Origin: Subtercola boreus
GTDB lineage: Bacteria; Actinomycetota; Actinomycetes; Actinomycetales; Microbacteriaceae
Reading direction: 5' to 3'
Length of the DNA stretch: 35,116 nucleotides
Assembly (NCBI RefSeq): GCF_003399625.1
Contig: NZ_NBXA01000013.1
Location: 1-35,116 of the forward strand
This document shows, piece after piece, positions 1 through 35,116 of this stretch. How positions within the stretch are numbered: the stretch's first letter is position 1; every line of letters begins with the position of its first letter. The position numbers were made by a program, and so were the translations under genes. The notes beneath the pieces were generated by a model, which was given only the letters and a program-made list of their open reading frames with translations, made no database searches and was not told the DNA's origin.

Positions 1-2
1 CG

Positions 3-176
3 GTCCGCGCCAGGGGACATTTCCCCAATGAGCAAGCCGCACTGAAATGTGTCTACCTGGCCGTGATGAGCCTGGATCCGACCGGCCAAGGGCGGGCCCG
101 CTGGACCCAACGATGGAAGGCCGCGCTCAACGCGTTCGACATCACTTTCAACGGCCGACTCACCGTCGGACGCTAA
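3..176 (+). CDS. IS256-family transposase, C-terminal end (5' cut by window)
   Basis: The frame is open from the window edge and ends at TAA 174-176, giving 57 residues. It carries the C-terminal signature of one IS256 (mutator-type) transposase subgroup: a segment HFPNEQAALKCVYLAVMSLD followed by a GRARWTQRWKAALNAF segment. The DDE catalytic core would lie upstream, outside the window. An inverted-repeat-like end follows 16 bases downstream, as expected for the right end of such an element. It is clearly different in sequence from the intact IS256-type transposase at 26564-27808, so it is a different IS. Confidence 0.85.
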   Translation, partial: VRARGHFPNEQAALKCVYLAVMSLDPTGQGRARWTQRWKAALNAFDITFNGRLTVGR

Positions 177-190
177 CCCACAACAACACT

Positions 191-216
191 AGTTACACCG
201 AATTCTTGACAGACCC
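191..216. repeat. Terminal inverted repeat (right end) of the left-edge IS256-type element
   Basis: Read on the minus strand, the segment starts GGGTCTGTC and ends TTCGGTGTAACT. It matches the end at 34990-35015 (GGGTCTATA...TTCGGTGTAACT) at about 19 of 26 positions, the usual likeness of the two ends of one IS256-type element. The disrupted gene starts immediately outside it. The exact outer base is not certain, because the other end of this copy is not in the window. Confidence 0.75.
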
Positions 217-524
217 TTTACCGTCTGGTTTGCCAAAGCAACGACGAGTTTTTCGACATCCATATCGGCGTCGTTCATCCACTTACTGTTGCACACGACA
301 CAGAATCCCCCGACCTTGTGATCGAACATAGTTTGGGGGAGGGACAAGACTTCTGGCATCACTCCGCCTGGCCTGTAGAACGCTCTGGTTGTATATGGGC
401 TGTGGGGGATCTGGAGGCCGAAAGATTCGTGAAACATATGTTCTTTTGACTCCTTGTTCGTGAGAGAGCCGCAAAAGAGACACCCTCGACGCCCGGTCAG
501 TTCAGCCTTGTCGCCTCGTGCCAT
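217..524 (-). pseudogene. HNH/zinc-type protein, 3' end removed by IS insertion
   Basis: Starting at ATG 524, about 102 native residues remain before the frame runs into the IS end and stops at an unrelated TAG (189-191). The visible pattern is CLFCG near residue 15, then SKEHMFHESFG, then CVVCNSKWMND near residue 75. This resembles the CxxC...EH...CxxCN arrangement of small HNH-endonuclease-like proteins common in actinobacteria. The family call rests on motif shape only. The C-terminal half is missing, and the last eight residues (GLSRIRCN) are read from the IS repeat, so the gene is very probably inactive. No strong ribosome site is seen before the ATG. Confidence 0.6.
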
Positions 525-787
525 GCTTTAGTGTCCTGTCGATCGCCTTGTCCCTTGCCGTGTCTGACACAACATACTCAGTCACGTTCTTGGTAGACGT
601 ATTCTAAAGAAAAGGGTTTATCTGCGTGTCCGCTGCTGGCTCAGAGGGGGCCGCGGCGCGCACACTAGGATCTGGCACATGAAATTCAGGCGGTAGGGCC
701 TCATTCGGCAGATGGCCGACTTCGGGTCAACACACGCATTACCGGAAGTGCGAATACCCTTCGAGACCGCTTTGATCGAGCTGATCC
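525..787. other. Intergenic stretch, no supported gene
   Basis: Between the truncated HNH-type gene and the Ig-like gene I see only short open frames on the minus strand, including a start-less run of about 40 codons ending near 615. No hairpin terminator is evident. It may hold decayed coding sequence and the promoter of the HNH-type gene, neither of which I can pin down. Confidence 0.4.
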
Positions 788-2044
788 CTACTTCGCAGCC
801 GCGGCAGCCGTGACCGTGGCGCTGGGAGCCGATGTTGCGGTCGCGGTGTTGTAGCCGGTCTCCGACACCGTCACCTGCGCGGTGAGTCTGTGGCCCGTGT
901 CGGCGGCGCTGACGGTGTGCGAGGAGCTTGCCGCGCCGGTGATCACGACTCCGTCGCGATACCAGGCGTAGGCGTACGTCAGTCCGGGCGCCGACCAGGT
1001 GCCGGTCGTCACCGTGAGAACCTCGCCGACCTGCGCCGTGCCCGACAGGGCAGGAAGGGTGGTGTTTGTCGGCCGCGGGCCGACGGTGACAACGGAGGTC
1101 ACGAGGCTGGTTGCGGAGGCGTCGGCGTAGAGCGGCGACGTTGCGTTCACCCGCACCGCGAGCTTTGCGCCGAGCAACGATCCATCCACCTGGTATGTCG
1201 ACGCCGTCGCTTGCGGGATGGATGTGCCATTCGCGTACCACTGGTATGCGAAGGTGAGGCCGGGCTGGCTCCAGGTGCCGGGCGAAGCAGAGAGCGTCGT
1301 CCCCACCTGCGCAGTGCCGGTGACGACCGGGCGAACCGTGTTGGCTGGCGCTGCCATCTTGGGCACCGGGGTGGTGCTCACGGAGATGGCATAGCCGAAC
1401 TGGTAGCCCGGTCGTGACGCCGCCACCTGGAGGCTGAGCCGCTTGCCGACATCTGTGCTGCTGACGCGATGCGTCGACGAGATCTCACTGTCGATGAAGA
1501 TCCCGTCTGCCAACCACTTGTAGCTGTAGGTGAAGGTCGCCGGTGTGGGGCTCCACTCTCCATTCGTTGCGACGACGAGGACGCTCCCGACTTCGGCCGT
1601 GCCATCGATCGTGGGCAGAACGGTGTTGACGGCCGGGGGGCCTCCGTAGGCCTGCACCACTTTCGTGATGGCGGTGGCTGTTTCATGGCCCGCCCCCGCG
1701 ACGGTCACTCGCACCGTGAACTGGTGCCCGATGTCGCGCGCCTCGAAGCTCCGGGTGGTCTTGCAGGAGCCCGCCGGGCCGTCCTCAATGCCGTCCCGCA
1801 ACCACTGGCAGGTGAAGGTAGTGGTCGGCAGGGTGCCGCTCCAGGTGCCGACGTCGATCTTCGAGGGTGATCCCACGCGCAGAACCCCGACGATCGATGG
1901 TGCCCTGGTCGGCACGGGAGCAGGAGCCGTGACCACGGCAACGGCGACGGGCGAAGCCTCTGCCGCGGACGCGGTGCCTATCGAGGCGCAGACGACGAGT
2001 GACGCCATCGCCAGACCAGTGAGAAGTTGACGTGTGCGAAACAT
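788..2044 (-). CDS. Secreted protein with four Ig-like repeats
   Basis: This is a 418-residue protein with a Sec-type signal peptide: MFRTRQ, a hydrophobic run at about residues 8-22, and a TASA-A cleavage region near 28. The rest is four tandem Ig-like repeats of about 88 residues (roughly 48-132, 138-226, 235-320 and 324-412). Each has the pattern GTAxVGxxL...G.W...TYxYxW...DG, and most have a late VGxRL/TGHRL turn. Such repeats form beta-sandwich modules in actinobacterial cell-surface and secreted proteins. No catalytic domain or sortase motif is visible, so adhesion or cell-wall interaction is inference. A GGGGGG ribosome site lies just upstream of the ATG. The same repeat type is found in the protein at 4618-6615. 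Confidence 0.85.
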   Translation of the reverse strand: MFRTRQLLTGLAMASLVVCASIGTASAAEASPVAVAVVTAPAPVPTRAPSIVGVLRVGSPSKIDVGTWSGTLPTTTFTCQWLRDGIEDGPAGSCKTTRSFEARDIGHQFTVRVTVAGAGHETATAITKVVQAYGGPPAVNTVLPTIDGTAEVGSVLVVATNGEWSPTPATFTYSYKWLADGIFIDSEISSTHRVSSTDVGKRLSLQVAASRPGYQFGYAISVSTTPVPKMAAPANTVRPVVTGTAQVGTTLSASPGTWSQPGLTFAYQWYANGTSIPQATASTYQVDGSLLGAKLAVRVNATSPLYADASATSLVTSVVTVGPRPTNTTLPALSGTAQVGEVLTVTTGTWSAPGLTYAYAWYRDGVVITGAASSSHTVSAADTGHRLTAQVTVSETGYNTATATSAPSATVTAAAAAK

Positions 2045-2160
2045 GTTGCCCCCCCGGACCCATTACCGAATCATCCCAGTGTGTCGCAGACCGGGGAGAA
2101 TTGAAAGGGCCTCATGTGAGGGGGGCCTTGCGAGGCGAGGACTCGCAAGGCCATAAATAC

Positions 2161-2207
2161 AGAGGGGATGACCAGGATCGAACTGGCGTCATCAGTTTGG
2201 AAGACTT
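2161..2207 (-). other. 3' half of tRNA-Gly(TCC): candidate prophage attachment site
   Basis: On the minus strand this reads as the 3' part of a tRNA: anticodon loop CTTCCAA (TCC, Gly), 3' anticodon stem AACTGA, variable ATGAC, T-arm GCCAG-TTCGATC-CTGGT, then the acceptor strand CATCCCCT. The 5' half is absent: the bases on its high-coordinate side cannot form a D-arm or the GGGGATG acceptor strand. A tRNA 3' fragment with foreign DNA on its 5' side is the scar left when a tyrosine integrase inserts an element into a tRNA gene. That fits an element lying to the right, with the intact tRNA-Gly expected beyond the window. It could be a scar of some other island. Confidence 0.65.
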
Positions 2208-2312
2208 TTCAGGCACTGATGCATACTCATGCTTTGCTTGTCAAATATCGCCTAGTCACTGGGAAGCACTGGTGTTCCTCCAGCAACACACCGCATGGTT
2301 TTGCACAAGATG

Positions 2313-2332
2313 GGTGCCAAAATAGGTGCCAG
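2313..2332 (+). repeat. Closely spaced direct repeat GGTGCCA
   Basis: Two copies of GGTGCCA (2313-2319 and 2325-2331) are separated by five bases, about 105 bp from the tRNA-Gly fragment. Short direct repeats near an attachment core are typical of integrase arm-type binding sites. That reading is inference from position. Confidence 0.35.
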
Positions 2333-2453
2333 CTACAAACGACGACAACTGTCAGGAGATTGCACGACGGACGTCACTCAGCGGTCGACCTCATACGAGT
2401 CAGGCCTGCCAGAAACCTTCCCGTGCGTTGACCGAGACTGCTTAGATGAAGTC

Positions 2454-2693
2454 ATGCACGCAGCCACAATCCTCCTCTGGGTATGGGCACCGCTGGCAAT
2501 AGTTTTTGGATTCTGCGCGGTGCGCTTCCGAAGGCGGATCTCTCAAGGGATTCGGGCCAATTGGGAAGCTCGAGGCATGAAGGTCGGTCCAAGAACTCAG
2601 TCACCGATTGTTTTAGCAGCGGTAGGCGTCGTCTTCATCGTCGGAGGGGCCTGCGCGATCGCGGGGCTTGTTCTCCGCGTGCTGGGTGGATGA
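2454..2693 (+). CDS. Small two-helix membrane protein
   Basis: This hypothetical protein is 79 residues. A hydrophobic segment at about residues 4-24 is followed by a basic loop (RFRRRISQGIRANWEARG), then a second, longer hydrophobic segment at about 51-76. It probably sits as a hairpin in the cytoplasmic membrane with the basic loop inside. The frame is open well upstream (from 2295), but that part has poor composition, so the ATG at 2454, just ahead of the first helix, is chosen; the ribosome site there is weak. It lies on the plus strand, opposite the next two membrane proteins. I do not recognise the family. Confidence 0.5.
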   Translation: MHAATILLWVWAPLAIVFGFCAVRFRRRISQGIRANWEARGMKVGPRTQSPIVLAAVGVVFIVGGACAIAGLVLRVLGG

Positions 2694-2727
2694 CAATCGA
2701 AACCCAGGTACTGGCGACGATCGCCGC

Positions 2728-2976
2728 CTAGAAGTACTTCGTCTTTGCGGACGCATGGCGAGCTTCACTCTTCACGGGCCCGTATCGCCGGATCAGGATC
2801 GAAGCCCAGACAATCCACGCCACCCCAACCGCGGCGATTATCCCGACCATTAGAAGGCCCAGGACATCCAGGTCTGCACCGCCAGCGTGCTCGATCAAAA
2901 TGCGAATGCCGGTGATCAGCACTATCAGAAGTCCCGGCAGCGTTCTCCACCGGTGGTTCCTTACCCAGTCGCGCAC
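2728..2976 (-). CDS. Small two-helix membrane protein
   Basis: This hypothetical protein is 82 residues: a basic N-terminus (MRDWVRNHRWR), a hydrophobic helix at about 13-29, a short acidic loop, a second helix at about 38-62, then a basic tail (RRYGPVKSEARH). It lies 42 bp downstream of another two-helix membrane protein on the same strand, so the two probably share a transcript. Its function is unknown. In a prophage cargo region, envelope-level roles such as superinfection exclusion are possible, but nothing in the sequence proves this. Confidence 0.55.
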   Translation of the reverse strand: MRDWVRNHRWRTLPGLLIVLITGIRILIEHAGGADLDVLGLLMVGIIAAVGVAWIVWASILIRRYGPVKSEARHASAKTKYF

Positions 2977-3018
2977 TCCATAACCCTAATGCGGCTGGGC
3001 CCGTCGACGTCGGATGCA

Positions 3019-3303
3019 CTACCGAGGCTTCTGCACCCCAGCATCGACACCGTGTTCTTGCTCGAGCTTCTTGACGAGCTCTCGTGCCCGCAAGCGCGCA
3101 ATTATCCCTTGAGCCACGAGGATCGCGCCAACACCAACCGAGATAAGCCCCTTCGGCGCGAAGTCTTCGGACGCATACACCCAGACAGCTACTACCGCGC
3201 AGAGTCCACCGACGATGATGCCGAATAGCCCGAGGGCGGCCACGCGGTTCGCGGCGATCCGTCGCTGAATGGGGCTCTTCTGCCCGGTCTCGCTCACGGA
3301 CAA
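3019..3303 (-). CDS. Small two-helix membrane protein
   Basis: This hypothetical protein is 94 residues with a polar, basic N-terminus (to about residue 20), hydrophobic segments at about 22-46 and 51-70, and a charged C-terminal tail that could form a short amphipathic or coiled helix (RLRARELVKKLEQEHG). It is first in a likely two-gene unit with the membrane protein downstream. I do not recognise the family. Confidence 0.55.
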   Translation of the reverse strand: MSVSETGQKSPIQRRIAANRVAALGLFGIIVGGLCAVVAVWVYASEDFAPKGLISVGVGAILVAQGIIARLRARELVKKLEQEHGVDAGVQKPR

Positions 3304-3830
3304 ATACTATCTGTCAGGCTGCAATCGCCGGCACTCAAGCAGGACCTATCAAGCCTCTGGCAAGCTTGCTGCCGCTGGCGAGCATAGCCCCGTCTTTGAC
3401 CGTTTGGGCGTGCACGAGACAGATGGCGTAGACAACTTTTAGACCGCCCTCTCTGGTGACGAGACGCTCGGACGCGTTAGTGTCGCATCCATCAACCAAG
3501 CACTCCATACGGCGACCGTAGCGGTTGCCAGCAGACGCGTCTACTCCAGATCCTCGAACTGCCTAAGACCCAGAGTTCAAGACCGACAGTGCGTTTTGCC
3601 TCGAAAGGGTGTAGCAACGTCTGTTCCGTTCGAAGGTTTGGCCGTCTCTCGTTCCATGACGGGAAATCATTCAACGCCGGGAGACCGACGGTGGTGTTCT
3701 CCCGGCACCGGCGTCTTGGGTGCAATTGCGTCAGTGCCGCTCCGGCGGGCGGGCCGGTCAATTCTCTCAACCGGCCGCTCATCGGACGCCGAACCGAGAT
3801 GCGGGGGGTTCGAGCTCCGACGGACACCAG
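3304..3830. other. Gene-poor stretch, no supported gene
   Basis: About 500 bases lie between two minus-strand genes. Open frames exist on both strands but lack ribosome sites and read like out-of-frame translation (Arg/Ser/Pro/Trp-rich without domain pattern). No tRNA, repeat or clear terminator was seen. Confidence 0.4.
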
Positions 3831-4232
3831 TCAGCGACTATGCCTGGTGGCGCGATTTTCCGCGGCATTTGGGTTCAGCAGAATGCTCAGGTATGTCTGC
3901 GACTCAGGGTCGGAATCGACTCGGGCTCGACATTTGATCGCACGACCTCGCATTCGGAGCTTCCATAAAACGGGCTTGATTGCTTCGGCAATGGGAGGTG
4001 TAACTGCCCCGGTAACGGCTCGGTGGCTGCCGAGCTTCAGGACGACAACAACCGCTTTCCGGCCATCAAGTCGGTCCATCAGTATCCGGGCGTCGGCGTC
4101 ACCGCCGAAGTGCTCCTGTATGTCCGCGATCAGCGCGACCGTCGCGAGTGCGTGTGTTGGCTGGATGACAATGGGGCCCAGAGCGTCAAATCGTGGACTC
4201 ACGACGGGTTTGCTCGGTCGCATGTCGGCCAT
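3831..4232 (-). CDS. Hypothetical protein
   Basis: A GGAGG ribosome site lies five bases before the ATG at 4232, which favours this strand over the longer plus-strand frame covering the same bases. The 133-residue product has a first half with alternating hydrophobic and acidic stretches (ALATVALIADIQEHFGGDAD, then KAVVVVLKLGSH) and a basic C-terminal half (KLRMRGRAIKCRARVD). No known catalytic motif is visible and I do not recognise the family. It stands alone, with gene-poor DNA on both sides, so it may be decaying cargo. Confidence 0.5.
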   Translation of the reverse strand: MADMRPSKPVVSPRFDALGPIVIQPTHALATVALIADIQEHFGGDADARILMDRLDGRKAVVVVLKLGSHRAVTGAVTPPIAEAIKPVLWKLRMRGRAIKCRARVDSDPESQTYLSILLNPNAAENRATRHSR

Positions 4233-4617
4233 TGCTGCCTCCGGATCAGTTGGGCGAACCGGTTTGGCGCGGGGCCACGTGACCGGCGGCGTCGCAAGGT
4301 TGATCCTAGGCTGATACCCGGGTCATCCGCAGTCTTATCGCGCTCAGCTTGAGGGTGAATCCCTGTGCAAAGGATCAGGAAGCAGGAACAGCGAATCCGG
4401 CAACGTGCCCCCTGTCGTCGCAGGACTAGAGGGCACGCCGTCAACCGAAATTGCGACGGTGCTTCGGAAGCGCAGCCGAAACCGATTGCCCTGAGCGTAA
4501 TCGGGCGGCGTTCAGAATATTCGGCTGTCATCCGGATTGCTTAGCAGGTGCAATGCATCGGCCAAGACGTTCGAGAGAGGATAAGCAGTATCGCGATCGC
4601 CCGTTGCGGACAACTGG
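4233..4617. other. Gene-poor stretch, no supported gene
   Basis: The region lies between the start of the hypothetical gene at 3831-4232 and the stop of the beta-helix gene. Frames here have no ribosome site and no protein-like pattern. It should contain the terminator of the beta-helix gene, but I could not identify a convincing hairpin. Confidence 0.4.
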
Positions 4618-6615
4618 TCAGGCAGTGATTGTTTTCCCGGGCGGGGTGAAGGTTCCGTTTTCGAATCCGGTTCTGCTGGCTGTGACCGTTACTGTAACGG
4701 TCTTTCCGAGGTCGCCTTTCTTGACGAGGTAGGTTGTTCCGGTGGTGCCGTTGGCTATCCCGTTTGTATACCAGGCGGTTTTTGTGGACTGCGCTGCAGC
4801 ATCCCAAGTTCCTCGGGTGACGGTAAGGGTCTGACCAGCCTTCGGAGTGCCGGAAAGCACGGGCTGTGTCGTCGGGACGAGAGCCTGTCCTGCTCCAATG
4901 GGAACCGTGCCCTCGGTGTCTGCGGTGCCGTCTTGGTAACCGGCTCGTTTTGCGACTACCCGCACGGTCATGACGGCGTTGAGGTCACCTGAGACGAGAT
5001 CGTAGGTACGGTAGGTGCGGTTCGTCGCGTTCGAGAGCGCGACCCCGTTCCTCATCCAGGTGAAGTAGTACGTCAGTGGGCCGATGCTCCAAGTGCCGTC
5101 GTTGACGCTGAGCTGCTCGCCGACTCGGAAGTCTCCGCTGACGGACGGTTTCGTTGTAGCGGTTGGTGCGGCGAATGGTGCGGCACTCTCGGTGGAGGCT
5201 GTGAAGACGTTGTTCGTCGCGCCACTGTCCTCGGTGTACGGGGTCGTGATGTTGCTGCCGAGCTTTATGCCGGTCACGGTGTTGTTGCTGCCCCTGAATT
5301 GGACCCCGATGGCCCCACCGGCGTTGATCGATCCGCCGGTGACCGTCGATCCGGAAGCGAGGATGATGTTCGTTCCGTACGAGTCTCGGATGTCGAGATT
5401 CGTCGCGATGACGGGGGCGTCGGCGAGAAGCGCTGTTCCCGACGGTTTCAGGTAGCTGATGATGGTGCCATCGACGGTCGGGGCGATGGCCACGAGCGGG
5501 TTGATGGAGATGCCTGGGCCAGCGCACCCGGTGATTGTGCCTCCGATGATGTGGGTGTTGTCCGCACGGACTTGCACTCCGCCTCGTCCACCGGTGATGT
5601 GCGGGACGATGGTGGTGTTCCAGCCGATGCGGTGGGTGTCGACCGATTTGTCGCTGCAGTCGATGGCGATGGGTTCGAAGCGGCAGTCCTCTGGTTCTCC
5701 CGCGGCGCCCAGCACGCTGATGAACGGGCCGACGTTTGTCGTGACGGCGTGACGTACGCGGCTGATGGTCCCACGTACGACGAGGCCGCGAGTTGATCCG
5801 GTGACGTTCACGCCATACCCGAATTGGTCGGCCGCCTCATTGTCGAGGAGGTCTCGGATGGTGCAGTCGATGACGCCGTTCCGGCAGTGGGCGACGTAGA
5901 TGCCCGCGGCCCCGTTGTCGTGAACAGTGATGCCGGTCACCTGGGGTGTATCCACCGCGAAGAAGCGAACCAGTGGGGAGTTACTGGACGCGGGGTCCGT
6001 GTGGAAGATCTCGCCCGCTCCTATGAGTTTGACGGCAGGCGAAAGGGTAACCGAGGCGGTGCGCGGCTTGACCTGAATGGTTCGCGGAAGAGCCTTGTCC
6101 AGTTGCACTGTGGAACCGGAGATAGTGGTTACTCTCCGAAGATAGCCGTAACGTTCGGTTCCACCGGCGATCGCGTCGTCGCCGGCAAGCAGCAGGTACT
6201 CGTTGGCTTTATAGGAGGCCGCCTTGACCACCGTGATCGCAGTCTTTCCCTTTGCCATCGCGGTCGCGATCTGCTCACGGTAGACAATCGTCCCCGTCCG
6301 AGTGAGCGCTGAATGGTCTCCGCGCACTTTCAGTTTTGTTCCGGAGGTCAGCTCGAGCTGGGTTACCGCTGAGGGTATTTCGACGACGGAGTCGAGAAAG
6401 TAGTCTCCGGAAAGGGTGACGCTTCCGCTCGCGGAGGCGAGATAGGTGCGAATCGCGGGAGCAGCGTCCGATGTCGTGCCCGAGACTGCACCCAGTCCGC
6501 TGGATTCCGGGGCGCCCTGGCTCATGTTCCGGGCCATTGACAGACTCGTAGCTGTGACGATGCTCAGACTTGCCGCCGATATGAACGTCCGGCGTGAAAA
6601 CTTGATTCCAACCAT
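4618..6615 (-). CDS. Tat-exported parallel beta-helix protein with two Ig-like repeats
   Basis: The chosen start is ATG 6615, preceded by GGGGG, rather than the first possible start at 6711: it places a twin-arginine signal (SRRTFISAA, residues 7-15) at the N-terminus. The 665-residue product then has a region of short Gly/Thr/Asn-rich turns (VTGITVHDNGAAGIYVAHC, GGTITGCAGPGISI, GGSINAGGAIGVQFRG; about residues 200-480) typical of right-handed parallel beta-helices such as pectate-lyase-like and phage tailspike folds. Two Ig-like repeats follow (about 487-579 and 580-665), related to those in the protein at 788-2044. It is probably exported folded and acts on or binds a surface polysaccharide. 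No catalytic residues can be assigned. Confidence 0.8.
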   Translation of the reverse strand: MVGIKFSRRTFISAASLSIVTATSLSMARNMSQGAPESSGLGAVSGTTSDAAPAIRTYLASASGSVTLSGDYFLDSVVEIPSAVTQLELTSGTKLKVRGDHSALTRTGTIVYREQIATAMAKGKTAITVVKAASYKANEYLLLAGDDAIAGGTERYGYLRRVTTISGSTVQLDKALPRTIQVKPRTASVTLSPAVKLIGAGEIFHTDPASSNSPLVRFFAVDTPQVTGITVHDNGAAGIYVAHCRNGVIDCTIRDLLDNEAADQFGYGVNVTGSTRGLVVRGTISRVRHAVTTNVGPFISVLGAAGEPEDCRFEPIAIDCSDKSVDTHRIGWNTTIVPHITGGRGGVQVRADNTHIIGGTITGCAGPGISINPLVAIAPTVDGTIISYLKPSGTALLADAPVIATNLDIRDSYGTNIILASGSTVTGGSINAGGAIGVQFRGSNNTVTGIKLGSNITTPYTEDSGATNNVFTASTESAAPFAAPTATTKPSVSGDFRVGEQLSVNDGTWSIGPLTYYFTWMRNGVALSNATNRTYRTYDLVSGDLNAVMTVRVVAKRAGYQDGTADTEGTVPIGAGQALVPTTQPVLSGTPKAGQTLTVTRGTWDAAAQSTKTAWYTNGIANGTTGTTYLVKKGDLGKTVTVTVTASRTGFENGTFTPPGKTITA

Positions 6616-6724
6616 TATGCCCCCAACTAGTTCCCTGAAATGTACCCTAAATAGGGGGATACAAAAGCGACTTCTTCCAGATCGTGTTATGCGTGCGATT
6701 CCCAAGCACACTCGACAATGTTGA

Positions 6725-6928
6725 TATCGCGTCGGCTGCTGCGGTTTCCGAGGCCCGAAGAACGAGCTCGAGGACTGGTATCGGGTCGTGAGCTGGCAGG
6801 AGACCTCGCGAGGCCGTGAGCTGATCTGTTGGTGCCGGACCCTTCCTGTGGCGTGTGAGGCGGCGTGGTACTACAACCGGGCCCGCGTCATCGTGGCAGC
6901 ATGCGCAGGCTGGCAGCAGAGCGCATGA
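6725..6928 (+). pseudogene. Start-less coding-like fragment
   Basis: An open frame of about 67 codons ends at TGA 6926. Its second half reads like real protein: EDWYRVVSWQETSRGREL, then a Cys/Trp-rich segment (ICWCRTLPVACEAAWYYN). There is no start codon or ribosome site, and a stop lies just upstream, so it may be the 3' remnant of a lost gene. It could also be chance coding in the leader of the gene at 7057. I do not recognise the family. Confidence 0.25.
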
Positions 6929-7056
6929 GCGTCTGGGCGGGGCGCCGAGGAGACCGCCGGCACATGATCTGCTGCTCGCGTATCGGGCGGCCAGATCTCA
7001 GGTGGCGGACTGACATCCGGTCCTGCCAGAATGAGCCGATAAGCGAGGGGTGTGCA

Positions 7057-7704
7057 ATGGAGGACGAGGGATTTCTTGCCATCTCGAATGAGATGCTGCG
7101 GGCGCTGGGGATGGTAGTAGTCGCCGCCGGCCGGCTAGAAGCCGGCATGATTGCGGTCGGAACGCATATGGGCTTGAAATCTCCAAGAGACCTGCCATTT
7201 CGCGAGCTCAGCAACCGAATTATCAAGCGTGTCGAGGCCGTTGGTGTTCCGCCCTGGAGCACGGCGGACGGTGAGGCGGTCACAGCCTGGGCAATCGAGG
7301 CGAGAGACTCGATGGCGAAGCGCGACCCGCTTATCCACGCGAGCTACGGCTTACGCGGTGAGGCGTTCAGTCCGACGACTGTCAAGATCCATCTCCGCCC
7401 CAACTCGATGCGGGATCTCAGTGCGGCCGAAGCTGAGGAACTCGCTCAGCACTTGAGCGTGCTGGCGACCAGATCAATGACTCATAGTACGAATTTGCTG
7501 TTACGCATCGCGCCCGATCAGTGGGCTCCCGTGTACTGGAAAGAAGGCGAGATAGGTGTGCATCACGCATCTGAGCCACACTTCCCACCATTCAAAGAGT
7601 CACCGTTCATCGGACCCGATGGAGCACTTGACGGTGCCGCCTTGGACAAGGCCGTTGGACGCTGGCCCCGGCTGCCGGCTGCATCCGTAGACGAACCGTA
7701 TTAG
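7057..7704 (+). CDS. Hypothetical protein (215 aa)
   Basis: GCGAGGGG lies just before ATG 7057, which supports this start over the upstream one at 6865. The N-terminal third is helical and hydrophobic-patterned (MLRALGMVVVAAGRLEAGM), followed by a segment with RDSMAKRDPLIHASYG. That resembles small actinobacterial proteins in which an aromatic/His-containing RxxLIHxxY motif follows two helices. The overall pattern suggests a soluble helical protein. Its stop overlaps by four bases the stop of the converging gene 7701-7913, so the pair is convergent. The function is unknown. Confidence 0.65.
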   Translation: MEDEGFLAISNEMLRALGMVVVAAGRLEAGMIAVGTHMGLKSPRDLPFRELSNRIIKRVEAVGVPPWSTADGEAVTAWAIEARDSMAKRDPLIHASYGLRGEAFSPTTVKIHLRPNSMRDLSAAEAEELAQHLSVLATRSMTHSTNLLLRIAPDQWAPVYWKEGEIGVHHASEPHFPPFKESPFIGPDGALDGAALDKAVGRWPRLPAASVDEPY

Positions 7705-7913
7705 ACGTGCTCGGATGCTGGATCGTAGTGAAACACAAATGTGCTCCTAACCATCTCCGATCCATTCCACTCTTCGATCAGGATGTCTTCGTAGTGGCGG
7801 GTGTCGGCGTCCCATACTTCTTGGGCAAAGGCTCGTGCAGATGTCGGATCGTCGAACACCCCGATGACGCTTTGCCCGTCGTACGGGGTGCTCTTTGAGA
7901 CCACGGAGTGCAT
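7701..7913 (-). CDS. Small hypothetical protein (DUF7336-like pattern)
   Basis: The 70-residue product carries GQSVIGVFDDPTSARAFAQE followed by an ILIEEWN strand. This order (strand, GVF/YxxxExA helix, terminal strand) is typical of small single-domain proteins of unknown function often found in phages and actinobacteria. The family name is a pattern-level guess. The 3' ends of this gene and the gene at 7057 overlap. No clear Shine-Dalgarno sequence precedes the ATG. Confidence 0.5.
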   Translation of the reverse strand: MHSVVSKSTPYDGQSVIGVFDDPTSARAFAQEVWDADTRHYEDILIEEWNGSEMVRSTFVFHYDPASEHV

Positions 7914-7968
7914 GGGGAAATTGTCTCACTCAATGCCGAAGATTAAAAGGTCAGGTTAACGCAGAAGA

Positions 7969-8003
7969 AACCCCCTCACCGTCCCGGAGGAGGTGAGGGG
8001 GTT
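7969..8003 (-). terminator. Hairpin terminator
   Basis: AACCCCCTCACC (7969-7980) pairs with GGTGAGGGGGTT (7992-8003), a 12-bp stem with an 11-base loop. On the minus strand the stem is followed by a pyrimidine-rich TTTCTTCT run, so it looks like a minus-strand rho-independent terminator. It would act as a second stop behind the one at 8255-8291. Confidence 0.7.
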
Positions 8004-8014
8004 AAAATGAGTTT

Positions 8015-8224
8015 GTGCCCACTGTAGTCAGCGTGAATGAGATGGATGAGGTCATCCGTCGAGTTCGCGATGCCCATAACCTTGGGGCGTCGCAACTGGA
8101 TGCCGACGAGCCGCTCCCAGTGTTCGAGGACTGGGGGCACCGGAGCGGACCCGTTGTTGATCACATCACGCTCCGCGAAGTCTTCGTGTCGTTGAATGAG
8201 GTTCTCGCTACTCGAGATAGGTAG
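8015..8224 (+). CDS. Small acidic hypothetical protein
   Basis: A 69-residue frame runs from GTG 8015 (internal ATG 8042 possible). It is acidic and helix-rich (NEMDEVIRRVRDAHNLG, then LREVFVSLNEVLATRD), with a composition better than the opposite strand. It is the only plus-strand frame at the end of the late phage operon, and it sits between two minus-strand terminators. This is how a separately expressed lysogenic (moron) gene would be placed. The ribosome site is poor: GAGGTGAGGGGG lies in the hairpin, too far from the GTG. I do not recognise the family. Confidence 0.45.
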   Translation: MPTVVSVNEMDEVIRRVRDAHNLGASQLDADEPLPVFEDWGHRSGPVVDHITLREVFVSLNEVLATRDR

Positions 8225-8254
8225 CTGAATGGATTCCCGCGGAAACGACGAAAG

Positions 8255-8291
8255 GCCCCCTCGCCTCATCCGAAGATGAGAACGAGGGGGC
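8255..8291 (-). terminator. Late-operon terminator
   Basis: GCCCCCTCG (8255-8263) pairs with CGAGGGGGC (8283-8291), and CTCATC (8265-8270) pairs with GATGAG (8275-8280) around a CGAA tetraloop. On the minus strand the stem is followed by CTTTCGTCGTTTCC. It starts eight bases past the esterase stop codon, so it most likely ends the phage structural transcript. Confidence 0.85.
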
Positions 8292-8298
8292 ATCTGGT

Positions 8299-9318
8299 TC
8301 AAACTGGCACGGGGTTCATGCGGTGTAGCTGGTTGTCGCGGTCGAGGAAGTACATGGCGTCGATCTTGTTGCCGACCTTGAACGATGGGGTGATGATGCC
8401 CCACAACTGTTTGATGAAGTCGGGTACCTGCGGGGCGTCGTAGGTGCCTGCGGTTTGCGCGTGTGTTGCACCGGTCACGGCGACGAGTTGTTTCGTGGCG
8501 GCGTCGAACTGGGTGTTGTAGTCGTTCCAGAACTTCAGCCCTGCGATCGGCGGGTACGCAGTGGTGTCTTTCGTGCCATACACGACGAGGACTTTTTTGC
8601 CAGCCCACAGTGACGCGGTGATCCGTCCCGGGTCGTTCGTTGTCGTCGCGGTAGCCAAAGCCGACCGCGCGGACACCGTTGCGCTGTTCGACCGCCACGA
8701 CGTCAGGGACGACCGCCATGCAGCCCATGCGGGGTCTGCGTAGTCCGGTGCCGGGTCGGGTCTCGCCGGCGGGGTGGGGGGCTCGGTTGTGCCGTACCAG
8801 GATGGGTGGTCGAAATGGTTGCCGTCATCGTATTCGGCGAGCATGTCGTAGATCCCCGACATGTCCACATACCCGAGGGTCCTCGAGGCGAGGTAGGTGT
8901 CTTGGGTGACGAGCCACTTCCCGACCTCGCCGCCCATCGACCGGCCGATGACGACCCAATCGACGACGGTGATGAACGCCGCCGCCTGCTGCGCGAGTTC
9001 AGAATAGGCAACCTTCGCGGTGTCACGTCCCCACCCGTTGAGCCCGTTGAACGATGACGTCTTCGATCCGCGGGACTGGGCGATGAACCCGCCGTTGTTC
9101 AGGATCGTGTCGCGGAGGGTGGCGAGGGACGAGATGGTGAGCATCTGGTTGTACTCACCCTGCGACCCGTGCAGCCACATTACGCCGTGCCGGCCACCTG
9201 TTGGGGGTGTGCCGTTGGGGATGATGAGTTGCAGTCGGTCGGCGCCGTTGTCGGTCTCGTAGATGGTGCACACCAGACCGGATGAGGTGGTGTAGGTGCC
9301 GACCGAGGTGAAGGCCAT
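8299..9318 (-). CDS. Alpha/beta-hydrolase (phage esterase)
   Basis: This 339-residue protein has the signs of an alpha/beta-hydrolase: an oxyanion-type WLHGSQGEY segment (about 48-56), the nucleophile elbow GRSMGGE (S127), a likely acid at D251 (VVYGTKDTTA) and a likely catalytic His at H286 (GATHAQ). There is no signal peptide. The last gene of the late operon, it lies three bases behind the collagen-like tail protein, so a virion-associated esterase that trims host envelope polymers at the tail tip is likely; a free lysis-helper esterase is an alternative. The C-terminal 25 residues (FLDRDNQLHRM) could be a small attachment segment. Confidence 0.8.
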   Translation of the reverse strand: MAFTSVGTYTTSSGLVCTIYETDNGADRLQLIIPNGTPPTGGRHGVMWLHGSQGEYNQMLTISSLATLRDTILNNGGFIAQSRGSKTSSFNGLNGWGRDTAKVAYSELAQQAAAFITVVDWVVIGRSMGGEVGKWLVTQDTYLASRTLGYVDMSGIYDMLAEYDDGNHFDHPSWYGTTEPPTPPARPDPAPDYADPAWAAWRSSLTSWRSNSATVSARSALATATTTNDPGRITASLWAGKKVLVVYGTKDTTAYPPIAGLKFWNDYNTQFDAATKQLVAVTGATHAQTAGTYDAPQVPDFIKQLWGIITPSFKVGNKIDAMYFLDRDNQLHRMNPVPV

Positions 9319-9321
9319 GGG

Positions 9322-10413
9322 TTACGCTCCTCGGCGTGCTTTGAGCCACTGCGTGTACACGGAGATGTCCGAGCTCGACGGGGCCGCTGACGGGGTGGAC
9401 CCGAACGTGTCGCCGACGATGCCGCCGCTGACACCACCACCCATGTATTTCCATTGCGTGTTCGTGGAGGTGGTGCCGACGAACCCGAGCCGCAGCAACG
9501 ACACGGTCGGGAGTGGTGAGAACGCGATGGCCTGGTCGAGGAGTTTGTTGCCGTCGACCCACACCTGAATGTTGGATGAGGTGGCGACGAGAACGAACGA
9601 GTGCGGGTTGTTGTCGGCGGTCCCGAAGTTGTAGTACGTGACCCCATCGATGGACGCTGCCCACGTGTTCGACGGGGTGCGGGAGATCGAGAACGAACCC
9701 GTGTTCCCCATCGAGTTCAGGTGCTGATTGACGGACGTCGGGGCGGGGTCGAGCCATTGCGCGTTCGCCCCGAAGATCACACACGCCGGGGAGGTTACCG
9801 TGAACCCGGACGCCCCGAGCCCCGATCGGACGATGAGGCGCACACCCGGGGTGCTGTTCAGTGCTGTCGCGGAGTACACGGGCAGGTTCGTTGCAGCCGT
9901 GGAGCTGATGTTCCAGTTGACGGCGTTGTGGGCGGCCGGGGAGTTGTCCGTCCACGCCGACATCGACGCACCCTCGGAGACACCGCTGTTGGTCGGTGAG
10001 AACCACGCGAACAGCCCAGCGAGGACGAGCGGTGAGAACGACAGCGGGTCGGTGCTGATCGCGAAGTAGAAGTCCGTCCCGGCGAGCATGTTCGTGGGCC
10101 GGCCGATCTTCGAACACCAGATCACCGGGCCCGGCCACACCCCACCTGCAGCGGTCAGGGGCCGGGCGGTGTTGATGCTGTCGCCGTTGTTTAGGACAAC
10201 GTACTTGCCGGACCCGAACGGGGAGAACCCGTTGAACGTCGCAACGACGGTGTCGTTGATCGCGGAGTAGGTGGCCGCTTCCGGGTTCCGTGCGTTCGCC
10301 GCGACTGCAGCGTCCGTGGTCGCCCCGGTAACCCCGTCGAGACCCTTGGGGCCGGGATCGCCGTCGTCGCCCTTGGGGCCTTTGAGGTTCGCGATGACTG
10401 TCGTGTAGGCCAC
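9322..10413 (-). CDS. Collagen-like tail fibre / receptor-binding protein
   Basis: This 363-residue protein starts at GTG 10413. Residues 12-30 are six collagen Gly-X-Y triplets (GPKGDDGDPGPKGLDG...), a common trimer-forming stalk in phage fibres. The C-terminal two thirds are beta-rich, with LamG/concanavalin-like features (VWVDGNKLLDQAIAF, LLRLGFVGTTSTNTQW), so a carbohydrate-binding head is likely. Gene order (after a small fibre protein, before an esterase) supports a role in host recognition. Its stop and the esterase start are three bases apart, which suggests translational coupling. Confidence 0.75.
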   Translation of the reverse strand: MAYTTVIANLKGPKGDDGDPGPKGLDGVTGATTDAAVAANARNPEAATYSAINDTVVATFNGFSPFGSGKYVVLNNGDSINTARPLTAAGGVWPGPVIWCSKIGRPTNMLAGTDFYFAISTDPLSFSPLVLAGLFAWFSPTNSGVSEGASMSAWTDNSPAAHNAVNWNISSTAATNLPVYSATALNSTPGVRLIVRSGLGASGFTVTSPACVIFGANAQWLDPAPTSVNQHLNSMGNTGSFSISRTPSNTWAASIDGVTYYNFGTADNNPHSFVLVATSSNIQVWVDGNKLLDQAIAFSPLPTVSLLRLGFVGTTSTNTQWKYMGGGVSGGIVGDTFGSTPSAAPSSSDISVYTQWLKARRGA

Positions 10414-10414
10414 G

Positions 10415-10849
10415 TCAACTCCAAGCTGTCAGGTTGCCGGTGGACGGCTGGTACCAGTAGATGTAGGCCGCAGTGGGCATCTCCTCGGAGACGATCACAT
10501 ATGAGCCGGGGTTCGACGTTTGGATCAGCGTCGCGAGTGTGCCGCCGTTGATGGGGATGCGCAGTTGTCCGGGGAACCAGTCCTGATCGGCGACCTGCCC
10601 CACGTTGTCGATCCAGTCGACGCGCACCCGGATACCCACGTCCGGGGTCAGCCCTTCTGTGATGGGGACGGTGACGGTGAAGTTCCCTGACGAGTCCGGT
10701 GTCACAGGGGTGATGTACGGGAACAGGATCTGGTTCCCCGACGACGTAATCCCGGTGGGGATGAAGTGAAGCACCGGGTGCAGGTCGGGACGGGGGGTGA
10801 CAGCGAAGTCACTGAGGTTCCCTGGGATCGTTACGGTTGTGGCGGCCAC
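10415..10849 (-). CDS. Small tail-tip / fibre protein
   Basis: The 144-residue product is beta-rich: TIPGNLSDFAVTPRPDLHP, then VPITEGLTPDVGIRVRVDW, and it ends in a YIYWYQPSTGNLTAW strand. The first part resembles N-terminal virion-attachment domains of siphovirus fibre or upper-baseplate proteins, which are often encoded just before a collagen-like fibre. No enzyme motif is present. It lies one base upstream of the GTG of the collagen-like gene, so both are probably translated together. Confidence 0.6.
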   Translation of the reverse strand: MAATTVTIPGNLSDFAVTPRPDLHPVLHFIPTGITSSGNQILFPYITPVTPDSSGNFTVTVPITEGLTPDVGIRVRVDWIDNVGQVADQDWFPGQLRIPINGGTLATLIQTSNPGSYVIVSEEMPTAAYIYWYQPSTGNLTAWS

Positions 10850-10878
10850 GCTTCACACTCCTTCCGGTTTGGGGTGGA

Positions 10879-11223
10879 TCAGTCGCCGAGCTGCTGCTTG
10901 ATCGCGTGTCGGGCAGACTCCGCGACACTCTCGGCACTCACACCGGCGGGCGGGTAGATCGTCTGATTCAGGGTCGTCGTGTTCGTGGGTGCTACGTTCG
11001 AGGTGTTCGCGAGGGCGAGGCCACCGATCGGGACACCGCAGTATGCGAGGACGTTCAGCGTGACTGTGAGCCAGAGCGGCTGACCGCCGAGACCGGGTGT
11101 TGCGAATGCGACCTGCGCGCCGCCAGCGAGCACCAGGGCGATGACGTAGGTGCCATAGATGGTCTTCCGTGCGAGCGCGTTCGTGACGATGGTGCCGAGG
11201 TTGCCGGGGTTCGTGGTGGTCAT
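10879..11223 (-). CDS. Putative holin
   Basis: The 114-residue product has two hydrophobic segments, about 21-42 (YGTYVIALVLAGGAQVAFA) and 51-70 (LWLTVTLNVLAYCGVPIGG), after a short polar N-terminus, and a hydrophilic tail ending in a charged helix (SARHAIKQQLGD). This is the layout of actinophage holins. It is third in a lysis cassette of endolysin, four-helix membrane protein, single-helix coiled-coil protein and this gene, with four-base overlaps between the last three. The membrane protein at 11555 is an alternative holin; both could work together. Confidence 0.65.
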   Translation of the reverse strand: MTTTNPGNLGTIVTNALARKTIYGTYVIALVLAGGAQVAFATPGLGGQPLWLTVTLNVLAYCGVPIGGLALANTSNVAPTNTTTLNQTIYPPAGVSAESVAESARHAIKQQLGD

Positions 11224-11558
11224 GAGTTGCTCTCTTCTCGTTCGTTTTCGGTCAGGTCAAGAGCGCGTTTCTCGGCCTCGGTGAGGTTGTGTGTGCCGCC
11301 AGCGCGGACACGTTCGATGTAGGCGAGGAACACGCTGCGCAGGGTGACGCGGGCGCTTCGTTCCTTGTTGAGCTCGATGCTGAGCGCGTCAACCTTGGTG
11401 CTGAGGTCATCCATGCGCTTCCAGATCTCTGCGACGGTCGGCATCTTGGTTGAGCTGTCACCGCTTCGACCGCGCGCGAGCATGAACACTCCTGCGACGA
11501 CGCCGCCGCCCATGATGCCGATGAGGGGCAGGTAGGGCGTGATGTCGAACCCGATCAC
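11220..11558 (-). CDS. Membrane-anchored coiled-coil lysis protein (DUF2746-like)
   Basis: One N-terminal membrane helix (about 7-28, LPLIGIMGGGVVAGVFMLARG) is followed by a heptad-like stretch (about 40-80: WKRMDDLSTKVDALSIELNKERSA in part) and a charged tail, 112 residues in all. This is the architecture of the small anchored proteins of actinophage lysis cassettes (DUF2746 type), some of which are thought to act like spanins or holin partners. It overlaps both neighbours by four bases. The family name rests on architecture and position. Confidence 0.6.
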   Translation of the reverse strand: MIGFDITPYLPLIGIMGGGVVAGVFMLARGRSGDSSTKMPTVAEIWKRMDDLSTKVDALSIELNKERSARVTLRSVFLAYIERVRAGGTHNLTEAEKRALDLTENEREESNS

Positions 11559-11959
11559 TTACGCACCTTCAACCGCGGCATCAGGTCGAACCACCGGCCT
11601 GTGGGGAGGAACAACACGAGGGTGATGATGATCGCGAGTGCCTGCTTTTCACGTGCACCATACGCAGCGGCGTAGGCGATCGCGTAGACGTACGCTCCGA
11701 GGCACGGGAGCATCACCAGCAGGCTCAGCCACTCCAATCGCTCGTTGTCCCGCAGGCACCCGTACAGGCAGCCGAGAGACGCGATGACAATGAATACAGC
11801 CCAGATGGGCCGGTAGCCGTCAGGGGTCGACAGGTCGAGGCTCGGTGCGCCGCGGATCGCTGCCACGACGCCGAACAGGGCGAAGAAGAGATACTTCCCG
11901 AGGTAGACCCACCGGGAGGTCATGATCGGTGTTCTCAGATCAAAACGACGCTTTGCCAC
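11555..11959 (-). CDS. Four-helix membrane protein of the lysis cassette (holin-like)
   Basis: The 134-residue product has four hydrophobic stretches, at about 17-37, 50-68, 76-97 and 106-121, with a basic N-terminus (MAKRRFDLR) and a basic tail (RLKVRK). Directly downstream of the endolysin and overlapping the next lysis gene, it fits the role of holin or pinholin. Four-helix proteins at this position are frequent in actinophages. A specific family is not recognised. Confidence 0.6.
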   Translation of the reverse strand: MAKRRFDLRTPIMTSRWVYLGKYLFFALFGVVAAIRGAPSLDLSTPDGYRPIWAVFIVIASLGCLYGCLRDNERLEWLSLLVMLPCLGAYVYAIAYAAAYGAREKQALAIIITLVLFLPTGRWFDLMPRLKVRK

Positions 11960-11992
11960 TTTGGCCCCTTCCGAGGTCGGACGAGAGGTTGG

Positions 11993-12877
11993 TTACGGCT
12001 CCTGGTAGAACGAGTTGAACGAAGCCCAACCGTTCTCGTCGAGGAACACGACCTTGTCGAAGGTGGGCAGCACAGGTGCGTCGCCACCTTTCGCATTGAT
12101 GGTGTCGCAGATCGTCTTGAAGGTGCCGTACTCGTCGGCGCTTCGGAAGATCCGCCGTCCACGCTTCCCGAGACGGGCAGGTTCGGCGATGCCGTCCTCT
12201 ACGAAGTCCGAGCCGAAGATCGCGATCCCACCGTCAGCGGTTCGGCCGGCGATCGTCGCGGAAGGCTTCAGCTTCTGCACCGTGTCTGCTGCGGCATCGT
12301 CGACCGCGGTCTTGATGTCAGCTACGTCCTGTGCGCTCATTTCGTCTTCCTTCGGGTCGGTTTCTGCGGCCATGTCGATGGCTTCCTGCAGGGTGGGGAT
12401 TGTGACGGTGGGGTTGCCGATGTTGGCGTAGTGCCATGTCTCGGAGTTGATGTTGCGGATGAGGCCGTACTTGCGGAAAACGCGGTCTCGGGCCGCCATG
12501 TCGTTGGTGTTGCAGTCGATCGCGCCGACGATCCAGTCGCCGTGCGCCGACGTTCCTACGGTCGCTGCGGAGGGCGTGCCGTAGCGACCCCCAGTGGCGA
12601 CGTAGAGCGCCGCCTGACCGGACTGGTAGTTCTGGTTCGCCGTGCCATCAGACGTGTTCTCGCCAGCCGCGTTGTTCGAGCTGCGGTCCTGAAAACCGAT
12701 CTGGTAGTCGGAGAGTGTGCCTCGCCACCGGTATCCCTGATTGACGGTGAGATTGACGCCCTCCGCTTCGAGCTCTAGGACTGCGGGGACGACGCGGCAG
12801 AACATGTCGGGGGCGAACCACGAGCCGCGGAACTCGTATAGTGCCGATTCGGGGGCCAAGCCATTGGCGTATCCCAT
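11993..12877 (-). CDS. Endolysin, peptidase M15 (D-Ala-D-Ala / L-Ala-D-Glu type)
   Basis: The catalytic domain occupies about residues 1-160 and holds the zinc-peptidase M15 signature: SAHGDWIVGAIDC (H112, D121), then ETWHY (E146, H149). VanY/LD-carboxypeptidase-type lysins use these residues to cut peptidoglycan stem or cross-bridge peptides. Residues 180-294 form a separate C-terminal region (MSAQDVADIKTAVDDAAAD..., then a globular end) that may bind the cell wall. An AAGGAGC ribosome site precedes ATG 12877. There is no signal peptide, so release would need the holins encoded immediately downstream. Confidence 0.85.
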   Translation of the reverse strand: MGYANGLAPESALYEFRGSWFAPDMFCRVVPAVLELEAEGVNLTVNQGYRWRGTLSDYQIGFQDRSSNNAAGENTSDGTANQNYQSGQAALYVATGGRYGTPSAATVGTSAHGDWIVGAIDCNTNDMAARDRVFRKYGLIRNINSETWHYANIGNPTVTIPTLQEAIDMAAETDPKEDEMSAQDVADIKTAVDDAAADTVQKLKPSATIAGRTADGGIAIFGSDFVEDGIAEPARLGKRGRRIFRSADEYGTFKTICDTINAKGGDAPVLPTFDKVVFLDENGWASFNSFYQEP

Positions 12878-12886
12878 GAGTGCTCC

Positions 12887-13639
12887 TTACTTGTAGACGC
12901 GGCCGTCAGAGCCGAGATAGAGCGGCGTGATCGTCACTCCCGTAGGTGCTGTGGTCAGGTTTCGCAGGTAGACCCCGCCTGTCGTAAAGAGGTCTTGCAC
13001 GGAGGCGTAGCCGGATACCGTAAGTCCGTTGTTGCCGACAACAATGTAGGTGGTGCCGTCTGGTGCGAGCAGGGTCAACGCCGCCGATGTGCCGACGATC
13101 CGACCGCCCGGGTTGAAGTCGATACGACCGCCGCCAGCGGCGAACGGAGACATGGTTATGCCAGCGCCGACCCGCAGGATGCCGGGGGCAACAATGTTGA
13201 TGTCGCCCTTCTGAGTCGTCGTGCCGACGTTCTCGATGTTGCCGGTGTGCTGTTCGTCGCCTGTCTGCTTGAAGTGGCCGGTGCCTTCGTAGTCGCCCTG
13301 CTGGGTCGTCTTCCCGATGTTCGTGATGTCGCCGGTGTGCGACTCTGTGCCGACGTGGGTTTCGTCGCCCGAGAAGTCAGCGGGTCCCTCTACCGTCAGG
13401 ACGCCGGTGATGTTGATCGTCGTCGTCAGGTTCACGGTGCCATCCGCGTTCAGCGTGCCCTGCACATTCAGGGTGCCGAAGACATCCTCGGAACCGTTCA
13501 CGATCAGCGACGACTCGCCATTGAAACGGGTCTGGCCGCCTGACACGGAACTGTTACGGAGCGGGGTAGCGACACCCTGTTCCTGGGGGGCGGACACGAT
13601 CTTGTCGAGCTCGCCCTGATCGGTGCGTTCGATTCTCAT
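12887..13639 (-). CDS. Tail-tip fibre protein with beta-helix-like repeats
   Basis: This 250-residue protein has an N-terminal linker and then short strand-turn repeats (GTLNVQGTLNADGTVN...TGVLTVEG). A 16-residue motif, HTGDITNIGKTTQQGD, occurs twice (101-116 and 131-146), 30 residues apart. Such G/T/N-rich repeats are found in trimeric beta-helical phage spikes and fibres. The C-terminus (TITPLYLGSDGRVYK) resembles fibre ends. It overlaps the upstream minor tail gene by four bases, which supports a virion role. It is the last tail gene before the lysis cassette. Confidence 0.7.
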   Translation of the reverse strand: MRIERTDQGELDKIVSAPQEQGVATPLRNSSVSGGQTRFNGESSLIVNGSEDVFGTLNVQGTLNADGTVNLTTTINITGVLTVEGPADFSGDETHVGTESHTGDITNIGKTTQQGDYEGTGHFKQTGDEQHTGNIENVGTTTQKGDINIVAPGILRVGAGITMSPFAAGGGRIDFNPGGRIVGTSAALTLLAPDGTTYIVVGNNGLTVSGYASVQDLFTTGGVYLRNLTTAPTGVTITPLYLGSDGRVYK

Positions 13640-14739
13640 TCGGACCCAATCGGTTGCAGAACAGGAGTTACCCAGCGCGTCTCATCACCGGACCAACCGA
13701 TGACCCGGAGTGTGTGCCAGCCGGTCTCGATGATCGGGCTGCCCTCGAACCACAGCTTGTGTAGCGTCCCGAGAGGCTGGTATTGGATCGAGTCAAGTTG
13801 CAGCCGGTACGACCACTGCTCGACGGGAGAGGAATACGTCTTCAGGTCCGCATCAGCATGCGACTGCAGAACCGTCTCGTCGCCGATCTTCTTGTACTGG
13901 ACGAACTTCTCAAGCGCCGGCGCGAACGATTCGTTCTTCGCCGTCTTCACTTTCATGTCAGCTTCGGAGCCCTCGCCGACCGCGTAAATGTAGGTCGCCT
14001 GGTTCTTCCCATCCACCGTGCGTTTCACGTCAACAAGCCCGTGGTTCGAGGTTGCAAGGTTGAACTCGAGCAGCGCGCCCGTCAGTTGCGGGTTCGCTGT
14101 GGTTCCGGATCGGACCCGGTATTCGAGCTTGTGTGTAGTCCCCCATTGCGGGAGGAAGTCGATGTCAGGTCCACCATCGCGGTTCTGCACCTCAGTGATC
14201 GCCGAACCCACAACCGTGGACTGGTAGTCGAAGTACGTCTCGCTCTCCGTACCACCGCCAGTCGTCGTGCCCTTGGCAATAGGGATGATCGGCACGCGAA
14301 AGCTCGGATTGGCGAGGGCAGGTGCTTCCGTCCCCGCCCACAAAACCCACGCCGCCAAACGATCGGCCGTGATATTGACGAGCTCGAGCTTGTTGTCAGG
14401 CGTGCCGCCCGAGTACCCATTCGTGCCGAACGTCGAACGCCGATCCAGAAGAACCCGGATGTCCTGATGCTTCAGGCTGATCGTGTTCGACCCGATGTCG
14501 TCATCCCGCGAAATGCACAACCCCGCGTAAATTACGACGCCTTCTTCGCACACAACAAAAGTGCGAGACCATGGCGTAAGCAGGTCATTCCAGTTCAGGT
14601 TCGGGCCGACAGCAGAAACGCGGAAGTCCGCATTCCCGCCGCCAGCACCATTCAGAACCCGGTTCCACGAATACTTGAACGGGGTCACCTGCGCCAGCAC
14701 AGTCCCAGTCACCGTCTCGACAATGAAGCAGGTCTGCAC
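13636..14739 (-). CDS. Minor tail protein (tail-tip hub type)
   Basis: This is a 367-residue protein starting at GTG 14739, with an AGGGGGC ribosome site. Directly after Dit, this position usually holds the tail-associated hub (siphovirus Gp37/Tal-like N-terminal fold). The sequence agrees: a mixed alpha/beta start (VTPFKYSWNRVLNGAGG), then SNTISLKHQDIRVLLDRR, then long beta-rich stretches. No peptidase motif is visible. The assignment is mainly from gene order and general pattern. Confidence 0.7.
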   Translation of the reverse strand: MQTCFIVETVTGTVLAQVTPFKYSWNRVLNGAGGGNADFRVSAVGPNLNWNDLLTPWSRTFVVCEEGVVIYAGLCISRDDDIGSNTISLKHQDIRVLLDRRSTFGTNGYSGGTPDNKLELVNITADRLAAWVLWAGTEAPALANPSFRVPIIPIAKGTTTGGGTESETYFDYQSTVVGSAITEVQNRDGGPDIDFLPQWGTTHKLEYRVRSGTTANPQLTGALLEFNLATSNHGLVDVKRTVDGKNQATYIYAVGEGSEADMKVKTAKNESFAPALEKFVQYKKIGDETVLQSHADADLKTYSSPVEQWSYRLQLDSIQYQPLGTLHKLWFEGSPIIETGWHTLRVIGWSGDETRWVTPVLQPIGSE

Positions 14740-14747
14740 GGTGCCCC

Positions 14748-15509
14748 CTAAATGTATGTGTCGGCTACCGTCACAGTCATGACCCCAGTGCCGCCCGAAG
14801 GCGCGAGGGTCTGCGAAATCGTCTGCCCCGGTGGGACAGCCCAGATACCCGCCTGCTCGACAACCCCGTAGACCGGGAAGCCGTCAACAATCAGCAGCCC
14901 CGAGTCCATGAAGATCTGATGCGGATGACCAGCCGTGACAGACTTATTCACCTGATACGTCTTCCCGCCCGATGACACCGAGTACGACGGCATCGAACCA
15001 GTGATCGTCAGGACCGGGTACGCGGCAAAGTTCCCGTACTGCCACGCCGACACAACCAGCGGGGTAGCAGGGTCAGCCGTGAACGTGTGCGACTCGCCAT
15101 ACTTCCGCGGGTCAGCAGCCCAGAACTGGATCTGGTAAGAAGCCTGAACGCCCCACAGAGTCACCTGGAACTGCGTTTTTGACGCAAGCCGAACCGAAGC
15201 GCTCGTCGTCAGGCCCGCCTGATCAACAACCAGATGGGCCGGCTCGGGGCCTGCCAGTAAACCACTCAGTCTTTGCTGGTAGTAGAACAGCTTTTCGGGT
15301 GAATCCGCGAAGCACAGCCCGGAAATTGAAATGACCCGGGAGGAGAAGTAACCCACCGCATCGAACGATCCTGCGGCAAGAGGCTTCTGAGCTTCGTCGC
15401 GACGGATGTCAGGCGTTGAATCCCAACCTGTGAAACCATCCTCGCTGACATAGAAACCGTCAGTACCGGCGCCACCGTCGAACACCAATCCGTTGATACG
15501 CGCGATCAT
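14748..15509 (-). CDS. Distal tail protein (Dit, siphovirus tail family)
   Basis: The pattern is that of Sipho_tail/Dit proteins: an N-terminal beta domain with GFTGWDSTPDIRRDEAQKP and RVISISGLCFADSPEKLFYY, and a C-terminal galectin-like part with TGSMPSYSVSSGGKTY and HPHQIFMDS. The start at ATG 15509 makes an ATGA overlap with the tape-measure stop; an upstream start at 15530 would add seven residues. Dit forms the hexameric ring joining the tail tube to the tip. The product is 253 residues, a normal length for the family. Confidence 0.85.
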   Translation of the reverse strand: MIARINGLVFDGGAGTDGFYVSEDGFTGWDSTPDIRRDEAQKPLAAGSFDAVGYFSSRVISISGLCFADSPEKLFYYQQRLSGLLAGPEPAHLVVDQAGLTTSASVRLASKTQFQVTLWGVQASYQIQFWAADPRKYGESHTFTADPATPLVVSAWQYGNFAAYPVLTITGSMPSYSVSSGGKTYQVNKSVTAGHPHQIFMDSGLLIVDGFPVYGVVEQAGIWAVPPGQTISQTLAPSGGTGVMTVTVADTYI

Positions 15510-18133
15510 TTCGCCATCGCCAATCGCCAATTGAGGTCGTTCGCTACGGTCTGACCGATGACACGCTCATCGGTCCCCGCTGAGGGATGAACATCCACCT
15601 GAACCTGAGCGCCAGCTACTACCGGCGCGATCGTCGGAGAAGCCGTGACAGCCCCGCCAGTCGCATAGTGCGGGGCCGATGCAAGAGACTGACGGAACCC
15701 GTACACGGCCGCCTGACCGCCCATACGAGACACATCCGTCGCGGTCAGCACGTGTTCACCAGGTGCGAGCATGGCAACCACGGAGTCCTTCCCGATCGGA
15801 CCGGGACCGGTGACCTGACCGCCGTCCGCATACGCGGCGCCAACCTCACCGCGAGGAGCGCCCGTCTGTTTGATCACCTGATTGATGACCGTCTCGCGGT
15901 AACCCGGAATGGTCGCGATAGCGTTGGCGACAGCCATCGCTTGCTGAATCGCCTCAGATGAACCAGTGACCGCGACAGAAGTGGCGATGCTCCCGGGGAT
16001 CAGGCCGAGCTTGTCGGCGTAATCCTGCGCGGCCTGACCGTTGATACCGAACTGGTCGAGGGCAGCGATGAGCTGATCCCGGCCGTTCTGAATCGCAGCA
16101 GCAGCGTCCTCCTGTGAGCCGGTCTGAGAGAGAGTCGCCGACGACAGTGCAAGTGTCGACTTCGCAATGTCGTCCAGCCCGGCCTGGTTCGCTCGGCCCT
16201 GCTCGGTGCCGATGTCGAGAGTCGCACCATTCGTGGCAAGAGTTTTCTGCAGGTCATCGAGAGATGCCTCGAAATCGCGGGTCGCCCCGTTCACGTCGAG
16301 CTGCGTCTTGCCGAAACCCTCAATCGTAGATTTCAGCGACTCGATGTCGCCCTTAGCGTCAGAAGCCGAGATCGCGACACCATCGATCGCACCCGAGATG
16401 TTCTCCGTCGCGCTTGCGGCCTTGTCTGCGACCGCCGCCTGATCGATGAAAGCCTGACCCGAATCCTCCACCGATGTCCGCAGTTTAGAAATGTTCTGAC
16501 CAGCGTTATACGCGCCGAGTGAAGTGCCATCGAAGATGCCCTGGAATGTGTTGGTGTCGACGATCTTCTTTTGCACCGAGTCGTACGCGTCACCACCCTT
16601 CAGGATGGCATCTGTGAGCTCCGTCTGCCCAACACCGGCCTTCTTCGCGGCCTCGAACGAGCCGTCCTCCGAAAGCTTGCGTGCGATCGCAGCGCGAGTG
16701 TAGTTCGTGGTCGCGCCTGTGGCCTTGTCGAGAGTGTCAACAAGCTCAGCCGTCGTCGCCTTTATCTCTGCCTGCTGTGCGACATAGCTACCAACGACGA
16801 CGGTAGCGATAGCAAGACCAGCGCTCAGGACGCCGACGCCGAGAGCGGCAGCTTTCGCGCCACCACTTACCCCGTTCATCGCAGCCCGAAAGGCAACGAT
16901 CTTCGGAACAGCCAGCAGCGCGCCGCCACCGACCAGACCAATGGCCCCGACAAGAACTGTCAAGGCAAGTCCCACATTCAGAAGCTCGGGCGGCGCACTA
17001 CCGAACGAGTCCACGAGGAACGTTGCTGACTGGGTGAGATCACGGAGCGTGCCGTTAGCGCCAGAACCGGACTGGATGAGGGCTGTATCGAACGAGCCGC
17101 CCAGCTTCTCCACGTCACCGCGGAGGTTGTCGAGCTTAATGCGTGCCGTCTCGGCCGCGTACCCCTGGTCGTTGGTCTGGTCGATGTACTTTTGGATTCC
17201 CGCAGCTCCGAGATCCAGCAGCACGTTCGACGCCCGCACTGCATCGGAACCGAAGATGATCTTCGACGTCGCCGCCTGCTGCTCGGGAGACAGATCCTTG
17301 AGCGCGTTCTTGTAATTTCCGGCGAACTGGGAAATGCCGATGAACTTGCCAGATGCGTCGAACGCGCTGATGCCCAGTCGGTCCATCTCCGTCTTCGCCT
17401 GAACAGAAGAAGGCACAAGGGACTGCAGCATTGTCTTAAATGAGGTTCCGGCGTCCGAACCAATGAGGCCCTGATCTGCGAACGCGGCGAGCGTGCCAGT
17501 GGTCTCCTCAATCGACAGACCCATGCCCTTAGCAACCAGACCTGACTGACCGAGAGCCGCAGCAAGATCCGAAACGTCACCAACAGCCTTGCCCGCGCCA
17601 GCGGCCAGAAGGTCGGCGACATGAGGCACATCGGAGCCCTGCAGATTGAACTGCTTCACGGCGACGGCCGCGATATTAGCCGCGTCTGCCACCTCGAGAC
17701 CGCCAGCGGACGCCAGCGACAGCGCACCGTTCAGGCCGCCACCGAGGATCTGCTGCGTGGTCAGACCAGCCTTAGCCAGCTCCTCGATTGCGTTCGCCGA
17801 CTCTGTTGCCGAGAAAACGGTTGCCCCACCTGCGTCGATCGCAGCCTGACGTAGCAGATCCATGTCCGCAGCCGTCGCGTGAGTTGCGGCCTGAACTGAC
17901 GAGATAGCCTGATCGAACTCCGCGTACTTCGCAACCGCCAGAGCAACACCGGCAGCCGCGAGACCACCGACCGCGAACAGGGACTTGCCGAGAGTTTCGA
18001 TACCCTCACGACGCTGAGAAAGACGTTCAGCTTCAGTTCCGGTGGCACGGGTCGCCTCAGCGGCCTGGTTCATGCCTGAGATGTAGGAAGAAACGTTGGC
18101 GACGAGACTTACTCGGGTGGTACGGTCCGTCAC
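15506..18133 (-). CDS. Tape measure protein
   Basis: At 875 residues it is the longest gene in the window. An N-terminal VSLVANVSSYISGM segment (8-21) is followed by a helical stretch and a TP901/PhageMin-type tail domain (about 70-360, including NGALSLASAGGLEVADAANI at 135-154). Hydrophobic segments at about 390-460 probably insert in the host membrane during DNA entry. The C-terminal part has the common GGxVTGPG...APGEHVLTA motif. The length sets the tail length. It follows the tail chaperones and overlaps Dit by four bases. Parts of its N-terminal region reappear in the small protein at 30249-30527. Confidence 0.95.
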   Translation of the reverse strand: MTDRTTRVSLVANVSSYISGMNQAAEATRATGTEAERLSQRREGIETLGKSLFAVGGLAAAGVALAVAKYAEFDQAISSVQAATHATAADMDLLRQAAIDAGGATVFSATESANAIEELAKAGLTTQQILGGGLNGALSLASAGGLEVADAANIAAVAVKQFNLQGSDVPHVADLLAAGAGKAVGDVSDLAAALGQSGLVAKGMGLSIEETTGTLAAFADQGLIGSDAGTSFKTMLQSLVPSSVQAKTEMDRLGISAFDASGKFIGISQFAGNYKNALKDLSPEQQAATSKIIFGSDAVRASNVLLDLGAAGIQKYIDQTNDQGYAAETARIKLDNLRGDVEKLGGSFDTALIQSGSGANGTLRDLTQSATFLVDSFGSAPPELLNVGLALTVLVGAIGLVGGGALLAVPKIVAFRAAMNGVSGGAKAAALGVGVLSAGLAIATVVVGSYVAQQAEIKATTAELVDTLDKATGATTNYTRAAIARKLSEDGSFEAAKKAGVGQTELTDAILKGGDAYDSVQKKIVDTNTFQGIFDGTSLGAYNAGQNISKLRTSVEDSGQAFIDQAAVADKAASATENISGAIDGVAISASDAKGDIESLKSTIEGFGKTQLDVNGATRDFEASLDDLQKTLATNGATLDIGTEQGRANQAGLDDIAKSTLALSSATLSQTGSQEDAAAAIQNGRDQLIAALDQFGINGQAAQDYADKLGLIPGSIATSVAVTGSSEAIQQAMAVANAIATIPGYRETVINQVIKQTGAPRGEVGAAYADGGQVTGPGPIGKDSVVAMLAPGEHVLTATDVSRMGGQAAVYGFRQSLASAPHYATGGAVTASPTIAPVVAGAQVQVDVHPSAGTDERVIGQTVANDLNWRLAMAK

Positions 18134-18154
18134 GGTGTACCGCCCTCTGTGTAG

Positions 18155-18571
18155 TTACTCGTCCTCGACGCGCCTCGCGTGCCAGAGATCGCCAGCTCTA
18201 TCCGCGTCCGGGTACTTCTTGTGGAAGGCCTCGCGCGCGTGGTCAATCGACTGCGCAGCGAAGTCCTTCTTCGGTGCCTTGTTCGCCTCGTAATGCCACC
18301 CGCCGGGACGGTTCGGATCAGACCGCGGATCGGTCGCCTCAGACATCGGCTGACCGTGCGTGCCAATGTCGGCGAGGATGCGCTGGTAGGCGAGCATCAA
18401 ATTCAGAGACGCCGTGTCCCACTCCGGTTCACGCTCCGAAACCTCACCGAAGCGCACACCATCGACGTACTCGTAAGAGGTGAACTGGCGTGGCTCCCAA
18501 CCTTGCAAACGGCGCGGGGAGACGCCTAGCGTGGTGGCGAGCCTCAGGACTTCCCAGAGGCCGCCAGTGCT
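18155..18571 (-). CDS. Tail assembly chaperone, frameshift extension (T part)
   Basis: This frame has no convincing start codon (the first option is TTG 18508, without a ribosome site) and runs open back to the A7 slip site at 18571-18577. A -1 shift there continues the upstream chaperone through KKSTGGLWEVLRLATTLG and LQGWEPRQF into an acidic tail rich in W, D and E, ending 21 bases before the tape measure. The fusion would be about 283 residues, analogous to lambda gpGT. Such extensions bind the tape measure protein during tail assembly. Confidence 0.85.
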   Translation of the reverse strand, partial: STGGLWEVLRLATTLGVSPRRLQGWEPRQFTSYEYVDGVRFGEVSEREPEWDTASLNLMLAYQRILADIGTHGQPMSEATDPRSDPNRPGGWHYEANKAPKKDFAAQSIDHAREAFHKKYPDADRAGDLWHARRVEDE

Positions 18572-19005
18572 TTTTTTACCTGCTCCACAGCCTTCGCAAC
18601 TGCGACGTGTGACCGGTACTCATTTAGGTTGTAGATCGTGTCGCCGATTTTTCCGACGAAATGACCCGTCAGCGCCTTGAAGAGGTCCGCCCACTCGTCC
18701 ACGAGCTTGGCGTTTGGCTTCGCGGGATCGGCCACGTCGACGCGCAGCTTCCGCTCCTTGCCATCGACCACCAGCGTTCCGCACTTCGGCGCAACATACT
18801 TCGTCAAGGTGCGAAGGTTGTATCCGTACTCGCTGTCGTAAGCCACGCCGATGCGTGCCGGGTGGCGGTCGACGGCATCTGTCCAATCCACCCCATCCAT
18901 CTGCCGGAATCGCAGCGTGTGGAGGTGCCCATTGAGCATCACCTCAACATCCAGATAAGGGATCGCAGCAGATTTCGCCGCACGGAGGTCTTCAGAAAAA
19001 CTCAT
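18544..19005 (-). CDS. Tail assembly chaperone (G part)
   Basis: This 153-residue protein between the major tail protein and the tape measure is the usual place of the lambda gpG-like chaperone. It has a beta-rich N-terminal domain (LDVEVMLNGHLHTLRFRQ) and a helical C-terminal region (DEWADLFKALTGHFVGK, VAKAVEQVKKALAAS). Near the 3' end the message reads GTA AAA AAA GCA, which contains the slip sequence A-AAA-AAA. Most ribosomes would stop at TGA 18544; a fraction would shift into the downstream frame. Confidence 0.85.
   Translation of the reverse strand: MSFSEDLRAAKSAAIPYLDVEVMLNGHLHTLRFRQMDGVDWTDAVDRHPARIGVAYDSEYGYNLRTLTKYVAPKCGTLVVDGKERKLRVDVADPAKPNAKLVDEWADLFKALTGHFVGKIGDTIYNLNEYRSHVAVAKAVEQVKKALAASGKS
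18571..18577 (-). promoter_or_regulatory. -1 ribosomal frameshift site (A AAA AAA)
   Basis: On the minus strand seven A residues sit in the phase X-XXY-YYZ relative to the upstream chaperone frame. After a one-base backward slip the frame enters the 18155-18571 region without a stop. This arrangement (slip site about 30 bases before the first stop, just upstream of the tape measure gene) is conserved among long-tailed phages. Confidence 0.85.
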
Positions 19006-19086
19006 TGCATCACCGTTCTAGTCACCGTTTTCCACCGTTGGGAAAACCTGCCGGGGCGACGGTGGGGCACCCCGGCAGGGGCTTAG

Positions 19087-19581
19087 TTACGCGACGATGG
19101 TTCCGCCGCGAACAGTCGGTGCGGTGATGTACGCCGTCTGCGAGATCGTGTCCAGACCGTTCTCGGTCGGCGCGTCGGGACGCTGGGCGCCGAGGATGTA
19201 CGTGATGACATCCGCCGTTTGTCCGACCGCATAGGTGGTCTCGTTCGGTACGCCACGACGGACATTGAACTGGCCCGTTGATCCCTCAGTGAGTGTCTGT
19301 GCGGCCGAATTCGCGTCAGTCGATGCCACGTACTTGAGCTCGAGCGTCTCCGTGGTCTTACCGGGCCGGGAGAGGTCCTGCTTCAGAGTCAGCCGCTTAT
19401 CCGGGACGGTTGCCTGAGCGGTCGCCCAGTTGAAGCCGTCCGGCGTGAATGAGTACGTCTCGGCCTTCGCCGTTCCACCGTTCAGGATCGCGACCGAAAG
19501 CGCGTTCGCGCCGAGCGGGACGGAAGTGATGCGCCAGCGACCATCGGACTGGCTGGAAGCGGGGGCTGTTTCGAGTGCCAT
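19087..19581 (-). CDS. Major tail protein
   Basis: The start is ATG 19581, with AAGGAGA six to seven bases upstream; the longer frame to 19671 lacks one. The 164-residue beta-rich product has features of siphovirus tail-tube subunits (WRITSVPLGANALSVAILNG at the start; later LELKYVASTD, GQFNVRRGVPNETTYAVGQ). Tail-tube proteins of this fold stack as hexameric rings. Position before the frameshifting chaperones is decisive. Confidence 0.85.
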   Translation of the reverse strand: MALETAPASSQSDGRWRITSVPLGANALSVAILNGGTAKAETYSFTPDGFNWATAQATVPDKRLTLKQDLSRPGKTTETLELKYVASTDANSAAQTLTEGSTGQFNVRRGVPNETTYAVGQTADVITYILGAQRPDAPTENGLDTISQTAYITAPTVRGGTIVA

Positions 19582-19698
19582 ATGATTCTCCTTTTGTTGA
19601 CCGGCGCGGAGAATCCCCGCAGGCCGTGAACCCGCACCATGCGGGCGGCTTAAATGCAGAAATCCCCGCACGGTGGCGAGGCTCCTGAAGTGGTTGGG

Positions 19699-20115
19699 TT
19701 AGAGCAGTTCGCTCGAGAAGCCGCATTCGGCTACGACATAAAAGAGAGGCGGCGAGGAGTCGTCGTCGCGCTGCACCGGCTGGGGATTCGAGAACCAGAA
19801 TCGGCCCGGATTCTCGCCCGCTACTGTCGGGGTTATCGCGCGACCGCCAGGCACCAGCACAGACTTGATCTGCTCATTCACCCATTCGGCCTGATCCGCG
19901 GTAGACCCAACAGCGTGGATCGTCCAGCGCGGCTTCTGCATCGTCGCAGGACCGGTGAATCGGGTCGCCTCATCAGTGCCCGCCTGCGCGTAGAAGACCG
20001 CGTACGGGCCAGCCTGCGGCTTCCCGTCCACTAATGGGGCGAGACCCGGATAGAAGTTCGTCACCTTCGACGTCGACACCAGGGCGACCAGTGCTGCGGT
20101 GTGCTTACGGCTCAT
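19699..20115 (-). CDS. Tail terminator protein
   Basis: This 138-residue protein lies between an HK97 gp10-like connector and the major tail protein, the standard place of the tail terminator (lambda gpU / DUF3168-type). The pattern has an N-terminal helix, then PYAVFYAQAG and PRWTIHAVGSTADQAEWVNE, with a helix that would contact the next subunit. ATGA overlap with the upstream gene. Family assignment is from order and general fold pattern. Confidence 0.7.
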   Translation of the reverse strand: MSRKHTAALVALVSTSKVTNFYPGLAPLVDGKPQAGPYAVFYAQAGTDEATRFTGPATMQKPRWTIHAVGSTADQAEWVNEQIKSVLVPGGRAITPTVAGENPGRFWFSNPQPVQRDDDSSPPLFYVVAECGFSSELL

Positions 20116-20516
20116 GAGTTCAATGCCCTTCGCAGCGCACGCTCACCAGCTATACCCATGCCCCGCTCGAAGTCAGCGGTAGTCGCCGCAAGGGCGCGCT
20201 GCCCGTCAAGAGCAGGCGGGACAGTCAGTGACCCGTACTCTCGAGCCCACGCGTAACCGCGGAGACGGTCGGTGCCGTTCACTGTTTCAATGACCGCTTC
20301 TACGCTCTGATCGTCGGCGGTCACGGTGTACTCGATCGTGCTCGCTGAAGCAGGCACCGCAGACTCTTCGAGGTTCTTACCCCACGCCTTCTTCACTGCG
20401 AACGCAGAACCGGTCGCAGCACGCTTCGCACCAGACGGGATTTCGTTCTGCACGTTGGAAAACTGCACTGCGAGCCTGGTTAGGTCAGCAAAGTCGAACT
20501 CGATACCATCCGGCAT
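20112..20516 (-). CDS. HK97 gp10-like head-tail component
   Basis: The start ATG 20516 overlaps the upstream stop as TGATG. The 134-residue product has the gp10 family layout: a long N-terminal amphipathic helix region (LTRLAVQFSNVQNEIPSGAKRA), a central strand segment (ASTIEYTVTADD), and YAWAREYGSLTVPPA, followed by a C-terminal helix (ERGMGIAGERALRRAL). Members sit at the head-tail interface and are often called neck or head closure proteins. Confidence 0.75.
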   Translation of the reverse strand: MPDGIEFDFADLTRLAVQFSNVQNEIPSGAKRAATGSAFAVKKAWGKNLEESAVPASASTIEYTVTADDQSVEAVIETVNGTDRLRGYAWAREYGSLTVPPALDGQRALAATTADFERGMGIAGERALRRALNS

Positions 20517-20917
20517 CAGGAGACCACCTCTACCTGGAACCGGCGAGCCGTGACATACGACCCGGCGAACGGGCTGGTGATGCGACACTTCGTGCCCACC
20601 AGGGCCGGGTCATGCCGCGAATACGTGATAACTGCCACCATGTTTTTCTTGACCTCAGTTGAGGTAGCGACCGGCAGTTTCAGAATCCCGTTCTGGTCGG
20701 TGAGGATCTGGCCGGCAGCATCCACGTCCGAACCCAAGCGGTGAGGGGCCATGTACTCGCACGGTCCCGAATAGATCGGAGCGAACGTCGAAACGTATCC
20801 GCCTGTTTCCTCATCTAGGACAGTGCTCGGCGCATCGAAACCAATGTCGCACGTATCCGGCATCAGGGACTGGGCAAGCTTTCGCCCCATGCCAAGCGTG
20901 CCGTCAGCGATACTCAT
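20516..20917 (-). CDS. Head closure protein (DUF6093-like)
   Basis: A 133-residue product begins MSIADGTLGMGRKLAQSLMPDTC, using ATG 20917 because it gives an ATGA overlap with the preceding connector; an extra six residues are possible from 20935. The beta-rich body (DIGFDAPSTVLDEETGGYVSTF, GPCEYMAP) and the C-terminal CRITSPFAGSYVTARRFQVE strand match the small head-closure proteins of actinophages. It acts at the connector that joins capsid and tail. Confidence 0.7.
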   Translation of the reverse strand: MSIADGTLGMGRKLAQSLMPDTCDIGFDAPSTVLDEETGGYVSTFAPIYSGPCEYMAPHRLGSDVDAAGQILTDQNGILKLPVATSTEVKKNMVAVITYSRHDPALVGTKCRITSPFAGSYVTARRFQVEVVS

Positions 20918-21477
20918 CGCGACCCGGTAACCCACACGCCAGTGCCGTACTGGGAGCGGATCAGTTCGATGTTTCGGTCAGACAGTGTGATGCCGGTTGA
21001 ATCACCAGCATCAGCGAACGATGCTTTGAAGTCATCGAGGGCGACGGATGATAGCCCGCCAACCGTGAGCCCCAGGTTGAGCTCCAGAGAGATGAGTGTC
21101 TGGGAGACGAGGACCATCGTCCACCGCTTGAGCCCCTCAGGGGCCTCCGCGTATCCGTAGGTGAACGTGATGTCCACCGGCAGAGGGCTCGCAATCAGAA
21201 CACGGCCGTCGCGGTACACATAGTCGACATCACTGCCATCACGGCTCACCGAAACAACCGCCTGGACTGGTTGCTGCGGCAACACGATCCCCTCCGGCTC
21301 AGGCCACACAGTAAATGTGACTGTCGCCTGAGGAAAAACCTGCGCGCCGATGATGTCTTCACGCAGGTAGGTGGACGCATCCTCGAGCAGGGAAGTTACC
21401 CACTCCGTCTCGTCAGACGAGAAAGTCCGCTTGAGACGGGTACCTAGCTCTACTGCTGTAGCGAATGCGTCCACCAT
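20914..21477 (-). CDS. Head-tail connector / adaptor protein
   Basis: The start is ATG 21477, with AGGAG just before; the frame extends upstream without need. The 187-residue product starts with helices (FATAVELGTRLKRTFSSDETEWVTSLLEDASTYLREDI), typical of gp6/gp15-like adaptors that dock under the portal. A beta segment follows (VDYVYRDGRVLIASPLPVDITFTY), then C-terminal helices. It is the first connector after the capsid gene. Confidence 0.75.
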   Translation of the reverse strand: MVDAFATAVELGTRLKRTFSSDETEWVTSLLEDASTYLREDIIGAQVFPQATVTFTVWPEPEGIVLPQQPVQAVVSVSRDGSDVDYVYRDGRVLIASPLPVDITFTYGYAEAPEGLKRWTMVLVSQTLISLELNLGLTVGGLSSVALDDFKASFADAGDSTGITLSDRNIELIRSQYGTGVWVTGSR

Positions 21478-21482
21478 GACTC

Positions 21483-21611
21483 CTACTTCTTCGAAGCGGT
21501 CTGTTTCTTCTGCGGCGGATCGACCGGAACCCATCCGAGAGCAATGATCGCGTGCACCCCGTTATCGGGAATGTCGAGCACTTCCCCCGAAGGGGACTTG
21601 TACGCCGTCAC
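21483..21611 (-). CDS. Small phage protein after the capsid gene (DUF7302-like)
   Basis: A 42-residue frame starts at GTG 21611, two bases after the capsid stop, and ends six bases before the connector start. The product begins MTAYKSPSGEVLDIPDNG, continues HAIIALGWVPVDPP and ends in a lysine-rich tail. This matches the pattern of tiny proteins encoded right after the major capsid gene in many actinophages (YxSPxGxxxxVP...GWxxV, then K-rich). The role is unknown; a capsid accessory or head-completion role is possible. Confidence 0.7.
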   Translation of the reverse strand: MTAYKSPSGEVLDIPDNGVHAIIALGWVPVDPPQKKQTASKK

Positions 21612-21613
21612 GT

Positions 21614-22537
21614 TTACGCAGACGGGGTGAGGACGGCGAACGGGTACTTGCTGCCCGAACCCTCGGTTGTCACGGGCGTAGCAACTGCGAAGCCGGCACG
21701 GAACTTGAATCGCAGGGCCACCATGTCGCGCTCGGCAAGGTTGATGCCGCCGACAGTCGCCTCAGTGAGGATCTTCACCTGAACGTCCTGCCGGATTCCG
21801 AGGATAGCCTTGGACGAATCCCCGACAAGGAGCTCGGCGACGGCCGGGTTCCATGAACCGTTCCGCACATAGTCGAGCGGCTGCCCGTAGATGCTGCCCA
21901 GCGAGTTGTCCGAACGGATCGAGTCGAGGTAGATCGGCTCGTTCTGCTTGTCACGCAGACCGCGAAGCTTCGACCGCATGAACCGTCCCGTGTACGCGTG
22001 GTTCACGTCGAACCCATCATCTTCGACCTTTGCGAAGACCTGATTGATGTCCTCAGCGAAGTCGACGGTCGACGTACCACGAACGACAGTGTTGCCGGCC
22101 GCAATCGCGCCGGGCACCAAGGCTGCGTCGGTCCACGTCGCCGGCTTGTTGACGCCGAAGAACACAGCCGCGTCGAGAACTCGACCGAGTTCCTGAGAGA
22201 CCAGAGGCTGGACCTCGCCCCAGATGTCGAACGTCGAGTCATCGATCACATTCTCGTGAACGGGGATGATGACTGCGATCTCCTCCGCGATCAGGTCCTT
22301 ATTTGCCCACAGAACCTCGGAGGTCGGCTTCACGCCAGCCGCGAGGGTCGCTGACTCGCCGACGAAACCGGCGGTTGGCAGAGCCGACAGGACGGGCATG
22401 CGTGCGGCGCCCGATACCATGCGGATGGTGCGGAACGAGGAAAGCGCAGCAGAGGTGTACTCCGCCTCCTTGACGATGGTGCCGATGTTCTGGACTGCGA
22501 GCAGCGCCAGCGCATCGGAGCGACTGATGTCAGCCAT
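21614..22537 (-). CDS. Major capsid protein (HK97 fold)
   Basis: A 307-residue product starts at ATG 22537. Features of the HK97-fold capsid family include an N-terminal region ending in FRTIRMVSGAARMPVLSALP, an E-loop area (GFVGESATLAAGVKPTSEVLW), a spine-helix stretch (VQPLVSQELGRVLDAAVFFG), and a C-terminal strand with ERDMVALRFKFRAGFAV. The scaffold is encoded separately upstream, so no cleaved delta domain is expected. Codon use and spacing match neighbouring head genes. Confidence 0.9.
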   Translation of the reverse strand: MADISRSDALALLAVQNIGTIVKEAEYTSAALSSFRTIRMVSGAARMPVLSALPTAGFVGESATLAAGVKPTSEVLWANKDLIAEEIAVIIPVHENVIDDSTFDIWGEVQPLVSQELGRVLDAAVFFGVNKPATWTDAALVPGAIAAGNTVVRGTSTVDFAEDINQVFAKVEDDGFDVNHAYTGRFMRSKLRGLRDKQNEPIYLDSIRSDNSLGSIYGQPLDYVRNGSWNPAVAELLVGDSSKAILGIRQDVQVKILTEATVGGINLAERDMVALRFKFRAGFAVATPVTTEGSGSKYPFAVLTPSA

Positions 22538-22552
22538 GATGAACTCTTTTCA

Positions 22553-23095
22553 CTAGGATTTTTGGAACGCCGCTCGGATGAGGTCGTTCGGGTCGTACTT
22601 GACCGGTGCGGCCTGCTTGCCCTTCGCGCCCTGATCTGCGTCGCCGACGAACTTGCGTTGTGCGGCAGCAGCGAGGTGCGGTTTCTGGGTGAGCAGGTCG
22701 ATTACGGCCTTGTTCAGCGCTTCGACATCCACTTCGCCGTCATCGCCTACCTCAAATGAGGTGGCGTCGATGAACACGGCAGCATCTGCCGGGTCGGCAA
22801 GCTTCCCTGCGGCGACCGCCTTGAGTTCCGCTTTGACAATGCGTGCGTTAGCGGAAGCTGTTGCCTCAGCACGCGCCTCAGCGCGGGCGTTATCGAGGGC
22901 TACTTCCTCAGCAGGCTTGTCGCGTGCGGCGAGCTCGCGCCGGAGTTGCGCAATTTCCTTCTCGGCTGTTTTTCGCGCTGCGCGCTCAGAGTCGAGAGCT
23001 TTCTTGGCTCCGGCATTCGGGTCAACTTCGGTGGTGGTGTCTTCGGACTGTGCTTCGTTCGACTCCGACGTCACATCGGTTTCGGCTTCTGGCAT
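22553..23095 (-). CDS. Capsid scaffolding protein
   Basis: The start chosen is ATG 23095 (MPEAETDVTSE...), with GAGGAAG upstream, though spacing is long. The 180-residue product is acidic at the N-terminus. It has a long charged helix (SERAARKTAEKEIAQLRREL and onward to about 110) of coiled-coil type, and a basic C-terminus (KYDPNDLIRAAFQKS). This is typical of phage scaffolds, whose C-terminal end binds the inner capsid face. It lies 15 bp before the capsid gene. A terminator-like hairpin lies between it and MuF. Confidence 0.85.
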   Translation of the reverse strand: MPEAETDVTSESNEAQSEDTTTEVDPNAGAKKALDSERAARKTAEKEIAQLRRELAARDKPAEEVALDNARAEARAEATASANARIVKAELKAVAAGKLADPADAAVFIDATSFEVGDDGEVDVEALNKAVIDLLTQKPHLAAAAQRKFVGDADQGAKGKQAAPVKYDPNDLIRAAFQKS

Positions 23096-23174
23096 GAGAA
23101 AATCACTTCCTCTGGGGGATGGATGCCGAGTCGCTCGGCCTGATCCCGCAAAGGAGCGGGAAGTTTTGGGCAAC

Positions 23175-23205
23175 AAAAAAGCCCCACCTAAGCAGGGCAC
23201 TTTTT
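23175..23205 (-). terminator. Terminator-like hairpin between MuF and scaffold genes
   Basis: On the minus strand, AAAGTGCCC and GGGGCTTTTTT flank an eight- to nine-base loop, with a T-run following. It starts eight bases after the MuF stop codon. The stem has one bulge, so strength is moderate. An A-run on the other side makes it potentially bidirectional. If active, it would separate portal/MuF transcription from scaffold/capsid. Confidence 0.6.
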
Positions 23206-23212
23206 GTTGAAG

Positions 23213-24460
23213 TCAGATGCCTAGAAGTTGCGCCAGACGGCGAACCGAACTGGCTGAGGTGGCGAGCTTCGCAACCTCATTTGCATATGCCTGCTCAATA
23301 TGTGCGAGCTGCATAGGGGTGATCGGCTTCGGCGCCACGTACTTGTCAGCCGACGACAGCCCGACCGTGCGTGGGTAAACACCGGTCCGGGCGACATCGA
23401 GCTTGTACTTCGCGTCATACAGTCGACGCTCCGCAGCCGTCATCGTGTAACGGTTCAGTGGGTCGCGGACACCGGTCTCGCGGGCCTGTTTTACGGCGTC
23501 CGATGCGGCGCGAGCCTTGCCACCTTTGCCTAGGGCACCGAAGCCCTCGATGCGACCAACGATGTTGCCACCGGCGACCTGCGGACCCGTGATGTACCCC
23601 TCATGCTCAAGCATCTTGATCGCATTCGTGCGCGTGCCAGCAGTGCGGAAGATGTCATCCACGGTCATCCGAGAGGGGGTTCCGTAGCGCAGGTGCCCCT
23701 TAGATGTCGCAAGTCCACGCTGCTGAATGTTGCCGACCCGGTAAATGTCGGCACCCTCACGGATAGCACGTGCCTCAGACCGCCCGAACGTTTTCTCTTG
23801 CGCCTCCGGGGAGAGCGAGTGAAAGTACTTGTACGGGTCGGTCGTCAGGTCGCCGGCCATGTTCTCGTTGGTCGGAATGTGGCGGCAGTCACATCGCGGG
23901 TGGCGAAGGAAACCGCTGTTCCAACGGAAGAACTTTCCCGCCAGGATCGCGCACCGTGAGCACGAGGGCGGGTTCAGCATCCGCGTGTACCCCTGCAAGG
24001 TGGGCCGTTGGGCTATGCCCGCCGCAACAACACTCCGCCCAGTGTCTGACATGACCGTCAGCAGAGTTCCGGTGAGCCACCGTTCAGCCTGCTGCAAAGC
24101 CAGCGGCGCAGACAGGCCAGAGCCCACCGCAGACTTGGCCTTCACCACAGACTCTCCGAGTAACGAACCCATCGACCGACCGTCAGGCGCGGAAGATAGG
24201 AAGCCAGCAGGGCTCAGAACCCCGACAGGTGCCGCATCAACGTTCGTTTCTTGCAGAACATCGGCCGTGTACCCGATCGATGAGGCGACTGCAGCAGCAC
24301 GCCCCGTTTGCACCCAGTTGAGTAGTGGGGTAACGACATCAGCCCATGAAGAATCGAAGTCCGGCCCCATACGGCGCCAGAACTTCTTCGCACCCGCGGC
24401 CGTCGCCACAGCGATGCGCTGCTGCGTCTCGTAGTAGCTAGTTGCCGACTGGGGAAGCAT
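23213..24460 (-). CDS. MuF-like minor head protein
   Basis: This 415-residue protein overlaps the portal gene by 23 bases. The N-terminal half is helical. A central cysteine motif, CSRCAILAG (C167, C170), is followed by RHPRCDCRHIP (C190, C192), which matches the C-x2-C...HPxCxC signature of phage Mu F-like head morphogenesis proteins. The C-terminal half is basic and helical (ARAASDAVKQARETG, then TMTAAERRLYDAKYKL). No toxin-type catalytic motif is seen in that tail. Members bind the portal and are packed in the head. Confidence 0.85.
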   Translation of the reverse strand: MLPQSATSYYETQQRIAVATAAGAKKFWRRMGPDFDSSWADVVTPLLNWVQTGRAAAVASSIGYTADVLQETNVDAAPVGVLSPAGFLSSAPDGRSMGSLLGESVVKAKSAVGSGLSAPLALQQAERWLTGTLLTVMSDTGRSVVAAGIAQRPTLQGYTRMLNPPSCSRCAILAGKFFRWNSGFLRHPRCDCRHIPTNENMAGDLTTDPYKYFHSLSPEAQEKTFGRSEARAIREGADIYRVGNIQQRGLATSKGHLRYGTPSRMTVDDIFRTAGTRTNAIKMLEHEGYITGPQVAGGNIVGRIEGFGALGKGGKARAASDAVKQARETGVRDPLNRYTMTAAERRLYDAKYKLDVARTGVYPRTVGLSSADKYVAPKPITPMQLAHIEQAYANEVAKLATSASSVRRLAQLLGI

Positions 24461-25913
24461 TCAGAACGCCTCCCGGCTGGCCCTGTGCGGGGCGTAGAGC
24501 GGCTTGCAACTGCGGGTCGGTGTTCTGCTCGTCCACCATCGCCAGTACCCGCTCCACCTCTGTTGGCGACAGGCCGTACAGTTCCATCAGGTACTCGAGC
24601 GGGAACCCCATCGTCTTCATCTTCAGCAACGCATCCGCGAGCTGAGCCTCGGAACGAATCTCCGGGTTCATCCAGTCCATGTGCGCAAGCCGGCACATCT
24701 TCGCCAACTCCTTGTCGCCCTTCGCTAACGCGACAAGGCGATACATCTCACGCAGCGCCGGATCGGTGAACGTCTGAAACTCAAGAACTTTCTTGTTCAG
24801 ACCAATCTCAGACGCCTTGAGACCATCCGCGTTGACGTTCGACATGCCCGACTTCGCAACAAGGTACGTCGGCGGGGTGCGGGTCTGGGAGCCGATGTGC
24901 GCCACCGCCACATCGATGGTGTCCGTGAACACGTCGAGGCGCGCCGCATCCCACTGGCCAACCTTGGCGTCACCCGTAAGAAACAGGAGCCTCTTCTCCG
25001 ACAAATCATCGATCTGGACCGGTTTCTCGCCGATCTTCTTCCCAGTACTGTCCAGAACAGGGATCTTCGGCGGCGCCTGGTTCATCACGACACGGGCCGG
25101 CATGGAGGCATAGTCGGCCGCGAGGAACAGGTACGCCCACAGCAGGTTGATAGCGTCCTGCATAGGCATCACGCCCTGGATTTCCGACACAGGGTCGCCG
25201 AGGAGAGTAGGCCGGTTCTGGATTTCCACGACCGGAACTTCGCCGATCGGGTTAGGCAGAGGCCACACCTCATTCCCGACCGCGCGGGGAGTCCAAGCGC
25301 CTCCGCCGAGACCCTTCTGGCGGGCCTGCTCAGCCTGGGAGAAGAACTTGTCGGCAGAAGAGGCACGTGACCGCTCGAACTTCCACACGTAGTCTGCGGT
25401 GTACAGGGTGCCGTACTCTTTCGTGTCATCGACCCACGTCTTCAACGCGGCGACACGAAGCCTCGGGTTAGCCCAGTCGTACTCGATCTCCACATTCATG
25501 GGATGTTCCCATGTGATGAGAGGCTCGTCCGTCTTCGTGTCGCCCCACACGATCACGTAGGAACGGCCCGTGGTGAGTGTGGTGACGAAACCCTGAGAAG
25601 ACTGCATGTCCATCTCGTTGATCAGCCACTGCTCGTGCAGGACCATTGCCGCCTCGGGACTGTCAGCGATCTTCACGCCCGTGTGGCGAATACGCTCCGA
25701 CTCAGCATTCACAACTGCGCCACACCAGTTGTCCGAGAAACCCGAATACCGTTGCGCGTTCTTCCGCTTCCACTCCGCCGTAGCAAACGTCAGAGGCTGC
25801 TTGCCCCCCAAATAGTCTTCCTGCTTGCTCATCGCAGCGCGACGAAACGAAATGCGGCCGTAACACGCATCAACCAGACGCAGCGCCTCATCGAGTGCAG
25901 GGTTCTCGCTCAA
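24438..25913 (-). CDS. Portal protein (SPP1-like)
   Basis: This 491-residue protein, encoded between terminase and MuF, has the length and order expected of actinophage portals. It starts with a helical region (MSENPALDEALRLVDACYG), then has the NWCGAVVNAESERIRH and MDMQSSQGFVTTLTTGRSYV segments typical of the portal core. A later stretch with MNQAPPKIPVLD and SQTRTPPTYLVAKSGMSNVNADGLK fits the stem and crown transition. The dodecamer forms the DNA entry vertex. Start ATG 25913 lies 9 bases past the terminase stop. Confidence 0.9.
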   Translation of the reverse strand: MSENPALDEALRLVDACYGRISFRRAAMSKQEDYLGGKQPLTFATAEWKRKNAQRYSGFSDNWCGAVVNAESERIRHTGVKIADSPEAAMVLHEQWLINEMDMQSSQGFVTTLTTGRSYVIVWGDTKTDEPLITWEHPMNVEIEYDWANPRLRVAALKTWVDDTKEYGTLYTADYVWKFERSRASSADKFFSQAEQARQKGLGGGAWTPRAVGNEVWPLPNPIGEVPVVEIQNRPTLLGDPVSEIQGVMPMQDAINLLWAYLFLAADYASMPARVVMNQAPPKIPVLDSTGKKIGEKPVQIDDLSEKRLLFLTGDAKVGQWDAARLDVFTDTIDVAVAHIGSQTRTPPTYLVAKSGMSNVNADGLKASEIGLNKKVLEFQTFTDPALREMYRLVALAKGDKELAKMCRLAHMDWMNPEIRSEAQLADALLKMKTMGFPLEYLMELYGLSPTEVERVLAMVDEQNTDPQLQAALRPAQGQPGGVLNASPVGN

Positions 25914-25922
25914 TGCGGCCTC

Positions 25923-26443
25923 CTAGTAGTACACGTATTCGTCTTCGTCGGCCGTATAGCCAGCAGCGATAACATCGCCGGCAGCCTCATGGGCCAGCAC
26001 TGACGACATGGCAAGGTCGATCTTCTGTGTCTCGGACGCCTTGAAAATGAGGTACTTCTGTCCGGACCGGGCAACTTCGACAGCGTTACGGATGTGCGTG
26101 CCGACCGTCTCGTCACCGTCATGAGTGAACTGCGACTCGGGCAGCATCACATCGGTTTTCATCCGCTCGAGAGCAGCGTGCATCTGGGTCGGCCGGTATG
26201 TCTCCCAGCGAAAGACCCGCTTCGGGTACTTCGCCTCGAGCCCATCAATCTCCGACTGCCAGAACGGCGGGTCGCAGTAAGCACGCACCACGTCGAACTG
26301 TTCGAAAATCTCGTCAAACGCTGCCAGGATCTCCAACCGCGGAACTCGGCCGTTGTGCTGGCGCGGGTCCCAGATGGTCGGTCGGCCATCATGGTAAGTC
26401 GGGGTGAATTGGTAGCCGTCGAGCGTTTCGGCTCTAATACCAG
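25923..26443 (-). pseudogene. Large terminase subunit, C-terminal part (cut by IS)
   Basis: This is the 3' piece of the terminase gene, running from the IS target site to TAG 25923. It carries the rest of the nuclease domain: residues RAETLDGYQF continue the frame, then YCDPPFWQSEI and QKIDLAMSSV hold the other acidic residues expected for metal binding. Joined to 27867-28934 with one copy of AATACCAG removed, it makes an unbroken 526-residue protein. In its present state it has no start of its own that would give a working enzyme. Confidence 0.9.
26436..26443. repeat. Target site duplication AATACCAG (left copy)
   Basis: AATACCAG lies directly outside the left end of the IS256-type element and is repeated at 27867-27874 outside the right end. 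Eight bases is the usual duplication for this family. Confidence 0.95.
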
Positions 26444-27866
26444 GGTTACGTCCCTGCGAGTGGTGTGGTTTCTGGCTACTAAGCGTTGCTTCGTCAACGT
26501 AAGGAGCCACCGTGGGATGGTCAGTGAGTACCGACTAAAGCAACTCACGAAGGACACCACACGATGGCTCTAGACCAGTCTGCCCTGCTCGACCTGCTAG
26601 GAGAACTCAAACTCACCGACGTCACCGACCGAATCCGCGTCGCAACAGAGACCCTGTATCAAGAATTGATCGATGCCGAAGCGACCTCGTTCATCGGTGC
26701 CGCCCCGTTCGAACGCACCGGCGACCGCACCACCCACCGCAACGGCACCCGGCCCAGGACACTGTCCACGACGGCTGGGGACCTGGATTTGAAGATCCCG
26801 AAGCTGCGTGCCGGGTCGTTCTTCCCGGCGCTTCTTGAGCGTCGCCGCCGGGTCGATCAGGCGTTGTTCGCGGTCGTGATGGAGGCCTACGTCCACGGCG
26901 TCTCGACCCGCAAAGTCGACGATCTCGTCAAAGCGCTCGGCGCGGATACGGGGATCTCGAAGTCGGAAGTTTCTCGGATCTGCGCTGGCCTGGACGCGGA
27001 GGTCGCCGAGTTCCGCGACCGGACCCTCGCCGCACAGGACTTCCCCTACGTGTTCCTTGACGCGACCTACTGCAAGGCCAGGGTCGGTCACCGGATCGTG
27101 TCCCAAGCGATCGTCGTCGCGGTCGGTGTGGCCGCTGACGGCCGCCGGGAAGTGCTCGGCTTCGACGTTGGCGACAGCGAAAACGAAGGCTTCTGGACGT
27201 CGTTTCTGCGGTCGCTGAAGACCCGGGGCCTCGACGGGGTCAAGCTGGTCATGTCTGACGCGCACACTGGCCTGAAGAAGGCCATCGGGACAGTGTTCCA
27301 GGGCGCCGGGTGGCAGCGGTGCCGGGTGCATTTCATGCGTAACGTCCTCGCCGTGATCCCGAAAGGCTCCCAGGACATGGTCGCGTCGATCATCCGCACG
27401 ATCTTTGCCCAGCCCGACCGTCAGCACATCGAGAAGCAGTTCCGCGAGGTCACCACGATGCTCACCCGATCCCACCCGAAAGTCGCCGCGATGCTCATCG
27501 ACGCCCAACCCGACCTGCTCGCGTTCGCCGCGTTCCCCAGGCGGCACTGGCGCCAAATCTGGTCCACGAACCCGCTGGAACGGGTGAATAAGGAGATCAA
27601 ACGACGCACCGACGTCGTCGGCGTGTTCCCCAACACGGCCGCCCTGCTGCGCCTGGCCGGGGCGGTCCTGATCGAGCAGCACGACGAGTGGGAAGCCGGC
27701 GAACGACGCTACTTCTCCGAAGCATCCATGCTCGAGCTGGCCACCATGAACAACCCCATCCAACCCCCCAACGAGGCGGTGATCCTCCCCGAACTCGCCG
27801 CCGCCTAAACTAGAACAACTGACCCGCACGGTGTTGAGAAACTCCACCACTCAGCGGGACGTGACC
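26444..27866 (+). mobile_element. Complete IS256-family insertion sequence
   Basis: The element is 1423 bp and is flanked by an 8-bp direct repeat. Its ends are imperfect inverted repeats (26444-26473 and 27837-27866), matching at 24 of 30 positions: both start GGT-ACGTCCC and share GAGTGGTG and GTTTCT. One transposase fills most of the element. It sits in the large terminase gene, in the opposite orientation to the phage operon. The matching target duplication shows a simple insertion without later rearrangement, so it is probably recent. Confidence 0.95.
26564..27808 (+). CDS. IS256-family transposase (mutator type)
   Basis: This 414-residue protein is full length for the family. The DDE catalytic residues are visible: D166 in VFLDATYCK, D232 in VMSDAHTGLKKAI, and E339 in NPLERVNKEIKRRT. 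The conserved C-x2-H motif is CRVH (C253, H256). The N-terminal part contains the family's RNGTRPRTLSTTAGDLDLKI segment. It inserts the element with an 8-bp duplication, through a copy-out circular intermediate in known relatives. The ribosome site AAGGACA precedes the ATG. It appears intact. Confidence 0.97.
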   Translation: MALDQSALLDLLGELKLTDVTDRIRVATETLYQELIDAEATSFIGAAPFERTGDRTTHRNGTRPRTLSTTAGDLDLKIPKLRAGSFFPALLERRRRVDQALFAVVMEAYVHGVSTRKVDDLVKALGADTGISKSEVSRICAGLDAEVAEFRDRTLAAQDFPYVFLDATYCKARVGHRIVSQAIVVAVGVAADGRREVLGFDVGDSENEGFWTSFLRSLKTRGLDGVKLVMSDAHTGLKKAIGTVFQGAGWQRCRVHFMRNVLAVIPKGSQDMVASIIRTIFAQPDRQHIEKQFREVTTMLTRSHPKVAAMLIDAQPDLLAFAAFPRRHWRQIWSTNPLERVNKEIKRRTDVVGVFPNTAALLRLAGAVLIEQHDEWEAGERRYFSEASMLELATMNNPIQPPNEAVILPELAAA

Positions 27867-28934
27867 AATACCAGTCCAGTCATCAACATCAGACCCGTCG
27901 AAACCGAGCACAATCGGTGTCTTATCGGGCACCACATGCGTGGCCTTCTTCGACTCCCATCGTGCGAAGTCCAACCATGCCCCGGAACCAGCGACGATGC
28001 GGTTACCGAAGAACCGTTCCGCCTCAGCCTTGTCCTTCTGAACGAGCTCGGCAGCTTCAGCCTCGATCGCAGCAACGGATACCCACGGGGCGCCCGCATA
28101 GTTGAAAACGAACATCTTGTGACGGTCACGCTTGTCACCGAAGCTCAGATGCGCGGGCGGCTGGCGGAAGTCCTTATTGATGTCCTTCGACGGTGCCTCG
28201 AAGGTGCGCTGGGCGACGGAATCCTGTGCCGGGTCCCACGCGTTCGTCGTTTCGATTGCCCGACCACCCATGCCGGCGAGACCACGACGCTGCGTCGACG
28301 CGAGCTTGTGCCCGCCATTCGACTTCACCCACAGGCCTGTCTCATCCTGCGGCGCAAACGTCACACGCTGACCGAGGCGAGAGTTTGCCTTCGACGTGAC
28401 CACATCGATTCGGCCACCACCGGGAAGGCGGATGAACTCCTCGCCCGTATGCCGAATGATCTCAGCCAACGGGCCTAGCTCAATCATCGGGCGAAGTGCG
28501 TCATACGTGTTGTCGGTCTGGTCTTCGGACGTAGCAGTGATCTGAATAAGCGGCGTCGACCACGGACGGCCCATCGGCTCGCCCTGGTCATACTCATACG
28601 CCCACCCGCAACCACAACCGAAGTCGCGGCAGTCGTACATCTCGCGGCCGGACGCGAACCCATCGAACAAGACAGGGCCGACACCCTCCACGCAGACGAA
28701 CGCGCCGATCAGCGGAGACTTGCCCCACTTCTGAGCACGAACCAACTGCGAACGACGGAAGATAAAAGCTTCGGCCTTCTGACCCACCAGCGCATCCGAA
28801 CGAACCATGTAGTGATTCGCGACGAATGTGAACTGCTCATCACCGAGCACGAACGGGTTGCCCCGGTTGTCGCCATCTGGGATCACACAGTGCTGCTCAA
28901 CCCACTCAGGGACGATCAGCAGCGGGCTAGCCAT
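27867..28934 (-). pseudogene. Large terminase subunit, N-terminal part (cut by IS)
   Basis: This 5' piece of about 356 codons starts at ATG 28934, eight bases inside the end of the small terminase gene. The ATPase domain has an atypical Walker A (RAQKWGKSPL, about 66-75) and a DE pair (FAPQDETGLW, D197/E198). The nuclease domain begins at FDGSDVDDW, with D346 as a first metal ligand. The native frame stops at the IS boundary; read-through adds 18 IS-coded residues before a stop. With packaging motor nuclease lost, the prophage should be unable to package its DNA by itself. Confidence 0.93.
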
Positions 28935-29460
28935 TGCTCAGAGCGGCGAACCTAGCCTTCGCCGAAGTCGCCGCCTTCCTCGCCGGGGCAGACGACCGCT
29001 TCACCGACAGCTCATCCTCAGAGAACCGCCACCGCAAAGAATGCATCCCCGGCAGCGACAGGCCGATCTCGGCAGCCATCCGAAGCGCTGCCGTCTTCAG
29101 CCCAGAATTTGACTCAGCAGACGTTGATTCGATGTACCCGCGCACATACGCAGCTACCTCGTACTTCAGGCTGAGCTTCGACCACATGGCAGCTTGAGGC
29201 TTCGACCAGAGGTCTTCCCAAAGCTCGATCTCTCGAGCATGGAGGTCGTCGGTCGCATCCTTGTCGAACTCTTTGATCCGCCTCTTGTCTTCCCAGTAGA
29301 TGTCATAGATAGGAATGGCGGGCAGGGGAAATGCAGGAACAGCGCCATCGAAACCCTCTGCCGGGAGAGTCACCCAAGCCGCATCGTCCGTGCGATCACG
29401 GCGCAACGCATTTGGGTCAGGAGCGCGACCACTGTTTCTACGAACACCACCAGAAGGCAT
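28927..29460 (-). CDS. Small terminase subunit (P27-like)
   Basis: GAGGAGG lies before ATG 29460, and this start is chosen over GTG 29466, which overlaps the ribosome site. The 177-residue product begins with MPSGGVRRNSGRAPDPNALRR, the basic Gly/Arg/Pro start typical of P27-type small terminases. A helical central region follows (REIELWEDLWSKPQAAMWSK, LKYEVAAYVRGYIE), then a basic C-terminus (SAPARKAATSAKARF). It binds the packaging site and regulates the large subunit. It is directly upstream of and overlaps the large terminase. Confidence 0.85.
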   Translation of the reverse strand: MPSGGVRRNSGRAPDPNALRRDRTDDAAWVTLPAEGFDGAVPAFPLPAIPIYDIYWEDKRRIKEFDKDATDDLHAREIELWEDLWSKPQAAMWSKLSLKYEVAAYVRGYIESTSAESNSGLKTAALRMAAEIGLSLPGMHSLRWRFSEDELSVKRSSAPARKAATSAKARFAALSNG

Positions 29461-29479
29461 GATCACCTCCTCGGGTTCG

Positions 29480-29686
29480 TCAGCAAGCAGTCGAGCAGAA
29501 AACCATCATCTTCAGCATTGGGAAATCGTTTACAGTCCGGGACTCAATAAGCTCTGGCCGCGTAAAATCCGCGAACCCATGATCCGCCGCAAGCTTCCTG
29601 AACTGCGTAGCAACAAGCTCGTCGACCATCTCCTGATCGGTCGCCAGCCCATCGCTCACAGGCACCATCACGCGCATCTCGTTCAC
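29480..29686 (-). CDS. Small hypothetical phage protein
   Basis: GTG 29686, with GGGAGGCG seven bases upstream, gives 68 residues; the frame to 29794 has poor composition and no ribosome site. The product is a compact helical protein (EMVDELVATQFRKLAADHGFADF) with a strand (VNDFPMLKMMVFC) at the end. It lies between the HNH endonuclease and the small terminase, where small packaging accessory genes are common. The function is unknown. Confidence 0.6.
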   Translation of the reverse strand: MNEMRVMVPVSDGLATDQEMVDELVATQFRKLAADHGFADFTRPELIESRTVNDFPMLKMMVFCSTAC

Positions 29687-29818
29687 CGCAAACGCCTCCC
29701 AAAGGCCGAATTGAGAACATCTTGGTTCTGCCGCACCTTTTAGCCACCTCCCCGGCGGTCCTGCGGGGCTGGTTTCGAAGGGGTCTCCCCCCACCCTCTG
29801 GATGCCTACGGGTGTGCA

Positions 29819-30169
29819 TCAGTGGGTGTTGTGCCATCCGCCTGGCTGTTCCTGCGCTGTGGATCTGTCGTGACATGGTTTGCATAGTCCACGGCCATGG
29901 TCGGGGTCGTTGCTGTCCATGCCTTGCGCGTCGAGGTCACGCTTGGATGTTGGGTAGTGGTCGGCGACTGTTGCTTGTGCTGTGTGGCAGATGACGCAGA
30001 TAGGGTCGCGTGTAATAACTTGGTTGCGGAAGACACGGTGTCCTGTGCCTGTGTACCCTCGCTGTGTGGCCGTGCCTCTGCGTTGGTCTGCTGTGCGTGT
30101 GTGTTGCGGGCAGCGCGACTCTGTGCTGTCGTAGATGGTTGGACATCCTGGTGTGCTGCACACACGCAT
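29819..30169 (-). CDS. HNH endonuclease
   Basis: This 116-residue protein has an N-terminal Cys pair (CSTPGC, CPQH) and a C-terminal HNH domain: CVICHTAQATVADHYP (C58, C61, D70-H71), then DPDHGRGLCKPCHDRST (C96, C99, H100). The second zinc pair and the DH/N/H residues are of the phage type found beside terminases. HK97-type phages need this enzyme with TerL/TerS for cutting at cos ends. Start at ATG 30169, two bases after the stop of a tiny zinc-finger frame. Confidence 0.9.
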   Translation of the reverse strand: MRVCSTPGCPTIYDSTESRCPQHTRTADQRRGTATQRGYTGTGHRVFRNQVITRDPICVICHTAQATVADHYPTSKRDLDAQGMDSNDPDHGRGLCKPCHDRSTAQEQPGGWHNTH

Positions 30170-30172
30170 GCT

Positions 30173-30259
30173 CTACCTCTTAGCGCAGTGTGTGCGTGCG
30201 ATGGAGGGGACGACGCATGCTTGCCCGCAGGTGGGGCAGTGCCACCGGTCAGCCTGCAT
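30173..30259 (-). CDS. 28-residue zinc-finger microprotein (putative)
   Basis: The ATG at 30259 lies inside the last codons of the mini tape-measure gene (11-base overlap counting its stop), and the stop is three bases before the HNH start. The product has WHCPTCGQACVV followed by THC, a C-x2-C...H-C pattern able to bind one zinc ion. It may be translated by coupling, since only a distant AAGGA precedes it. Tiny zinc-ribbon genes are common in actinophages. It could instead be chance coding. Confidence 0.45.
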   Translation of the reverse strand: MQADRWHCPTCGQACVVPSIARTHCAKR

Positions 30260-30527
30260 TGCGTAGCTGGTAGTCCTTGATGGCCGTCACGACTATGCCC
30301 GCTGTCTTGCTGGTGTCCATCCCGCCGGCACTTGCCAAGGCGATGACGCCCTTTGCTGCGTCGGGTAGATCTCGCTCAGCGATACCGAGGGCACGCAGTT
30401 CGGCTGCAAGCTGTGATGTAACGAGCCTTGCCTGTTCCATTCCGGCGACGTACCCGCTGACGTCGGCGGTGAGCGTCTCTTTGACCTTGCGGCCTTTGTC
30501 TTCGGCATCGGATGCGATCGCGTTCAT
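30249..30527 (-). CDS. Mini tape-measure-like protein (92 aa)
   Basis: Two segments resemble the tape measure protein at 15506-18133. Residues 19-34 (TLTADVSGYVAGMEQA) match TMP residues 9-24 at 9 of 16. Residues 59-88, around ALASAGGMDTSK, match TMP 134-163 at 12 of 30 without gaps. In TMP the two are about 110 residues apart; here they are joined by 24 residues. It overlaps its upstream neighbour by ATGA. Found with early/middle genes upstream of the terminase, not the tail cluster. It could be a deletion derivative of a TMP or a protein selected to interact with tail components; function is not known. Confidence 0.7.
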   Translation of the reverse strand: MNAIASDAEDKGRKVKETLTADVSGYVAGMEQARLVTSQLAAELRALGIAERDLPDAAKGVIALASAGGMDTSKTAGIVVTAIKDYQLRNAG

Positions 30528-30790
30528 GGCTGCTCCTTCATGCTGTATTCGTGCGCGAGTGCTGAGGCAACACGGACGGCGTCATTGCCGTACTGCTTCG
30601 CCCATGCGAGATACTGCTGCTCGTTCGTGCCTGGTGTCGCTACGAGTTGTTCGACCCATTCGCGGTAGGTCGTGTTCGGCGCGACGGCCCGCATTGCTAT
30701 GACGAGTGATGTTGCTTGGTCGTCACCGATGAGTCCGCAGCGACGGAGGATGTCTGAGGCTTCGGCGAGTTCAGCGATCGTTGCTCGCAT
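30524..30790 (-). CDS. Small helical phage protein
   Basis: The start is ATG 30790, with GGAGA upstream. The 88-residue product is helical throughout (IAELAEASDILRRCGLIGDD, EQQYLAWAKQYGNDAVRVAS), without membrane segments or zinc motifs. It overlaps both the upstream gene (20 bases) and the mini tape-measure gene (4 bases), so the three are one translational unit. I do not recognise the family; the acidic helical pattern resembles small DNA- or protein-binding adaptor proteins. Confidence 0.65.
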   Translation of the reverse strand: MRATIAELAEASDILRRCGLIGDDQATSLVIAMRAVAPNTTYREWVEQLVATPGTNEQQYLAWAKQYGNDAVRVASALAHEYSMKEQP

Positions 30791-30983
30791 CTGCTGTCTC
30801 CTGCCATTCATAGATCGGGCTACCCATTGAGTCGATCCGCACTGGTGTTAGGTGGTCGTTTGCGTTGGTAGCGCCGTGCGTAGGGAATGTTGGCAGCGGC
30901 GTTAGGGCCAGCAGTATGGTCTTGAGCGCTACCCCGTTCTGGGAGGCTGTCGGGCATCCCGGGTGCGCTGGGTGACCGCTCAT
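30771..30983 (-). CDS. Small hypothetical phage protein
   Basis: ATG 30983 has AGGAG six bases upstream. The 70-residue product has a Pro/Thr-rich N-terminal half and an ordered end (ANDHLTPVRIDSMGSPIYEWQE). It is first in the unit leading to the mini tape-measure gene and HNH endonuclease, and is about 85 bases downstream of the tRNA-Trp. No known domain is seen. Confidence 0.5.
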   Translation of the reverse strand: MSGHPAHPGCPTASQNGVALKTILLALTPLPTFPTHGATNANDHLTPVRIDSMGSPIYEWQETADASNDR

Positions 30984-31069
30984 GACTGCTCCTGACGGAT
31001 ACATGGTTACTGACCGTCATGTGTCGTGAGCGGCCGACGAAAGGCTACGTGCACCCCGAACCGGCCTAG

Positions 31070-31140
31070 CTGAGTGTGCAGGAGTCGAACCTGCGCTTGT
31101 CGGGTTGGAGCCGACTGTGCTTCCGTAACACTTACTCCCA
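31070..31140 (-). tRNA. Phage-type tRNA-Trp (CCA anticodon)
   Basis: On the minus strand a complete 71-base cloverleaf can be drawn: acceptor TGGGAGT/ACACTCA (one A-A mismatch, one G-T pair), D-arm GTGT-TACGGAA-GCAC, anticodon arm GTCGG-CTCCAAC-CCGAC, variable AAGC, T-arm GCAGG-TTCGACT-CCTGC, discriminator G. The loop gives anticodon CCA (Trp). No CCA tail is encoded (CTA follows). The mismatch leaves activity open, but the arms are otherwise sound. tRNA genes inside late-operon spacers are frequent in actinophages. Confidence 0.8.
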
Positions 31141-31442
31141 AGGTGCTGGCAGCCCGAACGTTTCCATGAACGGCTTGCGTCTCGACATCCCCGTGTCGAA
31201 GAACTCTGACCTATGTGCAACCACACCGTGTGACCTGAGGGTGAGCGGTGTGGGACTTCGCGGCCGGCATTTAGCTTGTGGGCACCACGCGGGTTACTTG
31301 CCTGCGAGACATGAGCAGACCTTCATGCGTTCGGCAACGGGGCCGAAGTGTGTCTCGCGCTTGAGCTCCGTGGGTTGGAGTATCAGCAGTGATGCCGGTC
31401 GTGTTGTCGTCGAGCCAGCGCGAGAAGTGGTTTAACCAAACA

Positions 31443-31466
31443 GGCCCCCACGCTAAGGTGAGGGCC
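31443..31466 (-). terminator. Terminator-like hairpin
   Basis: On the minus strand GGCCCTCAC pairs with GTGGGGGCC around a six-base loop, followed by TGTTTGGTTT. It lies downstream of the HTH gene and probably separates the early block from the tRNA and middle genes. Confidence 0.65.
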
Positions 31467-31482
31467 AAGAGTTACGGGCGGC

Positions 31483-31520
31483 GGGAACAAGAATGCCTAA
31501 GGCATAGCATACCTGTTCCC
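31483..31520. promoter_or_regulatory. Nested inverted repeat (operator or RNA hairpin)
   Basis: GGGAACA (31483-31489) pairs with TGTTCCC (31514-31520), and inside it ATGCC (31493-31497) pairs with GGCAT (31501-31505). It is 15 bases past the HTH gene stop. The dyad could be an operator for that or another regulator, or an RNA hairpin in tandem with the terminator. On the minus strand it contains a TATGCT that could be a -10 element, but no good -35 was found. Confidence 0.4.
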
Positions 31521-31534
31521 ACCGACACCGTGGC

Positions 31535-31741
31535 TTACTGGATACCGCGTTTCTGCCTGTTCGGGTTCGCGAGGATCTTGATCCGGTACTGCGCCATCAG
31601 GTCACTGTGTTCGATGACCACAATGCCAGCGACATCCCGGCACCGCATCCCGTGTCTCACCCATCGCTCGATAGTCCTGGTGGACTTGCCCACGCGGGCC
31701 GCGGCCGCCTTGATGGTGTAGTTCTCCTGGTTCTCCGACAT
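31535..31741 (-). CDS. Helix-turn-helix DNA-binding protein (excisionase/MerR-like)
   Basis: The 68-residue product has a winged-helix start typical of small MerR/Xis-type proteins: YTIKAAAARVGKSTRTIERWVRHGM (residues 8-32), then a strand (AGIVVIEHSDLMAQYR). Such proteins bind DNA as excisionases, or as regulators or replication accessory proteins in phages. It lies at the end of the replication block, not near an integrase in this window, so a regulatory role is as likely as excision. Confidence 0.75.
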   Translation of the reverse strand: MSENQENYTIKAAAARVGKSTRTIERWVRHGMRCRDVAGIVVIEHSDLMAQYRIKILANPNRQKRGIQ

Positions 31742-31750
31742 CCGTCGATC

Positions 31751-32533
31751 CTAGGCGGCCACGGTACGGAGAATACGGTCAACCTGCAGGGGCGGTGCGA
31801 CCCACTCGCATGCGGCACACATCACGGTGAGGTCCGGATCGAGTTTGTCGGGGAACTTCACGAATACCTCTCGCTGGCCACAGAGCGGGCATTCCCGCTT
31901 ATCTGCATCCCTGAAAGGTCGTGGTTCGACGCCGTACGCGCCGGCGAGGGTGAACACGCCTCGGGCGTCGTCGTAGCCGTAGCAGAGGTCGTCGTGGAAA
32001 GCGACCGCGAGGGGGAGTGCCGCGATGGTCTCGAGGCGGTCGAGGAACCATCCCACCAGTTCAGTGGAGATCTCGTGTGCTCTCTCGGGCGTGACGACCC
32101 GTGAGCCTTGGACCTCGGTGAGATTGATCCAGACCGAGACGCGGGGCGGGGCCACGCTCAGCGTTTCGGATACTGATCCGGTCCAGAGCACCAGCTTCGC
32201 GAACAGGGAGTCGCTGGCATCGAGCGGGCCGACCCGGAGGGGTGCGGGGGAGCCGTCGCCACCGCCCGAGACTCGTTCGCCTATCGGTGCAGCGCCGAAA
32301 CCGTTGATCTGTGCCCGCATGTTGGCCATGAGGTCGGGGACGAGCTCGAGTGCGTGCCGGAGCCGGTAGAAGCAGGAGTCGCAGAACATCCCGTGTCGGG
32401 CAGGCTTGGGGCGGGGCGCTTCGCCTTCGACGAGCGAGTCCCAGGCGCAACCACGCGTGCACGGAAGGGTCTCTTCGTAGGTGATGTCGTCGTTCATGTT
32501 TGCCCTGCTTTCGGTGAGGTGGGTAGACGTCAT
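31751..32533 (-). CDS. Zinc-motif hypothetical phage protein
   Basis: Start ATG 32533 is chosen for its ATGA overlap with the preceding gene, with AGGAG ten bases upstream; ATG 32497 is an alternative. The 260-residue product has CTRGC and FCDSC near the N-terminus and CPLCGQ with CAACEW near the C-terminus, two probable zinc sites, with an alpha/beta middle part. Similar proteins sit in actinophage early regions. The arrangement suggests nucleic-acid or protein binding; no enzyme motif is seen. Confidence 0.65.
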   Translation of the reverse strand: MTSTHLTESRANMNDDITYEETLPCTRGCAWDSLVEGEAPRPKPARHGMFCDSCFYRLRHALELVPDLMANMRAQINGFGAAPIGERVSGGGDGSPAPLRVGPLDASDSLFAKLVLWTGSVSETLSVAPPRVSVWINLTEVQGSRVVTPERAHEISTELVGWFLDRLETIAALPLAVAFHDDLCYGYDDARGVFTLAGAYGVEPRPFRDADKRECPLCGQREVFVKFPDKLDPDLTVMCAACEWVAPPLQVDRILRTVAA

Positions 32534-32820
32534 GCGAGTAGGTCTCCTGTCACGGGATTGATGCGGATCAAGTTGTTGACAAACCAACGGGTCTGCCATT
32601 CGCGCGGGCTCTGCAGGTGTGCCTGGCGGTTCAAGGAGGGCTGCGCCCCGATGACGTCAGCCCAGTCACGCCAGCCGACATACGGTCGTTTCTGCCCGTG
32701 GTTGATGTGACAGTCACAGGCACCGTCAGCGCACATGTACGGCGTGCGGCAACGGACGCAGCACCAGGGCGCTTTGTACTCCCGGCCCATGTTCACGTAC
32801 CCCTGGATGATGTCGCCCAT
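32530..32820 (-). CDS. Small cysteine-rich phage protein
   Basis: ATG 32820 overlaps the primase-helicase stop as TGATG. The 96-residue product holds CCVRCRTPYMCADGACDCHIN, with six Cys and a His, and later WRDWADVIGAQPSLNR. It probably binds zinc. The coupling to the primase gene suggests a replication or early role. I do not recognise the family. Confidence 0.65.
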   Translation of the reverse strand: MGDIIQGYVNMGREYKAPWCCVRCRTPYMCADGACDCHINHGQKRPYVGWRDWADVIGAQPSLNRQAHLQSPREWQTRWFVNNLIRINPVTGDLLA

Positions 32821-34328
32821 CAGAGACCACCCGCCGGCATCCACGGCATCTCGCCTTCGGCGCCCCTTCGAAGGTGCTTTGGCCAGTCGCGTTTGTCGCG
32901 GTCGCCTCGCCAACGGATGAGCGAGACCATGCTGTCGTCATCTTCGATCGGGCGGAGGCCGAAACCGAATTCGGGCCACCCCATGAGCGCAGACGATCCG
33001 CGCGGTCGAAGATCACGGTCGCCGCCCATTCCTTTTGAGTGGCCCGCATGCGCCTCCATCAGCAAAGCGACGCCTCGAGCGCGGATCTCGTCGAGCGCGA
33101 TGATGAGGGGCGCCGCATCGTCGTCTCGACTGATCTCCTTCGGGACCAGCTTGTACAGAGGACCGATGTATACGAGATCAGGTCTGTGAGCGTCGATGAG
33201 TCGGTGGACGGTGTCGATGTCGGCCTGACGGGTGAAGTCGAGTCGAACGCCGGCGCTCACGAGCACGTTCTGGCGAGGATCACCGGACCCGTACTGGGCC
33301 GCGAAGTTCGTGACGTAGCGGGCGTTCCGGGCCCACTGCTGCTCGCTGTTCTCTGCGTCGATGACCAGCACCCGTCGCGGTTCGATCTGCTCATTCCTGA
33401 ACGGATGAATACCTGCCGCTGCCGTGATCGCGAGCTGACGGGCAAGGTAGCTTTTCCCTGCACCCTCACCACCTGTGAGAATCAGCCGGTCGTGTCGTTC
33501 GAGCAGTCCCTCGATGAGCCAGTCATAGGCGACTGTCACGTCGAGGATCTCGCCGAGCGACTTCGGATTGAGGATCGCGGCGCCCGAACCTGACTCGCGA
33601 CGTCGTGCCTCTGCCCGCACCCGCTCGTTCTGCAGAAGCATCTCGACGGCTTTCTCGAACTCTGGGTCGACGGGCTCTAGTGACTTCAGATCGTCGATCC
33701 CGAGACCGGCCGCCACATGATCCGCGGCGTCCTTTCCAACTGCCGGTTCCAGAATCTTCACATCCGCGATGCCGACCAAGAGTGCCGCGACCTGGTTCGC
33801 GTGCGCCAAGCCCGGCTCGTCCATGTCTCGCACAATCCGAACAGTCTTCCCACGGAGCGGCGACAGATCGAAGAGATGCGCCTTCCCTGCACCCATCGCC
33901 GTGCACGTCGCGCTCACGCCGAGAGACTCGAGGGCCAGCACGTCCTTCTCGCCCTCGACCACGAACACGACCTTCGCGTCCGCCAGCCGGTCAGCCCGGA
34001 ACAACGCCGTGCCCTTCGTGTTCCCCGACTGTGAGAAGCGCTTGTCAGGTGAACGCGACACCCGACGACCATCTGGGTAGTCGTAGTTGGCGCCCTTCGG
34101 GTCATCGAACAGGTCCGCCTTCGAGAGGTTCAACGCGGCCAGCACGTCATCAGTCGGGTCGGAGTGGGAGTGAACAAGCACCCCACCCTCATAGGCCGCC
34201 AGGGACACCGACAAGTCCGCTTGAGAGTGTCCGGGTGCCTGCGCTGAAGCCTTCGACTGGCCCAGCATCTTCACCTTCAGGCCGTGGTCGTGGAACGTGT
34301 CCACGAGACGCTCAAACGCGTTCTGCAT
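32820..34328 (-). CDS. Primase-helicase (TOPRIM + RecA-like ATPase)
   Basis: This 502-residue protein has a TOPRIM domain: FVVEGEKDVLALE (E126) and VRIVRDMDEPG (D168, D170). Its RecA/RepA-like ATPase domain has Walker A GGEGAGKS (286-293), Walker B-like VLVIDAENSE and a later LLMEAHAGHSK. The N-terminal zinc finger of classical primases is not present. The N-terminal segment (SLAAYEGGVLVHSHSDPTDDVLAALNL) matches the CHC2-less part of phage and plasmid bifunctional primase-helicases. It would unwind and prime the phage genome. Confidence 0.85.
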   Translation of the reverse strand: MQNAFERLVDTFHDHGLKVKMLGQSKASAQAPGHSQADLSVSLAAYEGGVLVHSHSDPTDDVLAALNLSKADLFDDPKGANYDYPDGRRVSRSPDKRFSQSGNTKGTALFRADRLADAKVVFVVEGEKDVLALESLGVSATCTAMGAGKAHLFDLSPLRGKTVRIVRDMDEPGLAHANQVAALLVGIADVKILEPAVGKDAADHVAAGLGIDDLKSLEPVDPEFEKAVEMLLQNERVRAEARRRESGSGAAILNPKSLGEILDVTVAYDWLIEGLLERHDRLILTGGEGAGKSYLARQLAITAAAGIHPFRNEQIEPRRVLVIDAENSEQQWARNARYVTNFAAQYGSGDPRQNVLVSAGVRLDFTRQADIDTVHRLIDAHRPDLVYIGPLYKLVPKEISRDDDAAPLIIALDEIRARGVALLMEAHAGHSKGMGGDRDLRPRGSSALMGWPEFGFGLRPIEDDDSMVSLIRWRGDRDKRDWPKHLRRGAEGEMPWMPAGGL

Positions 34329-34449
34329 CGGTTTCCCTCTCGATCAGCAACATCAGCACAAACAGCTGCGCGACGAGCTCGCGGTTCTGCTCTCGAAGGT
34401 GCTCCACTTCCGCCAGCAGGCTTTCGCGGGAGGCGATGGTGTCTGTCAT
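34312..34449 (-). CDS. Small coiled-coil peptide
   Basis: A 45-residue frame from ATG 34449 begins two bases past the upstream stop and overlaps the primase-helicase start by 17 bases. Its centre (RESLLAEVEHLREQNREL) has heptad spacing of Leu and Val, so a short coiled coil is likely. AGGAGG lies 13 bases before the ATG, longer than ideal. Presumably an accessory of the replication genes. Confidence 0.5.
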   Translation of the reverse strand: MTDTIASRESLLAEVEHLREQNRELVAQLFVLMLLIERETDAERV

Positions 34450-34451
34450 GG

Positions 34452-34766
34452 TCACTGTCCGACCTCCTTCAGGCGCGGATCGTTCTCGATAACGTCTGCT
34501 GCCCAACGAGTGCCTGCTGGGGGAGCGGGGTGAAGGCCTTCGACCTCCCGACGGTGCTGAACCGCCACCCGAACCTGGTGGACGATGTCGGACGGCTTCG
34601 GAAAGAACGGGCTCTCCGTCATGTGCGACCGCAGCGCATCCAAACCCTGCTGGCGGGTGTACTTCCCGACGATCGGAAGCCACGCCTGCACCAGAGCGTC
34701 AGGCACCTCACGGTCGTTCACGATCGCCGCAACCGTCAGGAGTTCCATCACGTCCCCGGCGTTCAC
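34452..34766 (-). CDS. Helicase-loader-like replication protein
   Basis: GTG 34766 has GAGGAGG upstream and overlaps the preceding stop as GTGA. The 104-residue product has a helical pattern with ALVQAWLPIVGKYTRQQGLD and SHMTESPFFPKPSDIVHQV. The PKPSDIV segment after a WLP...Y helix is typical of G39P-type replisome organizers/helicase-loader inhibitors of phages. Its position just after the replication initiator and before primase-helicase agrees. Confidence 0.65.
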   Translation of the reverse strand: MNAGDVMELLTVAAIVNDREVPDALVQAWLPIVGKYTRQQGLDALRSHMTESPFFPKPSDIVHQVRVAVQHRREVEGLHPAPPAGTRWAADVIENDPRLKEVGQ

Positions 34767-34989
34767 GATGCCTCCTCCTGCGCCCGCATCGCAGCGAGGC
34801 GCTGCAAGTTTCGCTCGAGGGTGCTTGAACCAGACGCGCCCTTCGACTTCATGGCGAGCTGATCGAACTTCTCCCGGAACTTCGGCATCGACAAGATGTT
34901 CTTCGACCAGAAGTCATTGCTCTGCGACCACAACAGCACGCGCCTCGCGTCGGCCAGTAGCACCCCGTCCCTGTCGAGCAGGAGCCGGG
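34763..34989 (-). pseudogene. Replication protein, 5' end removed by IS insertion
   Basis: Only the C-terminal part, about 75 residues, remains. The frame is open from the IS boundary (PRLLLDRDGVLLADARR) and reads WSQSNDFWSKNILSMPKFRE, the familiar end of actinophage replisome-organizer/DnaT-like initiators. The winged-helix N-terminus is lost beyond the window edge element. An in-frame TAG inside the IS end prevents read-through. A GTG at 34963 could start a 66-residue fragment, but this would not be functional. Confidence 0.75.
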
Positions 34990-35015
34990 GGGTCTATACG
35001 ATTTTCGGTGTAACT
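34990..35015. repeat. Terminal inverted repeat (left end) of the right-edge IS256-type element
   Basis: The sequence starts GGGTCTATAC and ends TTCGGTGTAACT. Its likeness to the reverse complement of 191-216 and the transposase start just downstream mark it as the left end of an IS256-type element. It cuts the replication gene. Confidence 0.75.
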
Positions 35016-35035
35016 CCTGAGCAAGGAGGAACCGA

Positions 35036-35116
35036 ATGACTGACGTGAAGATCGACGTGGAGGACGAGGCCGTGGCGACGGTGAAGCATGACGGCTTGGT
35101 CGATGGCCGGCTGGTA
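35036..35116 (+). CDS. IS256-family transposase, N-terminal start (3' cut by window)
   Basis: AAGGAGG lies six bases before ATG 35036. The 27 visible codons (MTDVKIDVEDEAVATVK..., then LVDGRLV) fit the start of IS256-type transposases, which often have an acidic stretch followed by LVDxxLV. Only about 6-7% of a typical transposase is visible, so the call leans on the inverted repeat next to it. Confidence 0.65.
   Translation, partial: MTDVKIDVEDEAVATVKHDGLVDGRLV

Follow-up and report, generated by a model that had tools for sequence, protein, structure and literature searches.

The question raised by this locus is why a small gene that adjoins the HNH endonuclease and terminase genes of a Subtercola boreus prophage should resemble a tape measure protein (TMP). 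The window, meaning the whole stretch of DNA that was analysed, comprises 35,116 nt of contig NZ_NBXA01000013.1, and the gene in question, P0001 (here the mini-gene; coordinates of this and other features are given in Table 1), specifies a protein of 92 residues. Judged from sequence comparisons, P0001 is probably a chimeric accessory gene derived from a TMP, and the place that it occupies, where the packaging/late gene cluster begins, is probably a recombination hotspot.

Table 1. Features of the window that bear on the origin and setting of the mini-gene.
Feature	Coordinates	Strand	Evidence or remark
Mini-gene P0001, TMP-derived, 92 aa	30249..30527	-	ATG start, TMP family matches
Segment 1, TMP N-terminal motif (RKVKETLTADVSGYVAGMEQA...), residues 13-45	30393..30491	-	Profile domain 1
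Segment 2, start of PhageMin_Tail/TP901 domain (ELRALGI...LASAGG...YQL), residues 42-90	30258..30404	-	Profile domain 2
Ribosome-binding site and first ~31 codons	30436..30537	-	Sole part of the mini-gene with DNA homology (89%) to the S. boreus relative
Copy B of 17-bp near-repeat, AGGAGCAG[T/C]CATGA[G/A]CG	30521..30537	-	Ribosome-binding site and start
Copy A of 17-bp near-repeat	30977..30993	-	15/17 identical to copy B
ORF of 95 aa in insertion	30524..30811	-	Weak MvaT-like matches only, below cut-offs
Second ORF in insertion, 70 aa from internal ATG at 30983	30771..31004	-	
Leader, tRNA to first small gene	30977..31071	-	92% identical in S. boreus prophage
tRNA-Trp, upstream of small genes	31069..31140	-	
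HNH endonuclease gene, just downstream of mini-gene	29819..30169	-	phrog_589, E 4.2e-19
Full tape measure protein, 875 aa	15506..18133	-	phrog_1533, E 3.2e-92; TIGR01760, E 3.6e-55
Own-TMP region resembling segment 2	17636..17788	-	32% identity over 50 aa
Own-TMP region resembling segment 1	18017..18130	-	Sequence match

Several TMP families matched the mini-protein, specifically phrog_1533 (residues 42-89, E 2.2e-5), phrog_4704 (residues 39-90, E 1.2e-4), NCBIfam TIGR01760 (residues 33-89, E 1.7e-5) and Pfam PhageMin_Tail (PF10145; residues 39-89, E 5.9e-4), with the scores for the last two (24.0 and 20.2 bits) falling below their curated cut-offs of 28.8 and 33.2 bits. It resembles these TP901-type TMPs in that both of its halves match, and in the same order, but differs from them not only in failing to reach the curated cut-offs but also in size and place, as it has 92 aa (the prophage's own TMP has 875, and the long TMP frames at least 560) and lies outside the tail cluster. 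Its sequence homology to TMP segments is beyond chance, as judged by shuffle tests. The profile used for these tests was built from 25 Microbacteriaceae TMP frames, with up to 320 residues taken from each. It comprised 24 of the 26 long frames of a scan of the family, together with a truncated frame (L026); the window's own TMP formed one row, neither mini-protein was included, and the long frames left out were the S. boreus TMP (L112) and L040. On the mini-protein it gave two collinear domains with a total of 37.1 bits, model positions 13-45 aligning to residues 13-45 and positions 126-175 to residues 42-90, and the best of 10,000 shuffles (5,000 per mini-protein) reached 16.1 bits. When scored alone, residues 1-48 gave 40.2 bits and residues 39-92 gave 25.3 bits, and neither value was matched by any of 20,000 shuffles. 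The evidence for segment 1 comes mainly from residues 13-30, because residues 31-48 alone were weak (160/20,000 shuffles, and 391/20,000 for the counterpart in the relative described below). The sequence-only reading had proposed that this 92-aa gene joins two separate pieces of a TMP, and this was borne out.

The two segment profiles were also run against 3,786 frames of 30 aa or more, drawn from the window and from 13 loci. At E <= 1 the segment-1 profile matched TMPs and mini-proteins only, and the segment-2 profile matched the window ORF (E 3.2e-5) as well as TMPs, plus a single chance frame (E 0.57). Both segments are also carried by the TMP of the siphophage Footloose. When the second half alone was searched against 279 genomes, 13 matches in 10 genomes were recovered at E <= 0.02, one of them the mini-gene itself, and eight of the other twelve were TMP genes according to the segment profiles or to reading (one each in G025, G258, G011, and G109, two in G203, and two in the own genome, of which one was the own TMP); the remaining four, in G130, G024, G076, and G037, had no segment match at E 0.1. 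The profile phrog_12051 (49 aa, unknown function) matched residues 59-92 of the mini-protein (E 0.006), and among 40 genomes it gave three weak matches, one being the mini-gene. A PDB sequence search with the mini-protein returned a single insignificant match (E 1).

In all 25 of the profiled TMP frames the two segments are separated by 71-81 residues, and in the two unprofiled TMPs by 72 (L112) and 180 (L040) residues, whereas in the mini-protein they abut. The fusion is real, because both TMP segments exceed chance and the spacer that is present in TMPs is gone here. It had been noted earlier that the spacer was mostly missing, and this holds, but the length then given to it, 110 residues, is replaced by the 71-81 residues of the profile boundaries. 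In addition to the spacer, the mini-protein lacks everything beyond about TMP residue 166. Its origin would lie in a deletion within a TMP gene, by which a TMP-like coding sequence may have lost both of these stretches.

The prophage's own TMP does not appear to have been the recent source. Among 26 TMPs it ranked only 16th in similarity to the first half of the mini-protein (15 were better) and sixth, tied, for the second half (5 were better), and a recent copy is not supported, in agreement with the earlier view that the gene is no recent local duplicate. A deletion via short direct repeats was likewise considered and not supported, as the 25 TMP genes showed no excess of microhomology between the sites where segment 1 ends and segment 2 starts (mean longest match of 5.9 nt, compared to 5.7 nt in controls).

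A search with P0001 found the mini-gene or a relative in two of 12 Subtercola genomes, its own and that of S. boreus P27479 (NZ_NBXB01000017), where a gene of 122 aa occupies the same locus (L003, 10001-10369 including the stop codon). The early, packaging, and head genes that were compared share 94-98% DNA identity between the two prophages, while their tail genes diverge (the TMPs show 57% identity over 419 residues, compared with G203:C17:12001-31000). At the mini-gene itself, DNA homology extends from position 30537 to 30436 of the window (89%), then disappears, and returns at 30254, at the stop codon. The relative retains segment 1 (35.7 bits, 0/20,000 shuffles) but at most a trace of segment 2, since residues 37-80 scored 7.2 bits (19/20,000 shuffles as good), residues 37-122 scored 5.5 bits (141/20,000 as good), and the segment-2 profile gave no match at E <= 1. 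About 50 residues at its C-terminus have no counterpart in the window protein, and its weak family matches were to phrog_35646 (sporulation protein; E 0.0044, residues 12-91) and phrog_9658 (head-tail connector; E 0.044, residues 71-120). Common descent of the two alleles appears clear for the first ~30 residues, and is left open for the fusion itself. The sequence-only reading had suggested that orthologues be compared for fusion point and gene neighbourhood, and in this single relative the neighbourhood and segment 1 are kept, but segment 2 survives as a trace at most and the C-terminal end is different, an outcome that leans partly towards the variable end points that the same reading had named as refuting it. 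Overlapping the 3' end of the mini-gene is a very short, Cys-containing ORF of 28 codons (...CPTCGQACVVPSIARTHCAKR; window 30259-30173, minus strand), and the S. boreus prophage has a similar stretch (CPVCGQACVVPS...) at the corresponding position.

Gene order on the minus strand of the window prophage is primase/helicase, a 282-aa protein (phrog_1467, function unknown), a small HTH protein, tRNA-Trp, the small genes, HNH endonuclease, terminase, and head genes. The mini-gene lies 12 kb from the TMP gene, as remote from the tail cluster as had been stated, and its translational coupling was also described correctly, its ATG being overlapped by the stop codon of the 95-aa ORF (ATGA). Its assignment to the early/middle genes is doubtful, as it follows the tRNA and lies directly upstream of the HNH, terminase, and head genes; by position alone, the mini-gene would be expressed with the packaging/late cluster, at whose head it lies. 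In the S. boreus prophage the conserved leader runs directly into the mini-gene, with no ATGA overlap with the 95-aa ORF, and the window differs in carrying an insertion of ~456 bp between leader and mini-gene, bounded by the two copies of the 17-bp near-repeat. A terminator-like hairpin is present between the HTH gene and the tRNA (31466-31443), but two such sites were found where 2.1 would be expected from shuffles. Immediately before the ribosome-binding site that serves the first small gene lies an inverted repeat (TGACGG...CCGTCA) that is conserved in both prophages (window 31019-30993; L003 9965-9991) and is possibly an operator or an RNA hairpin.

Variation at this site extends beyond the two prophages. 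Seven loci with homologous flanks gave no match to the mini-protein, its relative, or a TMP at E 0.01. Three of them have an HNH match (L081 in G250, L084 in G160, and L056, an IMG/VR contig) and carry other ORFs upstream of the HNH gene; the four without an HNH match are uninformative on this site. Gene content thus varies between conserved flanks in the S. boreus prophage, L081, L084, and L056, which is the pattern of an exchange hotspot. Nuclease genes are described as marking exchange boundaries in phages, with a hotspot upstream of terminases, in passages of PMC10448857, and the window is alike in that the gene content next to its HNH gene, ahead of the terminase genes, is mosaic. The TMP genes given as examples in those passages are split by introns and are not mini-TMPs. 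The HNH proteins of the two prophages (window 29819-30169; L003 10449-10799) have a similar start and later diverge, with 74% identity overall, and the HNH gene is possibly the site of another intragenic breakpoint.

The large terminase gene of the window prophage is interrupted by an insertion (26443-27867) that is absent from the S. boreus prophage. Within it, on the plus strand, is an ORF for a Mutator-family transposase (26564-27808; PF00872, E 7.8e-134), and an 8-bp overlap of the terminase flanks in the relative is likely to represent the target-site duplication. Going by its sequence, the window prophage is probably defective in packaging.

Searches for further examples showed how isolated the mini-gene is. 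A profile of the N-terminus, made from an alignment (A2) of six TMPs and the two mini-proteins, gave 31 matches in 29 of 398 genomes of the family, of which 26 were in frames of at least 560 aa, and the five short ones were the mini-gene, its S. boreus relative, L026, L035, and L043, the last being a frame antisense to a 528-aa ORF. The 396 genomes of the order yielded 15 matches, spread over 14 genomes, and the mini-gene was the only short one. The two genome sets overlap and hold one genome per species, covering part of the family, and within them the profile scans detected no other intact stand-alone mini-TMP. L026 (170 aa) and L035 (187 aa), both from Microbacteriaceae, resemble the mini-protein in being short frames that start with a TMP N-terminus. 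Neither is a fusion, however, as L026 keeps the spacer (76 residues) and stops after segment 2, while L035 has no segment 2 match, and from their sequences both look like broken TMP genes. The TMP-like frame of L035 (1105-1623) runs into a tandem HGPRSTV repeat and is apparently a degraded TMP.

Other collections gave the same picture. Phage records searched with P0001 (tblastn, E <= 1) yielded two records, both with E 1, and a search with the relative yielded three matches with E values of 3-7. The only viral contigs recovered were the window's own and L002, which over the compared stretch is identical to the S. boreus prophage. Within the genus, P0001 had a third match (L101, E 0.0012), which showed no segment match and reads as an unrelated protein, as do two shorter frames from the second-half search (L111 and L113), which also had none. 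No wider family of stand-alone mini-TMPs was found in the family, order, phage-record, and viral-contig searches, nor was such a protein encountered in the titles and abstract openings of literature on truncated, partial, or duplicated tape measures. P0001 is a rare, patchwork accessory gene, so far found only in two closely related prophages.

The mini-gene has coding-like codon usage, scoring 0.25 bits per codon in frame, compared to -0.18 or less in the five other frames. Codons 1-30 score 0.42, codons 31-92 score 0.17, and the S. boreus relative 0.48, values that can be set against a range of 0.13 to 0.51 for the 13 training genes. The score does miss genes, since the HNH gene scores -0.21 in frame. 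Over codons 1-28 the two alleles differ by five synonymous and three amino-acid-changing codon differences, which are too few for a test of selection. Predicted models of the mini-protein and of the N-terminal 300 residues of the TMP are helical, but of low confidence (mean pLDDT of 59.0 and 58.9).

The two TMP segments of the mini-gene, the missing spacer, the mosaic breakpoints, and the 5' part shared with one relative are directly supported, and they are consistent with a shortened TMP-like gene that has come to lie between the tRNA and the HNH-terminase module, where related prophages vary in their small genes. A small, probably helical protein may be translated from it. What such a protein might do is far less certain. 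A tentative suggestion is that it binds the partners of the TMP N-terminal region, either the chaperone or other TMP chains, and competes with full-length TMPs; that the N-terminal part of a TMP binds the tail chaperone is an assumption, and the prophage's own tail might be spared by the low similarity of the mini-protein to its own TMP. Taken further, a prophage mini-TMP could act as a decoy that ties up chaperone or TMP oligomers, blocks the tails of competitors, and has been recruited as a defence gene, but this is improbable. A passenger ORF in an exchange hotspot, i.e. a chimeric frame left by recombination beside the HNH gene, open by chance or recency and without a role, has about the same likelihood as any functional reading. 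Such a passenger fits the origin proposed here and is a rival only to the functional readings. It is given a little less than an even chance, and is favoured by the breakpoints within the mini-gene, the different C-termini of the two alleles, the interrupted terminase gene, and a distribution limited to two of 12 Subtercola genomes, with no intact stand-alone frame elsewhere in the scans. Accessory genes of this prophage may not be under selection now, because a transposase sits inside the large terminase gene. Against a passenger are the intact start signal and reading frame in both alleles, the codon scores, which are coding-like for either half of the mini-gene as well as for the relative, and the TMP-like segment 1 that both alleles carry (40.2 and 35.7 bits).

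A dominant-negative mini-TMP, which would block or tune the assembly of tails, those of its own or of an incoming phage, through the chaperone or TMP oligomers, is unlikely, although the protein does combine a TMP N-terminus with the start of the conserved TMP domain and is not specially close to its own TMP. There is a precedent for a prophage blocking tail assembly through the TMP, in that passages of PMC10884400 describe Tab, a tail assembly blocker of the Pseudomonas phage JBD26, and the mini-protein would be alike in action if it interferes with TMP-driven tail assembly. According to the same passages, however, sensitivity to Tab maps to the C-terminal region of the TMP, which is absent from the mini-protein, and the HNH/terminase neighbourhood would suggest that the gene is expressed late and not in the lysogen. 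Another system, SNIPE, associates with TMPs during injection (passages of PMC13190303), and as far as these two sets of passages go, neither Tab nor SNIPE involves a TMP fragment. The PADLOC library (2023) gave no match to the mini-protein at E <= 1. It is rather less likely still that the N-terminal ~40 residues, though TMP-like, are a 5' module that moves between genes, promotes translation of whatever cargo lies downstream and has no link to tails. What follows the shared 5' part does differ, being a TMP segment in the window phage and an unrelated C-terminus in the relative, and the inserted stretch has a copy of the ribosome-binding site and start on either side; but segment 2 of the window protein is itself TMP-derived and in TMP order, which would be unexpected for random cargo, and the relative may retain a trace of it (19/20,000 shuffles as good).

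The chimeric, TMP-derived origin preferred here for P0001 has consequences whether or not the gene has a role. As a passenger, it would be a clear case of chimeric small ORFs arising and persisting beside HNH genes, at the boundary of the packaging module, and would caution against assigning function to such fusions. Should the protein be produced and prove to bind TMP partners, it would show that phages can put pieces of the tail ruler that is essential to them to use as regulators or weapons, and the mini-protein would help to map the parts of TMPs that contact those partners.
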